Source: Deltaproteobacteria bacterium ADurb.Bin207
GTDB taxonomy: Bacteria; Myxococcota_A; Polyangia; Polyangiales; Polyangiaceae
Direction: 5' to 3'
Assembly (NCBI GenBank): GCA_002070115.1
Contig: MWCO01000003.1
Location: 1-64,000 of the forward strand
DNA length: 64,000 bases
Below are positions 1 through 64,000 of this stretch, in pieces. A program made the position numbers and the translations under genes. Each line of letters begins with the position of its first letter. Position 1 is the first letter of the stretch. The notes beneath the pieces were generated by a model, which was not told the origin of the DNA, did no database searches, and worked only from the letters and a program-made list of their open reading frames with translations.

Positions 1-48
1 GCGGAGCAAGCTCCCCTGGCTTGTTTCTGATGTTTCTGAAACGGGGAG

Positions 49-696
49 CTACTTGATGCCGCCCTTGGGCCGATCGTCAGGTGTCAGCTCCTCATTGCGC
101 CAGTACGTATCGGCTTTCTTGCCGTCGGATCCCGTGAAACCAACCATTCGCAATTCAGCCTCGATATGAGCAGTGTTTTCCGGCACGTGCGATTTATTCA
201 CACAGGAAAACGTGAGCACTGCCTTTTCTCCGGGCTTCATCGGACCTGCAAAAATATTTCCCGAACACTTCTGTTTGGTCTTGTGTTCTTTGCTGTCCGA
301 GCCTCCCGGCACTTCGATAAGCTTGCCGGACTTGTCGTAGAAATAAACCACGATTTGCCCAAACAGGATTTCGAGATTCGTCTTGTTGGTGACACGAAAT
401 GAGGGGCCCTTATCATCCATTTTTCCGGTCCATTCCGCCGTCATGACCCGCGTTTTTCCCTTGGCTTCACAGGGGTCCTTGAAAGTGCCTTCGCCCGAAG
501 AGCCTTCCGGGCACGCATGAGACGGCTTCGGGGCCGATGCGGTAGGAGCTGGCTCACTGGCTTTGAGGGGGGGAGTGGCGGTGGGTTCGGGCGTTTTGCT
601 GACCGCTGGCGTTTCCTGGGCCGCAGGACGTTCCTCGCATCCCGGTAGTGCCACCAAAATAGCAACGATAGACAAGGCTGAAAACATTCGTGTCAT
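49..696 (-). CDS. Putative lipoprotein, unknown function
   Basis: About 215 residues from the ATG at 696, which follows a GGAGG three bases upstream. An in-frame start at 768 would add 24 residues that do not look like a signal. The N-terminus is a lipoprotein signal with lipobox ALPGC, followed by a Pro/Ala/Thr-rich linker. The C-terminal part (Cys-bearing, with beta-strand segments such as FRVTNKTNLEILFGQIVVYF) resembles the Ig-like FxLYD-type folds of envelope lipoproteins. Likely anchored in the envelope facing the periplasm. I recognise no specific function. The gene is divergent from pncB. Confidence 0.7.
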   Translation of the reverse strand: MTRMFSALSIVAILVALPGCEERPAAQETPAVSKTPEPTATPPLKASEPAPTASAPKPSHACPEGSSGEGTFKDPCEAKGKTRVMTAEWTGKMDDKGPSFRVTNKTNLEILFGQIVVYFYDKSGKLIEVPGGSDSKEHKTKQKCSGNIFAGPMKPGEKAVLTFSCVNKSHVPENTAHIEAELRMVGFTGSDGKKADTYWRNEELTPDDRPKGGIK

Positions 697-967
697 GGTC
701 CTCCACCGCGCCCGTGCTGCGGCTGAGCGTGGTGGCTTCTCGGTACTCCAAGGCGTTCGCGGTGACAACGGTCCGGTTCATGGCGCGGTTGTTCTCATCG
801 ATGCCCGGTGATGAGACGATGGAAGCAAAAACTCGGCATTTTCACCTACGTCCGTCATGGCTCCCAGGGAAATCTCAATTCCCATTGACTCATTTTTCGG
901 CTTTCGATTTCGATGATTCATCCTGCTCGGCTGCCGAACCCCACAAATTTATGCTCGCCATCACTCC

Positions 968-2512
968 ATGCTCCATTATCCTTTCGGCGAATCGTACGCG
1001 GACGAACCGGTCAACCAGGAGATCGCCTTGCACACATTGTCGGCTCGATACCGTCACTCCTTGACGCTCCTCACGGACTTGTATCAACTCACCATGGCAT
1101 ACGGCTATTGGAAGAATGGGCTTGCCGACCGACAGGCTGTCTTTCATCTGGCGTTTCGGAAGTGCCCGTTTGGTGGTGGATACGCCATTGCCGCAGGATT
1201 GCACGATGTGGTCGGCTTCCTCGAATCGATGCGTTTCGACGAAAGCGATATCTCGTTTCTACACACCCTGCACGGTCATGACGGAAAGCCTTTGTTCGAA
1301 CCGGAATTTCTTCGCTTCCTTGGCGAGCTTACGTTGGAATGCGATCTTGACGCTATCCCTGAAGGGACAGCGGTATTCGCCCACGAGCCATTGATTCGTG
1401 TGCGAGGCCCGCTGGTTCAAGCACAGATCATCGAAACCGCGTTGCTCAATATCATCAACTTTCAGACCTTGATTGCAACCAAGGCCGCACGTGTATGCTT
1501 TGCCGCAAAAGGAAAACCAGTGCTGGAATTCGGATTGCGACGAGCACAAGGGATCGATGGGGCCCTGTCCGCGAGTCGTGCCGCGTATATTGGCGGTTGT
1601 GAAGCAACCTCCAATGTGCTCGCGGGAAAATTATTCGGCATCCCCGTTCGCGGAACGCATGCTCATAGCTGGGTGATGGTATTCGATGACGAACTCGAGG
1701 CGTTTGCCGCGTACGCACGCGCGATGCCCAACAACTGTGTCTTTCTCGTGGATACGTATGACACGTTGGAAGGCGTCCGAAACGCGGTGCAAATCGGTCA
1801 CCGCTTGCGGGAACAAGGCCACGAACTCAGCGGCGTTCGCCTGGATTCGGGAGACCTGGCTTTCCTCAGCATCGAAGCTAGAAAAATCCTCGATGAAGCG
1901 GGCTTCCCCAACGCGGCCATCGTTGCTTCCAATGACTTGGATGAACAACTCATTGATAGCCTGCAAAACCAAGGCGCTGCTATTGGGGTATGGGGTGTGG
2001 GAACCAAACTCGTCACCGCCTTCGACCAAGCAGCTTTGGGAGGAGTGTACAAACTATCTGCCATCCAAGACGCTTGCGGTCAGTATCAACCAAAAATCAA
2101 ACTCAGCGAACAAGCCGTAAAAATATCCACTCCGGGTATCCTCAACGTGCGACGTTTCCGTCTCGAGGGTCAAGCCATCGGTGACATGGTTTTTGATGAA
2201 CTCGATGCCATCCCGGATTCTCCCACGATCGTGGACCCGGCGGATGCCACGCGCAGAAAAGTGTTTTCTCCCGACATGACCCGCGAGGATTTGCTCGAGC
2301 CCGTGTTTCGAAAAGGCCGCCTCGTTCGTGAATCACCGCCCATCGACGCAATCCGAATGCGAGTCAAGTCCCAACTCGAGGCGTTACATGCCGGGGTCAA
2401 ACGCTTTCTCAATCCCCATTCTTATCCCGTGGGTCTCGAAGAAAAATTGTTCAACCGTCGGCGTGAGCTTGTGTTCGAAGCACGTGGTCATCACATTCGC
2501 GAGGTCAAGTGA
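968..2512 (+). CDS. pncB: Nicotinate phosphoribosyltransferase
   Basis: Cytosolic enzyme that converts nicotinate and PRPP to nicotinate mononucleotide, the first step of the Preiss-Handler NAD salvage route. The 514-residue length is normal for the long bacterial type. Family signatures are clear: [15 protein letters not shown] near residue 40, [20 protein letters not shown] near 180, GTHAHSW (the conserved His region) near 230, VRLDSGDL near 290 and GVGTKLVTA near 345. The start may lie a little downstream, because the first 35 residues are poorly conserved in type and no strong ribosome site is visible. The stop overlaps the start of nadE, so the two are translationally coupled. Confidence 0.95.
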
Positions 2513-4524
2513 TGCAGTGGATCAAGGTCGGAGCGGCCATCCTCAACCAAACGCCGCTGGCTTGGGACCAAAATCGAGATAACATCCTGGAAGCCATATC
2601 CTGCGCTCGCGACCAGGGCGTCTCGCTGCTTTGCCTGCCCGAGATGTGCATCCCTTCGTATGGTTGTCAGGACGCTTTCCAATTCCCAAGTGTCCAACGT
2701 ACTTGCCTGAACGTTCTGTTCGAAGAAATTGTGCCAGCCACGAAAGACATCGTCACCTGCGTGGGACTTCCTCTCGTCTTTCACAATAGCCTTTTCAATG
2801 CCGTTTGCCTCATCGCCGACCGGAAGGTCGTTGGTTTCGTTTGTAAACGCTTTCTCGCGGGTGATGGCGTCCACTACGAGCCTCGCTGGTTTAAACCATG
2901 GAAACAAGGTTTTCGGGCGCATGTGGAAATGCACGGCCAGTGCTATCCCGTTGGGGATATCTACTTCAACGTCGGTGGGATCAAAATCGGTTTTGAGATC
3001 TGTGAAGATGCCTGGGTTGCGGCTCGTCCGGGAGGGGATATGGCTGGTCGTGGCGTGGACGTCATCCTTAACCCTTCGGCCAGCCATTTCGCTTTCGATA
3101 AATTGGAGGTACGAAAACGTTTCGTATCCGAAGGCTCCAGAGCCTTTGGTGTTACCTACGTGTACGCCAATCTCGTGGGAAATGATGAGGGAAGGATCGT
3201 GTACGACGGGGGGGCTCTCATCGCAAGCGCCGGTCAACTGGTCGCGGCCGGAAGACGTTTCGGATATCGCGATGTCGAAATGACGACCGCGATCGTCGAT
3301 GTGGATACCACGCGGCTGCGACAATGTTGGACCAACAGCTTCATGCCTCGTTTGGAGCAGAACCCCAACGAGTGTGCGTCGACACCTTTTTCATGGCCAT
3401 CGCTTGCGCCACCCGCCGTGAGCGTGCCTCGTGAGGAAGCGTGGGAGTCGTCCGTTCATCATTATTATGAAGAATTTACGCGGTCCATTGGCCTGTCTCT
3501 TTTCGACTACATGCGCTGCTCGCGTTCACACGGGTTCGTGGTTTCCTTGTCCGGTGGCGTCGACTCCACCGCTTGCGCAACTCTTATCACGATCATGGTC
3601 CATCTCGCCGTAGCGGACCTTGGACTCGAAGGGTTCAAGCAAAAGCTCGCATACTGGCCTGCGTTGCAAACTGCGCGATCCGTGCAAGACCTCGTTCGTC
3701 AACTGCTCCTTTGTGTCTATCAAAGTACACGCAACAGTACCCTCGGTTCACGGCAAACGGCGATGGCCGTCGCGGAAGCCTTGGGATGCGACTTCCTGCA
3801 ATTCGATGTCGACACATTGGTCCAGCAGGTTGTGGCGATGGTGGAAGGAGGAATCGGTCGCCATCTCACGTGGGAACAGGACGATATTTCCCTGCAAAAC
3901 ATCCAGGCTCGTGTGCGGGGACCGGGGGCGTGGATGCTCGCCAATCTGCGCGGGGCATTGCTCGTGGCGACTTCGAATCGATCCGAAACGGCCGTTGGCT
4001 ATGCCACGATGGATGGGGATACCTGCGGAGGTATCAGTCCAATGGCAGGAATCGACAAAGGTTTCTTGCAAGGTTGGCTCGCATGGCTCGAAAGCCACGG
4101 TCCAGAATCGTTCGGCGCGCTTCCCGCGATCGGCGTCGTCAATGCGCAGCGTCCTACCGCTGAGTTGCGCCCTGCGCAATATGAGCAAACCGATGAGGAT
4201 GACTTGATGCCGTATCCCATTTTGGATGCGATTCAAGAAGCCGCGATCCGGGACAAACGCGATCCCATCGAAGTGTTTTTGCTCATGCATGCGCGGTTCA
4301 CCGAAATCGATCCACGGCAGCTCTGTGTTTGGGTGGAACGTTTCTTTGTGCTCTGGTGTCGAAATCAATGGAAACGAGAGCGTTATGCTCCTTCGTTTCA
4401 CGTGGATGATACCAATCTCGATCCAAAAAGCTGGTGCCGCTTTCCCATCTTGTCCGGAGGTTTTTCTCGGGAGCTTGCCTTGCTTCGAGCTTATGTGAAG
4501 GACAACTTTCCCGACGAAGCATGA
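2509..4524 (+). CDS. nadE: Glutamine-dependent NAD+ synthase
   Basis: Amidates nicotinate adenine dinucleotide to NAD+, with ammonia drawn from glutamine. The N-terminal nitrilase-type glutaminase domain shows the Glu-Lys-Cys triad (E45 in LPEMC, K113 in VCKRF, C165 in FEICEDAW). The C-terminal synthetase domain carries the PP-loop SGGVDSTA near residue 348. The 671-residue length fits the two-domain enzyme. The start is either GTG 2509 or ATG 2512, both overlapping the pncB stop. With pncB it gives two of the three Preiss-Handler steps; nadD is not in the window. The gene ends seven bases before a convergent kinase gene. Confidence 0.96.
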
Positions 4525-4531
4525 GCCTCGT

Positions 4532-5407
4532 TCACTCACTCGACGAACAAAGAGCCTTCTGCAAATCGATGGCGAAGCGCTGTGCCGAGGGGCGTTGCAT
4601 GGGATTTTTCGATAGGGCTTCGAGCAATACGGTTTCGACTGCGGGGGAAACGCTTGGCAGCGGTGGAACAGGTTCATAAACGTGTTTTCGAAGAAGGGTC
4701 GAGGCTTCGTCAGCTTCGAAAGGGCGCTGCCCTGCAAACATCTCGTACGTGATGATGCCAAGCGCATACACATCGGTGGCTGGCGTCACCGGCTGTCCCT
4801 TGGCCCGTTCTGGTGCCATATATTGCGGAGTCCCAAACAGCGTCGACCGCAAGGTGACGAGCCGTGCAAGCTCCATCGGAAGCTTGGCCATGCCGAAATC
4901 CACGACTTTGACGTGGTTTCTATCTGGACCGCATAACAAAACATTCTCGGGCTTCAAGTCGCGATGAACAACGCCAATCTCATGCGCTGCCGACATCGCA
5001 TGCGCCACGCCCGACACGATATTGAGGATGAAGGAAGGATGGGGTTGCCGTCGACGTTGCAAGTAAAAACGCAAAGATACGTTGTCGAGCCATTCGAGCA
5101 CAATGTAAGGGGCACCTGTGTCTTGGGCGGTTCCTGCTCCCACCACACCAACGATATTCGGATGTTGTAGCCGCCGAAGAACTTCGACTTCTTGCGCGAG
5201 ACGCTGCACCGTTTCCGGCAACATACGGTTGATGCGCATGAGTTTGATCGCCACGAGTTGCCCCGTCACCCTGTCCAGAGCTTTCCATACGGTAGCAATG
5301 GCTCCCTCTCCAACTTTCGCCTCGACTTGATATCGATCGTCATCAACGTGGGGGACAGATTCCATGCCTGCTCCTGCCTGACACGCTTCGAGGTATTGTT
5401 CAAGCAA
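4532..5407 (-). CDS. Ser/Thr protein kinase (Hanks type), no membrane segment
   Basis: A compact 291-residue kinase that consists of little more than the catalytic domain. The Gly-rich loop is GEGAIATVW (33-41), the ATP-binding Lys is K55 in VAIK, the catalytic loop is HRDLKPEN (148-155), DFG is at 170-172 and the APE-type motif is YMAPE. All catalytic residues are present, so it should be active. No transmembrane segment or sensor domain is visible, which points to a cytosolic kinase activated by partners or by another kinase. An alternative start is M15 at 5365. It is convergent with nadE and divergent from the small lipoprotein at 5461. Confidence 0.92.
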   Translation of the reverse strand: MLEQYLEACQAGAGMESVPHVDDDRYQVEAKVGEGAIATVWKALDRVTGQLVAIKLMRINRMLPETVQRLAQEVEVLRRLQHPNIVGVVGAGTAQDTGAPYIVLEWLDNVSLRFYLQRRRQPHPSFILNIVSGVAHAMSAAHEIGVVHRDLKPENVLLCGPDRNHVKVVDFGMAKLPMELARLVTLRSTLFGTPQYMAPERAKGQPVTPATDVYALGIITYEMFAGQRPFEADEASTLLRKHVYEPVPPLPSVSPAVETVLLEALSKNPMQRPSAQRFAIDLQKALCSSSE

Positions 5408-5460
5408 AGGGTGTCATCGGATCAGTGGACGAGAACACGACTCCTCGGTAGCATCGGAGC

Positions 5461-5790
5461 ATGTTCCACGTCCGCCTTGACGGGCGCCATCGTTGGATGC
5501 GCGTAACCCCTGCCTTCGTGGTGGTAGCGTCGTTGCTCTTGGCTTGTGGCGGAAATAAGCAGGAGCCTGCGAAAACTGCGGCGGATACCAAACAAGAAAC
5601 CGTGCCCGGTATGCCAAAAAGTGGCGACGAAGGATGGTGTGACCCCATGCCGGACCTTGGGGAGTCATGCAAATCCTATCTGAAAGAATGTACGATCGTC
5701 TGTGATTACATGAGCGATACCTGTGCTGTGCTGGTGTGCATGAGTGGACGTTGGGAATACGTCGAACGGGGAGAAGAATCCCAAGATTGA
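5461..5790 (+). CDS. Small Cys-rich lipoprotein
   Basis: A 109-residue protein with a hydrophobic signal ending in lipobox LLLACGG. The start may be the ATG at 5497, which leaves a more usual signal. The mature part is short and holds several Cys residues (in WCDPMPDLGESC and ECTIVCDYMSDTC), compatible with a small disulfide-stabilised envelope domain. No family is recognised. It is transcribed away from the kinase at 4532-5407 and is convergent with the DnaJ-type gene, with six bases between the stops. Confidence 0.65.
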   Translation: MFHVRLDGRHRWMRVTPAFVVVASLLLACGGNKQEPAKTAADTKQETVPGMPKSGDEGWCDPMPDLGESCKSYLKECTIVCDYMSDTCAVLVCMSGRWEYVERGEESQD

Positions 5791-5796
5791 CGCGGA

Positions 5797-6630
5797 TTAG
5801 TCTTGCGTGACGATCCGGTGATACGCGCTGGATAAAGCGCTGAATCTCGCTTCCACCTGTCGACGTTGGGATTCTGGCAAGTTCGTGAAAAGATCGGGAT
5901 GACAGGTCGTGGCAAGCTTCCGGAATGTGCGACGTACTTGCGCTCGGCTTGCGTTTGGCGATAGTCCCAGGGTTTCATAGGCTTGTCGTAACGGCAGGGC
6001 AGGCGAATCGGCTCCTCGCGCTCGCCTGCGCCCATGCAAAAACTCGAAGGGCTCCAACTTTCTTTTCGAGTGGAACCGTCCCAAAGGATGAAACCGAATA
6101 TCCGCCTGTTGCAACGAAAATACGGCATCCAGGCGAAGGCGAGTCTGACGTCCCAAGCCGTTTTCGACCTGCTGCTGGGTCACAAATCCTTCGCGAACGA
6201 GAATTTCCCCCGCCTTGACCTTCGGTAAACGCTGAAGTTCGTCGACGAATCGATGATGCTGTTCGATCGACAAATCCCCTTGTTCAAGCAATACTTCGCC
6301 AAGCCGTGGAACAGGTATCGGCGTGCCGACATCGCATACCATCCCGTCTCGCATCACAATCCGATGACAGCATCCGCGATAAGGAGCGTCGTGGCCGATG
6401 AGTTCGAGTTCGCCAGTGGCTTGGGCACGGTGCAATCGACCAAGTACGTCGCCAAGGGTCGTGGACTGCAAACGGCCAGGAAGAATCATGGCCAACCGAT
6501 AGAAGCTCGACGCGCAGCGGGCCAACTCTTCCGTCGTCCGCGCTCCAAACCCTGCCCCCCAAACCGGGCGATCCGTTATTTCCTCGGCATTTTCGACAAA
6601 ACCAACCCGGCTGGCATCAATCATCCACAC
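5797..6630 (-). CDS. DUF4388-like protein with C-terminal DnaJ domain
   Basis: About 277 residues. The middle part (from PGRLQSTTLGDVLGRL near residue 50) resembles the DUF4388/PatA-type N-terminal domains common in myxobacterial signalling proteins. It is followed by a repeat-like region (GEVLLEQGDL, GEILVREGFV) similar to the MshEN/GspE N-terminal motif. The C-terminal roughly 65 residues form a J domain with the diagnostic HPD in TCHPDLF, so the protein may recruit a DnaK-type Hsp70. No transmembrane segment is seen. The start could be M1 (6630) or a Met near residue 48. It is divergent from the large kinase at 6685 and may act with it. Confidence 0.78.
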   Translation of the reverse strand: MWMIDASRVGFVENAEEITDRPVWGAGFGARTTEELARCASSFYRLAMILPGRLQSTTLGDVLGRLHRAQATGELELIGHDAPYRGCCHRIVMRDGMVCDVGTPIPVPRLGEVLLEQGDLSIEQHHRFVDELQRLPKVKAGEILVREGFVTQQQVENGLGRQTRLRLDAVFSLQQADIRFHPLGRFHSKRKLEPFEFLHGRRRARGADSPALPLRQAYETLGLSPNASRAQVRRTFRKLATTCHPDLFTNLPESQRRQVEARFSALSSAYHRIVTQD

Positions 6631-6684
6631 TGAAGTTGTCGTAAGCGCCAGCTTGCCCTAGCCTGCGGTCGGTAGAAGTCGCAC

Positions 6685-9300
6685 ATGCCTTCCGCGAAGA
6701 AGACGAGCAACGTTCCTATTGGAACGACCCTCGACGGGAAGTACCGTATCACGCGTGAGATCGGACGCGGTGGGATGGCTTCGATCTATGAAGCCGTCAA
6801 CGTGGATATCGGCAAAAAAGTAGCCGTCAAAGTCCTCAATCCCGAGCTGACCAATTCCGCCGTGGTGGTCGAACGATTTTTGCGTGAGGCAAGAGCCGCC
6901 GCCGCTGTAAAAAGCCCCTATATTTGCGACGTCTACGATGCTGGCAGGCTCGAGGACGGCAGACCCTTTCTCGTGCTGGAACTGCTCGAAGGCGAAAGCT
7001 TGTACGAGCGAATGGTCAAAGTACGGCGCTTCGAACCTGACTTCGTGGCCCGTGTTTTTTCACAAGTGGCGCGAGGACTCACCAAAGCACACGAAGGCAA
7101 CATCATCCATCGGGATCTCAAACCCGAAAACATTTTCATCACCCATAACGATGACGGTGAGGTCCTCGCGAAAATCGTCGACTTCGGCCTCGCAAAATTC
7201 TACGCCCCCATTGATGGGGATGCAGCGCAACAACGACTGACTCGAGAAGGCGCCGTGTTCGGTACACCAGCCTATATGAGCCCCGAACAGGTCAAAGGCC
7301 AAGGCCAGGTGGACCTGCGCGCGGACCTTTGGGCCGTCGGCTGTATGGTCTACGAATGCCTCATTGGCAGAACCGTATGGGCAACCGAACAAGGCGTCGC
7401 CATGATCTTTGCCCAAATCGCTACCGCCGAAATCCCTGTCCCTTCACTCATTCGGCGCGACTTGCCCATCACCTTCGATAAGTGGTTCGCCAAAGCTCTC
7501 GCCAGAGATCCTGACCAACGATTCCAATCCGCAAAAGAATTGGCCGACGAACTCGTGGCCTCTCTCGGACAAGGCCCTCCGTCGATCATTCTTTCTCAAG
7601 GCATCCAGGACATCGAGCAAGCGGCCTTGCAGCCGCCGATCTCCTCCGATCATGCTTTCGCTCCTACGGAACGCCCGCCTCCCCCCGGATTGGAGGCCGA
7701 TCCTCTGGATGACAACGCTCCCACAAGGCAAATGGCCGTTCCTGACGAATACCGCGCCATGCCCACGGATGCCGCGGTCAACCGTTCCGAATCGGCGAAA
7801 CCACGCACTTCGTATCGCACATGGATCGCTATCGCAGGTGCCCTGCTCGTGGCAGCTATTGGCTATGTCGCGTGGACGCAACTGCTTCCTGCCCCTGCTC
7901 CAGCCGTTGTTTCGTCCCAACCTGTAACCCATCCGGTGGTTACCGCTTCCGCTTCTCAAAAAACTCCCGAAGTGCTCGTGCCGACCCGAATCACGAAAGA
8001 CTTGCCTGACTGGGCAAAAAACATCGCTTCCGCGCAAGAGTTGCTGTCGAAGGGCGACATCGAGGGTGCTTCGGAAACCTTCCGCTCTGCTATCGACGGA
8101 AACACCAGTGGTATCCCTCGGGTGATGCTCGAAAACAGTCGCTTGGCTGCCAATTCCAAAGGAACCTGTGAACTGGGCGGCCTGGGAAGACCAAGACCTT
8201 TCGAACTCACGAATTCCATCCGACGACCGGCCATCGTGTTCACCTCCCATGGCCCGTTGGTGACTTGGGCCGATGATCACGAAGTTCCAGGACAGTGGCA
8301 TGCTTATACGCAGTTGCTCGATGACGCCTTGCGGGCTCTCGGAAATCCTGTCGATGTCACTCCTGAAGCCATCTCCGTGCAAACTCCAAGGCTCATCGCC
8401 ATGGATAACCAAGTCCTGCTGTTGTACAGCGATCAGCACGGAAAAAATCCCGGTGTGTTCGTGCGCCGCTTGACCACGACCGGACGCATTCTCGGCGCCC
8501 CCCTTCAGGTTGCTTCTGAACGTACCTCCGTTGTCTTCCCTTCGATCACAAAAAACCCATGGGGAGGTTTCTGGCTCGCCTATGTCGAAGACAGCGACAA
8601 ATCTCCATCCTCCAAACTCTTCGTCCAATCTCTCACGCATGATGTGAAACTGGATGGCGAAAGAAAGCTCATGGCCGAATACGCCTTGCGCTATGGGCTT
8701 CATCGATCGCGAACGAACGCTCCCTCCGTGGCCGCGGGCACCAACGCCTTGTTGCTTAGCTATCGCGTGGAACAAGGACGCGACCATCGAACCGTCCTGC
8801 AACATATCGCTCTCGAAGAATCCAAAATTCCTCCCGGCCTTTCTGAAGTCAATCCTCCAACCCTGGACCGGGTCGTGGGTGATGTGCGTGACCTGTCAGA
8901 AGGAAAAATCCGACTCTATCCACCGATGATGCATTGTGAAAACTCCGCCTGCTTCGTCGTCTGGCGCGAGGAACCCCGAGGCTCGAATGCAGCGTATATC
9001 GATCCCACCACCGGCACCACCATCTGGCGAAAACGCTTTGCACACAGAGGTATGCAGGTCTCCGTAGGACTCGATGCTGCCGGTAACGGACTGCTCGTCT
9101 GGTACCAAGATGGACGCGTCCACGTATCGCCCATCTCCCGCGATGGTATCGGTGTGCCAAGCGTCGTCGGTCGCGTCACCGGCGAACAACCTGTACCCTC
9201 CGTCTCGCGAGGAAAAGGCCACGGCGAATGGCTCATCGCGTGGATCGATTACGAGGCTGGACACCTCGAAGCCTATCTCGCTTCCGTCACATGCAAATGA
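6685..9300 (+). CDS. Transmembrane Ser/Thr kinase with large beta-repeat ectodomain
   Basis: An 871-residue PknB-type receptor kinase. The cytosolic kinase domain spans about 20-285: GRGGMASIY loop, K49 in VAVK, HRDLKPEN at 142-149, DFG from 166 and YMSPEQ. A Pro/Ala-rich linker leads to a single membrane helix at about 379-401. The exported part (402-871) has repeated strand motifs such as FWLAYVED, CFVVWREE, GLLVWYQDG and EWLIAWIDYE, suggesting a beta-propeller-like sensor, plus a short TPR-like segment just after the membrane. All catalytic residues are present. The stop TGA abuts the stop of the convergent GNAT gene with no gap. Confidence 0.93.
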   Translation: MPSAKKTSNVPIGTTLDGKYRITREIGRGGMASIYEAVNVDIGKKVAVKVLNPELTNSAVVVERFLREARAAAAVKSPYICDVYDAGRLEDGRPFLVLELLEGESLYERMVKVRRFEPDFVARVFSQVARGLTKAHEGNIIHRDLKPENIFITHNDDGEVLAKIVDFGLAKFYAPIDGDAAQQRLTREGAVFGTPAYMSPEQVKGQGQVDLRADLWAVGCMVYECLIGRTVWATEQGVAMIFAQIATAEIPVPSLIRRDLPITFDKWFAKALARDPDQRFQSAKELADELVASLGQGPPSIILSQGIQDIEQAALQPPISSDHAFAPTERPPPPGLEADPLDDNAPTRQMAVPDEYRAMPTDAAVNRSESAKPRTSYRTWIAIAGALLVAAIGYVAWTQLLPAPAPAVVSSQPVTHPVVTASASQKTPEVLVPTRITKDLPDWAKNIASAQELLSKGDIEGASETFRSAIDGNTSGIPRVMLENSRLAANSKGTCELGGLGRPRPFELTNSIRRPAIVFTSHGPLVTWADDHEVPGQWHAYTQLLDDALRALGNPVDVTPEAISVQTPRLIAMDNQVLLLYSDQHGKNPGVFVRRLTTTGRILGAPLQVASERTSVVFPSITKNPWGGFWLAYVEDSDKSPSSKLFVQSLTHDVKLDGERKLMAEYALRYGLHRSRTNAPSVAAGTNALLLSYRVEQGRDHRTVLQHIALEESKIPPGLSEVNPPTLDRVVGDVRDLSEGKIRLYPPMMHCENSACFVVWREEPRGSNAAYIDPTTGTTIWRKRFAHRGMQVSVGLDAAGNGLLVWYQDGRVHVSPISRDGIGVPSVVGRVTGEQPVPSVSRGKGHGEWLIAWIDYEAGHLEAYLASVTCK

Positions 9301-9888
9301 TCATGGTCGACGAGCCGCATGGTCGGTGACGAGCATCCCGAATTGTGCGTGATCGAGCCAACGCCCCGCACAATATTCTGCTTGTCGCGCTATCCCTTCG
9401 AAACGGAAACCAAGACGTCCGATCACCGATAAGGAACGGTAATTGGTGGTGGCCGCCGCGACGCGGATTCGGTGCATGTGATACTTGTCGAAGGCTTCCT
9501 GTATCAGGATGCCCGCAGCTTCCGTCATATAACCGCGCCCTTGTGCCGGCTCTCGAAGCCAATAGCCAAGGTCGCAGCACGCGTGCATGGGCGTACAATT
9601 CTCCAGCCCAACGACTCCCACAAGGGTTCGCGTTTCACGCTCGCGGATCACGAAGCGAATGGCTCGCCCCGAATCCCAATCCATCGCACACGCTTCCGCA
9701 AACCGATGCATCGAGGACTCATCGACCTGAAAGGGAACCCACGGCAGCCATGGCTCGAGATACTTGCGAGATTCCTGGACCGCACACCACAACTCTCGCG
9801 CATCGGAGCCTTCGATCGGAAAAAGGAGCAAACGCTTGGAGCCAATGGGAGCCAGGCGTGCCGAACTGCGGGCTGGAAGACTGATCAT
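9301..9888 (-). CDS. GNAT N-acetyltransferase, RimJ/RimL type
   Basis: A 195-residue acetyl-CoA-dependent acetyltransferase. It matches the RimJ/RimL/YdaF subfamily in length and in motifs: the strand FVIRERETRTLVGVVGL, the acetyl-CoA loop around LREPAQGRGYMTEA, and the C-terminal SLSVIGRLGFRFEGIARQ. Members acetylate ribosomal protein N-termini or small amines such as spermidine; the substrate cannot be read from the sequence. It is probably cytosolic. Its stop lies directly against the stop of the kinase gene, and a long AT-containing gap lies upstream. Confidence 0.9.
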   Translation of the reverse strand: MISLPARSSARLAPIGSKRLLLFPIEGSDARELWCAVQESRKYLEPWLPWVPFQVDESSMHRFAEACAMDWDSGRAIRFVIRERETRTLVGVVGLENCTPMHACCDLGYWLREPAQGRGYMTEAAGILIQEAFDKYHMHRIRVAAATTNYRSLSVIGRLGFRFEGIARQAEYCAGRWLDHAQFGMLVTDHAARRP

Positions 9889-10435
9889 CAGGGGCGAAGG
9901 TGTACTGGACCCCTGTTCCGCGGGGAAGACCTTTCATGGGCACGGCCCGTGCGTGCCAAGAGACTTGGCGGATTTCTCGATGCACACCGATTATTCTCGC
10001 CTCTCCCCCAATGCCCGTTGCATCAGATTCGAAAAGAGGATATCCCACGTCGCGAATCCGTTTCATCCCTGCGCACTCGCCCGAAACCAGCGTCCATCCT
10101 CCTTCTTCATTCCGAATAATTACCTTTATTATCAATTGCTTACATTTTGATCGAGCCGGCCATCGATGACTTTCCTCCCGGGTAAGAAAGCGTAGGGTCG
10201 AAACGAGTCTCCCCTGCGCAAGTCCCGCGAAATTATCGCCGTGATCCATGGTTCATGCCACGGCCCTGAACTCCAGCCTGTCCCACGAAATCGCAGGGCT
10301 TTTTGGGTAAGCCAATGCCTTTCGTGGGCCCGGAGCCCTACGACTCGCTTCCTCCACCGCTACAGGGAACTCTCATCGCCACAGCGATAGGCTACGGCAT
10401 GATCGCCCATAAGCGAGCCCAGGGGCGAGGGGCCG
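9889..10435. other. Intergenic stretch without a convincing gene
   Basis: This 547-base gap separates the GNAT gene from the metallophosphoesterase, both on the minus strand. It holds a perfect 13-base inverted repeat (GCACGG-C-CCGTGC, 9940-9952) and an AT-rich island at about 10111-10150 that could carry the promoter of the GNAT gene. Reading frames in it are short or are extensions of antisense shadows. I see no RNA gene and no clear terminator. Confidence 0.5.
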
Positions 10436-11989
10436 CTACGGCTGCACAGGATAACCCAGCCGGATCCGGTACAGATAATCCCAGGGGCCTGTCGGATTGT
10501 TCGCCGGTGCGCTCACCCCCACCACTTCCAGCTTGTTCGCGCCGATGCGCATGATCGTGAAATGAAGCTGTCCTTGGACGTTATGAGGCCCCTGGTAAAA
10601 CGGCGTGCCCAAGCTGAACGTGGGAATTATAATATCTTGATAAGGGGAGGGGCACGGGAACTCTTTATGCTCGGGACGGTGGTGGTTATGACCATGTATG
10701 TACGCAAGCACCGGCCAATTCGGTGATAATTTCTTGCCGATCCCTTCGAACGATCCGGTTCCGTGCTGGGCATGATGGATCAACTTACAAAACGACTCTT
10801 TCTCTTCCGCATCGAGGGAACCTAAACCGTAATGCGCCGTAATGACGATTTGCCGTTTGGCGCTGTTTTTTCTCGAAAGCAAAAACTCTTTGAGAAATCT
10901 GCGGGAGTCATGAGGATCGACGATGCGGACATTCGTGTTGGTCTCATTGGGTAAGTTCTCCGCTTTCCATCCTGGTTTGACATTCACATTGACGAACCAG
11001 ATATCATCCCAGCGCCAGGCATAATGCCCTGTGCCCGGTGTCGCATCATCGTAAAGATCTTTGGCATCCCCTGGTCGATGCGCTTGCGTGATGCGGTCGA
11101 GATAGTCGATCACTGGATGGTGGTCGGGATTTCCCGGCAAGGCCGCGCGGGGAAAATCATGATTGCCGTATAAGTCGTAGACCGGAAAGCTCAGCTTGTT
11201 CTCGGTTCCGCAGCGCCCGAATGCCTCCCGATAGACCGTATATTGCCGGCAGACAGCCTGACCCGCTGGCACGGATTCGCTTCCTGTCTGGGTGAGATCG
11301 CCAGCGATGATGACCCCCCGAACATGAGAATAAGGCTTGTCTTCCTGGGCAAAACTTGCCCCTTTCGGCCATACATGCGTGCCGATGCTGTTGATCGCTT
11401 GACGGATCAACAGGTTTTGATTCGGCGCGTCATTCTTGTTGACGCTACACCCAGGACTCGGATCCGCCGCATGGGGATCTCCGAACCCAACGAAGGTAAT
11501 ATCCCGTTTGTCCGCCCCTTTCCACCACTGCATCGGATCGAAAATGCACTTGAATAGATCATCCGCCTCGGAGCAAGAACCACAATCCTGAGGACAATTA
11601 CCGCAGTCTTCCCCAGGATCGCAGACTCCATTGCCGCAGGTCGGTGGGCATTGCCCGCAGTCTACCGCACAATTGCCGTAATCCTCTCCCGGATCGCAGA
11701 CTCCATTGCCACACCCCGACGAGACTTCCGAAACAATGTCCGAAAAAGCATCCGGCAGAGCATCCGGCGGCCACTCATCGAAAACATCCGAATTTCCGCC
11801 AGTATCCGTTCCCGACTCTTGTCTGGCATCCGACGATATCGCTGCGTCTCCCACCGCGGCGTCGACCTTCGGGTTCGTGGTTTCCCCCTCTGATTCCGAA
11901 CTCGAGGAACAGCCCCACGACAAAATTCCTGCCCCGATTCCCCAGGCCCATAGCGTGACCCATCGTGCGCAATGACCTCGCTTCGCCAT
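10436..11989 (-). CDS. Secreted metallophosphoesterase lipoprotein with Cys repeats
   Basis: About 517 residues from the ATG at 11989, which is preceded by GGAGGGTGAG; a start at 12001 is less likely. The lipobox is LSWGCSSS. Next come a low-complexity Ser/Asp linker and two copies of a roughly 22-residue Cys repeat (CGNGVCDPGED then NC, DCGQC/DCGSC); the first copy lacks one Cys. The calcineurin-like domain shows DPH (in VGFGDPHA), GDLTQ, GNHD, TAHYG and GHNHH, that is, the full two-metal site. It probably cleaves phosphoesters at the cell surface. It is divergent from a paralogue of the same architecture at 12575. Confidence 0.88.
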   Translation of the reverse strand: MAKRGHCARWVTLWAWGIGAGILSWGCSSSSESEGETTNPKVDAAVGDAAISSDARQESGTDTGGNSDVFDEWPPDALPDAFSDIVSEVSSGCGNGVCDPGEDYGNCAVDCGQCPPTCGNGVCDPGEDCGNCPQDCGSCSEADDLFKCIFDPMQWWKGADKRDITFVGFGDPHAADPSPGCSVNKNDAPNQNLLIRQAINSIGTHVWPKGASFAQEDKPYSHVRGVIIAGDLTQTGSESVPAGQAVCRQYTVYREAFGRCGTENKLSFPVYDLYGNHDFPRAALPGNPDHHPVIDYLDRITQAHRPGDAKDLYDDATPGTGHYAWRWDDIWFVNVNVKPGWKAENLPNETNTNVRIVDPHDSRRFLKEFLLSRKNSAKRQIVITAHYGLGSLDAEEKESFCKLIHHAQHGTGSFEGIGKKLSPNWPVLAYIHGHNHHRPEHKEFPCPSPYQDIIIPTFSLGTPFYQGPHNVQGQLHFTIMRIGANKLEVVGVSAPANNPTGPWDYLYRIRLGYPVQP

Positions 11990-12001
11990 CTCACCCTCCA
12001 T

Positions 12002-12574
12002 TTTCCCTTCCTATCACGTTCATTCTACCGGAATCGCCCGTTTCATTCCATACAAATATTCCGCAACATGGGAATAATATCCGTTCTAAAAACCTGAAAT
12101 ACGGTATTTCCCCGGAGAACCTCGTTGTCACCATGGAGCTATCTCGATTCTTCGCGCTCATCCCGGAAAGCCGAGGAGCCGGGTTCGCCTTCGAGTACGC
12201 TACGCCCCCATCGATGAAACCTGGTCGGCAACGCACGGCGCAGAGCCGCTTACGCTTTGGCCATCCCACGAAAAAAAACTGCGAAATACTCTCGATCGAC
12301 GCATACCTCCGCTTTCGCTTGGCACATGGGCAGGGCCCGCACTTTTCGTGATACCCGAACTACGAAATAACGAAGATGAAAATAACTGCGTATGCCCAGG
12401 AAGAGCCCACCCCCCGCCTGCCATGCCTATCCCCCTATCATCGTTGTTTCCGTTCCCGCTTTAAAACGAATCTGAACCACAACGCTCGTTGTTCGCGCCA
12501 TCCAATCGTGCAATAATTCATCGCGCCGGCTTCGATTCACGCATCGATGACGCAGACCAAGGACTGGAGGCAAT
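12002..12574. other. Divergent intergenic region between the two metallophosphoesterases
   Basis: About 570 bases lie between the divergent genes. The part near 12050-12110 is AT-rich (around ATATTCCGCAACATGGGAAT) and is the likely promoter area of the minus-strand gene. A 72-codon frame from the ATG at 12133 to about 12351 has no recognisable relatives and no good ribosome site, so I do not call it. GGAGGC sits five bases before the start of the plus-strand gene at 12575. Confidence 0.45.
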
Positions 12575-14458
12575 ATGCGTAGGTTCATCGCCCTGACCCT
12601 AACACTCGGCTTTCTGGTTTCAGGCTGTGGAACCTCCACCGAAGCGGACTCTCCCCCAACCACTCCCAATGGCACCGCCTCCTGCGGAGACTCCGTTTGC
12701 GATGAGTCCGAAAGCTGTGAAACTTGTCCGGAAGACTGCGGCGACTGCGAGGATGGCCCCAACTTTTGCGGGGATTTTGTTTGCGATGACGAGGAAGACT
12801 GCGTGTCTTGTCCCGAGGATTGCGGTGACTGCTTCTCGGAAATCACTTGCGGGGACGATATCTGCAGCGAGACTGAATCCTGTTCGACATGCCCGGAAGA
12901 TTGCGGGCAATGCATTGAGTCGCATTGTGGCGACGGACAATGCTCGGGTATCGAGACCTGCGATACCTGCCCCGCGGACTGCGGCCCCTGCAAAACATCC
13001 TGTGGCGATGGCAGTTGCCAGGAGGATGAAAATTGCCTGAGCTGCTCTGCCGATTGCGGCTCTTGTGCCCCTGGTCACCTGGATATCTGGAGCCCTCGTC
13101 CCATTGCTCCCCAGTTCGCGGTGGCTGGCGGCGCGATTCAGGCCGAGGTCAACGGAAAAGACACTTGGAATCCGAACGAATGGTACGCCGTCGTGCGCAA
13201 TACCTACCGCACCTGGCCTTGCAAAGTCACCGCAAAATACGGTTCGATCGACTACGGCCGCCGCAAGGGATGGATCCTGGACATTCAACTGCCCATATAC
13301 GTCCCACCCGAATTGCTCGAACTTGCCATTGCCCACGGCGAGGCAGGCACGGGCTCGCGCATCCGCTCGGTTCAAATGGTCGCCTCCTTCGATGAGGACT
13401 TCTATATCATTCATCAAACCGACCATCATATCGCCGCCAAAAACGCGAAAAGACCTGATGGGACGGTCGACCTGGGAGGCGGACCCAAACCAGGGACCTC
13501 CCAGGCGCTCACCTGGGGAGCCAAAGCCATCAATATCATCAATCCGCGTTTCGTCATGCTCACCGGCGACAACATATTCGTCATTTTCGAAGATAAGAAT
13601 TCTTGGCGAGGACTCAAACGGAGCGTTGAAATCCTCAATTACTTCAAAGAAGGAATCAATACCTATCAAGTCGCTACCTTGGTGACCAGCGGCAACCATG
13701 ACGTCGGCACCAATATTCATACTACCCCCGATCAACTAAAATATCTCGAGGAATATGCCAACATCCTGGGCCCCAGATCCTTCTCTCGTCGTATGGGCCC
13801 GTTTTATATCGGTCTTTTCGAATGGAGCCGATCCCAATTCACCGAAGCCATGACCAAAGACTACAATGCCTCCTTCCAAGACCCTCTCGTCCAATTTCGT
13901 CTCGTAGGGTCGCACTTCAACTCCGGCAAAACGCAAATTCCCTCCAAAAATCATCCGGCTAACCTTCAATTGATAGGCCACCATCATGAACATAAATGTA
14001 TCGTCGTCGATAATAAAACGGTCTTTTCCCCGACGGTCATGGGTCCTCAAGCCAGGACTTATCAGCGCTCTCGAATGATCCGATTCAAACATACCAACAA
14101 GGGGTGGACCAGCCCCCTCATTACCGATTGTGCCCACAACGTGAAACTTTACGATCTGCACGGAAAAGATGGCGCCGAAAAATTATCGGAATCGTTCAAA
14201 AACCCCAACAACGGTTCCCATACCTCCAACCAAGTCACGATCACCAACAGACTCGACTTCAACTTCAACCGCGGCCGAACCACCTTCGTCATGAAAAAAG
14301 GAAAGTATCGCGTTACAGGAGGGGAGCCCGAGGCCGTCTACGATAGTCAAGATGGCTCCAAAACCATCGTCCTCGTGCGCGTGAACATCCCCCGCAAAAC
14401 CACTTCCGGCCCAGGAAAAGTCGTCGTATCCATCGAACCCGATCCATCCTCCCCCTGA
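12575..14458 (+). CDS. Secreted metallophosphoesterase lipoprotein with five Cys repeats
   Basis: A 627-residue protein with lipobox LVSGCGT. Residues of about 33-165 hold five tandem repeats of about 22 residues, each with six Cys in the pattern C-G-D-x2-C-x5-C-x2-C-x3-C-x2-C (for example CGDSVCDESESCETCPEDC). The calcineurin-like domain follows: QTDHH, LTGDN, SGNHD, GSHF and GHHHEH supply the metal ligands. A beta-rich C-terminal domain ends the protein. The start at 12575 has GGAGGC upstream. The substrate is unknown. The repeats probably form a rigid disulfide-bonded stalk, as proposed for similar repeats in myxobacterial surface proteins. Confidence 0.88.
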   Translation: MRRFIALTLTLGFLVSGCGTSTEADSPPTTPNGTASCGDSVCDESESCETCPEDCGDCEDGPNFCGDFVCDDEEDCVSCPEDCGDCFSEITCGDDICSETESCSTCPEDCGQCIESHCGDGQCSGIETCDTCPADCGPCKTSCGDGSCQEDENCLSCSADCGSCAPGHLDIWSPRPIAPQFAVAGGAIQAEVNGKDTWNPNEWYAVVRNTYRTWPCKVTAKYGSIDYGRRKGWILDIQLPIYVPPELLELAIAHGEAGTGSRIRSVQMVASFDEDFYIIHQTDHHIAAKNAKRPDGTVDLGGGPKPGTSQALTWGAKAINIINPRFVMLTGDNIFVIFEDKNSWRGLKRSVEILNYFKEGINTYQVATLVTSGNHDVGTNIHTTPDQLKYLEEYANILGPRSFSRRMGPFYIGLFEWSRSQFTEAMTKDYNASFQDPLVQFRLVGSHFNSGKTQIPSKNHPANLQLIGHHHEHKCIVVDNKTVFSPTVMGPQARTYQRSRMIRFKHTNKGWTSPLITDCAHNVKLYDLHGKDGAEKLSESFKNPNNGSHTSNQVTITNRLDFNFNRGRTTFVMKKGKYRVTGGEPEAVYDSQDGSKTIVLVRVNIPRKTTSGPGKVVVSIEPDPSSP

Positions 14459-14906
14459 CTGCCTGTCCGCTGGCCTTCCCACCGAAAAAAAAGCTCACGA
14501 AAACTGGCGATCAAAGCGTCTGCGAAATTCGTGAACCTTTTCTTCCAAGGACCCCACCGAATCATCCGTCGTAATTTATGTAACATATTGAAATTATAGA
14601 TTGTTTTATCTTCTATCGCCCAGGCTCCCTGCGCGCCTTTTGCCGCGGCCCATCTCATGACCTCTCGTGTTCCTGACCTGCCCACGCCGCCATTCCATCG
14701 AAAACCGACTACAGCTTTGCGCCCATCCCGGGGATACTCCGATCTCACCACACTCACCAGAAAGCCAGCCCCTCAACGTTTCTTCCCCATCGAGAAAAAG
14801 GTCATGGAAAGGGGTAGGTTCGTATCCTACCAAAGTTCCACCCCCTTGCCCCTTGCCTTCCAAATTCCTCCCCAACCCATCGATTCATTCCTTCGTCCAC
14901 ACTAAG
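14459..14906. other. Intergenic region upstream of the histidine-kinase pair
   Basis: A 448-base gap. It contains an AT-rich block at about 14570-14615, a probable promoter island, followed by a C-rich leader. The frame that runs into the kinase from 14667 has no recognisable content before the ATG at 14907. No RNA gene or terminator is recognised. Confidence 0.45.
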
Positions 14907-16430
14907 ATGCCTGCCGTGGCGTCGTTCCAACAACGCATCCAACGATTGCGTCTTCCCCTCGTTCCCCTGTTGCCGGCTATCGTCGTCGCCATTGGAGCAT
15001 TTACCGCTATCGTGGCCGGCTTTCTCGGACTCGCTCACCTGCGATCCATGAGCGATGGCATTGCCCAAGATCGCGCCGATGTGCTCGCCAGCACCCTCGC
15101 CGCGCGAATTCGAACCACCGATGGCACCGATCAACCCATGGTGATTCGTCGTGCCGCCCGACGTTCCGGCGCCGAAATCCTCCTGCTCACCCACGACGGC
15201 ATCTCGCGGATGGACGACAACGATGCGGGACTCGACACCCCACAACTGCTTCAGGTGCTCATCGAAGGACGAGGCGAAGTCATCACTCGAATCGGGCGCG
15301 CCAAATATGCCGCTCGGCCCATCGGTCCTCCCTTCCAAAACCTCGCTCTCGTCGTTTTCGTTTCAGCCCCAGCACAACCAGAAGGCGCAACCTCGCTGAT
15401 TCGATCCCTTCTTGTCGTCACGGCGCTGTTGCTCGGTGTCGCCGTCTTCGTGGCCTTCGTGTTCGTCCGTGAGTTGCGCGGCGATGTCGACTTCGTCCGT
15501 TCCGAAATCGACCGAATGGCCGAACCGGATGCCGCACCCACCGGAAGACCCATTCGGGTGCGAATGACCGATCAAGTTGGTGTGCTCACGCATGCTTTCA
15601 ACCTCTTGGTCGACCGTTTTGCCGCCGCGGAACGCGCCTACCAACTCGATTTGGACCATGCCGCTTCCCTCGACCGCGACCGGGCCGCCTTTCTCGGCGT
15701 GCTAAGCCATGAACTGCGCACCCCCCTCAATGCCATCCTTGGCTTCACCGACGTGCTGTTGAGCGAAGTCGATGGCCCTTTGGATGCAGACACCCGGGAA
15801 AACCTCGAGCACGTCAGAGCCAGTGGCTCGCATTTGCGCGGCCTTATCGACGATATCCTCGAATTGTCCGCCCTCGAATCCGGACAGCTCCGCCTGTCTC
15901 GCAACCGCGTCGACCTGCGCGCCGTCGCCGACGATGTCATGCGGGAGGCGTCCGCCAGGATCGGAAGTAAAAACATAGCCTTGCATGTCGAGGGACCCAG
16001 CCCCGCGTATGCCTACGTGGATGAACGAAGGATGTGGCAAATCTTGAGCAACCTCGTTAGCAACGCCATCAAGTTCACCACGAGCGGCGACGTGCGCATC
16101 AATATCGCCCTCGAACTCGGACAAATCCATATCAGCGTGTCGGATACCGGTCCGGGTATCGACGCCGAAGATCGAGAAGCCATTTTCGACGAGTTTCGCC
16201 AAGTTGGGCCCCTGACCGCCCGCGCCAAAGGCACCGGACTTGGCCTGTTCATCGCCCGACGCCTCGTGACCATGCATGGGGGAACCATCATGGTAGAAAG
16301 CGAAGTGGGACAAGGCTCGTGTTTTCATATCCGTCTGCCCGCTTGGTCCGTGGATACCGGGGGATTCGATGGATTCGACGTTGTGACGACCGGTTTGCTG
16401 CCGGTCGCTAACGCTGGAGAATCGCAATGA
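14907..16430 (+). CDS. Transmembrane sensor histidine kinase
   Basis: A 507-residue kinase. The first membrane helix is at about 15-45, a periplasmic sensor of about 120 residues follows, the second helix is near 170-190, and then come a HAMP-like linker, HisKA and HATPase domains. The phospho-acceptor is H268 in VLSHELRTPLNAILGF. N-box (LSNLVSNAIKFT), G1 (DTGPGI) and G2 (GTGLGLFIA) are intact. I chose the ATG at 14907 because the signal anchor begins there; an upstream frame from 14667 is not protein-like. The stop overlaps the start of the second kinase (ATGA). No response regulator is adjacent. Confidence 0.92.
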   Translation: MPAVASFQQRIQRLRLPLVPLLPAIVVAIGAFTAIVAGFLGLAHLRSMSDGIAQDRADVLASTLAARIRTTDGTDQPMVIRRAARRSGAEILLLTHDGISRMDDNDAGLDTPQLLQVLIEGRGEVITRIGRAKYAARPIGPPFQNLALVVFVSAPAQPEGATSLIRSLLVVTALLLGVAVFVAFVFVRELRGDVDFVRSEIDRMAEPDAAPTGRPIRVRMTDQVGVLTHAFNLLVDRFAAAERAYQLDLDHAASLDRDRAAFLGVLSHELRTPLNAILGFTDVLLSEVDGPLDADTRENLEHVRASGSHLRGLIDDILELSALESGQLRLSRNRVDLRAVADDVMREASARIGSKNIALHVEGPSPAYAYVDERRMWQILSNLVSNAIKFTTSGDVRINIALELGQIHISVSDTGPGIDAEDREAIFDEFRQVGPLTARAKGTGLGLFIARRLVTMHGGTIMVESEVGQGSCFHIRLPAWSVDTGGFDGFDVVTTGLLPVANAGESQ

Positions 16431-18307
16431 ACGCCGCTGCCGGAAGACTGACCCAGTCGGTCGTGGGGGCCTTGATTCTCGCTGGCGCTTCTACCGGCAT
16501 CGCGCTCGCTCTGGCAGCTCCCCGATTCTTGCTGATCGAACCGGATACTACCCAACAACTCCTCGAACGGGGCACCATCGTGGGCTTGCTCGAAGTCCTC
16601 GCCCTTTGCCTTCTCGCATGGCTCCGACTTTATCGCCATCGTTTCACCATTCGCGCTCTTGGCTTGGGCTCGGGAAGCCTCGAACCCGATGCCCTCATCG
16701 CCCTCGGCAAAGAACCCGGCGCCATCACCATCCGGGGTATCGTCATTACAATTGTAGGGGCTTTGTCTACCTTGGTGCAGCCCGTGCGGCCAGAAAGCCT
16801 CGAACTCGACGCCGCCGTGAGCCTGATTCTTCTCGCCCTCGCTTTCAGTACCACCGCAGGCGTCGCCCTTTATGTTTTCATTCGACGACGTATCTCTCAA
16901 GCAATGCTTCTAGCCCCCGAAGAGGCCATGGCCGAAGTCATGGAACGCGTCCTCGCCACCGAAACGACCAGCCGCTGGACTATGCGACGGGTCCTGGGGG
17001 CCGTCCTTGCTCCCACCGCTTTCGTAGGCGTTAGCGCGGTGTTGATTGTTCATGCCCACGTCCGGACGTTCGAATCCAACGGTAGATTGGCCACCGCAAC
17101 AGCCATAGCACAATCCGCCCTCGAACCCATTCCGGGCCCTGTTCCCACCGCGGGCGAAGACGATGCCGCGCAAGTCGCAGCCAATTTCGGCTATGCCATC
17201 CGATTGTCCCATGGGACTTCGCCTTTTCAGGTGCGACGTTTCAGAACCGGACACATGATGGTGACCGTCCCGCTCGACTTGGGATATGCGACCATCACGT
17301 TTCCCGCCACCACCGTGCTCGTTCTCACAGCCTCGTCTATCCTCGCCGCCGTTTTCGCAAGCCTGCTTGCCGTCGTGTTGGGAATCCGCATCGGACGCAC
17401 CCTCGCCGCGGACCTCGAACAGGCCGCCCATCAAGTCCGATGGCTGGGCACGGATACGGTCCTGCGCGGCTTTACGAGAGTCGCTCGTCCCGCTCGCTTC
17501 GAAGCGGTCGCGAACCTCGGGGAAGCCATCGAAAAACTCGCGGACCGCTTCCGCGTTTTTGCTTCGGCACAAGAAAAGGCCATCGAAGCGCGTGAGGCCA
17601 CCCGGCGCATGCGCGGATTGCTCTTCGCTTCCGTAAGCCATGACCTGAAAAGTAGCCTCAATTCCATCTTGGGCTTCGCCGATATCATCGATTCCGAACG
17701 CATTACCCCACAACAAGCCGAAAGCCTGCACGTCATCCAATCCCGTGGGCGGGAATTGCTCGACTTGATCCAAACCATCCTCGATGGCGCTCGCGTCGAA
17801 ACCGGCCAAATCGCCCTAGCCAAACGAAATACCACCGTCCAAGACGTGATCGCTTCCGCCTTGGACCAACTCCAATCCACGTTCAGCGATAACGCCATCC
17901 CCATCATCAATGAGGCAACCTTTGCCCCTTGGATCGTCGATGTCGACCCCGAACGAACCGCCGATGCCCTGCGCGCCCTGCTCCGTCATGCCCTGCGAAC
18001 CACCACTTCCGGCGTGATTCACCTCAGAGCCGTTATCTCCCCTTCCGGACGCGATGTGCTCATCGATATCCACGTCCCTTCCCGCACCATTCCTGCCTCC
18101 AAATTGGCCCGCTTTCTCCTGCCAGACAATGAAAGCACCATGCCCCGTTCCGCGGGGGGACTCGCCCTCGGCCTATCTCTCGCTCGCTCTCTCATCGTCA
18201 TGCACGGCGGAAATGTCGAACCCCTCGATACCGTCTCCGGAGTCGTCTTGCGAGTCGCTCTACCCTTGGAGGGCTCATATTCAGAAAATCATGATAAAAA
18301 TCAATAG
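16427..18307 (+). CDS. Multi-pass histidine-kinase-like protein with degenerate ATP site
   Basis: A 626-residue partner translated through an ATGA overlap with the first kinase. The N-terminal half has about five hydrophobic helices (near 15-35, 45-62, 105-125, 130-152 and 190-210), an extracytoplasmic stretch and another helix near 300-325. The HisKA domain keeps the His (H405 in SVSHDLKSSLNSILGF). The ATPase domain is eroded: the N-box Asn is replaced (LLRHALRTT), the G1 DxGxG is missing (IHVPSRTI), and only a G2-like GLALGLSLA remains. It is likely a phosphotransfer or scaffold partner of the first kinase rather than an independent kinase. Confidence 0.82.
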   Translation: MNAAAGRLTQSVVGALILAGASTGIALALAAPRFLLIEPDTTQQLLERGTIVGLLEVLALCLLAWLRLYRHRFTIRALGLGSGSLEPDALIALGKEPGAITIRGIVITIVGALSTLVQPVRPESLELDAAVSLILLALAFSTTAGVALYVFIRRRISQAMLLAPEEAMAEVMERVLATETTSRWTMRRVLGAVLAPTAFVGVSAVLIVHAHVRTFESNGRLATATAIAQSALEPIPGPVPTAGEDDAAQVAANFGYAIRLSHGTSPFQVRRFRTGHMMVTVPLDLGYATITFPATTVLVLTASSILAAVFASLLAVVLGIRIGRTLAADLEQAAHQVRWLGTDTVLRGFTRVARPARFEAVANLGEAIEKLADRFRVFASAQEKAIEAREATRRMRGLLFASVSHDLKSSLNSILGFADIIDSERITPQQAESLHVIQSRGRELLDLIQTILDGARVETGQIALAKRNTTVQDVIASALDQLQSTFSDNAIPIINEATFAPWIVDVDPERTADALRALLRHALRTTTSGVIHLRAVISPSGRDVLIDIHVPSRTIPASKLARFLLPDNESTMPRSAGGLALGLSLARSLIVMHGGNVEPLDTVSGVVLRVALPLEGSYSENHDKNQ

Positions 18308-18428
18308 ATTGCATTTCTTCAGCCCAGGAGGGGCAAAGGAATCGATCCTTGTTCCGACGATGCTCCTATCGTGTCGAGGTTGGGTAATTGGGGTTGCTCG
18401 AACTGGGTTGGGCTGAAACAATACACTC

Positions 18429-19436
18429 ATGCGTTCTTTTCTTTTTGTCTCGTGTCTTGCGTTGTGGGTAGTTACGGCTTGCAGCGCGGGGGGGGAGCAA
18501 CAACCCTTGTCGAACGCGGGCGGGGCGGGAAGTAATACTCCCGATAACCCAGCCACCGGTGGATCGCCCTCCGATCCCACCGAAGCAGGCGCCTTCTTCG
18601 ATAGCTCGATGAATCAGGACACTTCTGCGGTTTGTACCGACTCCATCGATGTGGTCTTCGTTCTGGATGTTTCCTCGTCCATGGGATTCGTGCTCGACAA
18701 ACTCGGCAATGAAATCGACGGTGTCGTGGCCGAAGCCCAAAAATTGACGACCAACTCTGGCGCCCATCCTCCCCACTTTGGGTTGATTCCTTTTGTCGAC
18801 AATCATGTCATCGACTTGGGGGGTGTCGAGGATGGCAATGCTGTCCACCTCGATGCCCAATCGTTGCGCAACGCCTTCAAATTCCATCGAACCAACTTCA
18901 CCAATCCCAATCGTAATCCTGGGGACGGTCTCGGTGGACCCACGATGCAAAACCCCATTTGCGAGGAAAACGCGCTGGATGCCCTCTACGCCGCCGCCAA
19001 GGATTTTCCTTGGCGTGCCAACGCTTCCCATATCATCATCCTCGCCACCGATGATACCTTCCTCGAACGCCCTGACAACTACGGGGATCGAGACAATGAT
19101 GGTCTCACCAACAAGACGGATTACCCACGAGAAGGCGATTATCCCGCCCGCTGGACCGTCCCTGAAACCGTCGAAGCCCTGAAAGTCGCGAAGATCCGAT
19201 TGTTTACATTTACGTCCCGCGGTGATGCCGAGCGGCATTGCGGCACGGGGCGACGTTTGCCTTGGGAAGCGCGCGCCGCCGGTTGGTCCGCTCCTTACTT
19301 CAACCATCCTCCCTTGCCGGATAGCACCGATGGCGCGAACTTCGACTTGGATCTCGTCCGAAAATCAACCCTCTCGCTGTCGAGCACGATCAATGATATC
19401 GTGCTGAATACCTATTGTAATCCCCCTGTCTATTGA
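18429..19436 (+). CDS. VWA-domain lipoprotein
   Basis: A 335-residue exported protein. The signal ends in VVTACSAGG, followed by a Gly/Asn-rich linker. A von Willebrand factor A domain begins near residue 70, with the MIDAS motif DVSSSMG in VFVLDVSSSMG. It has an extended loop rich in Asn/Gly and several Cys (CEENALDALYAA, HCGTG, NTYCNPP). Such domains bind protein ligands through a divalent metal. It is probably surface-attached. The next gene starts within or a few bases after its stop, suggesting an operon with the unknown protein and the radical SAM enzyme. Confidence 0.85.
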   Translation: MRSFLFVSCLALWVVTACSAGGEQQPLSNAGGAGSNTPDNPATGGSPSDPTEAGAFFDSSMNQDTSAVCTDSIDVVFVLDVSSSMGFVLDKLGNEIDGVVAEAQKLTTNSGAHPPHFGLIPFVDNHVIDLGGVEDGNAVHLDAQSLRNAFKFHRTNFTNPNRNPGDGLGGPTMQNPICEENALDALYAAAKDFPWRANASHIIILATDDTFLERPDNYGDRDNDGLTNKTDYPREGDYPARWTVPETVEALKVAKIRLFTFTSRGDAERHCGTGRRLPWEARAAGWSAPYFNHPPLPDSTDGANFDLDLVRKSTLSLSSTINDIVLNTYCNPPVY

Positions 19437-19444
19437 GCTTATCC

Positions 19445-19945
19445 ATGTCCCAACGCGCAAAAGGAAAACTCAATCGTTCGAAACAGCAGGCCAGTGACTC
19501 TCTCGAACCCGCTGACCCGTGGTGTAGGCCTGAAAGCGAATATCGGCTTTTCCCACAAGAGCATGACGACGAACCGCAAGAAGATGAAGAGAGTCTTCCC
19601 CGCGTCGTCGTGGGTACCTTGGCGGACCTTGACGTGGAAACGGCGCATCCCGATCGACCGATATGGATTTTGCTGGAAGAGCATCACGATGAGGTAGGGG
19701 TATTCGAACGATATCCGGAAGCACCCATGCCGTCGGCTACCATCGCCTCGTTGCTTTCGGCGATCCGGCAGTTTACCGAAAAACATGCCTCGGGCCTGCA
19801 AACCCTGTTGGGCCCCACCGACAGGCTCCGTATGGGATTTCACACGAGCGCCACGCTGGAAGAGGTCGTCGAGTCTTTCGAGGATGATGGATTCGATGTG
19901 CTGTTGGGGATTCACAACGGGCAGGTCGTGTTGCCCGAACCGTAA
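19445..19945 (+). CDS. Acidic protein of unknown function
   Basis: About 166 residues from the ATG at 19445; a TTG at 19433 would overlap the upstream stop. The N-terminus is polar (RAKGKLNRSKQQ) and is followed by a strongly acidic stretch (EHDDEPQEDEE). The C-terminal half looks globular, with alternating helix and strand segments (SLLSAIRQFTEKHA, EEVVESFEDDGFDVLLGIH). There is no signal or membrane segment, so it is probably cytosolic. I recognise no family. Its place between a VWA lipoprotein and a radical SAM enzyme suggests a role linked to one of them, but this is inference. Confidence 0.7.
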   Translation: MSQRAKGKLNRSKQQASDSLEPADPWCRPESEYRLFPQEHDDEPQEDEESLPRVVVGTLADLDVETAHPDRPIWILLEEHHDEVGVFERYPEAPMPSATIASLLSAIRQFTEKHASGLQTLLGPTDRLRMGFHTSATLEEVVESFEDDGFDVLLGIHNGQVVLPEP

Positions 19946-20036
19946 ATGGCGCCGTTGGCGTGCGATGTTTGCGGTGGCCGCCCGAGGCGCTCAGCATCGT
20001 CGGCAAGGGTTGTCTCTCATGATTTGACCTCACGAT

Positions 20037-21056
20037 ATGCGCTATACTTCCTTGGTGCCTCGAACCCCTGAACCTCCGCAACACGGATTGGTCGACCGAA
20101 TTCTGGGTCAAGGCCAGCGTATCCACATTCCGCTTGGCGCGACCTGCAACAATCGCTGCCTGTTCTGCATGGAAGACAACCGAAAGGCCCGTGCCCTCGT
20201 CAACGGAGCCTTGACCCCCGAACGCGTCCGCTGGATTCTGGACTCCCATCGAGATGCGGAGGAGCTTTGTTTTACCTCCGGTGAGCCCACCCTCCATCCC
20301 ATGCTGCCCACGTTCATCCAGTGGGCGAAAGATGCGGGATGCAAAAGGGTCAGTCTCATGACCAATGGGCGACGCCTCGCCTACGCCCCCTATACGAAAG
20401 CTCTTGTCCGCGCGGGGTTGCAACTCGTGTATATCTCGATTCACGGCGTATCCGCAAAGATGCACGATGGATTGACTCGCACCCCCGGAAGTTTCGTTCA
20501 AACGTTGGAAGGCGTGCGCATCGCCGCTTCTTTTTCATCGCTTCGCGTTCATACCTCGACCGTCGTCACGCGACGAAATATGAGCTATCTATTTGAAATA
20601 TATGATAAATTAATCGAGATGGGCGTGCAGCAGACCGTCTTCAATGCCTTGCAAATACAGGGGGGGGCATCCAAGCACTTCCCATCGATGGTCCCTCAAT
20701 ATCGTGAAATACGCCATCAATTCGAGCGGCTGCTGCACCTCGCCCGCAATGGCGGAGCCCGCGCTTTTTTGGTCGATGTCCCCCCCTGCATCTCCCATGG
20801 TTTGCCCGATATCAATCGGGGATTCGTCGAAAAACATGTCCACTTCGAACCCGAAACCCACGGCGTTTCCCCCCCCGGTGCCACACTCTGCGAAGGTAGT
20901 GATGGCGTATGTGCCATTCGTACGGACAGCCTCGACGCCACCTTTCGAACCTTTGGCCCCCACTGCCCCTCGTGCCGCTACAAACCCGTCTGCCCAGGGG
21001 TATTCCCACGCTATGTGCAACAATTCGGATGGGACGAATTCATTCCGGTCGAATGA
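20037..21056 (+). CDS. Radical SAM enzyme with C-terminal Cys cluster motif
   Basis: A 339-residue protein. The SAM/[4Fe-4S] site is CNNRCLFC (CxxxCxxC) near residue 38, followed by FTSGEPTLHP (the GGEP-type SAM contact). The C-terminal part has further Cys in CEGSDGVC and in CPSCRYKPVCPGV, like the auxiliary-cluster (SPASM/twitch) region of MoaA- and peptide-modifying enzymes. It is cytosolic. The substrate is unknown; no precursor peptide or known cofactor gene lies beside it. The start ATG 20037 follows a short spacer after the acidic protein. An inverted repeat follows the stop. Confidence 0.9.
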   Translation: MRYTSLVPRTPEPPQHGLVDRILGQGQRIHIPLGATCNNRCLFCMEDNRKARALVNGALTPERVRWILDSHRDAEELCFTSGEPTLHPMLPTFIQWAKDAGCKRVSLMTNGRRLAYAPYTKALVRAGLQLVYISIHGVSAKMHDGLTRTPGSFVQTLEGVRIAASFSSLRVHTSTVVTRRNMSYLFEIYDKLIEMGVQQTVFNALQIQGGASKHFPSMVPQYREIRHQFERLLHLARNGGARAFLVDVPPCISHGLPDINRGFVEKHVHFEPETHGVSPPGATLCEGSDGVCAIRTDSLDATFRTFGPHCPSCRYKPVCPGVFPRYVQQFGWDEFIPVE

Positions 21057-21058
21057 TT

Positions 21059-21094
21059 CTGTGCCATTGGTTGGCACAGTTGACACGGTTGTCA
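21059..21094. repeat. Two adjacent inverted repeats after the radical SAM gene
   Basis: The first is CTGTGCC/GGCACAG (21059-21065 with 21073-21079, seven-base loop), three bases after the stop codon. The second is TGACA/TGTCA (21081-21085 with 21090-21094). There is no T-tract, so an intrinsic terminator is not well supported. They could instead be operator half-sites for the beta-propeller gene downstream. Confidence 0.4.
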
Positions 21095-21177
21095 CAATGG
21101 TTCGTTCCACACACCAATTTTTGTAGCTTATCAGGTTGGCCCGAAAGCTGCTTATCCTACCCGCCAGAGGTGATCTC

Positions 21178-23406
21178 ATGAATAGTAAGCTCCACATCAG
21201 TCTTTTGGCCCTCGCGTCGCTCAGCCTGCTTGCCACCGGTTGCTCCGACTCCGAAGATAACCGGACCGAACCGTTCGGCGTTGCCCGTGCTTCTCTGACC
21301 AAAGCCCAGGACTGCAATGACCTGGAAAGCAGGATCAAAGCGGATGCCCTCGCCAAAATGAACGCTCGTATCGATGCCGAAATCGCGATGTGGGACGGCG
21401 GAGGCTGGGCCCATCCTACTCCGGACTATGATATGGGTGCTCCCGAAGCCGGTAACTCCCAGGGTACCGGCGGAACTGGCTCCTCCAACGATGCTCGTCA
21501 GCAAGAGTCCGCAAAAGAATACTCCGGGACCAATACACAAGTCGACGGGGTCGACGAGGCCGATATCGTCAAAACCGATGGGAAATACCTCTACTTGCTC
21601 CACGGACAAAGCTTCCTCGTACTCAACGCCTGGCCTGCCACCCAGCTCGCCCAATCCTCCTCCTTTGCCGTCGAAGGCACCCCCTCCGAAATGTATGTCA
21701 CCGATGATGGCAAAGTCGTCATCTACTCTAACGTGAATGGGACTGCCATCTACGCCGCTGCCGGCATCTCCCCCCGCAATTCTTACGACGATTCGTATTA
21801 CGGCTATTACGGGAACGGCGCCGAGCCTTATCCCGGTGGCCCCGAATATATGAGCAACCCACTCACCAAAATTACGGTTCTGCAACTGCAAAATGCCCAG
21901 CCCACCGTGCTCAGTGAAACGTACTTCGAGGGATCGTATGTGTCGTCGCGACGGGTTGGATCTCATGTTCGCACGGTCCTCGAGGGCGCCTCGTTTGGTC
22001 CCAACCTCAGCTACTGGCCTGATGATTACCCTTCGACCAAGACCGAATGGGTCGCCGCTTACGAAAAACTCCGAACCGAAAATGCAGCCAAAATTCGTAA
22101 CTCAACACTGAGTGATTGGCTCCCCTACTCGATGGTTCGATCCGAAACCGGAGTGCAAGCCCACCTCGCCCGCTGCGACGAATTCTACGTGCCCACCACC
22201 GCGAGTACCGTCTATGGCATGACCCAGATCCAATCCCTCGACCTCGCCGCCCCGCAACTGCCCCCCGTCGGGGTCAGCATCATCGGCGCTGTCGATACCG
22301 TCTACTCCAACCTCGACACCCTCGTGATCGCAGCCCGCGCATGGGTCGACCCCACGGTCTATTCCTGGGGTACCTCCCGAACCGATGGCGATGGCGTTGT
22401 CAGCTCTCCACCCATGGCCGACGGGGTCGCCACCACACGCCAAGCCTTGACGGAAGAACCCATCAGCACCGCCTATACCCATCTGCATTCATTCGACCTG
22501 ACCTTCGACCCGCTCCGGCCACAATACGTCGCTTCCGGAACCGTCGTCGGAACGATCTTGAATCAATTCTCTCTCGATGTGCATAACGGCAACCTGCGCG
22601 TCGCCACCACCGACGAGCGGGTCAACGTCGATTGGGATAACAGGCAAACCAATCACGTTTTCATCCTCAGTCCGCAAAACGATGAACTTCAAATCGTCGG
22701 AAGCTTGCGCAACTTGGCCCCCACCGAGCGTATTTACTCCGCACGTTTCATGGGAGATCGCGGCTACCTCGTCACTTTCCGCCAGGTCGACCCCCTCTTT
22801 GTCCTCGACTTGGCGAACCCCGCCGCCCCCGCGGTCCTCGGTGAACTGAAAATCCCCGGCTTCTCCGAGTACATGCATCCGCTCGACAGCAATCACCTGC
22901 TCACCATCGGTCAGGATGACGGACTTGCGCTGCAAATCTTCGACGTCTCCGATCCCGTCAATCCCGTTCAAAAGCACAAATACGTGTTTTCTAACGAACA
23001 AATTTACGGATACTCCGAGGCCCAGACCAACCACAAGGCCTTCACCTACTACGATTCCCATGGCTTGCTCGCATTCCCCTTCGTGGGATGGGACAACGCC
23101 GGCAAGATGCGAAGCACCCTCGAACTTTTCGACGTCAACAAAGACACCGGCTTCCACCGTCGCGGCGGCGTGGACCACACCGCCTTGTTTGACGATGTGA
23201 AAGACCCCTATGGTTATTGCGGAGGCTACTACGGTGTAGATGTACGTCGCGGCCTTTTCCTCGAAGACTTCGTCTACTCCATCTCTTACGGCGGTGTCGT
23301 GGTCAACCATATCGATGACCTCAACAACCCCGTCGCTTCCTTCGCCCTCGAGGCCCCAACCAATACTTCGTATCCCGGCTGCTACGGAAACTACGAAATG
23401 GATTGA
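21178..23406 (+). CDS. Secreted beta-propeller lipoprotein (PF09826-like)
   Basis: A 742-residue protein from the ATG at 21178, which is preceded by AGAGGTGAT; an in-frame start at 21136 precedes a non-signal sequence. The lipobox is LLATGCSDS. The body matches the secreted beta-propeller family known from archaea and bacteria: the motif YSGTNTQVDGVDEADIVKTD near residue 120, the following LYLLHG and VLNAWP, and later the repeats GNLRVATTDE, YSARFMGDRGYLVTFRQVDP and FVLDLANPAAPAVLGELKIP. Probably exposed on the surface; the function of the family is unknown. It is an isolated unit on the plus strand. Confidence 0.9.
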   Translation: MNSKLHISLLALASLSLLATGCSDSEDNRTEPFGVARASLTKAQDCNDLESRIKADALAKMNARIDAEIAMWDGGGWAHPTPDYDMGAPEAGNSQGTGGTGSSNDARQQESAKEYSGTNTQVDGVDEADIVKTDGKYLYLLHGQSFLVLNAWPATQLAQSSSFAVEGTPSEMYVTDDGKVVIYSNVNGTAIYAAAGISPRNSYDDSYYGYYGNGAEPYPGGPEYMSNPLTKITVLQLQNAQPTVLSETYFEGSYVSSRRVGSHVRTVLEGASFGPNLSYWPDDYPSTKTEWVAAYEKLRTENAAKIRNSTLSDWLPYSMVRSETGVQAHLARCDEFYVPTTASTVYGMTQIQSLDLAAPQLPPVGVSIIGAVDTVYSNLDTLVIAARAWVDPTVYSWGTSRTDGDGVVSSPPMADGVATTRQALTEEPISTAYTHLHSFDLTFDPLRPQYVASGTVVGTILNQFSLDVHNGNLRVATTDERVNVDWDNRQTNHVFILSPQNDELQIVGSLRNLAPTERIYSARFMGDRGYLVTFRQVDPLFVLDLANPAAPAVLGELKIPGFSEYMHPLDSNHLLTIGQDDGLALQIFDVSDPVNPVQKHKYVFSNEQIYGYSEAQTNHKAFTYYDSHGLLAFPFVGWDNAGKMRSTLELFDVNKDTGFHRRGGVDHTALFDDVKDPYGYCGGYYGVDVRRGLFLEDFVYSISYGGVVVNHIDDLNNPVASFALEAPTNTSYPGCYGNYEMD

Positions 23407-23839
23407 TGATTCTCCAGCCTGTCCCTCCCTCTGCCCCTCTTTCGACGTTCCTTTAGTCCCCCCACCCAAACGCTCATGGCCCACGGCCCACGCATCTCGC
23501 GCAGGCTGAATACCTAGTCGAGCTTCTGGATAAGGCCTTGTAACCTGCGAGCATCTGCCTGGTGTGTTCAAGTAACTGTATTAATTCAGGAAAAATCGAA
23601 GCGTTCGCTCACCCCCCCAAACCTTCTCGTCCCTTTCTTGAAAACATCGACCCCGGTCGTGAGGCCGCGGCCGAGCCTGTAACATATCGCCAACGTGCCC
23701 GGACTACGGACGGACAGACGTGCGTGATAATCGCCCTGCCGCCACGAAGCAAACCGGTTTTTCTCATGCCTTTTCCCTTGCGTTCGCTCCCTCTTGTCTT
23801 TACATCTCCCGCTCACCGAAGCCAAGGAAGACCCCCGGT
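23407..23839. other. Intergenic stretch with no gene recognised
   Basis: A 433-base gap, C-rich with a short AT-rich section near 23575-23600. Frames through it are short and lack ribosome sites. No terminator hairpin with a T-tract is evident after the beta-propeller gene. It ends in the leader of the small membrane protein at 23840. Confidence 0.4.
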
Positions 23840-24115
23840 ATGACTGAATCAAGCGGCCCTCTTGCGAACCTCGAAACCAACGACATCATTGCCATCGTGC
23901 TGAGTATTTTCGTCCCCGGCGTGGGGCACATCCTGCTCGGCCAAAAAACGAAAGGCATCGTCATCCTCGGTGCCGTCATCCTTTCTTGTGGCGTCGGCTA
24001 TCTCGTTTCGTTGCTCATTGCTATCGATGCCCTTTGCGTTGCGAGAATCAGCAAAGAGCGTCCCGTGCAAGAATGGGAATTCTTTCCTGAACACAAACGA
24101 TGGCTCGGAGTCTGA
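23840..24115 (+). CDS. Small membrane protein, TM2-like
   Basis: A 91-residue protein from the ATG at 23840. Two hydrophobic helices (IIAIVLSIFVPGVGHILLG and IVILGAVILSCGVGYLVSLL) are joined by the polar turn QKTKG. This hairpin, with the G-x-G-H-x-x-L-G-Q-x-x-x-G pattern, resembles the TM2/YozV family of bacterial inner-membrane proteins. The longer frame from 23720 adds a non-conserved leader. The function is unknown. The small lipoprotein follows after about 70 bases. Confidence 0.72.
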   Translation: MTESSGPLANLETNDIIAIVLSIFVPGVGHILLGQKTKGIVILGAVILSCGVGYLVSLLIAIDALCVARISKERPVQEWEFFPEHKRWLGV

Positions 24116-24188
24116 CTCCCTTCCTCTTGTTCCCGCCTGCCCACGACAATCGTTGACGACGAGCCTCGGTCGCGCCTACCCTCTGCCG

Positions 24189-24464
24189 ATGCCACGGCGC
24201 TTTCTCATTCTATTTCCCCTGTTTTCTTTTCTAGCTTGTGCCGAATCCGTCCATCCGCGCGTCGGAACGGGGATTCCTGCTCCCACGTGGATCGAAGTCG
24301 AACCGAAAATCCCTTTTGAACAAGATGATCCCGAAGCCGAAGAACCGGCTTCCGAAGATGTCTCCACCCCTTCGGAACCTCCCGCGGCTGAGTCTCCCAA
24401 CGAAGACGCTCCCGCCGGGACCCCACCGGAACCTTCTGCGCCGGAAGAAGAAAAATTATTGTAA
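24189..24464 (+). CDS. Small Pro/Glu-rich lipoprotein
   Basis: A 91-residue protein from the ATG at 24189. The signal is short and basic-hydrophobic with lipobox SFLACAE. The mature region is almost entirely Pro, Glu, Ala and Ser (for example DDPEAEEPASEDVS) and is likely disordered, so it could be a flexible surface or periplasmic anchor. No family is recognised. The longer frame from 23970 reads through the preceding gene in another phase and is not used. Confidence 0.6.
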   Translation: MPRRFLILFPLFSFLACAESVHPRVGTGIPAPTWIEVEPKIPFEQDDPEAEEPASEDVSTPSEPPAAESPNEDAPAGTPPEPSAPEEEKLL

Positions 24465-24643
24465 ATTCAATCTGTTATGCTTGTGGTGGCCCAGTGCCCC
24501 CACACCCCGGATTCGCCCTTTCATGACACGGACACCCTCGCTCGACTCCGCCCGGACCGCAAAGGTGAGTCAACGGCGACGATGGCCGACGACCTGAGCA
24601 CGCAACTTGGCCCCTTTCCCTCGACCTCGCTACCTACCGTCTC

Positions 24644-25729
24644 GTGGCCGATGTCGAACTGCGAAACGTCTCGAGACAATTCGAAGGCGCACCGTCTCGC
24701 GCCGTCGATGACCTCTCCCTTCACGTGGCTTCCGGCGAGTTTCTCGTCCTTGTGGGTCCTTCGGGCTGTGGCAAATCCACGGCTCTGCGCATGATCGCGG
24801 GTCTCGAGGACCCCGACGACGGCCAAATCAGTATCGGTGGGCGCCCCATGAACCGGGTAGCCCCCCAGGATCGCGATGTGGCCATGGTATTTCAGGGCTA
24901 TGCGCTGTATCCGCACATGAAAGTCCGTGAAATCATGGGCTTTCCTCTGAAAATGCGGAAGGTTCCAGCCGCCCAGCGTGAACAAAAAGTGAAAGAAGCC
25001 GCGGATATGCTGAGCATCACAAGGCTTCTCGACCGTCGTCCTGACGAACTTTCCGGAGGAGAACGACAACGGGTTGCCATGGGTCGTGCCCTCGTGCGCA
25101 GCCCGAAGGTCTTTCTTTTCGACGAGCCCTTGTCCAACCTCGATGCCGCCCTTCGAGGTGAAATTCGCGTAGAAATCGGCTCTCTCGTAAGGAAACTCGG
25201 AGCCACCACCGTGTACGTGACCCACGACCACGTGGAAGCCATGACCCTCGGCCACCGCATCGCCGTGATGCGCGGGGGCAAACTCATTCAGCTCGGAACC
25301 CCGCGCGAGGTTTATGAACATCCCGCTACCGCTTTCGTGGCCTCGTTTCTCGGCGCCCCTGCCATGAACCTCACTTCAGCCACACGGGAAAACGACCACT
25401 TGACCGTCCACGGTATCCGATTGCGTTGCCTGGGCGATAGCCCCAAGCGCCTGCTCCTCGGCATTCGACCGGAACATGTGAAGGTCCACGGTCCCGTGCC
25501 CGATGGGAACCTTCGGGTGGAGGCCATCGTAACTACCGTGGAGCCCCTTGGTGCGGAGACTTTCGTTCATCTCGATGCGGGGGGAGCCGCTCTGCGCGCC
25601 CGCCTGCCCGGGTTCGATGCTCCCTCCGTGGGAGAGCCGATTGTGGCCCATTTCCCGCCGGATTGCGTACACCTCTTCCAGGCCGAAGAGTCGCAACACC
25701 GCGTTTCCATGAAGGTCGAGGCCGCATGA
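24644..25729 (+). CDS. Sugar ABC transporter ATPase, MalK/UgpC type
   Basis: A 361-residue nucleotide-binding subunit of a CUT1 importer. Walker A is GPSGCGKST near residue 40, the Q-loop is MVFQGYALYPHM, the ABC signature is LSGGERQRVAMGRAL, Walker B is VFLFDEPLSNLD and the switch His is in TVYVTHDHVEAM. The C-terminal roughly 120 residues form the TOBE/MalK regulatory domain. The start is a GTG (VADVELRNV) with no clear ribosome site; this position matches the usual family start. It is the first gene of a four-gene operon and its stop overlaps the binding-protein start. Confidence 0.95.
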   Translation: MADVELRNVSRQFEGAPSRAVDDLSLHVASGEFLVLVGPSGCGKSTALRMIAGLEDPDDGQISIGGRPMNRVAPQDRDVAMVFQGYALYPHMKVREIMGFPLKMRKVPAAQREQKVKEAADMLSITRLLDRRPDELSGGERQRVAMGRALVRSPKVFLFDEPLSNLDAALRGEIRVEIGSLVRKLGATTVYVTHDHVEAMTLGHRIAVMRGGKLIQLGTPREVYEHPATAFVASFLGAPAMNLTSATRENDHLTVHGIRLRCLGDSPKRLLLGIRPEHVKVHGPVPDGNLRVEAIVTTVEPLGAETFVHLDAGGAALRARLPGFDAPSVGEPIVAHFPPDCVHLFQAEESQHRVSMKVEAA

Positions 25730-27000
25730 CCTTGCAGCGACGCGCCCTTCTGCAATCCCTGACCGCTGCCGTTTTCGGAAGCGCCTTGGGATGCTCTCGC
25801 GATGCGGATCGTGGTTCGGCGCAATCCGTGGCTCTCTGGTTCTCTTATGGTGGGAAAAACCGCGAGGTGCTGGAGCGAATGGTTCATCGCTACAACCAAT
25901 CCCAGCAAGGTATTCGCGTCCTTGCCACCTTTCAGGGGGATTATTTCGAGGCTTTGGCCAAACTCCGCACGGCGATCGTCGCGCGCTCCGCTCCTGTCAT
26001 GAGCCATGTCGTGGGGGAAGTCGTCCCTTACCTCCACGAAGCTGGTGTTCTCGAACCCCTCGATGCCTACCCGGATGCGCAAAACCTTGGGCTCGTCCCG
26101 GCTCTTGCTCAGGTTGGCACCTACACTCCCACCGAGCCAAAGCCTCTGGTAGCGCTGCCCTTCAACCGATCGACACCCATTTTGTACTGGAATGGTGCCA
26201 TGCTCGAGCGCGCCCGCTTGTCCGTGCCCGAGTCCTGGGATGAACTGCGAGAAGCTGCCAAAGCCCTGACCGTCCGCTCCAACGATCGCGTTTCCACCTG
26301 GGGGCTCGAATGCCCCATATCCTGGTGGTTTTGGGTTGCGTTGATGGGACAGGCCGGTGGCGAAGTCATGGGCGCCGATGGATACCCTTTGCTCGGCGAA
26401 GAAGCGGGGGTCGAAGCCCTTCAACTTTGGCAACGCATGGTTCACGAAGACAAAACCATGCGTCCACCCCCCGGACGCGATTACAACGCCTGGCAAGTCA
26501 CCAACCAGGACTTTCTCGCGGGACGCGCCGCCATGATCTACACCTCCACGGCGTTTTTGCGTTATCTCGAAGAACACGCCACCTTTCCCGTCCGCGCCGC
26601 TCCTTTGCCGGGCTTTCGCCGACGCGCCGTTCCCACCGGCGGCACCTTCTTCGTGATGATGAAAAGCGCCCCCGATCACGAAAAACAAGCCGCCTGGGAC
26701 TTCCTACGCTGGATGATGCAGCCCGAACAAACCATCGAATGGGCCACCAGCACCGGATATATGCCCGTCGCCTCCGATGCCGTCGCACGCCTCGAACGGG
26801 AGGGATTTTACCAAAAAAGCCCCAACGACCGCGTCGCCATGGACCAACTGAAATACGCCATGCCCTGGCCTTGGGCCGAAAGCCTGTTCCGCGTGCAACG
26901 CGAATGCGTCGACCCGCGTCTCGAAGAAGCGGTTTTGAACCGCCAAGACGCCCGCAGCCTGCTAAACGAAGCCCGAAAACAAGCTCTGGAGGATACCTGA
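25726..27000 (+). CDS. Sugar ABC transporter substrate-binding lipoprotein
   Basis: A 424-residue family 1 extracellular solute-binding protein. It starts at ATG 25726 (ATGA overlap with the ATPase gene). The signal has an RR near the start and ends in ALGCSRD, so it is probably a lipoprotein. Family features include LWFSYGGKNREVLERMVHRY, FNRSTPILYWN and the C-terminal KQAAWDFLRWMMQPEQTIEW. It resembles glycerol-3-phosphate/oligosaccharide binding proteins of the UgpB type; the ligand cannot be read from the sequence. The first permease starts six bases after its stop. Confidence 0.94.
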   Translation: MTLQRRALLQSLTAAVFGSALGCSRDADRGSAQSVALWFSYGGKNREVLERMVHRYNQSQQGIRVLATFQGDYFEALAKLRTAIVARSAPVMSHVVGEVVPYLHEAGVLEPLDAYPDAQNLGLVPALAQVGTYTPTEPKPLVALPFNRSTPILYWNGAMLERARLSVPESWDELREAAKALTVRSNDRVSTWGLECPISWWFWVALMGQAGGEVMGADGYPLLGEEAGVEALQLWQRMVHEDKTMRPPPGRDYNAWQVTNQDFLAGRAAMIYTSTAFLRYLEEHATFPVRAAPLPGFRRRAVPTGGTFFVMMKSAPDHEKQAAWDFLRWMMQPEQTIEWATSTGYMPVASDAVARLEREGFYQKSPNDRVAMDQLKYAMPWPWAESLFRVQRECVDPRLEEAVLNRQDARSLLNEARKQALEDT

Positions 27001-27006
27001 GGCACC

Positions 27007-27879
27007 ATGCTACGCCCTCGACACCGCCTCCATCCCTATCTCTTTTTGGCGCCAACCCTTGGAATTTTAGGGACTTTTTTCCTTTTTCCCCTGGGCCTCG
27101 CCGCCTACCGTAGCCTGTATCGCTGGGACCTGCTTACCCCACCGCGCTTTGTGGGCCTCGCTCACTACGAAAGACTATTCTCCAGCGGCGAAATCCTTCG
27201 CACCTTGACCATCACCCTGTCGTACGCCGCCGTCGTCGTCTCTGGTTCCATGTTCCTCGGCCTCCTGCTTGCCCTGGCTGTCAATCGAAAAGGAAAATTC
27301 GTCGCTTTCGTCCGAAGTTGTGTCTTTAGCGCGTACGTCGTCTCCTGGGTTTCCGTGGCCCTATTGTGGATGTGGTTGCTCGATGCCGACGCGGGCCTTG
27401 TTGGTCGTGCTTGCAAAGCGTTGGGAATTGGAGAAGCGGGACTGCTGACGAGTCCAAGCACCGCCATTTATGCCTTAGCTGGTGTAACTATTTGGAAAAT
27501 AACAGGATTTTCTATGGTCGTCTTTCTGGCGGGCCGTCAAGATATCCCGGAAGACCTTTACGAAGCCGCGTCGCTCGATGGTGCAGGTCCTCTTGCGCGA
27601 TTCGTTCATATTACGTGGCCGTGTCTGCGTCCCACCACCGCTTTTGTGGGAACCACGAGCCTGATCGTCTCGTTTCAAGCGTTCGATATCGTTCGGGTGA
27701 TGACCCAAGGGGGCCCTACCCATTCCACCACGGTTTTCGTGTACGCCATCTACGAGCATGTATTATTGAATCTTCGGGCGGGGCGCGCCAGCGCAATGGT
27801 CGTTGTCTTTTTTGGTGTTTTGCTCCTTTTGACCCTGGTACAGCTTTGGGCTTGGCGCATGGGGAGACGGTCGCGATGA
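27007..27879 (+). CDS. Sugar ABC transporter permease (MalF/UgpA type)
   Basis: A 290-residue inner-membrane protein with about six helices, starting YLFLAPTLGILGTFFLFPLG. The EAA coupling motif is EAASLDGAGPLARFVHITWP near residue 185, which contacts the ATPase. The length fits UgpA. The sequence upstream of the ATG (GAGGATACCTGAGGC) gives a ribosome site. It overlaps the second permease by four bases (ATGA at 27876-27879). Confidence 0.94.
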   Translation: MLRPRHRLHPYLFLAPTLGILGTFFLFPLGLAAYRSLYRWDLLTPPRFVGLAHYERLFSSGEILRTLTITLSYAAVVVSGSMFLGLLLALAVNRKGKFVAFVRSCVFSAYVVSWVSVALLWMWLLDADAGLVGRACKALGIGEAGLLTSPSTAIYALAGVTIWKITGFSMVVFLAGRQDIPEDLYEAASLDGAGPLARFVHITWPCLRPTTAFVGTTSLIVSFQAFDIVRVMTQGGPTHSTTVFVYAIYEHVLLNLRAGRASAMVVVFFGVLLLLTLVQLWAWRMGRRSR

Positions 27880-28694
27880 AGCAAAAGGGCCTGGCTCGTT
27901 ATCTGCTGAATGCAGTGCTTTTGATCGTCGCCGTGGCATGGCTCGGTCCTTATCTATGGATGGTGCTCGGTTCGTTCAAGTCCCTGAAAGACATCATGAA
28001 CGCGCCGTTGGCTCCGTTGCCTTCGGCTTTTCACGGGGAAGCCTACGCGGAGGTGTTTCGAAGCATTCCGGTCGGGCGATACTTGCTCAATACGACTGTC
28101 ATGGCGCTATCGATCGCGGCGCTGCAAATCATGTTGGTGTTGCCGGCGGGCTATGCCTTGGCGAAACTGAGATTCGTGGGACGCGGTGCGGCATTTCTCA
28201 CCGTCATGGCCTGCTTGCTCATTCCGGCCCAGGTCACGTTCGTGCCGGTGTTTCTGATGCTCGCCCAAGTGAAACTCGTCAACACGATGACCGCTCTGGT
28301 CTTGCCTTTTGGCGCCAGCGCGTTGGGTACTTTCATGGTTCGGCAGGCCCTTCTTGCCATTCCTGATGAACTCATCGAGGCCGCCCGGCTCGATGGTGCC
28401 TCCGAGTTGACGATCGTCTACCGAATCCTTGCTCCCATGCTTGCGCCCACCCTGGCATCGTTGTTTTTGCTAAGTTTCGTCTTTCATTGGAATGATTATT
28501 TCTGGCCTTTGGTCATGACCACCGATGAATCGGTGCGAACCATGCCATTGGCTGTCGCATTGCTGCGAGAGCAAGGGACAGGCGTTCGATGGCATATCGT
28601 GATGGCTGGCAATGTCATCCTCAGTGCGCCCGCGCTTTTCGTGTTTGCGATGACGCAAAAGCATTTGTTGCGAGCCGTTGCTGCCCGACGATGA
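27876..28694 (+). CDS. Sugar ABC transporter permease (MalG/UgpE type)
   Basis: A 272-residue second permease, with start ATG 27876 inside the first permease's stop. Hydrophobic helices begin at NAVLLIVAVAWLGPYLWM, and the family entry motif LGSFKSLKDI follows. The EAA loop is EAARLDGASELTIVYRI near residue 170. This completes the ATPase, binding-protein, permease, permease order. No sugar-catabolic or LacI-type gene is adjacent, so the substrate stays open. The frame extending upstream to 27366 is antiphase to the first permease and is rejected. Confidence 0.93.
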   Translation: MKQKGLARYLLNAVLLIVAVAWLGPYLWMVLGSFKSLKDIMNAPLAPLPSAFHGEAYAEVFRSIPVGRYLLNTTVMALSIAALQIMLVLPAGYALAKLRFVGRGAAFLTVMACLLIPAQVTFVPVFLMLAQVKLVNTMTALVLPFGASALGTFMVRQALLAIPDELIEAARLDGASELTIVYRILAPMLAPTLASLFLLSFVFHWNDYFWPLVMTTDESVRTMPLAVALLREQGTGVRWHIVMAGNVILSAPALFVFAMTQKHLLRAVAARR

Positions 28695-28780
28695 CGTTGT
28701 GGGCGAGGAGTGTTTCTTCTGGAGGTGGAAAAGGGGAGGGGAAAGGGCTCGAGAGGGTTTTTGCGCCCTAACAAAGGCAC

Positions 28781-28817
28781 AAAAAGGCAACGCACGATCC
28801 GAGGACCGTGCGTTGCC
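28781..28817 (-). terminator. Intrinsic terminator for the PAS/receiver gene
   Basis: On the minus strand an 11-base-pair perfect stem (GGCAACGCACG with CGTGCGTTGCC, 28786-28796 and 28807-28817, ten-base loop) is followed directly by TTTTTGTG. It lies about 160 bases past the stop of the minus-strand gene at 28975. On the plus strand the hairpin is followed by AAAGGG, so it does not act as a terminator for the transporter operon. Confidence 0.8.
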
Positions 28818-28974
28818 AAAGGGAGGAGGCTGCGAGAATGTATGGGCTTGGGGCTCCTTTCGCAAGGGGTTGAGGTTCGTGGCCGATGTACGTGGGCTAC
28901 AGCAAACGAGCCCCCCATTTCATTCCCGGTCGGCGATGATTTTTGAGGGTTGGGCGAAATAGGCTTCGGAACCG

Positions 28975-29793
28975 CTATTCCGATCGTTTGCGACGGGCCG
29001 TTCCCACTTTCGGTTGCAGTTCTTCGAGCAATCGAAGGATACCATCGGCGCCGACTGCTTTGGGGACGAACCAGGTGGCGGTGCGTTTCCAGCGGCGTGC
29101 TTCCAGCGCATCGTCTTTTGAGCAGACGACGATGATAGGCGTTTGAGGGCAAGCGTTTCGAATTTTTTGATGCACTGCGTCCGACGTTCGGCCCAGTGAA
29201 TCCAGGTCCAACACCGCGACATCGGGACATCTCGTGGGTGGCAAGCACGCAGTGGCTTGTTGGCATTCCACTGCGAAGCCTGCCTGACGAAATGTTTTCG
29301 ACCATTGGGTGGAGCAATCGGATTCTTGGGAACAGACCAGGTACGCTACGCGCCACGACCTGACTTTTCGCAGTCGGGGGTGACGTGGTTTGCAGGTGGG
29401 CAAGGTGTCGTGGTTGACTTGCTGAACGACGCCCACGTGTTCTTTGTCGCGGTTCATGATGAGGCTCGCCATGATTCGGCAGCTTCCCGGTACTTGTTGC
29501 ACCGTCGTTCGCAGGGCTTCCACGTCGCCAGAGGCTTTGGAAAAAGCTTGTCGCAACACGCAGGCTTCGGAATGACAACTGGGGCCATCGAGCAAGTCGT
29601 AGCACTTGCGTCCTACCACCTCGGTGGCGTTTTTTTGGAGCAGGCGGCACATGGTTTGATCCGCAACGCGCACCACGAAGTCCGCATCAATCACCCACGT
29701 GCCGGCAAGTTGGGGAGCCATGGCCGCCACCCGCGCGCGTAGCTCTTTCACTTCCTGCACCAACTGCGCTTTCGTCTTCCTGTGATCGTCCAC
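28975..29793 (-). CDS. PAS domain protein with degenerate receiver domain
   Basis: A 272-residue cytosolic protein. A short coiled coil (KAQLVQEVKELRARVAAM) leads into a PAS domain at about 30-130 with a Cys pair in GPSCHSEACVLRQAF, like the Cys-bearing PAS domains thought to bind metal or Fe-S. The C-terminal receiver domain has the expected Asp in VAVLDLDS and a Lys in FVPKAVG, but the acidic pair after strand 1 is missing (AYLVCSQESD), so phosphorylation is doubtful. There is no output domain. A terminator follows at 28781-28817. Confidence 0.75.
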   Translation of the reverse strand: MDDHRKTKAQLVQEVKELRARVAAMAPQLAGTWVIDADFVVRVADQTMCRLLQKNATEVVGRKCYDLLDGPSCHSEACVLRQAFSKASGDVEALRTTVQQVPGSCRIMASLIMNRDKEHVGVVQQVNHDTLPTCKPRHPRLRKVRSWRVAYLVCSQESDCSTQWSKTFRQAGFAVECQQATACLPPTRCPDVAVLDLDSLGRTSDAVHQKIRNACPQTPIIVVCSKDDALEARRWKRTATWFVPKAVGADGILRLLEELQPKVGTARRKRSE

Positions 29794-30084
29794 GGTTGCG
29801 TTCCCGAATCTTCTTTCTTCGGTAGCATTGCTGGCACATCGCTACAACCAGCAGTGTGCAACATTTTTTGGGGAGAACGCCTTCCGCGCTCTTGCTGCCT
29901 GCCCGTCAATTCGTTCAGTGGACTATCACGATGACAGGCCATGGCCGCGGGTGACCCAAATTGGCATGGTGTGCCATCTTTTCTGTAGTAGCAACTACCG
30001 AAAACTATGACTTTGAGCATGGACCGGATCTTGAAGTGAGTTTGATCAGAGATCGTTACCGCCGATGCAGGCTCAGGTGTCGTC

Positions 30085-30987
30085 ATGGCGAAAAGAAGTC
30101 GACAGGCAAGCAAACGAACGCAGAAAATACGCTCTTCCAAAAGGCCCCTTGGCTCTGAATCGGTGCCCACTCCCAAAGTCAAGCCGGAGGAACAAACGCC
30201 TTGTGAAACGCGCCAGGATGCGCAAGACGCACAAACGCCGAGTTTTCGGGAGCGTCCGACCCTCGCGGAGCCGTGGGTTGCCGACGCCCGCTTGGACGAT
30301 CGGGTGCTCGCGCCAACCCATGACGAATTGGATGAGGAGTTCTTTCGACGAGCGGATGAATTGGAACTCGAATACTCCAGAGACCTCGATTCCTATCCCC
30401 CGGTCGTCGAGCCTATCGTTCCACCGCCGGAACCTTCCCCCGACGTGCTCGCCCGTCGAAAAAAGTACCGAAAACTCGTGGCTGTCGTGGTGACCCTAGG
30501 GACCCTTTTCAGTTTGGGGGGCGTAGGAAAAAGCATGTTCGACCGTCCCGTTGCCGCGGCTGAATCCCCTGGTGGGGAACAAGCCAAGGTGGTCGAGAAA
30601 GCGGCAGTTGATTCACAACCTATTGAAATAAAAACTGTTTCTTCCGAAGTTCCCAGTTCCATTCCCACGCCTTCGGCGCAGTCGGAGGCGTCCGATAAAC
30701 CGACCGAGGCGGTTGCCGCCCCCGATAAGGAGGCTGGTGATTATGGTGATAATCCCCGAGCCACGGCGCTATCCCTGCTCAATCGAGGGAAGATGAAAGA
30801 AGCGATTCCCGCGGCTCGCGCGGCCATTGAAAAAGAGCCCGAACATGCTCTTGCCTACCTATATCTCGGCACGGCGCTGCAAGATACGGGACAGCACAAA
30901 ACGGCCATGGAGGTTTATAGCGCGTGTGTTCGCACGGCCAAAAAGGGTCCTGTGTGGGAATGCCGGGCCATGGGGGGAAAACCCTGA
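30085..30987 (+). CDS. Membrane-anchored TPR-like protein
   Basis: A 300-residue protein. It has a basic, disordered N-terminus, a cytosolic acidic/Pro-rich region, and one membrane helix at about 130-150 (LVAVVVTLGTLFSLGGVG). The periplasmic linker is Ala/Pro/Glu-rich. The C-terminal roughly 75 residues fit two TPR units (LLNRGKMKEAIPAARAAIEK and ALAYLYLGTALQDTGQHKTA). This layout is frequent in myxobacterial proteins of unknown role, often as scaffolds. It is convergent with the endonuclease gene. Confidence 0.75.
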   Translation: MAKRSRQASKRTQKIRSSKRPLGSESVPTPKVKPEEQTPCETRQDAQDAQTPSFRERPTLAEPWVADARLDDRVLAPTHDELDEEFFRRADELELEYSRDLDSYPPVVEPIVPPPEPSPDVLARRKKYRKLVAVVVTLGTLFSLGGVGKSMFDRPVAAAESPGGEQAKVVEKAAVDSQPIEIKTVSSEVPSSIPTPSAQSEASDKPTEAVAAPDKEAGDYGDNPRATALSLLNRGKMKEAIPAARAAIEKEPEHALAYLYLGTALQDTGQHKTAMEVYSACVRTAKKGPVWECRAMGGKP

Positions 30988-31014
30988 TTTCGACTTGTTT
31001 TTGGCTCGAAGCCA

Positions 31015-31857
31015 TCACCGATGGGCTTGACGGCAAGCCCGCTCCACGACTTGATTGATATTGCCCTGAATCCGTGCGATTCGACGGGCCCTCTCGCATT
31101 CCCAGGCATCCACGGGGTCTTGGTCACTCCAGGCTTCGAACAGTTTTTTGTTCTTTTCCGACAGGATGCCTCGGCCCGGATAAGCCATGTCCATATATAG
31201 ATAGGTTCGGGCGATATCTCCACGGACCTCGGGTCGGGGCTCGAACTTGCCTGCCGATACCTCGAAGTCGCACGTTCCAAATAGCCGATTTTCCCCAGGA
31301 ATCATCGCGGGTGTGGCCGTCCCCCGACGATCATTGACGTCGCCGATGGCGGGCTGGAGGTTGTACATATCGGCTTCCATATATCGGAATGCTACCGCCA
31401 CTTTTCTTGCGCAAGGACGACCTCGAAACGGCTTACCTCGACCATCGACACACTCGGGATGTCCTTCCCGCCATTCGCGAAATGATTGCCCAAACGCTTG
31501 TGCGGGAACCACATGTTCCCATTCCACCCTTCGGGATCGAATTCCAGTCGTGATGGGAACATATCCGCAGGCCCCCGGCGGGGATACGAGTTCGTTTCCT
31601 TCATAAGCGCAACCACAATATAGCGTGGTTTGATGGTCCTTATGGATTTCCCATAAGTGTTTTTTGGCTTTCCCAAACGAGGCGATTTTGGTGTTCGATA
31701 TCGTCGCCACGTTCGACGGCAATGCGATCGAGTGGAGGGGAGGGGAAACGGAAACGGCGGACTGAATCTCAGAGATGGATGGGGAGGCCCGTTTCTCCAC
31801 CGGACGACACGAAACGGCTCCGGTGACGATCAATCCAAGGACCATGAGCCAGCGCAT
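31015..31857 (-). CDS. Secreted endonuclease I (EndA/NucM family)
   Basis: A 280-residue exported DNase. The N-terminal signal ends GAVSC, probably a lipoprotein site. The catalytic region is RRVEWEHVVPAQAFG with the active His (EH-V-P), and YNLQPAIGDVNDRRG carries the metal-binding Asn. Several Cys (CGCAY, ECVD, CARK, GTCDF) likely form the disulfides typical of EndA/NucM. It degrades extracellular DNA in a Mg- or Ca-dependent reaction. It is an isolated gene; a 578-base gap lies upstream. Confidence 0.92.
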   Translation of the reverse strand: MRWLMVLGLIVTGAVSCRPVEKRASPSISEIQSAVSVSPPLHSIALPSNVATISNTKIASFGKAKKHLWEIHKDHQTTLYCGCAYEGNELVSPPGACGYVPITTGIRSRRVEWEHVVPAQAFGQSFREWREGHPECVDGRGKPFRGRPCARKVAVAFRYMEADMYNLQPAIGDVNDRRGTATPAMIPGENRLFGTCDFEVSAGKFEPRPEVRGDIARTYLYMDMAYPGRGILSEKNKKLFEAWSDQDPVDAWECERARRIARIQGNINQVVERACRQAHR

Positions 31858-32435
31858 GCGGCAACCCTAGCATAAAACTGCAAATCCGCAGGCGAAGATC
31901 AAGGAACGATGGTTTTCCATCGCTTCGATGGCAGATCGGGGCGGGGATGGGAAAGAGCAACAGTGGCCTAGAGCCTTGCCATCCGTGAGCGGGGAACGAA
32001 ACGTCTAGGTAGGGCAGGGGGGCCGGCGGTGGGGATTGGGCATACGGGAAGCCAGCCATGGCTCTTCCGAGTCTGGGATATATTTGAAAAACATAATAAA
32101 TTCAATAAAATACGTATCGTGGGCCGTCGTGACGACGGGATGATGGTCATACCCCCGACGATGCCGATAGGTTCGAGGACGTGGAGGCAGTGGCGATGGT
32201 CGAGCCCGCGAACCGAAATCGGTGGAAGGGGTGGGGAAAAACGACGAACGGAAAGGGGGGCGCGAACCTTTTGCCAACGGTGGGCATCTATTGACTGGCC
32301 CTACGCCTGGGCATCCTGCGTTTGCGGTTTGCTTGGAACGTATTTTGAATGGGGCCGTTGTGTTTGAAAAGACTTGTCTTGCTGGGACCGGTCGATTACC
32401 CTGGGGCTTTACGAAACAGGTTTGCTTGATTTTCC
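31858..32435. other. Intergenic region upstream of kinase with FGE domain
   Basis: A 578-base gap between divergent genes. It is strikingly G-rich on the plus strand (runs such as GGGGGGCC) with an AT-rich block at about 32085-32120 that may hold promoter elements. No protein-like frame, RNA gene or strong hairpin stands out. The kinase start at 32436 lacks a good ribosome site. Confidence 0.45.
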
Positions 32436-34397
32436 ATGGCTGCCACGCTTTCCTCAGGCACCCTCGTCGGCGGTGAGTTCATCGTTGACCGAGTTCTTGG
32501 AGAAGGCGGGATGGGGACGGTGTACCTCACTCGCCAACTGTCCACGAACCGTTTGCGCGCGGTCAAGGTGCTATCGAGCAAAGTCATTGCAGATCCCAAG
32601 GCGCGCGAACGTTTCAAAAGAGAAGCCATGGCCGGTTCGCTCATTGAAAGCGAACACGTTGTCGAAGTCATCGGCGCGAACATCGATGAGTCGCTGGGCG
32701 GCGCTCCCTGGCTCGCCATGGAATATTTGGAGGGGGAGGAACTTACCGAGCTGATCGGTCGTCAACCGGATTTCATCTTGCCGCGCCCTTACGTGGCCAT
32801 CGTGCTCGAACAAGTCTTTCATGCCCTCACCGCGGCCCATCGGGCGGGCGTCATTCACCGCGATATCAAGCCGGAAAATGTGTTTTTGGCGCGAACACGC
32901 AGGGTTGGAGCCCCCTTTGTCGTCAAAGTCCTCGACTTCGGCATCGCCAAACTGCTGTCGGAGTCTCGTCCCGCATCGCAAACCATGAGCGTGGGCACGC
33001 CTGGATGGTTGGCTCCCGAACAACTCGAACATGGGATCACCTCCCCCGCTGCCGATGTCTGGGCGCTTGGATTGCTCTGCTACTTCGTGTTTACCGGGGC
33101 TCGCTTTTGGGTGCGCGAGAACGAAGAAAACGCCTCGGTGCAAATGCTGCTTTTCGAAATGGTCATGGCACCCATCCCCACGGCTTCCGCGCGGGCGGCA
33201 GAACAACAAAGAGCACATCTTCTTCCCCCAGGATTCGATGCATGGTTTGCCAAGTGTTTGGTTCGTGACCCAACCCAACGATTTGCAGATGCCGCCGAGG
33301 CATGGGAAGCCCTCGAACCTATCCTGCAAAGTGCTATTCCCGCGCAAAACCCTAATAATTTAGCCTTTCAGGCACATCCGCCCGCGGACCTCGGACAGGC
33401 AAACCCCCATTCCGCCCTACGCATCGGACCCAACGTAACCAATGAAGGGCTGGCCACAGCCCATCCTGGTCTGACTGGCACTGGTCCTCTTGTTCGGTCA
33501 AGCAAAACGCCCGTCGCCATCATCGGTGCCGCCCTCGGTGCCATGGTGCTATTGGCTGGAATCGGCATCGCTTGGTGGGCCCTTACCAACACCAATACCC
33601 CTTCGCCAAGTGCTTCCTCGGTGTACCCCTCCTCCTCGTCCGCCGCCGCCTCCGCGTTGCCGGCTGTCGCCTCTTCCGTTCCCTCCACGCTCGTTGCCGA
33701 ATCCATCCTCATTCCAGAGACAGGCTTCACGATGGATGGTATCCCTATTCGCGTCGGTCCCGTCGAAGTAGACCGCCTCGAAGTCCGTGTCGCCGCCTGG
33801 CAAGAATGTGTCGAAGCGGGTGCTTGTGATTCCAACGTGGCTTCTGTCAACGTCCGCGGCGCCGAGTCTTGGTCCGTGCTCTGCAATTGGCCACGACGAA
33901 TCGAACGCTCGGAACATCCGATGAATTGCGTGTCGCGAAAACAGGCGGAAGCTTATTGCGCCTGGAAAGGCAAACGTTTGCCGACGGAAGCCGAATGGTA
34001 TTTGGCTGCCTACGCTTCGGGCGGCGACGTGCGAACATATCCTTGGGGAAACGAAGCCCCTCGTGATGGGGTCATCAATCTTTGTGGCGCCGAATGCGCC
34101 GCCATGCTGCGAGCTTCGAAACTGCTGCAAAATAAAGAACCCCTCGCCGATGCCACGGATGACTACGCCGATACCGGTCCCGTCACGGCTTTCCCAAAGG
34201 ACCTTTCGCCAGAGGGGCTTCTCGGATTGGGCGGAAATGTCGCAGAATGGACCTCCACCGACCACGAGGGCGGAAAAGTGCGATGCAGAGGGGGAAGCTG
34301 GCTCTCCAACAAATGGAGCGATGCCTCCAAAGACGTCGTTTTCGCCATCGATCCCAAGGAACGACGGGCCAACGTGGGATTTCGATGTGTGAAATAG
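32436..34397 (+). CDS. Transmembrane Ser/Thr kinase fused to FGE/sulfatase-modifying domain
   Basis: A 653-residue protein. The kinase domain spans about 12-290: GEGGMGTVY, K44 in RAVKVL, HRDIKPEN from H141, DFG from D167 and WLAPEQ, all intact. A Pro/Ser-rich linker precedes the single helix at about 359-382 (AIIGAALGAMVLLAGIGIAW). The exported part (about 425-653) is a formylglycine-generating-enzyme-like (SUMF1) domain, seen in KRLPTEAEWYLAAYA, YPWGNE, GGNVAEWTS, RGGSW and VGFRCVK. In such fusions the FGE fold is usually a ligand- or peptide-binding sensor. The start is chosen at ATG 32436, just before the kinase domain. Confidence 0.92.
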   Translation: MAATLSSGTLVGGEFIVDRVLGEGGMGTVYLTRQLSTNRLRAVKVLSSKVIADPKARERFKREAMAGSLIESEHVVEVIGANIDESLGGAPWLAMEYLEGEELTELIGRQPDFILPRPYVAIVLEQVFHALTAAHRAGVIHRDIKPENVFLARTRRVGAPFVVKVLDFGIAKLLSESRPASQTMSVGTPGWLAPEQLEHGITSPAADVWALGLLCYFVFTGARFWVRENEENASVQMLLFEMVMAPIPTASARAAEQQRAHLLPPGFDAWFAKCLVRDPTQRFADAAEAWEALEPILQSAIPAQNPNNLAFQAHPPADLGQANPHSALRIGPNVTNEGLATAHPGLTGTGPLVRSSKTPVAIIGAALGAMVLLAGIGIAWWALTNTNTPSPSASSVYPSSSSAAASALPAVASSVPSTLVAESILIPETGFTMDGIPIRVGPVEVDRLEVRVAAWQECVEAGACDSNVASVNVRGAESWSVLCNWPRRIERSEHPMNCVSRKQAEAYCAWKGKRLPTEAEWYLAAYASGGDVRTYPWGNEAPRDGVINLCGAECAAMLRASKLLQNKEPLADATDDYADTGPVTAFPKDLSPEGLLGLGGNVAEWTSTDHEGGKVRCRGGSWLSNKWSDASKDVVFAIDPKERRANVGFRCVK

Positions 34398-34563
34398 GAG
34401 GATACACGCATCGGGGGAAGCAAAAAAAGTGTTGCATCCAACGTGCTCTAGAAATATGAAAATATTATTATAAATCACCTGGTTGCCGTTGTTTTGGCCA
34501 TGGCGAGATTGTTTTTGCCGGTCACTCGGCCCGTGGACTCGTGCTTGCCGATTAAGTTTTTCG

Positions 34564-34591
34564 TGCGATGGTTATCGCATTCCGATACAAT
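34564..34591 (+). promoter_or_regulatory. Palindrome with adjacent -10-like element
   Basis: A perfect 6-4-6 inverted repeat TGCGAT-GGTT-ATCGCA (34564-34579) lies just before TACAAT (34586-34591), a good -10 match. No -35 of quality is seen, so the palindrome may bind an activator or repressor. It lies 60 bases upstream of the exported protein gene at 34651. Confidence 0.35.
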
Positions 34592-34650
34592 CCCTCGTGG
34601 GAATCGTTCGGTAAGATGGTGCATGGATTGAGCTTTCAAGGAGAAGATGG

Positions 34651-35388
34651 ATGGTGAAGACGCGTTGGGCGGGTTGGGTGAGCGGAGTCGTACTCGCGAC
34701 GTTGTCGATGGTGGCGAACGGCCAGGAGTTGGAACCGGTCAAACCAACTCCCACGACGCCTCCTCCGGTCCAGCGCCCCCCTCAACCTCCAACGCAACGG
34801 CAGCCGGATGCGCAGCTTCCGCCAACGCAACCTTCGACCCCGTCTGAACCTTGCCCCAGCGGAACGGTTTGGCGCGACGATCAATGCGTAACGGAAACAG
34901 CTCCTGCTCCCGACCCCCCCCCCGCACCCGTACCACCGGCCCCTTGCGGGGAAAATATGGCCTGGAATGGCAAAGAATGCGTGAATAACGCGCCTCCCGC
35001 TCCAACTCCTCCCTCGAACGATACATCCGAAGCCTCCTCCGGCTCGGGAGGTGGTTGGCGAACGGCTGCCATCATCGGCGGTGGTGTATTGCTCGGGGCA
35101 GGGGCGGTTACCGGTATTCTGGCCTTCTCCAAGAAAAGCAAGTGGAGCGAAGCCTGCGAAGACAAACACTGCTATCCATCCGCGCAAGACGATTACGATT
35201 CGGGAAAGCTCATGGCCAATCTGTCCACGGGCACTTTCATCGTCGGGGCAGCGGTTCTTACGGCAGGCCTGTTTTTGATTCCCGGCGCATCCTCCCCTGC
35301 CGATGAACGTCCGGTCGCGGGCAAACCCTATGTCAATATCGCCGTCGGTCCGCACGGTGCGGGCATTGGCTCGCGCTGGGTGTTCTGA
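34651..35388 (+). CDS. Exported Pro-rich membrane protein, unknown function
   Basis: A 245-residue protein starting at ATG 34651 after AAGGAGAAG. The signal peptide ends near ANGQ. The mature region is Pro/Thr/Gln-rich with two Cys-bearing motifs (CPSGTVWRDDQCV and CGENMAWNGKECV) of the same pattern C-x-x-x-x-x-W-x-x-x-x-C-V, so a small tandem repeat. Two membrane helices follow (AAIIGGGVLLGAGAVTGILAF near 130 and FIVGAAVLTAGLFLIPG near 195). The C-terminus resembles short outer-membrane-type ends. No specific family is recognised; the layout is common in myxobacteria. Confidence 0.72.
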   Translation: MVKTRWAGWVSGVVLATLSMVANGQELEPVKPTPTTPPPVQRPPQPPTQRQPDAQLPPTQPSTPSEPCPSGTVWRDDQCVTETAPAPDPPPAPVPPAPCGENMAWNGKECVNNAPPAPTPPSNDTSEASSGSGGGWRTAAIIGGGVLLGAGAVTGILAFSKKSKWSEACEDKHCYPSAQDDYDSGKLMANLSTGTFIVGAAVLTAGLFLIPGASSPADERPVAGKPYVNIAVGPHGAGIGSRWVF

Positions 35389-35811
35389 CTTCGCCTCAAT
35401 ACCATCCTAGACCCACCAGAAAAACGCGCCGTACCGCGTACGAAGCTGAGGTAAACTTTGTAAATACAATGAATTAGCGACAATTGCTTGAACCGCTGCC
35501 GTCCTCGAAGTCCATCGATTCTTTTGCGATAGGGGGCCTCCACGTCGAGCCTGACAGCGTCCTTGGTTGCCTGTTGCACCGCCCAATCGGTATTTTCAGC
35601 TTTTTCCCCGAAGCCATGGGCTGTCCTCCCGGCATGGATTCGTGAATGACTCGCTGGTACTGAGCTTTTCAACGTTCAAAACAGGAATTCGTGCGTACAA
35701 TTCGAACGGGAATGCTTGGGAATGACCACGAAGAAATGACGTAGAAAAGCTCAAATTCTTGATCTATCGTTCAAGACGAATTACGCCGTTTCTACGCTAC
35801 GAGGAGACGAT
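35389..35811. other. Intergenic stretch with no gene recognised
   Basis: A 423-base gap. A minus-strand frame across it (about 35328-35672) overlaps the gene before it and has no recognisable content. ACGCG/CGCGT inverted repeats occur just after the stop of the upstream gene but have no T-tract. GAGGAG sits five bases before the lipoprotein start at 35812. Confidence 0.4.
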
Positions 35812-36900
35812 ATGATGAAAAAGACTTGCCTCATCGCCTTGGCTACCGCAGCCTTGCTGTTGGGAGGGTGCTGCAAAGACAAGACATCGGAAACGCGCAC
35901 CGAAGCGGCAGCCGATGGAAAAGGGCTTGGAGATCCAAGCAATGACCCGGCAATCGTCGCTATCGCCAAACCGGTTTTGGAATGCAAATGGACCAGCTAC
36001 GGTTTTGACTCCAAATGTGCTGCGTTTGAGTCCTGGAAGAAAGACGAAAGTCTAAAAGACGGCAAAGGCGATAAAACGCTGGTCAGTTTTCTTGAAGATG
36101 CGGATACCAAGGTGCAGTGGCTTGGGGCGGACACCCTGAGCCGGGTCGGACAGCTTTATCGAAAAGACCAGGTTCTTGCCACCAAGGTCGTCGACGCTAC
36201 CGACAAGGTTGCCGATTCGTTGCTGGCCTCTACACACGCCCGGGCAACAGGCAATATCGACCTGAGCGTGACGGGCCTGGGGCCCCGCGTCATGAAAATG
36301 CTTCAAGAACACTCCTTTCCCGGTCTACGCCAAGAACTCGCGGGTAGCGTGCTTTTTCGAAATAGCAACGTGCCCGGCATGTATGATCTTTTCGTGAAAT
36401 TGGCTCGTTCCGACAAGGATCCCAAGGTTCGAAAAGCGGCCGCCGCTGCCTTCTGGACCGGTACCCCGACGGGGAAAAACGAAGAAGTCTGCAAACTTTG
36501 GCTCGAACTCGCCGATGATGCCGACAGCGACCTCGCCGGTCATTCCGCTTACCATTGCTCATTCACCTCTTCTGGGGGGGGGTGTGTGGGACAGTGGGAT
36601 GCCTTGCTCTCCCTCATCGAGCGAAAAGCCAAAGCTGGACAGGTCAAGTCCAGCTTCATGGCGGTCTCCCTCAAGTATTTCTACGGTCAGAAAAAAGCCA
36701 CCGCGGCACAAAAGAAACGAGCGTTAGAAATCGCCAAAACGCTCGTTGCCAATACCGCCAACGATGGTTCCTCTCGCAGTTCCGCCCTCGAATTCGTCGG
36801 TAAAGAAGACCCAGCGGGCAAGGCCTTTGCCGCCAAATACGAAAACGACAAAGAGTTCTTCGTAAAAAGCACCGCCAAACGCATTCGAGAACAAAAATAA
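35812..36900 (+). CDS. Lipoprotein with HEAT-like repeats
   Basis: A 362-residue protein with lipobox LLLGGCCKD; tandem ATG codons follow GAGGAG. The mature protein is helical. Helix pairs such as VSFLEDADTKVQWLGADTLSRV and KDPKVRKAAAAAFW resemble HEAT/armadillo-type repeats, which mediate protein binding. Cys residues in HCSFTSSGGGC and VCKLW may pair. It is probably periplasmic and lipid-anchored. No specific function is recognised. It is convergent with the HAD gene, two bases apart. Confidence 0.75.
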   Translation: MMKKTCLIALATAALLLGGCCKDKTSETRTEAAADGKGLGDPSNDPAIVAIAKPVLECKWTSYGFDSKCAAFESWKKDESLKDGKGDKTLVSFLEDADTKVQWLGADTLSRVGQLYRKDQVLATKVVDATDKVADSLLASTHARATGNIDLSVTGLGPRVMKMLQEHSFPGLRQELAGSVLFRNSNVPGMYDLFVKLARSDKDPKVRKAAAAAFWTGTPTGKNEEVCKLWLELADDADSDLAGHSAYHCSFTSSGGGCVGQWDALLSLIERKAKAGQVKSSFMAVSLKYFYGQKKATAAQKKRALEIAKTLVANTANDGSSRSSALEFVGKEDPAGKAFAAKYENDKEFFVKSTAKRIREQK

Positions 36901-36902
36901 CG

Positions 36903-37673
36903 TCAGAGCCTACGCTCGAGTTCCACCAGCCCCGTGATCTCGGAAGCCCGGCCTCGCAACCTCGCCTTCGGACGAATGGCCACGGCGACCTTCGCTTCTT
37001 TCAGCATCTCCACATCAAAGACCTCATCCCCAAAAGATGCTGCAACTATTTGATTTTTTGTCTTTTTTTTCAATTCCTGGACTTTGCCGGGGCCGTAGGG
37101 AATCGGCGACTCCAACCGCGCCAGCCATCGTCCTTGCTCCTGCGCTGGTGTCGTTCCGATCACCCTATCCGCGCCAATACCCAGCAACTCCACGCCTGCT
37201 TGCACCATGAACGAAGGCGAAGCGGAGACAACCCACAATTCGAGTCCTCGCTTGGAAATCCATTCCACGATCGCTCGCATCTCCCCGTGGATCCGTAGCG
37301 ATAGCCCTTTTCGGTCCCGCACCTGCCGCGCGAACTCCCTTGCTTGCTCGACAGCCCATCCCGCAAACACCCAGGCCATCATTTCATAACACCGTTGCTC
37401 CGAATACTGTCCCGTGGCTACCGCCGCCTCGAGCTTCGCCGCCACCTCATGGACTGACCCTGTCGAGTCGATCGAGGCCTCCGTGGCTTCGCGCCTCAAT
37501 GCCTCCTCGGCTTGTTCCCGGATTCCCCGTTCGGCAATCAGCGTCTCGAAAATATCGACTCCCACATCCCCAGACCAGAGCGTGCCATCCGCATCCGTCG
37601 CCACCACCGAAGCCCCCGCCTGCACCGCGGATTCCATCCGTTCGATCACGCGCTCGACCGATTCGATTCGCAT
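36903..37673 (-). CDS. HAD-family phosphatase (phosphoserine-phosphatase-like)
   Basis: A 256-residue cytosolic phosphatase. Motif I is DADGTLWSGD near residue 25 (Asp nucleophile plus acid/base Asp), motif II is VVSASP near 165, and motifs III/IV are in KKKTKNQIVAASFGDEVFDVEML. A helical cap of about 90 residues sits between, as in the HAD-IB/PSP-like group. The substrate is not determined. The ATG at 37673 lies ten bases after the stop of the gloB gene, so it is the last gene of the folP-cdaA-ybbR-gloB-HAD run. A frame starting at 37763 would overlap gloB. Confidence 0.85.
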   Translation of the reverse strand: MRIESVERVIERMESAVQAGASVVATDADGTLWSGDVGVDIFETLIAERGIREQAEEALRREATEASIDSTGSVHEVAAKLEAAVATGQYSEQRCYEMMAWVFAGWAVEQAREFARQVRDRKGLSLRIHGEMRAIVEWISKRGLELWVVSASPSFMVQAGVELLGIGADRVIGTTPAQEQGRWLARLESPIPYGPGKVQELKKKTKNQIVAASFGDEVFDVEMLKEAKVAVAIRPKARLRGRASEITGLVELERRL

Positions 37674-37683
37674 GCTTGCACCT

Positions 37684-38451
37684 CTACGTCTTGTTTTTGG
37701 CCTCGCGCACGGCAGCAAACACACTCGTGGGCGTTTTGTCCCGTGCTCCGTTGCGTAAGGCAAATGCTATGACTTCCGGTTCGCACCATCGTAGAAATGG
37801 ATTGATGAGCAACTCTTGCCCGATCGTCGATGGAACCGTTGGCTTGTTTTCCGCTCGCAACGTCTCTGCCTGCCGTAGGTGTTTTTGAATGGGGTCATGG
37901 CCGGACTCCACGAGCCTTGCGAATCGAAGATTCGATAGCGTGTATTCATGTCCGCAATACACCTGGGTGTCTTGCGGCAACGACGCCAACCGCTGCAACG
38001 AAGCTTGCATCATCGTTGGAGTACCTTCGAAGACACGACCGCAGCCACCGACGAAAAGTGTGTCTCCTGTCCACAGCAGATTCGAACAGATCCATGCCAC
38101 CGACCCCAGCGTATGGCCCGGCACGTGAAGCGCGGAAAAAGACATGCCCCCAACGACAATCGTTTGCGCATGCTGAACCGTATGAGTCACACCGGCTATC
38201 CGATGTCGATCATGCTCATGGGCCCATACCTCGATGGTGGGAAATGCTTCACGCACTTCAGCGATTCCCCCCACGTGATCGTGGTGATGATGAGTGCAAA
38301 GTACGGCAACCAGCTCGAGCCCCAGGTGTTCCGCTTCACGCAATACCGGTATCCCCTCCGAAGGGTCGATGACCAATGCCTTCGAACTACCCTCACGATG
38401 AACGAGATAGGCGTAGTTGTCGAACGAGCAAGCAACGATCTGCACCTTCAT
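37684..38451 (-). CDS. gloB: Hydroxyacylglutathione hydrolase-like metallo-hydrolase
   Basis: About 255 residues from the ATG at 38451; GGTGGGG upstream supports this start, and a GTG at 38490 would overlap the ybbR stop. The metallo-beta-lactamase fold is shown by THHHHDHVGG near residue 55 (the binuclear metal site), HVPGHTLGS near 110, TGDTLFVGGCGR near 130 and CGHEYT near 165. The length and the Arg-rich C-terminus fit glyoxalase II, which hydrolyses S-lactoylglutathione. The substrate could be another thioester if glutathione is absent in this organism. Confidence 0.9.
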   Translation of the reverse strand: MKVQIVACSFDNYAYLVHREGSSKALVIDPSEGIPVLREAEHLGLELVAVLCTHHHHDHVGGIAEVREAFPTIEVWAHEHDRHRIAGVTHTVQHAQTIVVGGMSFSALHVPGHTLGSVAWICSNLLWTGDTLFVGGCGRVFEGTPTMMQASLQRLASLPQDTQVYCGHEYTLSNLRFARLVESGHDPIQKHLRQAETLRAENKPTVPSTIGQELLINPFLRWCEPEVIAFALRNGARDKTPTSVFAAVREAKNKT

Positions 38452-38483
38452 GTCATCGGCCCCACCGGAAACGAAACCTTCGC

Positions 38484-39431
38484 TTACCACTTCACGACGA
38501 CGGTTTTAGGAACGAAGGATACCTGCACGCCATCGAGTTCGAGTTCGATGGGTAATGCGGCGGTCTTCTTGTTGACGTCGGCCTCGCGGACCGTCACCCT
38601 CGGGACGATCTGCTCCGATCGAAGATCCGAGACGAAGTCCGGTGCGCCAAGCACGCGGACATCAACCTGAGAGGGAAGGGCCGTTGCACGAGCCACGCCG
38701 ACAATCTGTACGTGAACCTTGCTGAATACTCGTTCACGAAGCTTCCGAATGATTTCCACGGTCGCCGTGGCGTGAGTGACATCGTATGTCACTCGTGGAG
38801 GAGGTCGTTCGACCACGAGCGTACGCTTGTGGGTTCCATCGGAAAGTCCTGAAATATCAAATGGTTCCACGCGAGCCACCTGCAGGTTTCCCACCACGTG
38901 GCTAGGTCCGCGAGCCAACAACGTATCGGGGATGGCCGATGCCCTTCCCTTGATCACAAATCCTTCCGCGGGTGCTCCCGTCACGGGGACCTGCACCTGA
39001 ATTGGCCTTTCCACGACATCATCCCAAGAGATGTCGAGCGTGGAAGGGTCGATGGAATCGATGGTCACACCGCCAGGAACACGAAGCATGCCCGGTTCGA
39101 GCGGAATGGTTCCCGTTCGTCCCATCCGCAAATCAAGCTGCATATTGCCGAGATCGGAGGATCGCAGGTCGCCGACGATCGATCGGGGACCGTGCAAGCT
39201 GACTCGAATCGATGTGGGCAGATCCGTGGTCAGGGTGCGGTTTTGCGAAGCGGGGGGCAAGAGCACGACCAAGTCGACGGCCATGATGCGTTGTGCATCC
39301 TGGGCACCGTGAACGAATGCGTAGAGTGTGATGGCGCATGCCAGGCTGAACGCTTTCAACCCGAGGTTGCGAGAAAACGTTGGTTTGATGGCACGCCACA
39401 AAGCTTGGGGTGTTAAAGGAGGGAATTTCAT
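38484..39431 (-). CDS. YbbR-domain protein (CdaR-like)
   Basis: A 315-residue protein with one N-terminal membrane helix at about 22-42 (GLKAFSLACAITLYAFVHG) and repeated YbbR beta domains outside the membrane. The repeats are seen in PTSIRVSLHGPRSIV, RPIQVQVPVTGAPAEGFVIKG and RVFSKVHVQIVGV. In Firmicutes the YbbR protein CdaR regulates the cyclase CdaA, and here it sits directly downstream of cdaA with a four-base overlap. The function here is inferred from this linkage. Confidence 0.88.
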   Translation of the reverse strand: MKFPPLTPQALWRAIKPTFSRNLGLKAFSLACAITLYAFVHGAQDAQRIMAVDLVVLLPPASQNRTLTTDLPTSIRVSLHGPRSIVGDLRSSDLGNMQLDLRMGRTGTIPLEPGMLRVPGGVTIDSIDPSTLDISWDDVVERPIQVQVPVTGAPAEGFVIKGRASAIPDTLLARGPSHVVGNLQVARVEPFDISGLSDGTHKRTLVVERPPPRVTYDVTHATATVEIIRKLRERVFSKVHVQIVGVARATALPSQVDVRVLGAPDFVSDLRSEQIVPRVTVREADVNKKTAALPIELELDGVQVSFVPKTVVVKW

Positions 39432-40540
39432 GCTGTATCACCCGGTTTGCTCGTGGGAGTTGCCGACGCGGATGCCATCGGGGTGGAGATTTCCCGGGTA
39501 GATTTCGGCCCGTCGGATGCCATCGAGGTGGAGATTTCCCGGGTAGATTTCGGCCCGTCGGATACCATCGGGGTGGAGATTTCTCGGGTAGATTTCGGCC
39601 CGTCGGATACCGGAACGATCTTGATCGGCGTGGCTATCGGTGAAGAACGAGGCACGGTGGATACACGAGGCGGCGGAGGTGTGGCGATCGCCACCCGACT
39701 CACCGAATCCGGCCCTTTGCTTTTCTTCTTATCCATCACCATCGGAGCTTTCGGCGCACGACCAAAAATGCGCAACAGCGTTTTGCGAAGCACTTCACCA
39801 TCGAGATCCGTCACGATGTTTCCATTGAAACAAAAGCTTATGGTTCCACGTTCTTCGCTCACCACGATCACCACCGCATCCGTTTCCTCCGTGATTCCAA
39901 TCGCTGCCCGGTGACGAGACCCATAGGCTGCATCGATATTTTTTGCTTCTGGCATGGGAAAAAACACGCCAGCCCTCGCAATGCGAAGGTTCCGAATGAC
40001 CACCGCTCCGTCGTGCAACTTGTTCATCGACTCGGGGATGAACATCGTTACCAACAGCTCCTTGGTCACCGCCGCATCAATCATCGTTCCTTGGCCCACC
40101 ACGAACTCATCCAAGGTCGCGTCTTGCTCGAACGTGATCAAAGCTCCCGTCCGATGCCGTGCCAGCTCCGTGGTCGCCGCCACGACCTCGTCGACCACAC
40201 GTGCCTCGAGCGCTCGACCCCATCCGCCAAACAACGGATTGGAGCCGAGACGCATCAAGGCACGTCGAATATCGTTTTGGAATACCACCACGATGATCAA
40301 AATGATCGACGATAGAAGATAGGAAAACAGGTTTTCCAGCGTGACGAGCCCTAGCCATCGCGCCGCCACGTAGGTGATGAAAATGAATACGATCCCAAAT
40401 CCCATCTGGACCGCGCGCGTGCCTTTGAGCACCAGCAGCCCGCGATAAATCAATACCGTCACGACCAAAACGTCGAGCACTTCCCCGGCCAAGCGCAACA
40501 ACGACATCGACTGCCAGACACGAAGCCACTCTGCAATCAT
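39428..40540 (-). CDS. cdaA: Diadenylate cyclase CdaA with repetitive C-terminus
   Basis: A 370-residue membrane-bound enzyme that makes c-di-AMP from two ATP. Three N-terminal helices cover about 20-90 (VLDVLVVTVLIYRGLLVL and others). The DAC (DisA_N) domain follows, with DGA at 177-179 and RHR at 209-211, the catalytic pair. The last roughly 80 residues are unusual: three tandem 15-residue repeats of SDGPKSTREISTPMA, then an Ala/Ser/Thr tail, absent from typical CdaA. It overlaps folP and ybbR by four bases on either side, so it is tightly coupled. Confidence 0.95.
   Translation of the reverse strand: MIAEWLRVWQSMSLLRLAGEVLDVLVVTVLIYRGLLVLKGTRAVQMGFGIVFIFITYVAARWLGLVTLENLFSYLLSSIILIIVVVFQNDIRRALMRLGSNPLFGGWGRALEARVVDEVVAATTELARHRTGALITFEQDATLDEFVVGQGTMIDAAVTKELLVTMFIPESMNKLHDGAVVIRNLRIARAGVFFPMPEAKNIDAAYGSRHRAAIGITEETDAVVIVVSEERGTISFCFNGNIVTDLDGEVLRKTLLRIFGRAPKAPMVMDKKKSKGPDSVSRVAIATPPPPRVSTVPRSSPIATPIKIVPVSDGPKSTREISTPMVSDGPKSTREISTSMASDGPKSTREISTPMASASATPTSKPGDTA
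39467..39611. repeat. Tandem 45-base repeat inside cdaA
   Basis: About 3.2 copies of a 45-base unit beginning at 39482, 39527 and 39572, with a partial copy before the first. Copies differ at only a few positions. The unit is a multiple of three, so it encodes a 15-residue repeat in the CdaA C-terminus without disturbing the frame. Such repeats can change copy number by slippage. Confidence 0.9.
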
Positions 40541-41412
40541 GGGCTTCCTCGCCAGTCTCGCACACCATCTTGCCCGATATCACGGGCTACTGCGAACGCC
40601 TGGCGCACGTCCAGTACATCGTGGATGCGAAGCACCGATGCTCCCCGCGCCGCACACGCCAGGCATGCCGCGATGGTTCCCCCGATTCGACGATTCGGTG
40701 TCGACTGGACACGGGCCGCGAGAAACGACTTGCGACTGGGCCCCACGACGATCCCATGTCCCAAGGATCGAAACTCATGCAGCCTTGCAACCAGTTCGAT
40801 CGAATGACGCGCGTTCTTGTTGAATCCGAGGCCCGGATCGAAAAACACATCCTGTGCATCCAAGCCCGCTTGCATCGCCCGTTTTGCGGCTTGTTGCCAT
40901 TCGTTACGAACGTCTTGAATCACATCCTGGTAGGCATCATCATCGCACACGGAAAATCCTTGCATTTTCGACATCGGCTCGCGCGCATGCATGATGATCA
41001 GCGCGGCCCCTTGCCGAGCCGCCACACGCGCCAACGCATCACCATCGCGAAGGCATGATACATCATTGACGACACTGGCTCCGAGCCGAAGGGCCTGTTC
41101 CGCGACCTGCGCATCGGTCGTATCGATCGATACGATGACACCTCGGGATACCGCATGGACAATCGCATCCGTCGTTCGGCGAATTTGCTCCTCCGCAGGT
41201 ACGGGAGCGGATCTCGGACGCGTGGATTCTCCTCCAATATCAATGAGTTGCGCGCCTTCCGCGACCAGTTCGTCTACCCTTCGCAGCGCCGCATCTCGAT
41301 CGAAATACTCACCCCCATCGGAAAAGGAGTCCGGAGTGATGTTCAGGACTCCCATCCAAAGTGGATCGTCGTTGTCGTTCCGTCGATCCAGCATCTTTCG
41401 AAGGGCGCTCAC
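40537..41412 (-). CDS. folP: Dihydropteroate synthase
   Basis: A 291-residue cytosolic enzyme that joins para-aminobenzoate to dihydropterin pyrophosphate. It has the family motifs MGVLNITPDSFSDGG near residue 21, LIDIGGESTRP near 55, VVNDVSCLRD near 110, FFDPGLGFNKN near 190 and GPSRKSFL near 230. The length is normal. It is the first gene of the minus-strand operon and overlaps cdaA by four bases. This order (folP next to cdaA and ybbR) is common in delta-proteobacteria, where ftsH and glmM often flank it; neither is present here. Confidence 0.96.
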   Translation of the reverse strand: MSALRKMLDRRNDNDDPLWMGVLNITPDSFSDGGEYFDRDAALRRVDELVAEGAQLIDIGGESTRPRSAPVPAEEQIRRTTDAIVHAVSRGVIVSIDTTDAQVAEQALRLGASVVNDVSCLRDGDALARVAARQGAALIIMHAREPMSKMQGFSVCDDDAYQDVIQDVRNEWQQAAKRAMQAGLDAQDVFFDPGLGFNKNARHSIELVARLHEFRSLGHGIVVGPSRKSFLAARVQSTPNRRIGGTIAACLACAARGASVLRIHDVLDVRQAFAVARDIGQDGVRDWRGSP

Positions 41413-41568
41413 GACCTACGGGTAGCAGCGCCGACCGGGCGAAGCAAGAGCAGCTTTTATCAGACAACGACGGTCGGTCGGAACGCTCACTCTTGCCATA
41501 CGCGCCCAGTGGTTCTAGCGTCTGTTCCTAGGTAGCCCTTATGGTTCCGGGCCCACCCTAGCGCTCCC

Positions 41569-43308
41569 ATGCTCCGCACGCGTGCTCAAGCCGGTTCCGG
41601 CGCCATCCTCGTCCTGAGCTTGGTCTTCGCCATAGCATTTAGCGCCATTTGCTCCTTCGACTTGGTCGTTTCTGCTTGGACCCCGAGCTTCAATGCTCCC
41701 GCCGGCATCGCCATTCGCGTCCCTTTTGGCGCCCGTTTCGTCGAAAAAGGCGACGCAGGCTCGGCCCAAGTCGTCTACGAACGCGCTCGCATGGCGGTGG
41801 CTCCAGGCACCATCATCGACCAAAGCCTCGCATCCCATCGAGAAGCGCTCGCGTACGAGCTGGGACGGCGTCCTCCAAGCTTTGCTTCCCTCGGAGCCCT
41901 TTTTCTCATCTACACCGCCCTATCGCTATTGCTGACCACCTATATCGTGCGCCTGGGGCAAAATAGGCTGCGCCTGCTTCGCTCTCAACTCGGTGTTTTT
42001 ATTCTTATTTTACTGATGATGGTCGCCACCAAGGCGATCCTGTTGTTCACCAACCTGCCCGAATATTGGTCTCCCATTGCCGCCGTGCCCCTATGGATTG
42101 CGCTGGCCTTCGACCGACGAAGCGCCCTGCTGATCAATATCGTTACCGCCTTTCTCGCCGCCTCGTTGCTGCGGTTCGACATGATGTTCCTCGCCATCGC
42201 TTTGGTGCGAGGAATGACCGTCATTCTTTTGCTCATGAACCGGCGAAAACCCGTGAGCCTGCTGGTCACCAGCCTCATGGGAGGCATTGCCTCGGCCCTT
42301 CTATATATTGCCCTGAGTACCGTGCTCGAGGGAAATTTTGATTTAATTCGCGATCTTGGACGTCTCGAGGGATCCTATATCCTGTCTTGCATCGGTGGCG
42401 GCGCGCTTGCTGGACTGCTTGCCACGGTGTTACGAGATCCGGTGGAACGGCTGCTCGGTCACGTACCCCGCGACAAACTATTGGACTTGACCGATATCGA
42501 ACACCCCTTGCTTCGAAAACTGGCTAGTGAAGCTCCCGGCACCTGGGAGCACTCTCGCGCCATGGCCAATCTCGCGGAAGGCGCTGCTTCTGCCATCGGC
42601 GCGGATGCTTTGCTCACGCGGGTCGGCGCCTACTACCACGACTTGGGCAAAACCGTCCAACCAACCTTTTTCGTCGAAAATCAGGGCGAAGGTCCTTCAC
42701 CCCATGATGACTTGCCTCCCGAGGTATCCGCCGACGCCATCATGGCCCATGTCGTGCTCGGCACCAAAATCCTTCGCGAAGGTGGTATCCCCGAACCCGT
42801 CGTCGAATTCGTCTACACCCATCATGGCACCCAACTCGTCGAGTATTTCTGGCACAAATACCTGCAACAAAACCCCGAACCCGCCCTTTCCAAAGACCAT
42901 TTTCGCTACCCGGGAATGAAACCCCAAACCAAAGAAACCGCGATCCTGATGCTCGTCGATTCCATAGAAGCGGCCTCTCGTACCGTCGACCCCCCCACGA
43001 AAGACGGTTTTGAAGAAATGATTCGACGTGTGGTTTTTACCAAACTCCAAGCGGGTCAGCTCAATCATTCCAACCTGACCATGGAGGACTTGCATGTGCT
43101 TACCGAGCGCATGGCGAACGCGTTGGTCAATATGTTTCATGGTCGAATCAAGTATCCCTGGCAACGACAACAAGAACGCAAGCCAGCCCAAAGCTTCACC
43201 ACGCCACGGCCCGGCGAGGTCGCCCCGCTGGCCGTTCCCCCCCCGCCGCCTCCTGTCGAAGAACCTACCCATCAATCGTCCCATCCAACGACGGCCGTGG
43301 TCCCTTGA
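41569..43308 (+). CDS. 7TM-HD phosphodiesterase, PgpH-like (probable c-di-AMP hydrolase)
   Basis: A 579-residue membrane protein. A first helix (residues about 12-35) is followed by a short external segment, much shorter than the 7TMR-HDED domain of Firmicute PgpH, then about seven helices (110-300). The cytosolic HD domain has TWEHSRAMANLA, H357-D358 in YYHDLGK, and HHGTQLVEYFWHKY, the signature of the 7TM-HD family whose PgpH members cleave c-di-AMP. The C-terminus is Pro/Gln-rich. It is divergent from folP-cdaA with 156 bases between, so shared control is likely. Confidence 0.88.
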   Translation: MLRTRAQAGSGAILVLSLVFAIAFSAICSFDLVVSAWTPSFNAPAGIAIRVPFGARFVEKGDAGSAQVVYERARMAVAPGTIIDQSLASHREALAYELGRRPPSFASLGALFLIYTALSLLLTTYIVRLGQNRLRLLRSQLGVFILILLMMVATKAILLFTNLPEYWSPIAAVPLWIALAFDRRSALLINIVTAFLAASLLRFDMMFLAIALVRGMTVILLLMNRRKPVSLLVTSLMGGIASALLYIALSTVLEGNFDLIRDLGRLEGSYILSCIGGGALAGLLATVLRDPVERLLGHVPRDKLLDLTDIEHPLLRKLASEAPGTWEHSRAMANLAEGAASAIGADALLTRVGAYYHDLGKTVQPTFFVENQGEGPSPHDDLPPEVSADAIMAHVVLGTKILREGGIPEPVVEFVYTHHGTQLVEYFWHKYLQQNPEPALSKDHFRYPGMKPQTKETAILMLVDSIEAASRTVDPPTKDGFEEMIRRVVFTKLQAGQLNHSNLTMEDLHVLTERMANALVNMFHGRIKYPWQRQQERKPAQSFTTPRPGEVAPLAVPPPPPPVEEPTHQSSHPTTAVVP

Positions 43309-43444
43309 GCACCAAAATCCCTGTTATATTCGCGCTCTGGATTTCGTGCCGAACCTCCCACCGACCTTGGCATCCGAGAACACTATCGCGCATCTCACTG
43401 TCTTGCGTGACTTCTCCATCACCCTGCATTAATCAAACAGGGCA

Positions 43445-45160
43445 ATGGACCGAAGCTTCATGAAAGCTCTGTTTCAGGGCGTCGTTCTCGAACAACTCAT
43501 CTATCCTTTTCCGTCCTTCGACCAAGAAGAGCGCGAAAGCGTCAAAATGATGATCGATAGCGTTCGACGTTTCGCCCAACAGCACGTCGATTCCGCACGG
43601 ATCGATACGGAAGGCCAGATACCGGAGGCGGTTCTCAAAGAGATGAAGGATATGGGCTTGTTCGGCATGCTCGTTCCGCCGGACTTCGGAGGCATCGGAT
43701 TGTCGACCTCGGCGTTCTCTCGGGTCATCGAAGAGGTTGCCTTTCACGATGCTTCTCTCGCCGTCACCCTTGGCGCTCATCAAGCCCTCGGACTTCGGGC
43801 GCTTTTGCAATTCGGCTCGGAAGCCCAAAAAAAACGTTATCTTCCGCGTCTGGCGACAGGGGAATGGGTGGCGGCTTTCGCTCTCACGGAGCCATCGGCC
43901 GGTTCGGACGCTTCTGCTATCCTGACACGTGCGGACCTCGCTCTTGATGGTGAAACCTACGTCCTCAACGGTGTGAAATCGTGGGTGACCAACGGTGGTT
44001 TTGCCGATGTATTTACAGTATTTGCGCGCACGGACAGGGGGACCCCAGGCCATCGCCCCCAAATCACTCCTTTCATTGTCGATAAAACCGCCGGAATTCT
44101 ATGTGGTCGCCAAGAAAAAAAACTGGGGATCCGTGGCGCTTCGACCACCGACATCATCCTCGATGACGTATCGGTGCGGGCGAGCAACGTGCTAGGAAAC
44201 GTGGGGCGCGGTTTCAAAGTCGCGATGGAAGTGCTCAATGCAGGACGGCTTTCTCTGGCTTCTGGATGTCTGGGAAGCTGCAAAAGACTCATCCGATTGA
44301 CCAGTGAACGAGCGCAGGAACGACATGCGTTCGGGCGGCGCATCGCCGAGTTTGAACTCATCAAAGAAAAAATCGCGTGGATGATGGGAGAGACCTGGGC
44401 GTTGGAGTCAATGACATACCTGACCGCTGGGCTCGTGGATGCGCACGTCTCGGACTATTCCCTCGAAAGCGCCATTTGTAAGATATTCGGCTCCGAAACC
44501 CTGTGGCGAATAGCCAGCGAAGCGCTGCAAGTGGCCGGAGGAGCTGGATATATGGCTTCTCTTCCTTTCGAAAGGATGCTTCGGGATGCGCGGGTAAACT
44601 CGATCTTCGAAGGAACCAACGAAATTCTTCGGCTGTATATCGCCCAGAGCGGCATGCAAGCGCCAGCCCGTGCCATGAGCGAGGTGAATCATGCCATTCG
44701 TCAGCCCATCAAAGGATTCGGCTTGTTGAGTACCTTCGCGGTGCAAAAAGTCCGCTCTTCTTTCGGCCGGAAACGATTGGGACGCGTACACCCGCTGCTC
44801 GCTCACGAAGCCGAAAAATTCGATTCCTTCTCCGCCGAACTCGCCAAACTCGTCGAACAAACCATTCGTTCCCACGGAAAAGAACTCAAAGAACGGCAGC
44901 TTCTTCAGCGACGATTGGCCAATATGGCCATCGATCTTTATGCCCTTGCCGCCTGTTTGTACCGAACCACACGTGATATCGAACGGTTTGGTGAGCAAGG
45001 AGCGGCTCTCGCCCTCTCGCTGACCCACGCATTCTCCCAAGATGCCGAACGTCGTCTCACGCACAACCTTGTGGGAATGAACAAAAACCGGGATACCGAC
45101 GACATGAATATCGCGGCACAGGCTCTTGCCGCGGGAAAGTACCCCTTTGATGTCATTTGA
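43445..45160 (+). CDS. Acyl-CoA dehydrogenase, long-chain type
   Basis: A 571-residue flavoenzyme for the first step of beta-oxidation. It is longer than the usual ~380 residues, with a C-terminal helical extension of about 170 residues as in VLCAD/ACAD9, which act on long chains. Motifs are FALTEPSAGSDASAI near residue 145, GVKSWVTNG near 175, RIAEFELIKEKIAW near 300 and the catalytic Glu in FEGTNEILR near 390. A start at 43445 is taken; the nearby M6 is an alternative. No partner beta-oxidation gene is adjacent. Confidence 0.92.
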   Translation: MDRSFMKALFQGVVLEQLIYPFPSFDQEERESVKMMIDSVRRFAQQHVDSARIDTEGQIPEAVLKEMKDMGLFGMLVPPDFGGIGLSTSAFSRVIEEVAFHDASLAVTLGAHQALGLRALLQFGSEAQKKRYLPRLATGEWVAAFALTEPSAGSDASAILTRADLALDGETYVLNGVKSWVTNGGFADVFTVFARTDRGTPGHRPQITPFIVDKTAGILCGRQEKKLGIRGASTTDIILDDVSVRASNVLGNVGRGFKVAMEVLNAGRLSLASGCLGSCKRLIRLTSERAQERHAFGRRIAEFELIKEKIAWMMGETWALESMTYLTAGLVDAHVSDYSLESAICKIFGSETLWRIASEALQVAGGAGYMASLPFERMLRDARVNSIFEGTNEILRLYIAQSGMQAPARAMSEVNHAIRQPIKGFGLLSTFAVQKVRSSFGRKRLGRVHPLLAHEAEKFDSFSAELAKLVEQTIRSHGKELKERQLLQRRLANMAIDLYALAACLYRTTRDIERFGEQGAALALSLTHAFSQDAERRLTHNLVGMNKNRDTDDMNIAAQALAAGKYPFDVI

Positions 45161-45290
45161 TGGCGGTCGGGGATACTTCGGGTAACGGGAGCGCCACTGT
45201 TTTCGCGACAACGAAACCTTTTCCTTGCAGCGCTGCAATCCTACAAAACGGAGTCTGTTCGAACTGCTTGACTTCTCTATGGATTCAGTT

Positions 45291-45306
45291 TGGCACCATT
45301 CATGCT
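45291..45306 (+). promoter_or_regulatory. Sigma-54 promoter candidate (-24/-12)
   Basis: TGGCAC (45291-45296), then five bases, then ATGCT (45302-45306). This gives GG-N10-GC with exact spacing and a perfect -24 box; only the first T of the usual TTGC is changed. The predicted start of transcription is near 45317. It lies upstream of a strong stem-loop and a terminator-like hairpin rather than close to a gene. No activator binding site was identified. Confidence 0.5.
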
Positions 45307-45316
45307 TACTATTTCG

Positions 45317-45420
45317 GGTGCAGCGTCGGACGCGACAAGCCTTGTCCCTGACGTTGTCCCATCTTCTCAACGCCCGGTAGACGCATAGCCCCCCTCGTCC
45401 CGGGCGTTGCTCCTTTTGTC
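45317..45420 (+). ncRNA. Candidate small RNA of about 100 nt
   Basis: The predicted transcript begins near 45317. A 5' stem-loop forms at once: CAGCGTC (45321-45327) pairs with GACGTTG (45350-45356), seven pairs with one G-U, and an inner stem GACAA/TTGTC (45334-45338 and 45342-45346). A C/T-rich single-stranded stretch (about 45357-45368) follows, then the terminator hairpin with a C-rich loop, and TTTTGTCC. A sigma-54-type promoter sits at the right distance upstream. The coding potential is nil. No known family is recognised; from memory, the myxobacterial Pxr sRNA is likewise sigma-54-dependent, but homology is not claimed. Confidence 0.45.
45369..45418 (+). terminator. Terminator-like hairpin
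   Basis: A nine-pair stem AACGCCCGG/CCGGGCGTT (45369-45377 and 45400-45408), extended by GACG/CGTC (45380-45383 and 45396-45399) after a two-base bulge. Then GCTCCTTTTGTCC. The T-tract starts five bases after the stem and is short, so termination may be partial. It could serve the acyl-CoA dehydrogenase gene as well as the sRNA candidate. Confidence 0.5.
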
Positions 45421-45460
45421 CTCCTCCACGAGCCGCTGCAAGGAACGTGCGCAACAACCA

Positions 45461-45488
45461 TTGACACCAGTTTTCTTGTGCATACCTT
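45461..45488 (+). promoter_or_regulatory. Possible promoter of the Hsp20 genes
   Basis: TTGACA (45461-45466) is a perfect -35. The best -10 at a 16-base spacing is TACCTT (45483-45488), only a partial match. A short inverted repeat CAATC-ACC-GATTG (45491-45503) overlaps the expected start region and may be an operator. No CIRCE or sigma-32 consensus is seen. Confidence 0.3.
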
Positions 45489-45587
45489 GTCAATCACCGA
45501 TTGGTTATCCAAGGGGCATTCACCGAAGCATCGTCGCGGGTAGCACGATTGCCGGTCAGCCCGTTTCCCCAATCATGGAGGTGCATC

Positions 45588-46040
45588 ATGTTGCGTCGAT
45601 GGAGTGACGTATGGAACGATTTCGATCAGACTCTTGCATGGATGGAAGGGGTTCGACGCCAAATGGACCGGACGTTTTCGGGACCGGCGCTTGGGCTCGA
45701 CCTGCGCGCATCCCGTGGCTTTCCATGCACCAATTTAGTGGATGAGGGCAACGAATACATCCTTCGCGCCGAGGTGCCCGGCTTGTCGGAAAAGGATATC
45801 AAAGTCACCGTTCACCAAGATGTGCTTACCCTATCCGGTGCCCGAGAAAGCGAAGCGCCCGAGGGATATACGACCCATCGTAGAGAGAGACAGCCCCTTC
45901 GGTTTTCACGATCTTTCTCCTTTCCGTCGCGTGTCGACCTCGAGAAGGTCAAGGCATCGGTCAAAAACGGCGTGTTGACCGTGCATCTTGCCAAGGTGGA
46001 GGAGGCCCAACCCAGGCAAATCGCCGTGACAACCGAATGA
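45588..46040 (+). CDS. Hsp20-family small heat-shock protein, first copy
   Basis: A 150-residue holdase chaperone from the ATG at 45588 with GGAGG upstream; the frame from 45501 reads the leader. The alpha-crystallin domain is at about 50-140: LRAEVPGLSEKDIKVTVHQD, RSFSFPSRVDLEKVKASVKN and the strand GVLTVHLAK with the conserved G-x-L. The terminal I-x-V-like QIAVTTE can mediate oligomer contact. It binds unfolding proteins without ATP. The second Hsp20 follows after 29 bases. Confidence 0.94.
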   Translation: MLRRWSDVWNDFDQTLAWMEGVRRQMDRTFSGPALGLDLRASRGFPCTNLVDEGNEYILRAEVPGLSEKDIKVTVHQDVLTLSGARESEAPEGYTTHRRERQPLRFSRSFSFPSRVDLEKVKASVKNGVLTVHLAKVEEAQPRQIAVTTE

Positions 46041-46069
46041 GTAGAAGGGTTTAGAAAGGAGTGATTGCC

Positions 46070-46456
46070 ATGACAACGGAAAGCAACTTGACGAAACGGC
46101 AAGAAACACAACCGGAAGTCACGCGTTCGGAGAGATTGGAAACGCCTCCGGTCGACATTTTCGAGAACCAAAACGAGATTCTCCTGGTGGCTGACATGCC
46201 AGGGGTGACGAAAGAAGACCTGCAGGTTCGAGTCGACAAGGGAGTTCTCGTCCTGGAAGGGAAAAAGACCTTTGAAATGCCGAAAGGGCTGCTCAATTGC
46301 GAAACGGAGCCTTGCATGTACACTCGCTCTTTTTCGCTGCCCGAAACCATTGATGGAGACAGGATTTCGGCAAAACTAGAGCTTGGTGTGCTTACGGTCC
46401 ACCTTCCCAAACGTGAGTCCGTTAAGCCCAGGCAAATTCAGGTCACGGGGGGCTGA
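46070..46456 (+). CDS. Hsp20-family small heat-shock protein, second copy
   Basis: A 128-residue paralogue of the upstream protein, from the ATG at 46070 with AGAAAGGAG eight bases before it. The alpha-crystallin domain runs from about 30: LLVADMPGVTKEDLQVRVDK, TRSFSLPETIDGDRISAKLE and LGVLTVHLPK. It carries the C-terminal QIQVTGG, an I-x-V anchor. The N-terminal arm is shorter and polar (TKRQETQPEV), so the two may form mixed oligomers. The pair is cotranscribed from the upstream promoter. Confidence 0.94.
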   Translation: MTTESNLTKRQETQPEVTRSERLETPPVDIFENQNEILLVADMPGVTKEDLQVRVDKGVLVLEGKKTFEMPKGLLNCETEPCMYTRSFSLPETIDGDRISAKLELGVLTVHLPKRESVKPRQIQVTGG

Positions 46457-46572
46457 AGGCTCGGGAAGCGTTTTGTGAAATCGTCGTCGGCCCGGGAACA
46501 ATATCCGCACCCTTCCTGTTGCTTCCCACATTCTGAGCCGGCTTTGCAGTCGGTTTGGAATGTGAGGGAGCC

Positions 46573-46791
46573 ATGACCTTCGAAGAAGCGATTTTCTGGC
46601 TGGATGAACAAGGAGGACGATGGTCGACCCATGCCTCCGGTTCCACGGTGCAAGTCATCGTCTCGCTGGGTGGGCACCAGGTCCAAGCACCGGTGGAACG
46701 ACTTCTGGCCGAACAGGTTCGTCAGGCTTTCATTCAAGCCGTTCAAGCGATTCGCTCCACGGTATCTCATGGAAGGTCTCGTCGAACTTGA
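46573..46791 (+). CDS. Small protein of unknown function downstream of Hsp20
   Basis: A 72-residue protein from the ATG at 46573, preceded by GAGGGAG. It is a single small alpha/beta unit: FEEAIFWLDEQGG, VQVIVSLGGHQVQAPVERLL, then a helix VRQAFIQAVQAIRS and a basic tail. There is no signal or membrane segment. No family is recognised. Its position 116 bases after the Hsp20 pair suggests the same stress unit, though this is inference. Confidence 0.6.
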   Translation: MTFEEAIFWLDEQGGRWSTHASGSTVQVIVSLGGHQVQAPVERLLAEQVRQAFIQAVQAIRSTVSHGRSRRT

Positions 46792-46806
46792 CCTTTTCTG
46801 CTTAAC

Positions 46807-47727
46807 GTGATTCCCAAGGTTGGATTGCAATTACTCTCTCCTCATCTCGTTCGCTGTGGGACCCTTTATGTGGCGATGGGGATCTTTTTGTCTGGTTTGG
46901 GGCTCGTGTCTTGTTCTCATGAGCCTCATGCGCCACCTGAAACCAAAAACACCCCCCGCTTGATAGCCTCCGGGGCTTCTGCCGAACTGCCCGTGGTTTT
47001 CCAGCATCAGGTAGCTCCCTTGCCCAGATGGTCACACCAAGGCGTTCCAGACGATGCGCTGCAGGCGATTGTCGTGACGAGCCCCTCGTGGAAAAGCTAT
47101 CATGGGCAATTGCGACGGTTCGAGCGTCAGGACTATACGAGGGCGTGGAATCGTGCGGATGCGGGTGCTGTTGCCGTTTCCCTTGGGCGATACGGGCTTG
47201 GATGGGGAAGGGGGCTTCACCCGGAGCAAAAAGGTGGGCCGGTCAAGGGCGAGGGGGATCATCGTTCCCCCGCGGGCATTTTCGACCTCGGCGAAGCACG
47301 AGGGTTCGCCAAAGAATTGCCTCCCGGCACGACGTGGCCGTTTCAACAGTCGGCAAACCGTTCTCGGTGCATGGATAACCCAAGGTCCATCGCGTACAAT
47401 ACGTTCATTTCCACCGAGGCGATGCTTTTGCCCGTCTCCGTGGGCGTTGCCCGACGCGAGACGGTATTCGAAATGATGCTATTCGTGATGCACAACACCT
47501 CCCCGGTGCTTCGGGGGGCGGGTTCTTGTGTGTTTTTGCATGTTTGGGCGAAGCCCGAGAGCCCGACCCAAGGTTGTGTAGCGATGTCGCGGGAGAGCCT
47601 CCAAAGGATTCTACCTTGGCTGGATTTGGAACGACGACCCGTATTGGTGCAACTTCCGGAGCATGAGTACCGGAGGTTCGAAAAGGATTGGTCGTTACCT
47701 ACTTTGGATCCGGAAGATAGTGGTTAA
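46807..47727 (+). CDS. L,D-transpeptidase-like (YkuD) exported protein
   Basis: A 306-residue exported protein. Start GTG 46807 gives a signal ending LGLVSCSH, a lipobox; the inner ATG at 46876 would leave too short a signal. The catalytic region near 245-270 has the YkuD pattern: HNTSPVLRGAGSCVFLHVW, then SPTQGCVAMS with the active Cys. It also resembles the L,D-transpeptidases without a recognisable peptidoglycan-binding domain. It would act on peptidoglycan stem peptides in the periplasm. It is convergent with the glycosyltransferase gene. Confidence 0.83.
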   Translation: MIPKVGLQLLSPHLVRCGTLYVAMGIFLSGLGLVSCSHEPHAPPETKNTPRLIASGASAELPVVFQHQVAPLPRWSHQGVPDDALQAIVVTSPSWKSYHGQLRRFERQDYTRAWNRADAGAVAVSLGRYGLGWGRGLHPEQKGGPVKGEGDHRSPAGIFDLGEARGFAKELPPGTTWPFQQSANRSRCMDNPRSIAYNTFISTEAMLLPVSVGVARRETVFEMMLFVMHNTSPVLRGAGSCVFLHVWAKPESPTQGCVAMSRESLQRILPWLDLERRPVLVQLPEHEYRRFEKDWSLPTLDPEDSG

Positions 47728-47759
47728 GCCTGCTGGCTCACGCGCGACGGGCTCACGTT

Positions 47760-49802
47760 TCATGGCTTTGCTTTGAGCCATTGGCGAATTCCGCCTACCA
47801 TGATGTGTCCCCAAACGTCCGGGCTATCGTCGACCACCTCGAGAATCGCGGTTTTTCCTTTGAAAGAAGTGATGTTCCAGGCTCTACGCCCCAGGACTTC
47901 ATGGTTGTGTCCGGTGGCGGATGCCACACGGGTACCTTCGACGATCAACGATACGCGAAGGCGTTGTGGGTCTCTTCCTCCGCCTACCCAAAGGAGCAAC
48001 AAGTCTCCTTGAAGCTCGAAGGGTGGAGAGGTGATGGTTCCGGTGGCTCGGTCGCCCAGCGATTCGGTAAACGAGTTCAGGTAGGGGCCTGAATGTCCAA
48101 AGACGTGCTCTTGTCCGGCGACGGGTCGCAAGGTTGGGGCGTTTTCAAAGGCGTTTCCGGATTGTCTCCATCCGCTGAGATTGTGTAAGTCCAGGCGTGT
48201 GTTGGGGTCGTGGAGCAAGGAACCTTCACCGAGATCCTCGCGAACCCACAGCCCAGGCTGTTGAAATCCCGGCGGGAAATCGGTGAAGACATAATAGCCA
48301 TAGGGACGGAGATCACCTGGGACATAGCCCCATTTCACATAGGTGGGGTGGTGGGAAAGCAGGTAATCGCGCGAGCCGCGTTTCTCATGGCCTGCTTTTC
48401 CTTGGCCGAAATTATTTACTTTCATGCGAGCAATCGCGGGGTCGATCACTCCGTAGACGTCGTGGACGATCAGATTGGTGAAAAAGCCCGTGGCACCGAT
48501 ATCTCCTGCCACGATGCTTTCCCCGGCGTGGGAATAAGAGCCCAACCACTTGGAAAATTTGATGTTATTGTGGACTTGCTCGCCGTATAGAGAGATTTCG
48601 TGGGTGTAAGGGCCTCGTTCGAAGCCGCGGGCGCTGAGCAGGCAAAAACCTAAGGCAACGGTGCCGTGGGTGATGCCGATGATGAATGCCATCCAGGGGG
48701 GATGTGCCATGAACCAGTGGGCGAGTGGTGTGGAGGAGATGCGTTTTCGTCCATGGTGAATGAGCCCTCCGATCAAAAGGGCGATGGCGGGAAGGAGCAC
48801 CAGAAGGAATCGATGGCCGCTGTAGAAGTCGCCGCCCACGTACACGACATAAGCGGCATGAAGGAGAAGCCAAAAAAGTAGCCATCGCACGACGGTATGA
48901 CGGAGCCAGGGCAAGGCGAGCAGGGCGAGGGCAGGGATATAGAATCGGTCTTCGGCGAACGTGCGGAGGTAGTGCCAGCCTCTTTCTATCGCATTGATTT
49001 CATTGCCTATTTTTAAATAATAGGTGTTGGGAAGCCAAGAATCATAATAGTGAACTCGCCATCCGAAGTAGAGTCCGAAAACGATGATGAAGGTGCCAAG
49101 GGCCAATCCGATTTGGGCCAAGGTAGCGGGTTGCGGTATCTGGGGTGGCGAGGGTTTTTTCCAAAGCAGGGATGGGATAGTGGCCAAAACGAAGGCGAAT
49201 ACGAACAATCCTGCATCGGGGCGAGTCATGCAGGTCATGGCAAGCAAAAGGCCTACCCAAAGTCCACGGAGCTTATGGGTGCGGAGCCATGCCCACAGGC
49301 AAGTGAGGGAAAGAAAGATCAGCAGGTGGTTTTCGAGACCGCTGATGGCATACCCGAGGTAGGCATTGTCCACGCCGCAAAGTACAATGGTGACGGAGGT
49401 AGCGAACCAATCGCGAGGGAAAAGATGCCGAGCGATGGCGAAAAGGAGCGCAAGGTTGAGCATGGAAAGGGCAACGGAAATGCCGATGGCCATGCGAACG
49501 AAGTCGGTTCCGAGGCTTTGCGACAGGGCGTAGAAGGGGGCTAGCACCACGACCCATAGAAAGTTGGTATAACCTTCCACGTACTGTCCTGGGTTGAACA
49601 CCAATCCCTGGCCTAGCACGAGGTTGCGGGCGTATTGGAACGAGATATAGGCGTCATCGATGACATTGTGATGGTAGAGGCGGGCGAACGATGTTGCGGT
49701 CAGGGATACGTACAGGGTGGTGAGAAATAGGCACCACACGGCCGGGTCTGTGGCATTGACAAGGGGTGAGGGTCGATGGGAGGAGCGGTTGAAGGGTTTC
49801 AT
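47760..49802 (-). CDS. GT-C glycosyltransferase with levanase-type C-terminal domain
   Basis: About 680 residues from the ATG at 49802; a frame from 49907 would overlap the divergent regulator start. About ten membrane helices cover residues 10-440. The conserved first-loop motif is DDAYISFQYARNL near residue 45, with FNPGQYVEGYTNFLW, as in lipid-linked-sugar GT-C transferases of the arabinosyl/mannosyl group. The C-terminal ~140 residues (GTITSPPFELQG, VGGGRD, RRAWNITSFKGKTA, VVDDSPDVWGHI) match the beta-sandwich seen in GH32 levanases. It probably glycosylates an envelope polymer outside the membrane. Confidence 0.85.
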   Translation of the reverse strand: MKPFNRSSHRPSPLVNATDPAVWCLFLTTLYVSLTATSFARLYHHNVIDDAYISFQYARNLVLGQGLVFNPGQYVEGYTNFLWVVVLAPFYALSQSLGTDFVRMAIGISVALSMLNLALLFAIARHLFPRDWFATSVTIVLCGVDNAYLGYAISGLENHLLIFLSLTCLWAWLRTHKLRGLWVGLLLAMTCMTRPDAGLFVFAFVLATIPSLLWKKPSPPQIPQPATLAQIGLALGTFIIVFGLYFGWRVHYYDSWLPNTYYLKIGNEINAIERGWHYLRTFAEDRFYIPALALLALPWLRHTVVRWLLFWLLLHAAYVVYVGGDFYSGHRFLLVLLPAIALLIGGLIHHGRKRISSTPLAHWFMAHPPWMAFIIGITHGTVALGFCLLSARGFERGPYTHEISLYGEQVHNNIKFSKWLGSYSHAGESIVAGDIGATGFFTNLIVHDVYGVIDPAIARMKVNNFGQGKAGHEKRGSRDYLLSHHPTYVKWGYVPGDLRPYGYYVFTDFPPGFQQPGLWVREDLGEGSLLHDPNTRLDLHNLSGWRQSGNAFENAPTLRPVAGQEHVFGHSGPYLNSFTESLGDRATGTITSPPFELQGDLLLLWVGGGRDPQRLRVSLIVEGTRVASATGHNHEVLGRRAWNITSFKGKTAILEVVDDSPDVWGHIMVGGIRQWLKAKP

Positions 49803-49846
49803 GATCGACGCAATCGGCCGTGCTGCGAGAAGTACTAGTATTTCCC

Positions 49847-49873
49847 TTGACTTACATTTGCCTGGCCTATACT
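49847..49873 (+). promoter_or_regulatory. Sigma-70 promoter of the DtxR-family gene, near-leaderless
   Basis: TTGACT (49847-49852) and TATACT (49868-49873) with a 15-base spacer. The expected transcription start is about 49880, one or two bases before the ATG at 49882, and no Shine-Dalgarno is present. An eight-base palindrome TACTAGTA (49833-49840) just upstream may be an operator. It probably shares control with the divergent glycosyltransferase gene. Confidence 0.55.
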
Positions 49874-49881
49874 TGTTAGCA

Positions 49882-50703
49882 ATGCCTACCGTTTCCAAAT
49901 CTGTCACAGAACAGCAAGCCCGAGTAGGCGAGCTATCCGAAAGTCTCGAAGATTATCTCGAGATTATACTTCAACTTCAGCAGGAGAAGCGAGTCGCGCG
50001 GGTTCGTGACATTGCTGCCAAAAAAGGGGTGTCGAACGCGAGTGTATCCAACGCGTTGCACCGGCTTTCGCGCGACGGATTTGTGAATCATCAGGCGCAT
50101 GAGTTCGTGGAGCTGACGGACTTGGGTTTGGATTTGGCGCATCGGATTTTACGTCGACACGAGTTTTTAGTCTCTTTTTTACGTGATGTGTTGCAGGTTT
50201 CGGAGACGGGAGCGGAGCGGGATGCGTGTGCGCTCGAGCATCATCTTTCTTCCGAGACTCTCGAGGCGCTTTCGACTTTCTACCAGTTTGTATGTTCTTG
50301 TCCTCGGGTGGGAGTTGGTTTTTTGCAGGCCTACAAGGCATGTTGCACGCGCAAGGAGGGTGCCACGGACGTGGGGGAGGGGCTGGGTTGTGCCAACGCG
50401 GGGCCGGAAGGTTCCCGCCGTTGTGAAGCTGGGGGAAAGGAGGAAGATGATTTGCTTCCGTTGAGCGAATTAGGGGCGGGGCATGTGGGGCTGGTGGTTC
50501 GTCTCAAAGCGCCCCGATTGCTTCGAAAACGCTTAGTGGATGCAGGTTTTCTTCCCAACGTGGAGGTGGAGGTTCGGCGTTCCGATCTGGAGCATCGAGG
50601 GGTTCAACTCGTGGTGCAGGGCTGTGAGATGCTCATGGACGCGCAAGAGGCGGCGGTGGTTCTTGTTCGTCCCATCGCACCGAAAAAAAACGATTTGGCG
50701 TGA
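49882..50703 (+). CDS. DtxR/MntR-family metal-dependent regulator
   Basis: A 273-residue transcription factor. The winged-helix domain at about 15-80 has SLEDYLEIILQLQQE and RVRDIAAKKGVSNASVSNALHRL, typical of the DtxR N-terminus. The dimerisation helices follow, with metal-ligand-type His and Cys (in CALEHHLSSETLEAL and FVCSCP). An insert of about 50 residues, rich in Gly and charge, precedes a C-terminal FeoA/SH3 domain (ELGAGHVGLVVRLKA). It normally binds Mn(II) or Fe(II) and represses metal-uptake genes, but no transporter gene is adjacent. Confidence 0.92.
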   Translation: MPTVSKSVTEQQARVGELSESLEDYLEIILQLQQEKRVARVRDIAAKKGVSNASVSNALHRLSRDGFVNHQAHEFVELTDLGLDLAHRILRRHEFLVSFLRDVLQVSETGAERDACALEHHLSSETLEALSTFYQFVCSCPRVGVGFLQAYKACCTRKEGATDVGEGLGCANAGPEGSRRCEAGGKEEDDLLPLSELGAGHVGLVVRLKAPRLLRKRLVDAGFLPNVEVEVRRSDLEHRGVQLVVQGCEMLMDAQEAAVVLVRPIAPKKNDLA

Positions 50704-50756
50704 CGGCGTGGGGTTGTCTCGACGTCGGGGGTTGTGCGCAGTAGGCTTGCGTAGTT

Positions 50757-51962
50757 GTGAGTGACCGTCAGATCGTATCGTCCAAAACGTTTTGTCGCCG
50801 TCGGCTATCGTGGCGTACGTTCGGCATGGTGGGAGCGACTTTGGTCGCGATGACGATATTGCTGTGGATAGCGATTCACCGCGTGCCATGGTTGGGCCCG
50901 TGGTTGGCCGACGGTGTTCGGGCTGTGGTGGGTCCAGCGCCCGTGGCATGGGCAGAGGATGTAGCGTACGGCTGGCAAGATCGCGTGAATCGGTGGCGAC
51001 ACGGTAAGGATGCGCCGCATACGTATTGGGAAGTCCCAGGCGATTGGGTGCCGGTAGCTTCGGCGAGTCCTGTGCCAGCGGCTGCCGAATCTTCGCCTCC
51101 TTGCTTTCCGCCAAAAAACTTCGAACCGCCGTTTCGTGTCGTTGCGGCTTCAGGGGATGGCGTGTGGGTACCGGTCGATGGTCGGGCGAGTGTCGGAGGA
51201 CAATCCGTGATGTTCAAAACGATGGTTCATCCCGACCATGAGCGCCCCTATACCGTTCTGGCGCTGGTTGCGATGGATGTGAGCAAGGTCCGAATTCATG
51301 CGGTGGCGGGCACTTTGGAGCCGAGAAGTACGACGTTTCCCGAGTCGCTGCGAACAGGGATCGTTCCCGAAGCGCAGCGGCCTTCTCTCATCGCGGCATT
51401 CAATGGCGGTTTTCAGACTATCCACGGGGGATATGCCATGATGGTGGATGGGCATCGAATCGGTGAGCCTCGTGCTGATGCATGCACCGTGGGACTTTAT
51501 CGAGACGGCACGATTCGGATTCGTTCGTGGCCGGACCTAGAGGCCGAGACGGATCGCATGACCGCATATCGTCAAACTCCTCGGTGTCTTGTCGAAAATG
51601 GGCAGCGTCATCCCGAATTGGAGAACCGATACAATACGTCGTGGGGTGCGGTAGTCGATGGGGGAACGGTCATTCGACGGTCTGCGTTGGGTGTGAGTAA
51701 GGATGGAAACGTGTTGTATTTCGGGATGGGGGATTCACTGACCGCCCGTTCGCTTGCGGATGGTCTGAAAGCTGCGGGTGCGCATGACGTGGCGCAGCTC
51801 GATGTCAATCATGTGTTTCCTCGCTTCGTGTTTTTTGCCGAAGGCGCGCGAGGGCTGGAAGCAGTGGCGCCTTTATGTCCGGGATTCAGTTTCTCCCCGG
51901 GGGATTATGTGCGTTCCCCGATGGCTCGTGATTTTTTCTACGTGACATCCGTGCGGCCATGA
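50757..51962 (+). CDS. Membrane-anchored phosphodiester glycosidase (NAGPA-like)
   Basis: A 401-residue exported protein from GTG 50757; ATG 50826 would begin directly at the anchor and is an alternative. One N-terminal helix (GATLVAMTILLWIAIHRV), then a Pro/Trp-rich region. The domain from about 150 matches the NAGPA/phosphodiester glycosidase family: SLIAAFNGGFQTIHGGYAM near 210, SWGAVVDGGTVIRRS near 305 and DVAQLDVNHVFPRFVFF near 350. Such enzymes cleave sugar-1-phosphodiesters. It is upstream of an AsmA-like gene with 16 bases between. Confidence 0.86.
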   Translation: MSDRQIVSSKTFCRRRLSWRTFGMVGATLVAMTILLWIAIHRVPWLGPWLADGVRAVVGPAPVAWAEDVAYGWQDRVNRWRHGKDAPHTYWEVPGDWVPVASASPVPAAAESSPPCFPPKNFEPPFRVVAASGDGVWVPVDGRASVGGQSVMFKTMVHPDHERPYTVLALVAMDVSKVRIHAVAGTLEPRSTTFPESLRTGIVPEAQRPSLIAAFNGGFQTIHGGYAMMVDGHRIGEPRADACTVGLYRDGTIRIRSWPDLEAETDRMTAYRQTPRCLVENGQRHPELENRYNTSWGAVVDGGTVIRRSALGVSKDGNVLYFGMGDSLTARSLADGLKAAGAHDVAQLDVNHVFPRFVFFAEGARGLEAVAPLCPGFSFSPGDYVRSPMARDFFYVTSVRP

Positions 51963-51978
51963 AAACTGGAGACCCAAT

Positions 51979-53196
51979 ATGGTGAACAAAAAAACGCGAA
52001 TGCTCATCGCGTTGGTTCTTCCCATTCTGGTCATTCTTGGCGCTGCAGCCGTCTATTGGGGTTCCGAGCCTCTGATTCGGTCCATTGTGGTTTCAAAAGC
52101 GAAAGCTTTTGGCGTTGGGGTCGAACCGGAGCATTGCGATCTCGGGTTCGGATGGGTTCGATTGCGTGACGTGAGGCTTAGCCTCGACGGGGTTCCTGGA
52201 CTCACGGCGACGGTGGAGCGTGCGACCATCGATTGGCGCGGGCTCTCGCCGTCGCGTGTGGAAGCCCGAGGTCTATCGCTTTCGTTGCAAGGGTCAGCGG
52301 TGGACTTGTTGATCGACGGGGGTCAATGGGCGCAACGATACGCGCCATTGTTATCCTTTCCCGTCGTGGCGGATGATGTGAAAGTCGTATGGAGCGAGTC
52401 ACCTTCCGCGTTGCCCTGGCTGACCATGGACAAGGGGCGGATCGTGCCGGCGTCGGGGGGAGCCCATCTCACATCAGGGGAAACGAATGTGATGGGGATT
52501 TCGGTCGGACCCGTGGGTGTGGTCTGGGAAACCGTTCCGAAAACCATCACACTGGGGTTTGGGCACGTCGATCCTTCCCGAGCGTTGTTGCGAATGGATA
52601 TCGATCGTTCGACTGGCGGGGCGAAGGTGGTGTTGCGTCAGACGGCGCTCAGGAAGATTTCGCTTTCGTTGGGAGTAGAGTTGCCGATGGGGGCGGATGT
52701 ATGGGTGGAGGGAAGCGCGGAGTTGTGGCTCGGGAAACATGGCTTTTCTGATGAAATTCAAGGGGTTGCAGAAATAAGGCTTCGTGGATATGTCCCTCCT
52801 CATCCGCGGGAACTCGATGGAATCGTATTTGGGGACACGACGGTTTTTGAAACGAGCTTTCGGATGACGGCTGAACGGAGACAGGTGGTATTGGAGAAGA
52901 GTCGTTTGGTGGCGGGGGCGTTTATGTTGCAGGGAGGAGGTCTGATTGATCGAAAGGGAGATCATGCGCAGATCACGATGAGCATGTCCGGGGATATTGC
53001 GTGTACGGCGCTGGTGAAGTCGGCGGTCATGTCGCGATTGGGAAAGGGTTGGGCAGGGCTTGTGGCGGACGCGGCTCGTCGGGCTCTGGCCGGTTCGGTG
53101 CGAGTGGCGGTGAAGGTGAGTGCGGACTCACGAAAGCTTACGGAAGCGAAGGTGCATCACGACGTTGGGTTTGGATGCACCGTGCGGTTGTTGTGA
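51979..53196 (+). CDS. AsmA-like membrane-anchored protein
   Basis: A 405-residue protein from ATG 51979 with GGAG seven bases upstream. One N-terminal helix (MLIALVLPILVILGAAAVYW), then a beta-rich periplasmic body. The opening (VRLRDVRLSLDGVPGLTATVERATIDW) and the repeating short strands, each with alternating hydrophobics, resemble AsmA/GspN-type bridge proteins that lie across the periplasm. No catalytic residues are seen. It is probably cotranscribed with the phosphodiester glycosidase and may act in envelope lipid or polymer handling. Confidence 0.72.
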   Translation: MVNKKTRMLIALVLPILVILGAAAVYWGSEPLIRSIVVSKAKAFGVGVEPEHCDLGFGWVRLRDVRLSLDGVPGLTATVERATIDWRGLSPSRVEARGLSLSLQGSAVDLLIDGGQWAQRYAPLLSFPVVADDVKVVWSESPSALPWLTMDKGRIVPASGGAHLTSGETNVMGISVGPVGVVWETVPKTITLGFGHVDPSRALLRMDIDRSTGGAKVVLRQTALRKISLSLGVELPMGADVWVEGSAELWLGKHGFSDEIQGVAEIRLRGYVPPHPRELDGIVFGDTTVFETSFRMTAERRQVVLEKSRLVAGAFMLQGGGLIDRKGDHAQITMSMSGDIACTALVKSAVMSRLGKGWAGLVADAARRALAGSVRVAVKVSADSRKLTEAKVHHDVGFGCTVRLL

Positions 53197-53208
53197 AGGG
53201 ATGGGGAT

Positions 53209-53532
53209 TTAGTCTTTGGGATATTGATCGACGGTTTTTTTTGCAGGCCGAAGGATGGCGATGACGGGGCTTGTGAGAACGTCGTCCTCTCCTTTCGCGA
53301 AATACATGCGAAAGCCGATTTTGGGGGGACCGGCCACAGGCAGAAGGGTGCCGAGTTTGACATGGCCTTCCAGCTTCATTTTTACGGCGCTGTGGTCCGT
53401 GGTTAGCGCTGAGTCTTGACGTGACTTGACGGCCACGCACATGCCTTCGCGCACGTGGTATTCGGTATTTCGGGTGACATAGACTTTGTGGATGCGGCGT
53501 TCGGGGCCAGCGTATGAGGTGCGATTCGCCAT
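53209..53532 (-). CDS. Conserved small hypothetical protein
   Basis: A 107-residue protein with a basic N-terminus (YAGPERRIHKVYVTRNTEYHV) and a compact beta-rich body (VKMKLEGHVKLGTLLPVA). The opening GPERR-x-H-x-V-x-V-T-R-N-T-E-Y-H occurs, from memory, in many delta-proteobacterial small proteins of unknown role. There is no signal or membrane segment. It is convergent with the AsmA-like gene, 12 bases apart, and divergent from the TPR-like gene. Confidence 0.72.
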   Translation of the reverse strand: MANRTSYAGPERRIHKVYVTRNTEYHVREGMCVAVKSRQDSALTTDHSAVKMKLEGHVKLGTLLPVAGPPKIGFRMYFAKGEDDVLTSPVIAILRPAKKTVDQYPKD

Positions 53533-53665
53533 GGGTTAGGGTCTCCAAAACGGCAGCATGCCCAAGCAGGAGGGGGACGGCCAAGAAATGGGCTGAAAGT
53601 CGACAATTGCGGGGGTTGAATCGGTTCTCATTGACCATCGCGCACGCCGTCGATACAGACGAGCG

Positions 53666-54616
53666 ATGCGACCGTTTGCGTGTGAACATTGTGGATCTGA
53701 TCTTCACCTATCGTTACCGGACAAGGCGTATTTATGTGAAGCTTTACCGACGGAGCATCGGTGGGATCGTGGGCAACTGGAGCAGGCGTGGTTGAGGCAG
53801 GCATCGGAGCGTGTGGAGGGGTCGCCTGACGATTTCGATTCTGTCTTTCAACTTGCCAGTCTTTGCGGACGACTAGCCTCGACGTCGTTACGCGCTGGGG
53901 ATTCCGATCCCGCGCGTGTGTATTTGAGCCAGGTGGTTGCCGTGATCGATGCGTATCACCAACGTGATCCGACCGAAGAGCGGTCGCGGGCGATGCTGAT
54001 GGAGGCATTGGTCGAGCAAGCTACCGTGAGTGAAAAACTACGTGATTTCGGGATCGCGGCCTCGGCTTACGAACGTCTGGCTTCCTTGGTGGGTGCTGAG
54101 GCGGAAGCATCGCCGAAGAGCATCGAGCAGCAGCGCAATCTGTCCAGTTGCTACAATGGCGCGGGGCGTATGAACCGGGCGGTGGGGAATTTGGTCGCTG
54201 CGAAGCAATTTTTCGAGAAGGACCTTGGTGTGATCGACAAGTTGTGTGACTTGTATCCTGAGCATCCCGACTTGCCCATCGACCGTGCGGTAGCTCACTT
54301 CAATCTATTTCTTGTGAGCACGTCACGAGAAGAAGAGCTGTTGCATCTCGATATGACCCTCGAGATTTTGGATCGGCTGCCGGCCGATGGAGCGCAACAG
54401 GTGGAGCAGCTTGCGCAGCGTGCGCGGGCGGAGCGAAAGCGATTGATGGATACGGATGATACGGCATCGGAGCGTCTTTCCAAAGTCACTGCAGATATGG
54501 TGCGGTCCAAGGAGCAAGACGCCTCGAAGCGGCCGGTGGATGATCGAGCATGGCTTATCGCGCAAGTCGACGGTGTGCTGCGAGCGCGACGAAAGCGTTT
54601 GCATGTTTTGCGGTGA
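53666..54616 (+). CDS. TPR-like protein with Cys-pair N-terminus
   Basis: A 316-residue cytosolic protein. The N-terminus has CEHCGSDLHL and a later Cys, possibly a small zinc site. The rest is helical, with tetratricopeptide-like pairs (ASLCGRLASTSLRAGDSDPARVY; RAMLMEALVEQATVSEKLRDF; QRNLSSCYNGAGRMNRAVGN). It suggests a protein-interaction scaffold. It ends with a basic tail. The YbjN-like gene follows after 45 bases, likely in the same unit. Confidence 0.75.
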   Translation: MRPFACEHCGSDLHLSLPDKAYLCEALPTEHRWDRGQLEQAWLRQASERVEGSPDDFDSVFQLASLCGRLASTSLRAGDSDPARVYLSQVVAVIDAYHQRDPTEERSRAMLMEALVEQATVSEKLRDFGIAASAYERLASLVGAEAEASPKSIEQQRNLSSCYNGAGRMNRAVGNLVAAKQFFEKDLGVIDKLCDLYPEHPDLPIDRAVAHFNLFLVSTSREEELLHLDMTLEILDRLPADGAQQVEQLAQRARAERKRLMDTDDTASERLSKVTADMVRSKEQDASKRPVDDRAWLIAQVDGVLRARRKRLHVLR

Positions 54617-54661
54617 GAAGACATGGCGGGCTAGGCACACCTCGATGACAAGGGAGCAATC

Positions 54662-55087
54662 ATGAGTGAGCAGTGTTCGATTTCGTTGGATGTCGTGAAA
54701 GAGGCGTTACAAGCCTTGGGGTGGAAGTACGAACAAGGGGATGAGGGGATCGGGGTGACGTTTCAAGCGCCGGGTGTTCCCAGCATTCATGTTGAGTTCA
54801 AGGTGGCGGGCGCACGACTTTTGGCCACCAGCGCCATTGATGTTCCGATTCCAAGGCAAAAGTGGGCGGAGGTGTTGGTGGATCTGAATCAATTCAACGC
54901 GACGCATTTCCGTCCGAAGGCATATTTGAGCATGACCTCGGAGTCGGATGTAGGGATGTTGATTGGCGAGGAAGTGCATGATCTTGCTGGTGGGACGACC
55001 GTAGAGTTGGTTGGGGCGTGGATGGGAGGGCATGCGAATGCGTTTGCCGCTTGTGCGTCCACCGTGCTTGGTGTTCGATTGGAATAG
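54662..55087 (+). CDS. YbjN-like protein
   Basis: A 141-residue cytosolic protein from ATG 54662 with GGGAGC upstream. Its fold cues (LDVVKEALQALGWKYEQGDEGIGVTF, VLVDLNQFNATHFRPKAYL and the C-terminal helix FAACASTVLGVRLE) match the YbjN/type III chaperone-like family. YbjN proteins in enterobacteria affect motility and stress; the biochemical role is unknown. A 280-base AT-rich gap with a palindrome separates it from atpD. Confidence 0.8.
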   Translation: MSEQCSISLDVVKEALQALGWKYEQGDEGIGVTFQAPGVPSIHVEFKVAGARLLATSAIDVPIPRQKWAEVLVDLNQFNATHFRPKAYLSMTSESDVGMLIGEEVHDLAGGTTVELVGAWMGGHANAFAACASTVLGVRLE

Positions 55088-55138
55088 TAAACCTAGAAAT
55101 TACTTTCGACGAAACGGGGGCGTATGATCTGATAATCA

Positions 55139-55154
55139 AAATAACATGTTATTT
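55139..55154. promoter_or_regulatory. 16-base perfect palindrome upstream of atpD
   Basis: AAATAACATGTTATTT is fully self-complementary. It lies in an AT-rich block (about 55118-55175) in an otherwise GC-rich region, 214 bases before the atpD start. It is a good operator or promoter candidate; no known regulator motif is assigned. Confidence 0.55.
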
Positions 55155-55240
55155 CAATAGGTTATATTATATTGCCCGCGAGGGTATCAGCAACCATGGG
55201 ATTCGTGATCGGTTGGCAACCCGTCGTCTCCGTGTTAGAG

Positions 55241-55264
55241 GCGCAACGCCGCGTCGCGTTGTGC
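55241..55264 (+). other. Hairpin in the atpD leader
   Basis: GCGCAACGC (55241-55249) pairs with GCGTTGTGC (55256-55264), nine pairs with one G-U and a six-base loop. It lies about 105 bases before the atpD ATG in a long leader. It may affect message stability or translation. No riboswitch class is recognised. Confidence 0.45.
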
Positions 55265-55298
55265 GGCACCCCTGTGGGCTATGTCCGGCAGGAGATAG

Positions 55299-56813
<1,515 letters not shown>

Positions 56814-56817
56814 GACG

Positions 56818-57330
56818 ATGGCGAATCTCAAAGCATTGCCTCGACCAGGAGGCAAGATCCGGCTTGAAGTCGTGACGCCAGAGGGCTTGGCCCTCAACGC
56901 GGATGTGGACGAGTTTACATCGCCTTCTGTGCAAGGACAGTTCGGCGTGTTGCCTGGTCACTTGCCGCTGCTGGCTGCTCTTCGAACGGGTGTTGTGTCG
57001 TACCGTCAGGGACAACAAACCGTGGTATGTGCCGTGGGTCCCGGCTTCGTCGAGGTGGTCGATGACCACGCGATTATGCTGACGGATCGGTTTGCCGACA
57101 AAGACTCGGTCGATATTGTCGACGTTCGCATGCGCCTCAAAGAGATCGAAAGCAAACTCGAGAAATGGGATGAGCCCGGAACACCCGAGCACATGAGCGT
57201 CATTGAAGAAGAGTTGTGGCTTGCGGCTCTGCTCGAACTCAGCGGTGATCCGCCGCCTCCAACGATGCGGCCGACGCGACTTCCGGCGCAAAAGGCGAAA
57301 CCGACCTCGGAAATCTCTGACGAAAGCTGA
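56818..57330 (+). CDS. atpC: F1 ATP synthase subunit epsilon, long form
   Basis: A 170-residue subunit; family members are usually about 135. The N-terminal beta domain matches (IRLEVVTPEGLALNADVDEF, GQFGVLPGHLPLLAAL, VSYRQGQQTVVCAVGPGFVEVV). The C-terminal helix region is altered and ends in a Pro-rich, charged tail (DPPPPTMRPTRLPAQKAKP) rather than the usual two-helix inhibitor. It starts four bases after atpD. It is the last gene of the atpDC pair and is convergent with lgt. Confidence 0.94.
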   Translation: MANLKALPRPGGKIRLEVVTPEGLALNADVDEFTSPSVQGQFGVLPGHLPLLAALRTGVVSYRQGQQTVVCAVGPGFVEVVDDHAIMLTDRFADKDSVDIVDVRMRLKEIESKLEKWDEPGTPEHMSVIEEELWLAALLELSGDPPPPTMRPTRLPAQKAKPTSEISDES

Positions 57331-57440
57331 CCTTCGTGTCAGCGAGTTTTCCAATCACCCTACCGCGAACGATGGCTCCTGTTTCGTGCTAAGGCACGAG
57401 GCTAGGTCGCCTTGGGTGTAGTGGCGTCATCGCCTGAGTG

Positions 57441-58313
57441 TTACGTGGGGTCGTCGTCAGGCTCGTTCGAGTCGGTCGATTCAGAGGCTTCTGAAGCGGT
57501 GGGCGGAGCAGGCGCTGCGGGAACGGGAGTGGATTCCGGAGGTTTCCGAATGTTATGGTTTTTGCTGAAAAATAGCATGTAGCCGAAGAATAGAACGAAG
57601 GGAACGCTAAGCAGTTGTCCCATCGTGAAGGGGAAAGAAGGATCGAGAACCTGGTATTCCTTGAACCATTCGACGATGAATCGAGTGATGAAATACAGGG
57701 TCAAAATCAGGTAGAATAGGGCACCGTTTCGAAGACGGTTGCGATATTTGTGCTCGAGGAAAAGGGTAAGCGCCAGCAGGGCAACGCCAATGGCGGCTTC
57801 ATACAATTGTGATGGATGGCGCGGCTCGGTGAATCCTCGTCGAACGAATACAACGCCCCATGGAACGTCGGTGACGCGGCCGTAGATTTCGGAGTTGAAG
57901 AAGTTGCCGATTCGAACCGCGGGAATCACGAACACGGCTCCGGTGAGCACGACATCGAGGTATTGGTGGAAGTCGAGTTTGTGTTTTCGAGTAAACAAGT
58001 ACGTGGCGAGGATGGCACCGAGCCCGCCGCCATGACTGGCGAGTCCAAGTCCAACCTCGAAGATTCGACGAGGGTTATCGATGAACGAACGCGGTTCATA
58101 AAATAAAAGGTGAACGAAATGGGCGCCCAGAAGCATTCCGACGGGTACCCACAGCGTAAGGGAGTTGGCATGGTCTTTGGGTAAGCCTCGTCGTTGCAGC
58201 GCCCGTGACATCTCCGTGGCGCCGATGAGCAGGCCTGCCATGAAAGCGACTCCGTACCAGCGGATTTGAAAGAAACCGAGGTCAAGAGCGACTGGGTTGA
58301 AGTTCCATTCCAT
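57441..58313 (-). CDS. lgt: Prolipoprotein diacylglyceryl transferase
   Basis: A 290-residue inner-membrane enzyme that transfers diacylglycerol from phosphatidylglycerol to the lipobox Cys of prolipoproteins. It has seven-helix topology, SHGGGLGAILATYLF near residue 95 and RIGNFFNSEIYGRVTDVPWG near 137, the signature region with the catalytic Arg. RHPSQLYEA also matches. The C-terminus is an unusually long Pro/Glu/Asp tail of about 40 residues. Many lipoproteins in the window depend on this enzyme. Confidence 0.96.
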   Translation of the reverse strand: MEWNFNPVALDLGFFQIRWYGVAFMAGLLIGATEMSRALQRRGLPKDHANSLTLWVPVGMLLGAHFVHLLFYEPRSFIDNPRRIFEVGLGLASHGGGLGAILATYLFTRKHKLDFHQYLDVVLTGAVFVIPAVRIGNFFNSEIYGRVTDVPWGVVFVRRGFTEPRHPSQLYEAAIGVALLALTLFLEHKYRNRLRNGALFYLILTLYFITRFIVEWFKEYQVLDPSFPFTMGQLLSVPFVLFFGYMLFFSKNHNIRKPPESTPVPAAPAPPTASEASESTDSNEPDDDPT

Positions 58314-58739
58314 GGATACGTGGATCCTTCATTTCGGAAATCGGAATTGAGACGGTGGGGAATAGAACATGAGGGCGGGATAGTCGATTCCGAACCGCTT
58401 CATTCGCCGACAGCACGGAATGACGACCGGAAATGGCGGGTCGGCATTTCTTACTCGTCGACAGGTTATCAGCGTTTGACATGGACACTGGCTCGATCCG
58501 ACGGATCGGAGCGTAGGGTTCGTAGATCGCGTGCTGCCCATGGTCAAGCGCGGGGCTGATTTCGATAAGGTTGCGGAAGAGTGATGCGGGCGGTGAGTCT
58601 GAACATTTTGGGGAGGGGGAGCGACGGATCGGGCGAGATGTTTCGTTCGATCCTTTGATGCGCCACTCGGCCATGCCCGAAAGCTACGAAGGCGGGTTTG
58701 GTGGCAGTATTACAAAGACAACGAGAAAAGAGGCCAAGG
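58314..58739. other. Divergent gap between lgt and the EF-hand gene
   Basis: A 426-base gap. It contains TTGACA (58476-58481) with no -10 at the right spacing, and a 15-base inverted repeat CGATCCG-A-CGGATCG (58494-58508) that may be an operator. A minus-strand frame here is not protein-like. The EF-hand gene has AAGAGGCCAAGG before its start. Confidence 0.45.
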
Positions 58740-59627
58740 ATGGATCGAATTCGAGTGGTTGGTTGGGCGATGGGGTTTGGGATGGGATTGGTCATGTTGG
58801 CTTGCAACGGGGGGCCGCAGGATGTCGAGAACGTTTCGCAGGCGGCGGAGCCGTTGGGGTCGGAAATGAAACCGGAATTGCGCAAGGCTCCAGGCAGACC
58901 AGGGGTGTATGGGCTTGCGCTGGAAGCCGATAAAAATGGTGATGGGAAGGTGACGGAAGCTGAGTTCCTAGGGGCAGTCGAAAATAGGTTTCAGAACCTC
59001 GACAGTGATGGGGACGGTTTTTTGGAGGGGACGGAGTGTTTGGGACGCATGCAGGATATGCCGGGCTCTTCTCGAGGGATGAGGCGAGGGATGCCGATGA
59101 TGCGTCGAATGGATAAGGATGGGGACGGCAAGATATCGAAATCGGAGTATGTGCAAGGGCATAAGGAGTTGTTTGAAACGATGGCGGAAGGGTCGGGAGT
59201 CTTGTCGATTGACAAGATATGGCAAGAGGGCAACGGCAGGGCAGGGTTTGGACATGGGATGGGACCGAGGATGCGGGGACGAGATCGATTTGGGCAGTTG
59301 GACACCAATGGGGATGACAAGGTGACCAAGGCGGAGGCGGAGGCTGGTCATGCCTTACGTTTTCAACAGATGGATAAGAATCAGGATGGTGTGATCGATG
59401 CGGATGAGATGAAAGCGTATCGAGAAGCAAAAATGCCCGGATTTGGACGTCATACTGGGCGTTGGACGAGGATGGACACGGATGGAGATGGAAAGGTGAC
59501 GAAAGCGGAATTCGACCGCTGGCATACTGAGATGTTTCAACGATGGGATGAGAATGGGGATGGGGAAGTGAGTCTCGAGGAGTTTGGGGCGCATCGACCG
59601 ATGGCAGGACCGGGGCGTGCGCGTTGA
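58740..59627 (+). CDS. EF-hand lipoprotein with seven calcium-binding loops
   Basis: A 295-residue exported protein from ATG 58740; a GTG at 58698 is less likely. The lipobox is LVMLACNGG. The mature part has seven EF-hand loops of the D-x-D/N-x-D-G type (DKNGDGKVTEAEF, DSDGDGFLEG, DKDGDGKISKSEY, DTNGDDKVTKAEA, DKNQDGVIDADEM, DTDGDGKVTKAEF, DENGDGEVSLEEF). It should bind calcium or other divalent metal outside the membrane. It sits just before an ECF sigma operon, so it may be its target or a metal buffer. Confidence 0.9.
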   Translation: MDRIRVVGWAMGFGMGLVMLACNGGPQDVENVSQAAEPLGSEMKPELRKAPGRPGVYGLALEADKNGDGKVTEAEFLGAVENRFQNLDSDGDGFLEGTECLGRMQDMPGSSRGMRRGMPMMRRMDKDGDGKISKSEYVQGHKELFETMAEGSGVLSIDKIWQEGNGRAGFGHGMGPRMRGRDRFGQLDTNGDDKVTKAEAEAGHALRFQQMDKNQDGVIDADEMKAYREAKMPGFGRHTGRWTRMDTDGDGKVTKAEFDRWHTEMFQRWDENGDGEVSLEEFGAHRPMAGPGRAR

Positions 59628-59683
59628 CACCGAGGGCGCTGTGTCGGACGGTCTGTTGATTGGCTCCTTACTGAACTGTAGGC

Positions 59684-60280
59684 ATGGATCCTCATTCCCA
59701 CGAGAAGAACTACCCAACGCAAGCGCCAGAAGATGTGGAGTTGGTGCGTCGGGTAGCCGCTGGGGACCGGATAGCGGGCGAAGTATTGGTGGAGCGCCAT
59801 TTGCGGCTGATTGTAGGTTTTGCGTTTCGGTTGCTCGGGGACATGGCGGAAGCGGAGGATGTTGCGCAGGAGACTTTTCTTCGGCTTTGGAAGCATGCCG
59901 ATCGATGGGAACCCAGGGCCAAGCTATCGACGTGGTTACATCATGTGGCGCGCAATCTATGTATCGATCGGCTTCGTTTGCGGCGTGGGAGAGAAGGCGA
60001 AGTGATGGAGTTGCCGGACTTGCGTCCAGGAGTGGTCACGCTGCTGGAGAGTCGACAGCGAGACGACGCGGTGCAGCGAGCGTTGTTGCAATTGGCCGAG
60101 CGTCAACGCAGTGCGATTGTGCTGGTGTATTACCAGGGGTTGAGCAATCGAGAAGCCGCGCAAGTGCTAGGCGTCGAGGTAGATGCTCTCGAATCGTTGT
60201 TGGCGCGAGGGCGTCGCACTTTGCGCAAGCTACTGATGGGGGTTGAGGGCGAGACGGCGAAGAGGGAGATTGTGTCATGA
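59684..60280 (+). CDS. ECF-type RNA polymerase sigma factor
   Basis: A 198-residue extracytoplasmic-function sigma factor. Sigma-2 (DRIAGEVLVERHLRLIVGFAFRLLG, with DMAEAEDVAQETFLRLW) and sigma-4 (IVLVYYQGLSNREAAQVLGVEVDALESLLARGRRTLR) domains are complete, with the usual charged linker. The stop overlaps the next gene by four bases. It is likely controlled by that gene's product and acts on this locus and unlinked genes. Confidence 0.95.
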   Translation: MDPHSHEKNYPTQAPEDVELVRRVAAGDRIAGEVLVERHLRLIVGFAFRLLGDMAEAEDVAQETFLRLWKHADRWEPRAKLSTWLHHVARNLCIDRLRLRRGREGEVMELPDLRPGVVTLLESRQRDDAVQRALLQLAERQRSAIVLVYYQGLSNREAAQVLGVEVDALESLLARGRRTLRKLLMGVEGETAKREIVS

Positions 60281-60753
60281 AGCGCGAACGGGCTCAAACA
60301 AAGCAGGTCAAGCTCGATCGGTTTGCGGAATTGGTGGAAGCCTACGGTGCAAATCCGAAGCGCTGGCCCGAAGACGAGCGAGACGCGGCGCTCATGTGGT
60401 TGGAGAGCAGTGAAGACGCGCGGCGCTTGGTGGAGGAAGCGAATCATCTCGATCGATGGTTGGAGTCGGCGGGTAGCATTACGCCTTCTCCCGCGTTGAA
60501 AGGGCGGATCATGGCGCAGATGCCGAGGGTATCGGAGGTGCCATTGTCGCCTTGGATGCGTTGGGTTGAGCGTATTTGGCCGTTTGGGCCGACGTGGCAG
60601 CCTGTGGCGGCCTTGGTGGCAGCAGCGATGCTTGGGGTGACGTTTGGTGTTGTGATGCCGGAGTCGGACGAATCGTCTTCAGGGGAGATGGTGGTTGCGG
60701 AGGTGCTTCTGGACATGGGTGATCTGGCAGATGATTGGAACGAGGGACCATGA
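60277..60753 (+). CDS. Probable anti-sigma factor
   Basis: A 158-residue membrane protein. A cytosolic helical part (residues 1-85, RFAELVEAYGANPKRWPEDER then helices) is followed by one membrane helix at about 107-127 (PVAALVAAAMLGVTFGVVM) and a short external acidic tail. This size and layout fit anti-sigma factors that hold ECF sigma factors. It is translationally coupled on both sides (ATGA). The identity rests on context more than on a clear motif. Confidence 0.75.
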   Translation: MKRERAQTKQVKLDRFAELVEAYGANPKRWPEDERDAALMWLESSEDARRLVEEANHLDRWLESAGSITPSPALKGRIMAQMPRVSEVPLSPWMRWVERIWPFGPTWQPVAALVAAAMLGVTFGVVMPESDESSSGEMVVAEVLLDMGDLADDWNEGP

Positions 60754-61280
60754 ACATGCGCAATGCCAAGACTTGGGCGGTGATCGCGGTATTGTCATTG
60801 GCCGCAAATCTGTTTCTTGGTGGGCTGCTGGTGGGGCGGAGCTTTCGTTCTGACAAACCGCTTCCACCGCCTTCGGTCATCGGTCCCATCGCTTTGCTTC
60901 GTTCTTCGCAGGATTTGGATCCTGCTGCCAGGCAGATCGTTGAAAACGCGCGCGAGAAGCATCGCGAGGAGATTCATCGGTCAATGATGAGCGCCAGCCG
61001 TTCGCGTCGTGCAGCCATCGAGGCTGTTTGTGCCAAGGATTTCGACGAAGCCAAAGCGCGAGAGGCATTCCGGGCGTATCGCGATCAGACCGTGGGGGCT
61101 CATGATGTGATGCATGAGTCGTTGATTGATGCGGCGAAGCAGATGACAGCGGAACAGCGGATGGTGCTTCGAGAGGTATTGATGCGAAGCGGAGGTCGGG
61201 GAGGGTGGAAAGGAAGGGGGCGCGGTGTGGGAGCAGGCTTTCGAAAGCAAGTCCCTCAGGAGGCTTTGGAGGAACCGTAG
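60750..61280 (+). CDS. Periplasmic sensor, CnrX/Spy-like (Metal_resist)
   Basis: A 176-residue membrane-anchored periplasmic protein from ATG 60750. One N-terminal helix (TWAVIAVLSLAANLFLGGLLVG), then a helical domain with long amphipathic helices (AREKHREEIHRSMMSASRSRRAAIEAV; QMTAEQRMVLREVLMR). This matches the heavy-metal-resistance/CnrX/Spy-like fold, including His and Met residues that could bind metal. It ends in a Gly/Arg-rich tail. With the sigma and anti-sigma genes it forms a CnrYXH-type signalling cassette. Confidence 0.82.
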   Translation: MNMRNAKTWAVIAVLSLAANLFLGGLLVGRSFRSDKPLPPPSVIGPIALLRSSQDLDPAARQIVENAREKHREEIHRSMMSASRSRRAAIEAVCAKDFDEAKAREAFRAYRDQTVGAHDVMHESLIDAAKQMTAEQRMVLREVLMRSGGRGGWKGRGRGVGAGFRKQVPQEALEEP

Positions 61281-61284
61281 GGGA

Positions 61285-62598
61285 TCAGCCGTAGTATTCG
61301 TTGCCGAGGTGGGTGACGAGGTCTTCTCCCATCATCCATCGCATGGTGTTTTTCAGTTTTTTCGCTTGGATGAATAGATCATGTTCGGGATAGAGGCCGG
61401 GGGCTGTCATGGGGCTCTTGAAGTAGAAGCTGAGCCATTCTTGAATGCCGGTGAAGCCTGCACGTTGCCCGAGATCCATGAGCAACGCTAGATCCAGTAC
61501 GATGGGTGCCGCGAGGATCGAATCTCGACACAAGAAGTTGACCTTGATCTGCATGGGATAACCGAGCCATCCGAAGATATCGAGGTTGTCCCATCCTTCT
61601 TTCGAATCTCCGCGCGGTGGGTAGTACTCGATGCGAACCTTGTGGTGAATGTTGCCATAAAGTTCTGGGTAGACCGACGGCTGAAGAATCGTGTCGAGCA
61701 CTCCGAGTTTCGAAACCTCTTTGGTATGAAATGACCCTGGATCGTCGAGGACTTCTCCATCGCGATTGCCCAAAATATTGGTGGAGAACCAGCCATCGAG
61801 ACCGAGCATGCGGGCTTTGAGTCCGGGGGCAAGGATGGTTTTCATGAGGGTTTGACCGGTTTTGAAGTCTTTTCCCGCAATGGAGACAGCCATATCTCGG
61901 GCGAGTAGTGTCATGGCGGGGATATCGACGGTCAGGTTGGGGGCACCGTTGGCGAAGGGGACATGTTCTTTGAGACAGGCCCACGCGTACATCATGGAAT
62001 TGGAGATCGCGGGGTCATTTTCTCGCAAAGCTTTTTCGAAGGCCTCGATGGAAGCGTGTGCGGGGCTAGGGTCGACGAGCACCTCGGTGCTTCCGCACCA
62101 AATGGCAACGAGACGGTCGCATCCGTTATTTTTTTTGAATGAACGAATGTCCTCGCGGAGTTGTTCCACCATATCCGCTTTGGTTTTCCCTTGTTTGATG
62201 TGGGTTCCATGCAGGCGTTTGACGTATTCGGGATAGAAAACGCCGGGCATGGCTTTGACTTGTTCAAGTTCTTCTTTGACGGGGTCGATATGTCGACGTT
62301 CGAGGACTTGCGCGTTGAGGGCGGATTCATAAGCGTTGTCGGGAAAGATGTCCCAACCACCGAAAACGAGTTGGTCCAAGGTTGCGATGGGCAAGAAATC
62401 TTTGAGAAGGGGCACTCGATTGTCGGTTCGTTTTCCGAGGCGGATGGTTCCCAGTTGCGTCAACGAACCTATGGGTTTTGCGAGGCCTTTTCGTGCGAGC
62501 AAGCATCCGGCCACGAACGTTGTGGCGACGGCTCCAAGGCCTGGAAGGAGAACGCCAAGTTTGCCATTGGGGGGTGTAATGACTGAAGGTTTCTTCAC
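61285..62598 (-). CDS. ino1: Inositol-3-phosphate synthase
   Basis: About 437 residues from a GTG at 62598 with GAGG five bases upstream; the longer TTG frame from 62673 adds 25 residues that do not look conserved. The Rossmann NAD site is GVLLPGLGAVATT. Family blocks include GWDIFPDNAYESA, AIWCGSTEVLVDP, TLMKTILAPGLKARMLGLDGW (catalytic region) and LDLALLMDLGQRAG. It converts glucose-6-phosphate to myo-inositol-3-phosphate. It is divergent from the phosphatidyltransferase gene, which fits a shared inositol-lipid role. Confidence 0.93.
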   Translation of the reverse strand: MKKPSVITPPNGKLGVLLPGLGAVATTFVAGCLLARKGLAKPIGSLTQLGTIRLGKRTDNRVPLLKDFLPIATLDQLVFGGWDIFPDNAYESALNAQVLERRHIDPVKEELEQVKAMPGVFYPEYVKRLHGTHIKQGKTKADMVEQLREDIRSFKKNNGCDRLVAIWCGSTEVLVDPSPAHASIEAFEKALRENDPAISNSMMYAWACLKEHVPFANGAPNLTVDIPAMTLLARDMAVSIAGKDFKTGQTLMKTILAPGLKARMLGLDGWFSTNILGNRDGEVLDDPGSFHTKEVSKLGVLDTILQPSVYPELYGNIHHKVRIEYYPPRGDSKEGWDNLDIFGWLGYPMQIKVNFLCRDSILAAPIVLDLALLMDLGQRAGFTGIQEWLSFYFKSPMTAPGLYPEHDLFIQAKKLKNTMRWMMGEDLVTHLGNEYYG

Positions 62599-62818
62599 GG
62601 TAACCTCAACGCGATTCGATCGATTTGGTACAAGGATGAGTCTTTCATCCGTGTCGGTGGCGGCTCGTGGCAAATATGGTGCCGTTGGTATTCGTGGGTG
62701 CGACGCCGACGAGCGGAGGCTGGAGCCTACGCCTGGTTGTTCCGTTTGTGGAGGGCTGTCTTACTTTGGGTGTGGATTCGTTCCTGCGGCATGGAGATTG
62801 TCATTCCTCCCTTGGCGT

Positions 62819-62850
62819 GCTGGCGCGAAACGTGTAAGCCGCGCGCCAGC
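62819..62850 (+). other. Hairpin abutting the start codon of the phosphatidyltransferase gene
   Basis: GCTGGCGCG (62819-62827) pairs perfectly with CGCGCCAGC (62842-62850), nine pairs with a 14-base loop. The stem ends one base before the ATG at 62851, and no Shine-Dalgarno is free. This may limit or regulate translation, or indicate that the true start is elsewhere. Confidence 0.55.
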
Positions 62851-63804
62851 ATGAGCATACTCGATGGCTACAAAGCGTCGCTCAAGCCTTTGGAAGTCGA
62901 AGAGCCGATCGATGTGTACGTGCATCGACCGCTTGGGTACTTGGTTGCCTTATTGACGTTTCGAACACCGATTTCACCGGACTTGATCACTCTGGCGTCG
63001 ATCGTGGCCGGGATCGGCGCAGGGGTGTGTATTGTATGGCGTTTTCCGTATCACCTGCCGGTGGCGGGGGCGTTGGTGTTTTTGTCCGCGGTGCTCGATT
63101 GTGCGGATGGGCAACTGGCCCGCATGCGAAAAACATCGTCGGCATTCGGAAGGATGATCGATGGAGTGGCGGATTCGATCGTGATGCTGTCGGTGGTTCC
63201 CGCGGCGTTGGTTCAGGTGTGGCGGTTGTACGACAACGACCCGTGGCTGGCTGGCACAGTGGTCGGAATTAGCATCTTTGCGGTGGTGACGAGTTCGTTT
63301 CATACGGGCATGTATGATCACTATAAAAACGTATACTTACATCTGGCCCATCCGTCTTACAGGGATGGTGAGGATTACGAGACGGCGCGGGAGCGGTGGG
63401 AAAAGGGAGCCTCGGGGCAGCCGTTCTGGAAGCGGCTATCGTGGCAAGTGTATTTTTTTTACATCAAGAGCCAGGCGGGTTACGTGGCCGGGTTCGATCC
63501 CTACACGAGTGCAAGGTTCGCACTATTTCCCGCGTATGATCCGCAACGAGCAGCCGTATATCGAGAACAAAACCTTCGCGTGCTGCGGGTTTGGCGAAGC
63601 CTATTTGGATTTGGCTCGTTGGTGTTCGGAACCGCGATGTTCGTGGCGTTGGGAAGGCCAGACGTGTATTTGTTGTACCGTCTGTTGATTCTCAATGGCA
63701 TTTTCTATCTCTATTTGCGCCCCGCGCAACGTCGAGCGTCACGCCAGGCGTTCGAGCAAATGGGATTGCGGATGCCGGATCAGAAATGGAGTGACGGGAC
63801 GTGA
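62851..63804 (+). CDS. CDP-alcohol phosphatidyltransferase, probable inositol-lipid synthase
   Basis: A 317-residue membrane enzyme. The CDP-alcohol motif DGxxARxxxxxxxxGxxxDxxxD is perfect, spanning DCADGQLARMRK and SAFGRMIDGVADS (residues about 85-110). Helices flank it (LVALLTFRTPISPDLITLAS and following). Next to inositol-phosphate synthase and a nucleotidyltransferase, it probably joins CDP-inositol or a CDP-lipid to make an inositol phospholipid or di-inositol phosphate. The start ATG 62851 is chosen from homologue-like length; upstream residues of the open frame are not conserved-looking. Confidence 0.88.
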   Translation: MSILDGYKASLKPLEVEEPIDVYVHRPLGYLVALLTFRTPISPDLITLASIVAGIGAGVCIVWRFPYHLPVAGALVFLSAVLDCADGQLARMRKTSSAFGRMIDGVADSIVMLSVVPAALVQVWRLYDNDPWLAGTVVGISIFAVVTSSFHTGMYDHYKNVYLHLAHPSYRDGEDYETARERWEKGASGQPFWKRLSWQVYFFYIKSQAGYVAGFDPYTSARFALFPAYDPQRAAVYREQNLRVLRVWRSLFGFGSLVFGTAMFVALGRPDVYLLYRLLILNGIFYLYLRPAQRRASRQAFEQMGLRMPDQKWSDGT

Positions 63805-64000
63805 CGCAGAAACGCGGTTGTGCGCCGGTAGCGGTGGTGTTGGTGGCGGGCATTGGTGAGCGTTTGCATCCGTTGACGTTGCATCGGCCGAAAGCGCTGG
63901 TGCAGGTGGGCGGCGAGTCGATGCTGGCGCGAAGCGTTCGGCTCTTGCTGGCGCATGGCGTGGAGCAAATCGTGTTGGCGACCGGTTTCAAGGAGGATGC
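63801..64000 (+). CDS. Nucleotidyltransferase, partial (inositol-1-phosphate cytidylyltransferase candidate)
   Basis: Only the first 66 or so codons are in the window. GTG 63801 overlaps the upstream stop by four bases (GTGA), showing coupling. VVLVAGIGERLHPLTLHRPKAL is the nucleotide-binding loop of NTP-transferase enzymes that activate sugar or polyol phosphates (GxGxRLxPLTxxxPKAL). With the neighbours, CTP:inositol-1-phosphate cytidylyltransferase is the likely function, but a sugar substrate cannot be excluded from the N-terminus. The gene runs off the right edge. Confidence 0.85.
   Translation, partial: MTQKRGCAPVAVVLVAGIGERLHPLTLHRPKALVQVGGESMLARSVRLLLAHGVEQIVLATGFKED

Follow-up and report, generated by a model that had tools for sequence, protein, structure and literature searches.

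Pxr is a small RNA of Myxococcus and other Cystobacterineae that blocks fruiting-body development. It has a sigma-54 promoter, a length of about 108 bases, and stem-loops with a terminator-like 3' hairpin, and it occurs as several paralogs in Cystobacter. The loop of its first stem-loop contains CCCCCC, as seen when the primer and probe sequences of PMC5568312 were folded here, and a single C-to-A change in this loop inactivates the RNA (PMC5684412). The direct targets of Pxr are still unknown (PMC11928866). The pxr gene adjoins nla19/pxrR, which encodes an NtrC-like regulator, and its origin has been reported to lie in Cystobacterineae.

The Qrr small RNAs of Vibrio are several sigma-54-dependent paralogs under one enhancer-binding activator. 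C-rich loops are a feature of sX13 of Xanthomonas, for which we know of no sigma-54 control. The RNA consists of three stems, and their C-rich apical loops target G-rich motifs close to start codons (PMC3771888). The 6C/B11 RNAs of Actinobacteria have hairpins with C-run loops, one of which is the terminator, and in mycobacteria the C-rich loop of the B11 terminator base-pairs to G-tracts adjacent to ribosome-binding sites (PMC12395582).

The locus analyzed here is probably an enhancer-controlled, sigma-54-dependent and free-standing small-RNA gene of a multi-copy class, the C-runs of which would pair with G-tracts in mRNAs. It lies in a window of 64,000 nucleotides (64 kb) on contig C3 of the Deltaproteobacteria bacterium ADurb.Bin207 genome (family Polyangiaceae, 6.55 Mb, 220 contigs), with an acyl-CoA dehydrogenase gene upstream and two Hsp20 genes downstream. 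The acyl-CoA dehydrogenase gene ends 130 bases upstream of the locus, and Hsp20 starts approximately 170 bases past the T-tract, both on the same strand as the locus. Two other parts of the window may be recorded. At 39428-43308, a FolP-like frame, judged as such by eye, is flanked by frames for a protein with a diadenylate cyclase domain (PF02457) and for a 7TM-HD protein (PF07698, PF01966), in a manner resembling a pair that makes and breaks c-di-AMP. At 49717-50703, a DtxR type iron-dependent repressor with a FeoA domain at its C-terminus is encoded.

The features of the locus are listed in Table 1. TGGCAC-CATTCA-TGCT is the sole exact match to TGGCACN6TGCT in the 64 kb, where 0.11 are expected. 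The segment 45317-45425 has a two-hairpin fold of -42.2 kcal/mol (z = -5.10), and none of 200 shuffles folded as well (mean -27.96, sd 2.79). Hairpin 2 has 14 pairs and a 2-base bulge, and together with the short T-tract, which is weak in the window copy, it is probably an intrinsic terminator, judging from the sequence. The single sense frame of the locus is a 20-codon frame that begins with GTG at 45318 and is not kept in relatives; it is therefore fair to say that there is no coding frame. A preliminary description of this DNA had proposed the promoter element, a two-part stem-loop from the predicted start, a C/T-rich unpaired stretch, a bulged hairpin of 13 pairs with a T-tract, and the lack of a coding frame. 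These parts were placed correctly, with one more pair in hairpin 2, while the C-run in the terminator loop, the palindrome 66 bases upstream, and the copies elsewhere had been missed.

Table 1. Sequence features and predicted elements of the small-RNA locus in the window
Feature	Sequence	Position	Strand	Basis
Predicted enhancer (activator-binding) palindrome	TTGCAGCGCTGCAA	45225..45238	+	Perfect TTKCAN4TGMAA, 66 bases upstream of the -24 box
Sigma-54 -24/-12 promoter element	TGGCACCATTCATGCT	45291..45306	+	Exact match; distance kept in related copies
Predicted transcription start		45316..45318	+	Inferred, ~12 bases past the -12 GC
Hairpin 1, two-part		45317..45360	+	Fold and alignments
Unpaired C/T-rich linker	ATCTTCT type	45361..45367	+	Fold; ATCTAT/ACTTCT in alignment
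Hairpin 2, terminator-like stem with inner stem and C-run loop	CAACGCCCGG/CCGGGCGTTG	45368..45409	+	Fold
Predicted seed: C-run of the hairpin 2 apical loop	CCCCCC	45389..45394	+	C-run in 8/8 aligned copies
Short T-tract	CTCCTTTTGT	45410..45419	+	Sequence; T-tracts also after hairpin 2 in copies

Related copies were found in the same genome and in another genome of the family, G015. A DNA search with 181 bases retrieved copies on contigs C49 (88% over 77 bases) and C1 (76%), as well as two copies in G015. The covariance search of relatives that the preliminary description had suggested was carried out with a first model of six copies, which yielded three matches in the own genome and five in G015 at E values of at most 2.4e-9, the next being 3.6e-6 and weaker. 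A second model (R2), built from the eight transcripts with the promoter left out, gave the same three and five strong matches over 184 genomes of the order. Weak covariance matches lacking a C-run or promoter (e.g., L068, L186, and L191) were excluded from these counts. The match in the window begins at 45315, near the predicted start. The C49 copy is flanked by genes for a NapB-like cytochrome and a PALP enzyme, and the C1 copy by genes for adenylosuccinate lyase and topoisomerase VI A, where it faces its neighbour. The promoter box is held at a fixed distance in the copies, while the other sequence just upstream mostly differs; in copy p3 the -24 element is degenerate (TGGTAT). In G015, two copies lie approximately 370 bases apart on the minus strand of C88 (L148, 10658-11136), and a third hairpin with a C7 loop is present in the G015 copies between hairpin 2 and a strong T-tract.

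The fold is largely conserved among these copies. In the eight-row alignment, the 20 pairs derived from the window are kept in 93.1% of cells, and hairpin 2 is paired in 98.8% of cells across the eight copies. Two pairs of stem 2 are changed on both sides, one from A-U to G-C and the other from G-C to C-G and U-G. The covariation score was 0.18, compared with at most 0.063 for slid versions of the structure. The outer pairs of hairpin 1, as drawn for the window, do not fit the G015 copies. Conservation with compensatory change in relatives was the test by which the preliminary description could have failed, and the eight related sequences with their covariation support the predicted structure without proving it. 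A fourth, divergent RNA of the own genome lies on contig C10 (L247, 7871). It was found only through the enhancer motif and box, and neither sequence nor covariance searches matched it. Its fold consists of two hairpins, one with a C9 and the other with a C7 loop, and a longer inverted repeat comes after its T8 tract.

The predicted enhancer site was found by positional k-mer counts. In 7 of the 8 copies, TGCA is present at -71 to -53 relative to the box, and it is almost absent from the rest of the 230 bases. A similar clustering of TGCA was seen at 39 other sites, from which the consensus TTKCA-N4-TGMAA was read. The motif was then scored at 38 unique hairpin sites, a set that leaves out the window and its copies but includes the C10 site. 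In the region from -120 to -35 of the box, these sites contain 8 perfect and 12 one-mismatch motifs, against 0.06 one-mismatch motifs in shuffles. The control region from -230 to -145 of the same sites contains no perfect motif and two with one mismatch. The motif starts mostly at -56, -66/-67, and -76, in steps of one helical turn. A perfect motif followed by the box occurs four times in 2.09 Mb of the own genome (the window, C1, C10, and C16), three of them at C-run RNAs; the C16 site has no C-run. Seven scrambled motifs with the box gave no match in the same 2.09 Mb. The motif is perfect at -65 in the C10 copy and in the C1 copy, despite the degenerate -24 element of the latter, and it has one mismatch at -65 in the C49 copy. 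The G015 copies have two to three mismatches, with variants near CTTCA-N4-TGCA mostly at -65/-66. Because the consensus was read from sites that were also scored, the case for the motif depends mostly on the independent checks, namely the control region, the scrambled motifs, and the copies on C1 and C49. The perfect motif in the window is the only one in its 64 kb, and since 0.42 are expected in that length, its position rather than its presence counts.

The own genome encodes one RpoN (E 4.8e-64) and approximately 40 matches to the activator domain. The encoded RpoN and the fixed distance of the box in the copies are consistent with the sigma-54-dependent small RNA that the preliminary description had suggested, as far as sequence comparison can support it. 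No PF00158 activator domain was found on contig C3 or C49, and the nearest one to the C1 copy is approximately 80 kb away. The predicted activator would therefore act from elsewhere.

Similar loci were found more widely in the family. A search for the box followed by a C-run gave 96 distinct sites, among those listed, compared with 45 in a G-run control. The C-runs cluster sharply 33-35 bases after the TGC of the box, where 27 sites were counted, compared with 2 for the G-runs of the control. C-runs located 27-42 bases past a box lie in stems of at least 12 pairs in 20 of 30 cases, compared with 30 of 397 other C-runs (p = 6e-14), and the sites inspected are hairpins with C6-C10 loops. Genome G031 contains eight tandem C-loop RNA genes, each with its own box (L139, 8069-11645, minus strand); at 11014-11132 of the same stretch there is a ninth model match without a recognisable box. 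Tandem arrays are also present in Minicystis (L144), while G066 and G067 have two-hairpin RNAs, G122 has single-hairpin RNAs, and G097 has repeated hairpins. Over 732 kb, the R2 model gave 35 matches at E values up to 0.5, six of them its training copies, and 28 of the 29 others fell at independently marked sigma-54/C-run sites of other genera. No R2 match was found in approximately 400 kb of other own-genome sequence. Because the 20-kb stretches in the 732-kb sample had been chosen for their sigma-54/C-run sites, what counts in this evidence is that almost no matches fell elsewhere.

The class was defined by TTKCAN4TGMAA at a phased distance, a TGGCN8TGC box, and one or more hairpins with a C-run of at least 6 in the loop, and the window locus has all three. 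Matches to the pattern across the phylum, set against a reversed-pattern control, numbered 59 and 21 in the family, 39 and 21 in the rest of the order, and 32 and 11 in the rest of the class. We read these results as pointing to a multi-copy class in Polyangiaceae, the RNAs of which have from one to several C-loop hairpins and are sometimes encoded in tandem clusters. Sites with a box, a C-run, and common motifs are also present outside the family but within the order, at L185 (G237) and in G430, G055, and G276. In another class, G189 and G211 share a GTTCCCCCC-type site that resembles stem-loop 1 of Pxr.

The comparison with Pxr that had been drawn earlier proved apt for the anatomy. The window locus has, as sequence or prediction, a sigma-54 promoter, a length of about 100-110 bases, stem-loops, and a 3' terminator-like hairpin. 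The C-run of Pxr is in the first stem-loop, whereas that of the window copy is in hairpin 2; its hairpin 1 loop has lost the C-run, while paralogs p2 and p3 have CCCCCC there and match Pxr in this respect. The pxr gene adjoins its regulator gene, whereas contig C3 carries no gene for an activator, and the present class is found in Polyangiaceae rather than in Cystobacterineae. Since the neighbouring regulator is absent and hairpin 1 of the window lacks the C-run, membership in the Pxr family is not claimed. No sequence match to Pxr was recognised. A pxr-like pattern had no match in 379 genomes of the phylum, none of which is identifiable as Myxococcaceae, nor in family f38, which holds two genomes and therefore says nothing about Myxococcaceae. 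The likeness in design to Pxr is close, and homology is unproven.

Other described RNAs are more distant. The 6C/B11 RNAs belong to a different phylum, and the present class differs from them in its sigma-54 promoters, enhancer, and many paralogs; the Rfam 6C RNA had no match at the gathering threshold in the window or seven related loci. The Qrr RNAs differ from the class in fold and seeds. The Alphaproteobacterial ar14/mmgR family (RF02344) matched two G015 copies weakly, and membership was rejected, with 10.8 bits for the window and 29.3 bits at best (L005) against a cut-off of 58.8 bits. No family of Rfam 15 matched the window or the seven related loci at the gathering threshold, and permissive thresholds gave nothing above cut-off. 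No description of such RNAs in Polyangiaceae was found in the open literature, and the class is apparently undescribed so far.

A mechanism can be proposed from these features. An NtrC-type activator would bind the palindrome at 45225-45238 and switch on sigma-54 RNA polymerase at 45291-45306. The resulting transcript of approximately 100 bases (about 45317-45420) would terminate at hairpin 2. The C-run in the loop of this hairpin, joined in sister RNAs by one in the loop of hairpin 1, would then pair with G-tracts close to the start codons of several mRNAs, the translation or stability of which would be lowered. The class to which the locus belongs would have spread and diversified in Polyangiaceae. 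The constant feature of the class RNAs is the C-run in apical loops, and by analogy with B11 and sX13, the favoured action is pairing with a limited number of mRNAs that carry G-tracts. G-tracts occur at 0.42 per kb just upstream of predicted starts in the own genome, compared with 1.69 per kb in coding sequence. The depletion, with 3 G-tracts where shuffles gave 9.4 (p ~0.04, with rough start calls), is a weak signal that would fit an avoidance of off-target pairing. The complement of the conserved loop, GGGGGCTAT, was not found near the start codons of 324 predicted genes. Genes with G-tracts near their starts were considered as targets and were too few and unspecific to name.

The surroundings of the window copy suggest two other readings. 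The locus could be just the terminator of the acyl-CoA dehydrogenase operon with a promoter-like box by chance, in keeping with the terminator form of hairpin 2 and the nearby end of a same-strand gene. This is very unlikely, since copies beside unrelated genes and in other orientations keep the box, the spacing, and hairpin 1, and the perfect enhancer motif stands at the usual position of the class. A 5' leader or attenuator of the Hsp20 genes would suit their strand and their distance from the T-tract; no other copy examined sits before an Hsp20 gene, and the C1 copy faces its neighbour, which makes this reading highly improbable. It is just as hard to credit that the copies are a REP/MITE-type repeat or mobile element, spread by copying rather than by function. 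Multi-copy intergenic hairpins and the arrays of Minicystis and G031 would agree with such an element, but the own genome holds few copies (3-4), the promoter and enhancer geometry is fixed although the upstream sequence is unrelated, the C-run is confined to one strand, and stem 2 has compensatory changes.

The main rival accepts a real sigma-54-driven RNA and differs in its action, in that the C-run loops would capture a protein or a different RNA rather than pair with many mRNAs. Titration of this kind would be suited by the repeated C-run hairpins, up to several per transcript, and by the multi-copy clusters, whereas mRNAs are the targets of those C-loop RNAs that have been studied best. 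A sponge is unlikely, and pairing with mRNAs remains the preferred action.

Myxobacterial small RNAs have so far been known mainly from Pxr. There is about an even chance that Polyangiaceae, and probably other Polyangiales too, possess an undescribed RNA regulon in which one activator recognizing TTKCA-N4-TGMAA acts with sigma-54 on dispersed or tandem genes for RNAs with C-run loops. The class predicts one common activator and the C-run as a testable seed, and its members in Sorangium-, Chondromyces-, and Minicystis-type genomes offer many natural variants with a readable promoter and enhancer code. Regulation by C-rich terminator loops has been described as rare in Gram-negative bacteria (PMC12395582), and the class would extend it to a large group of social bacteria. 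If there is such a regulon, Pxr would be a relative of an older and wider class, or a parallel to it.
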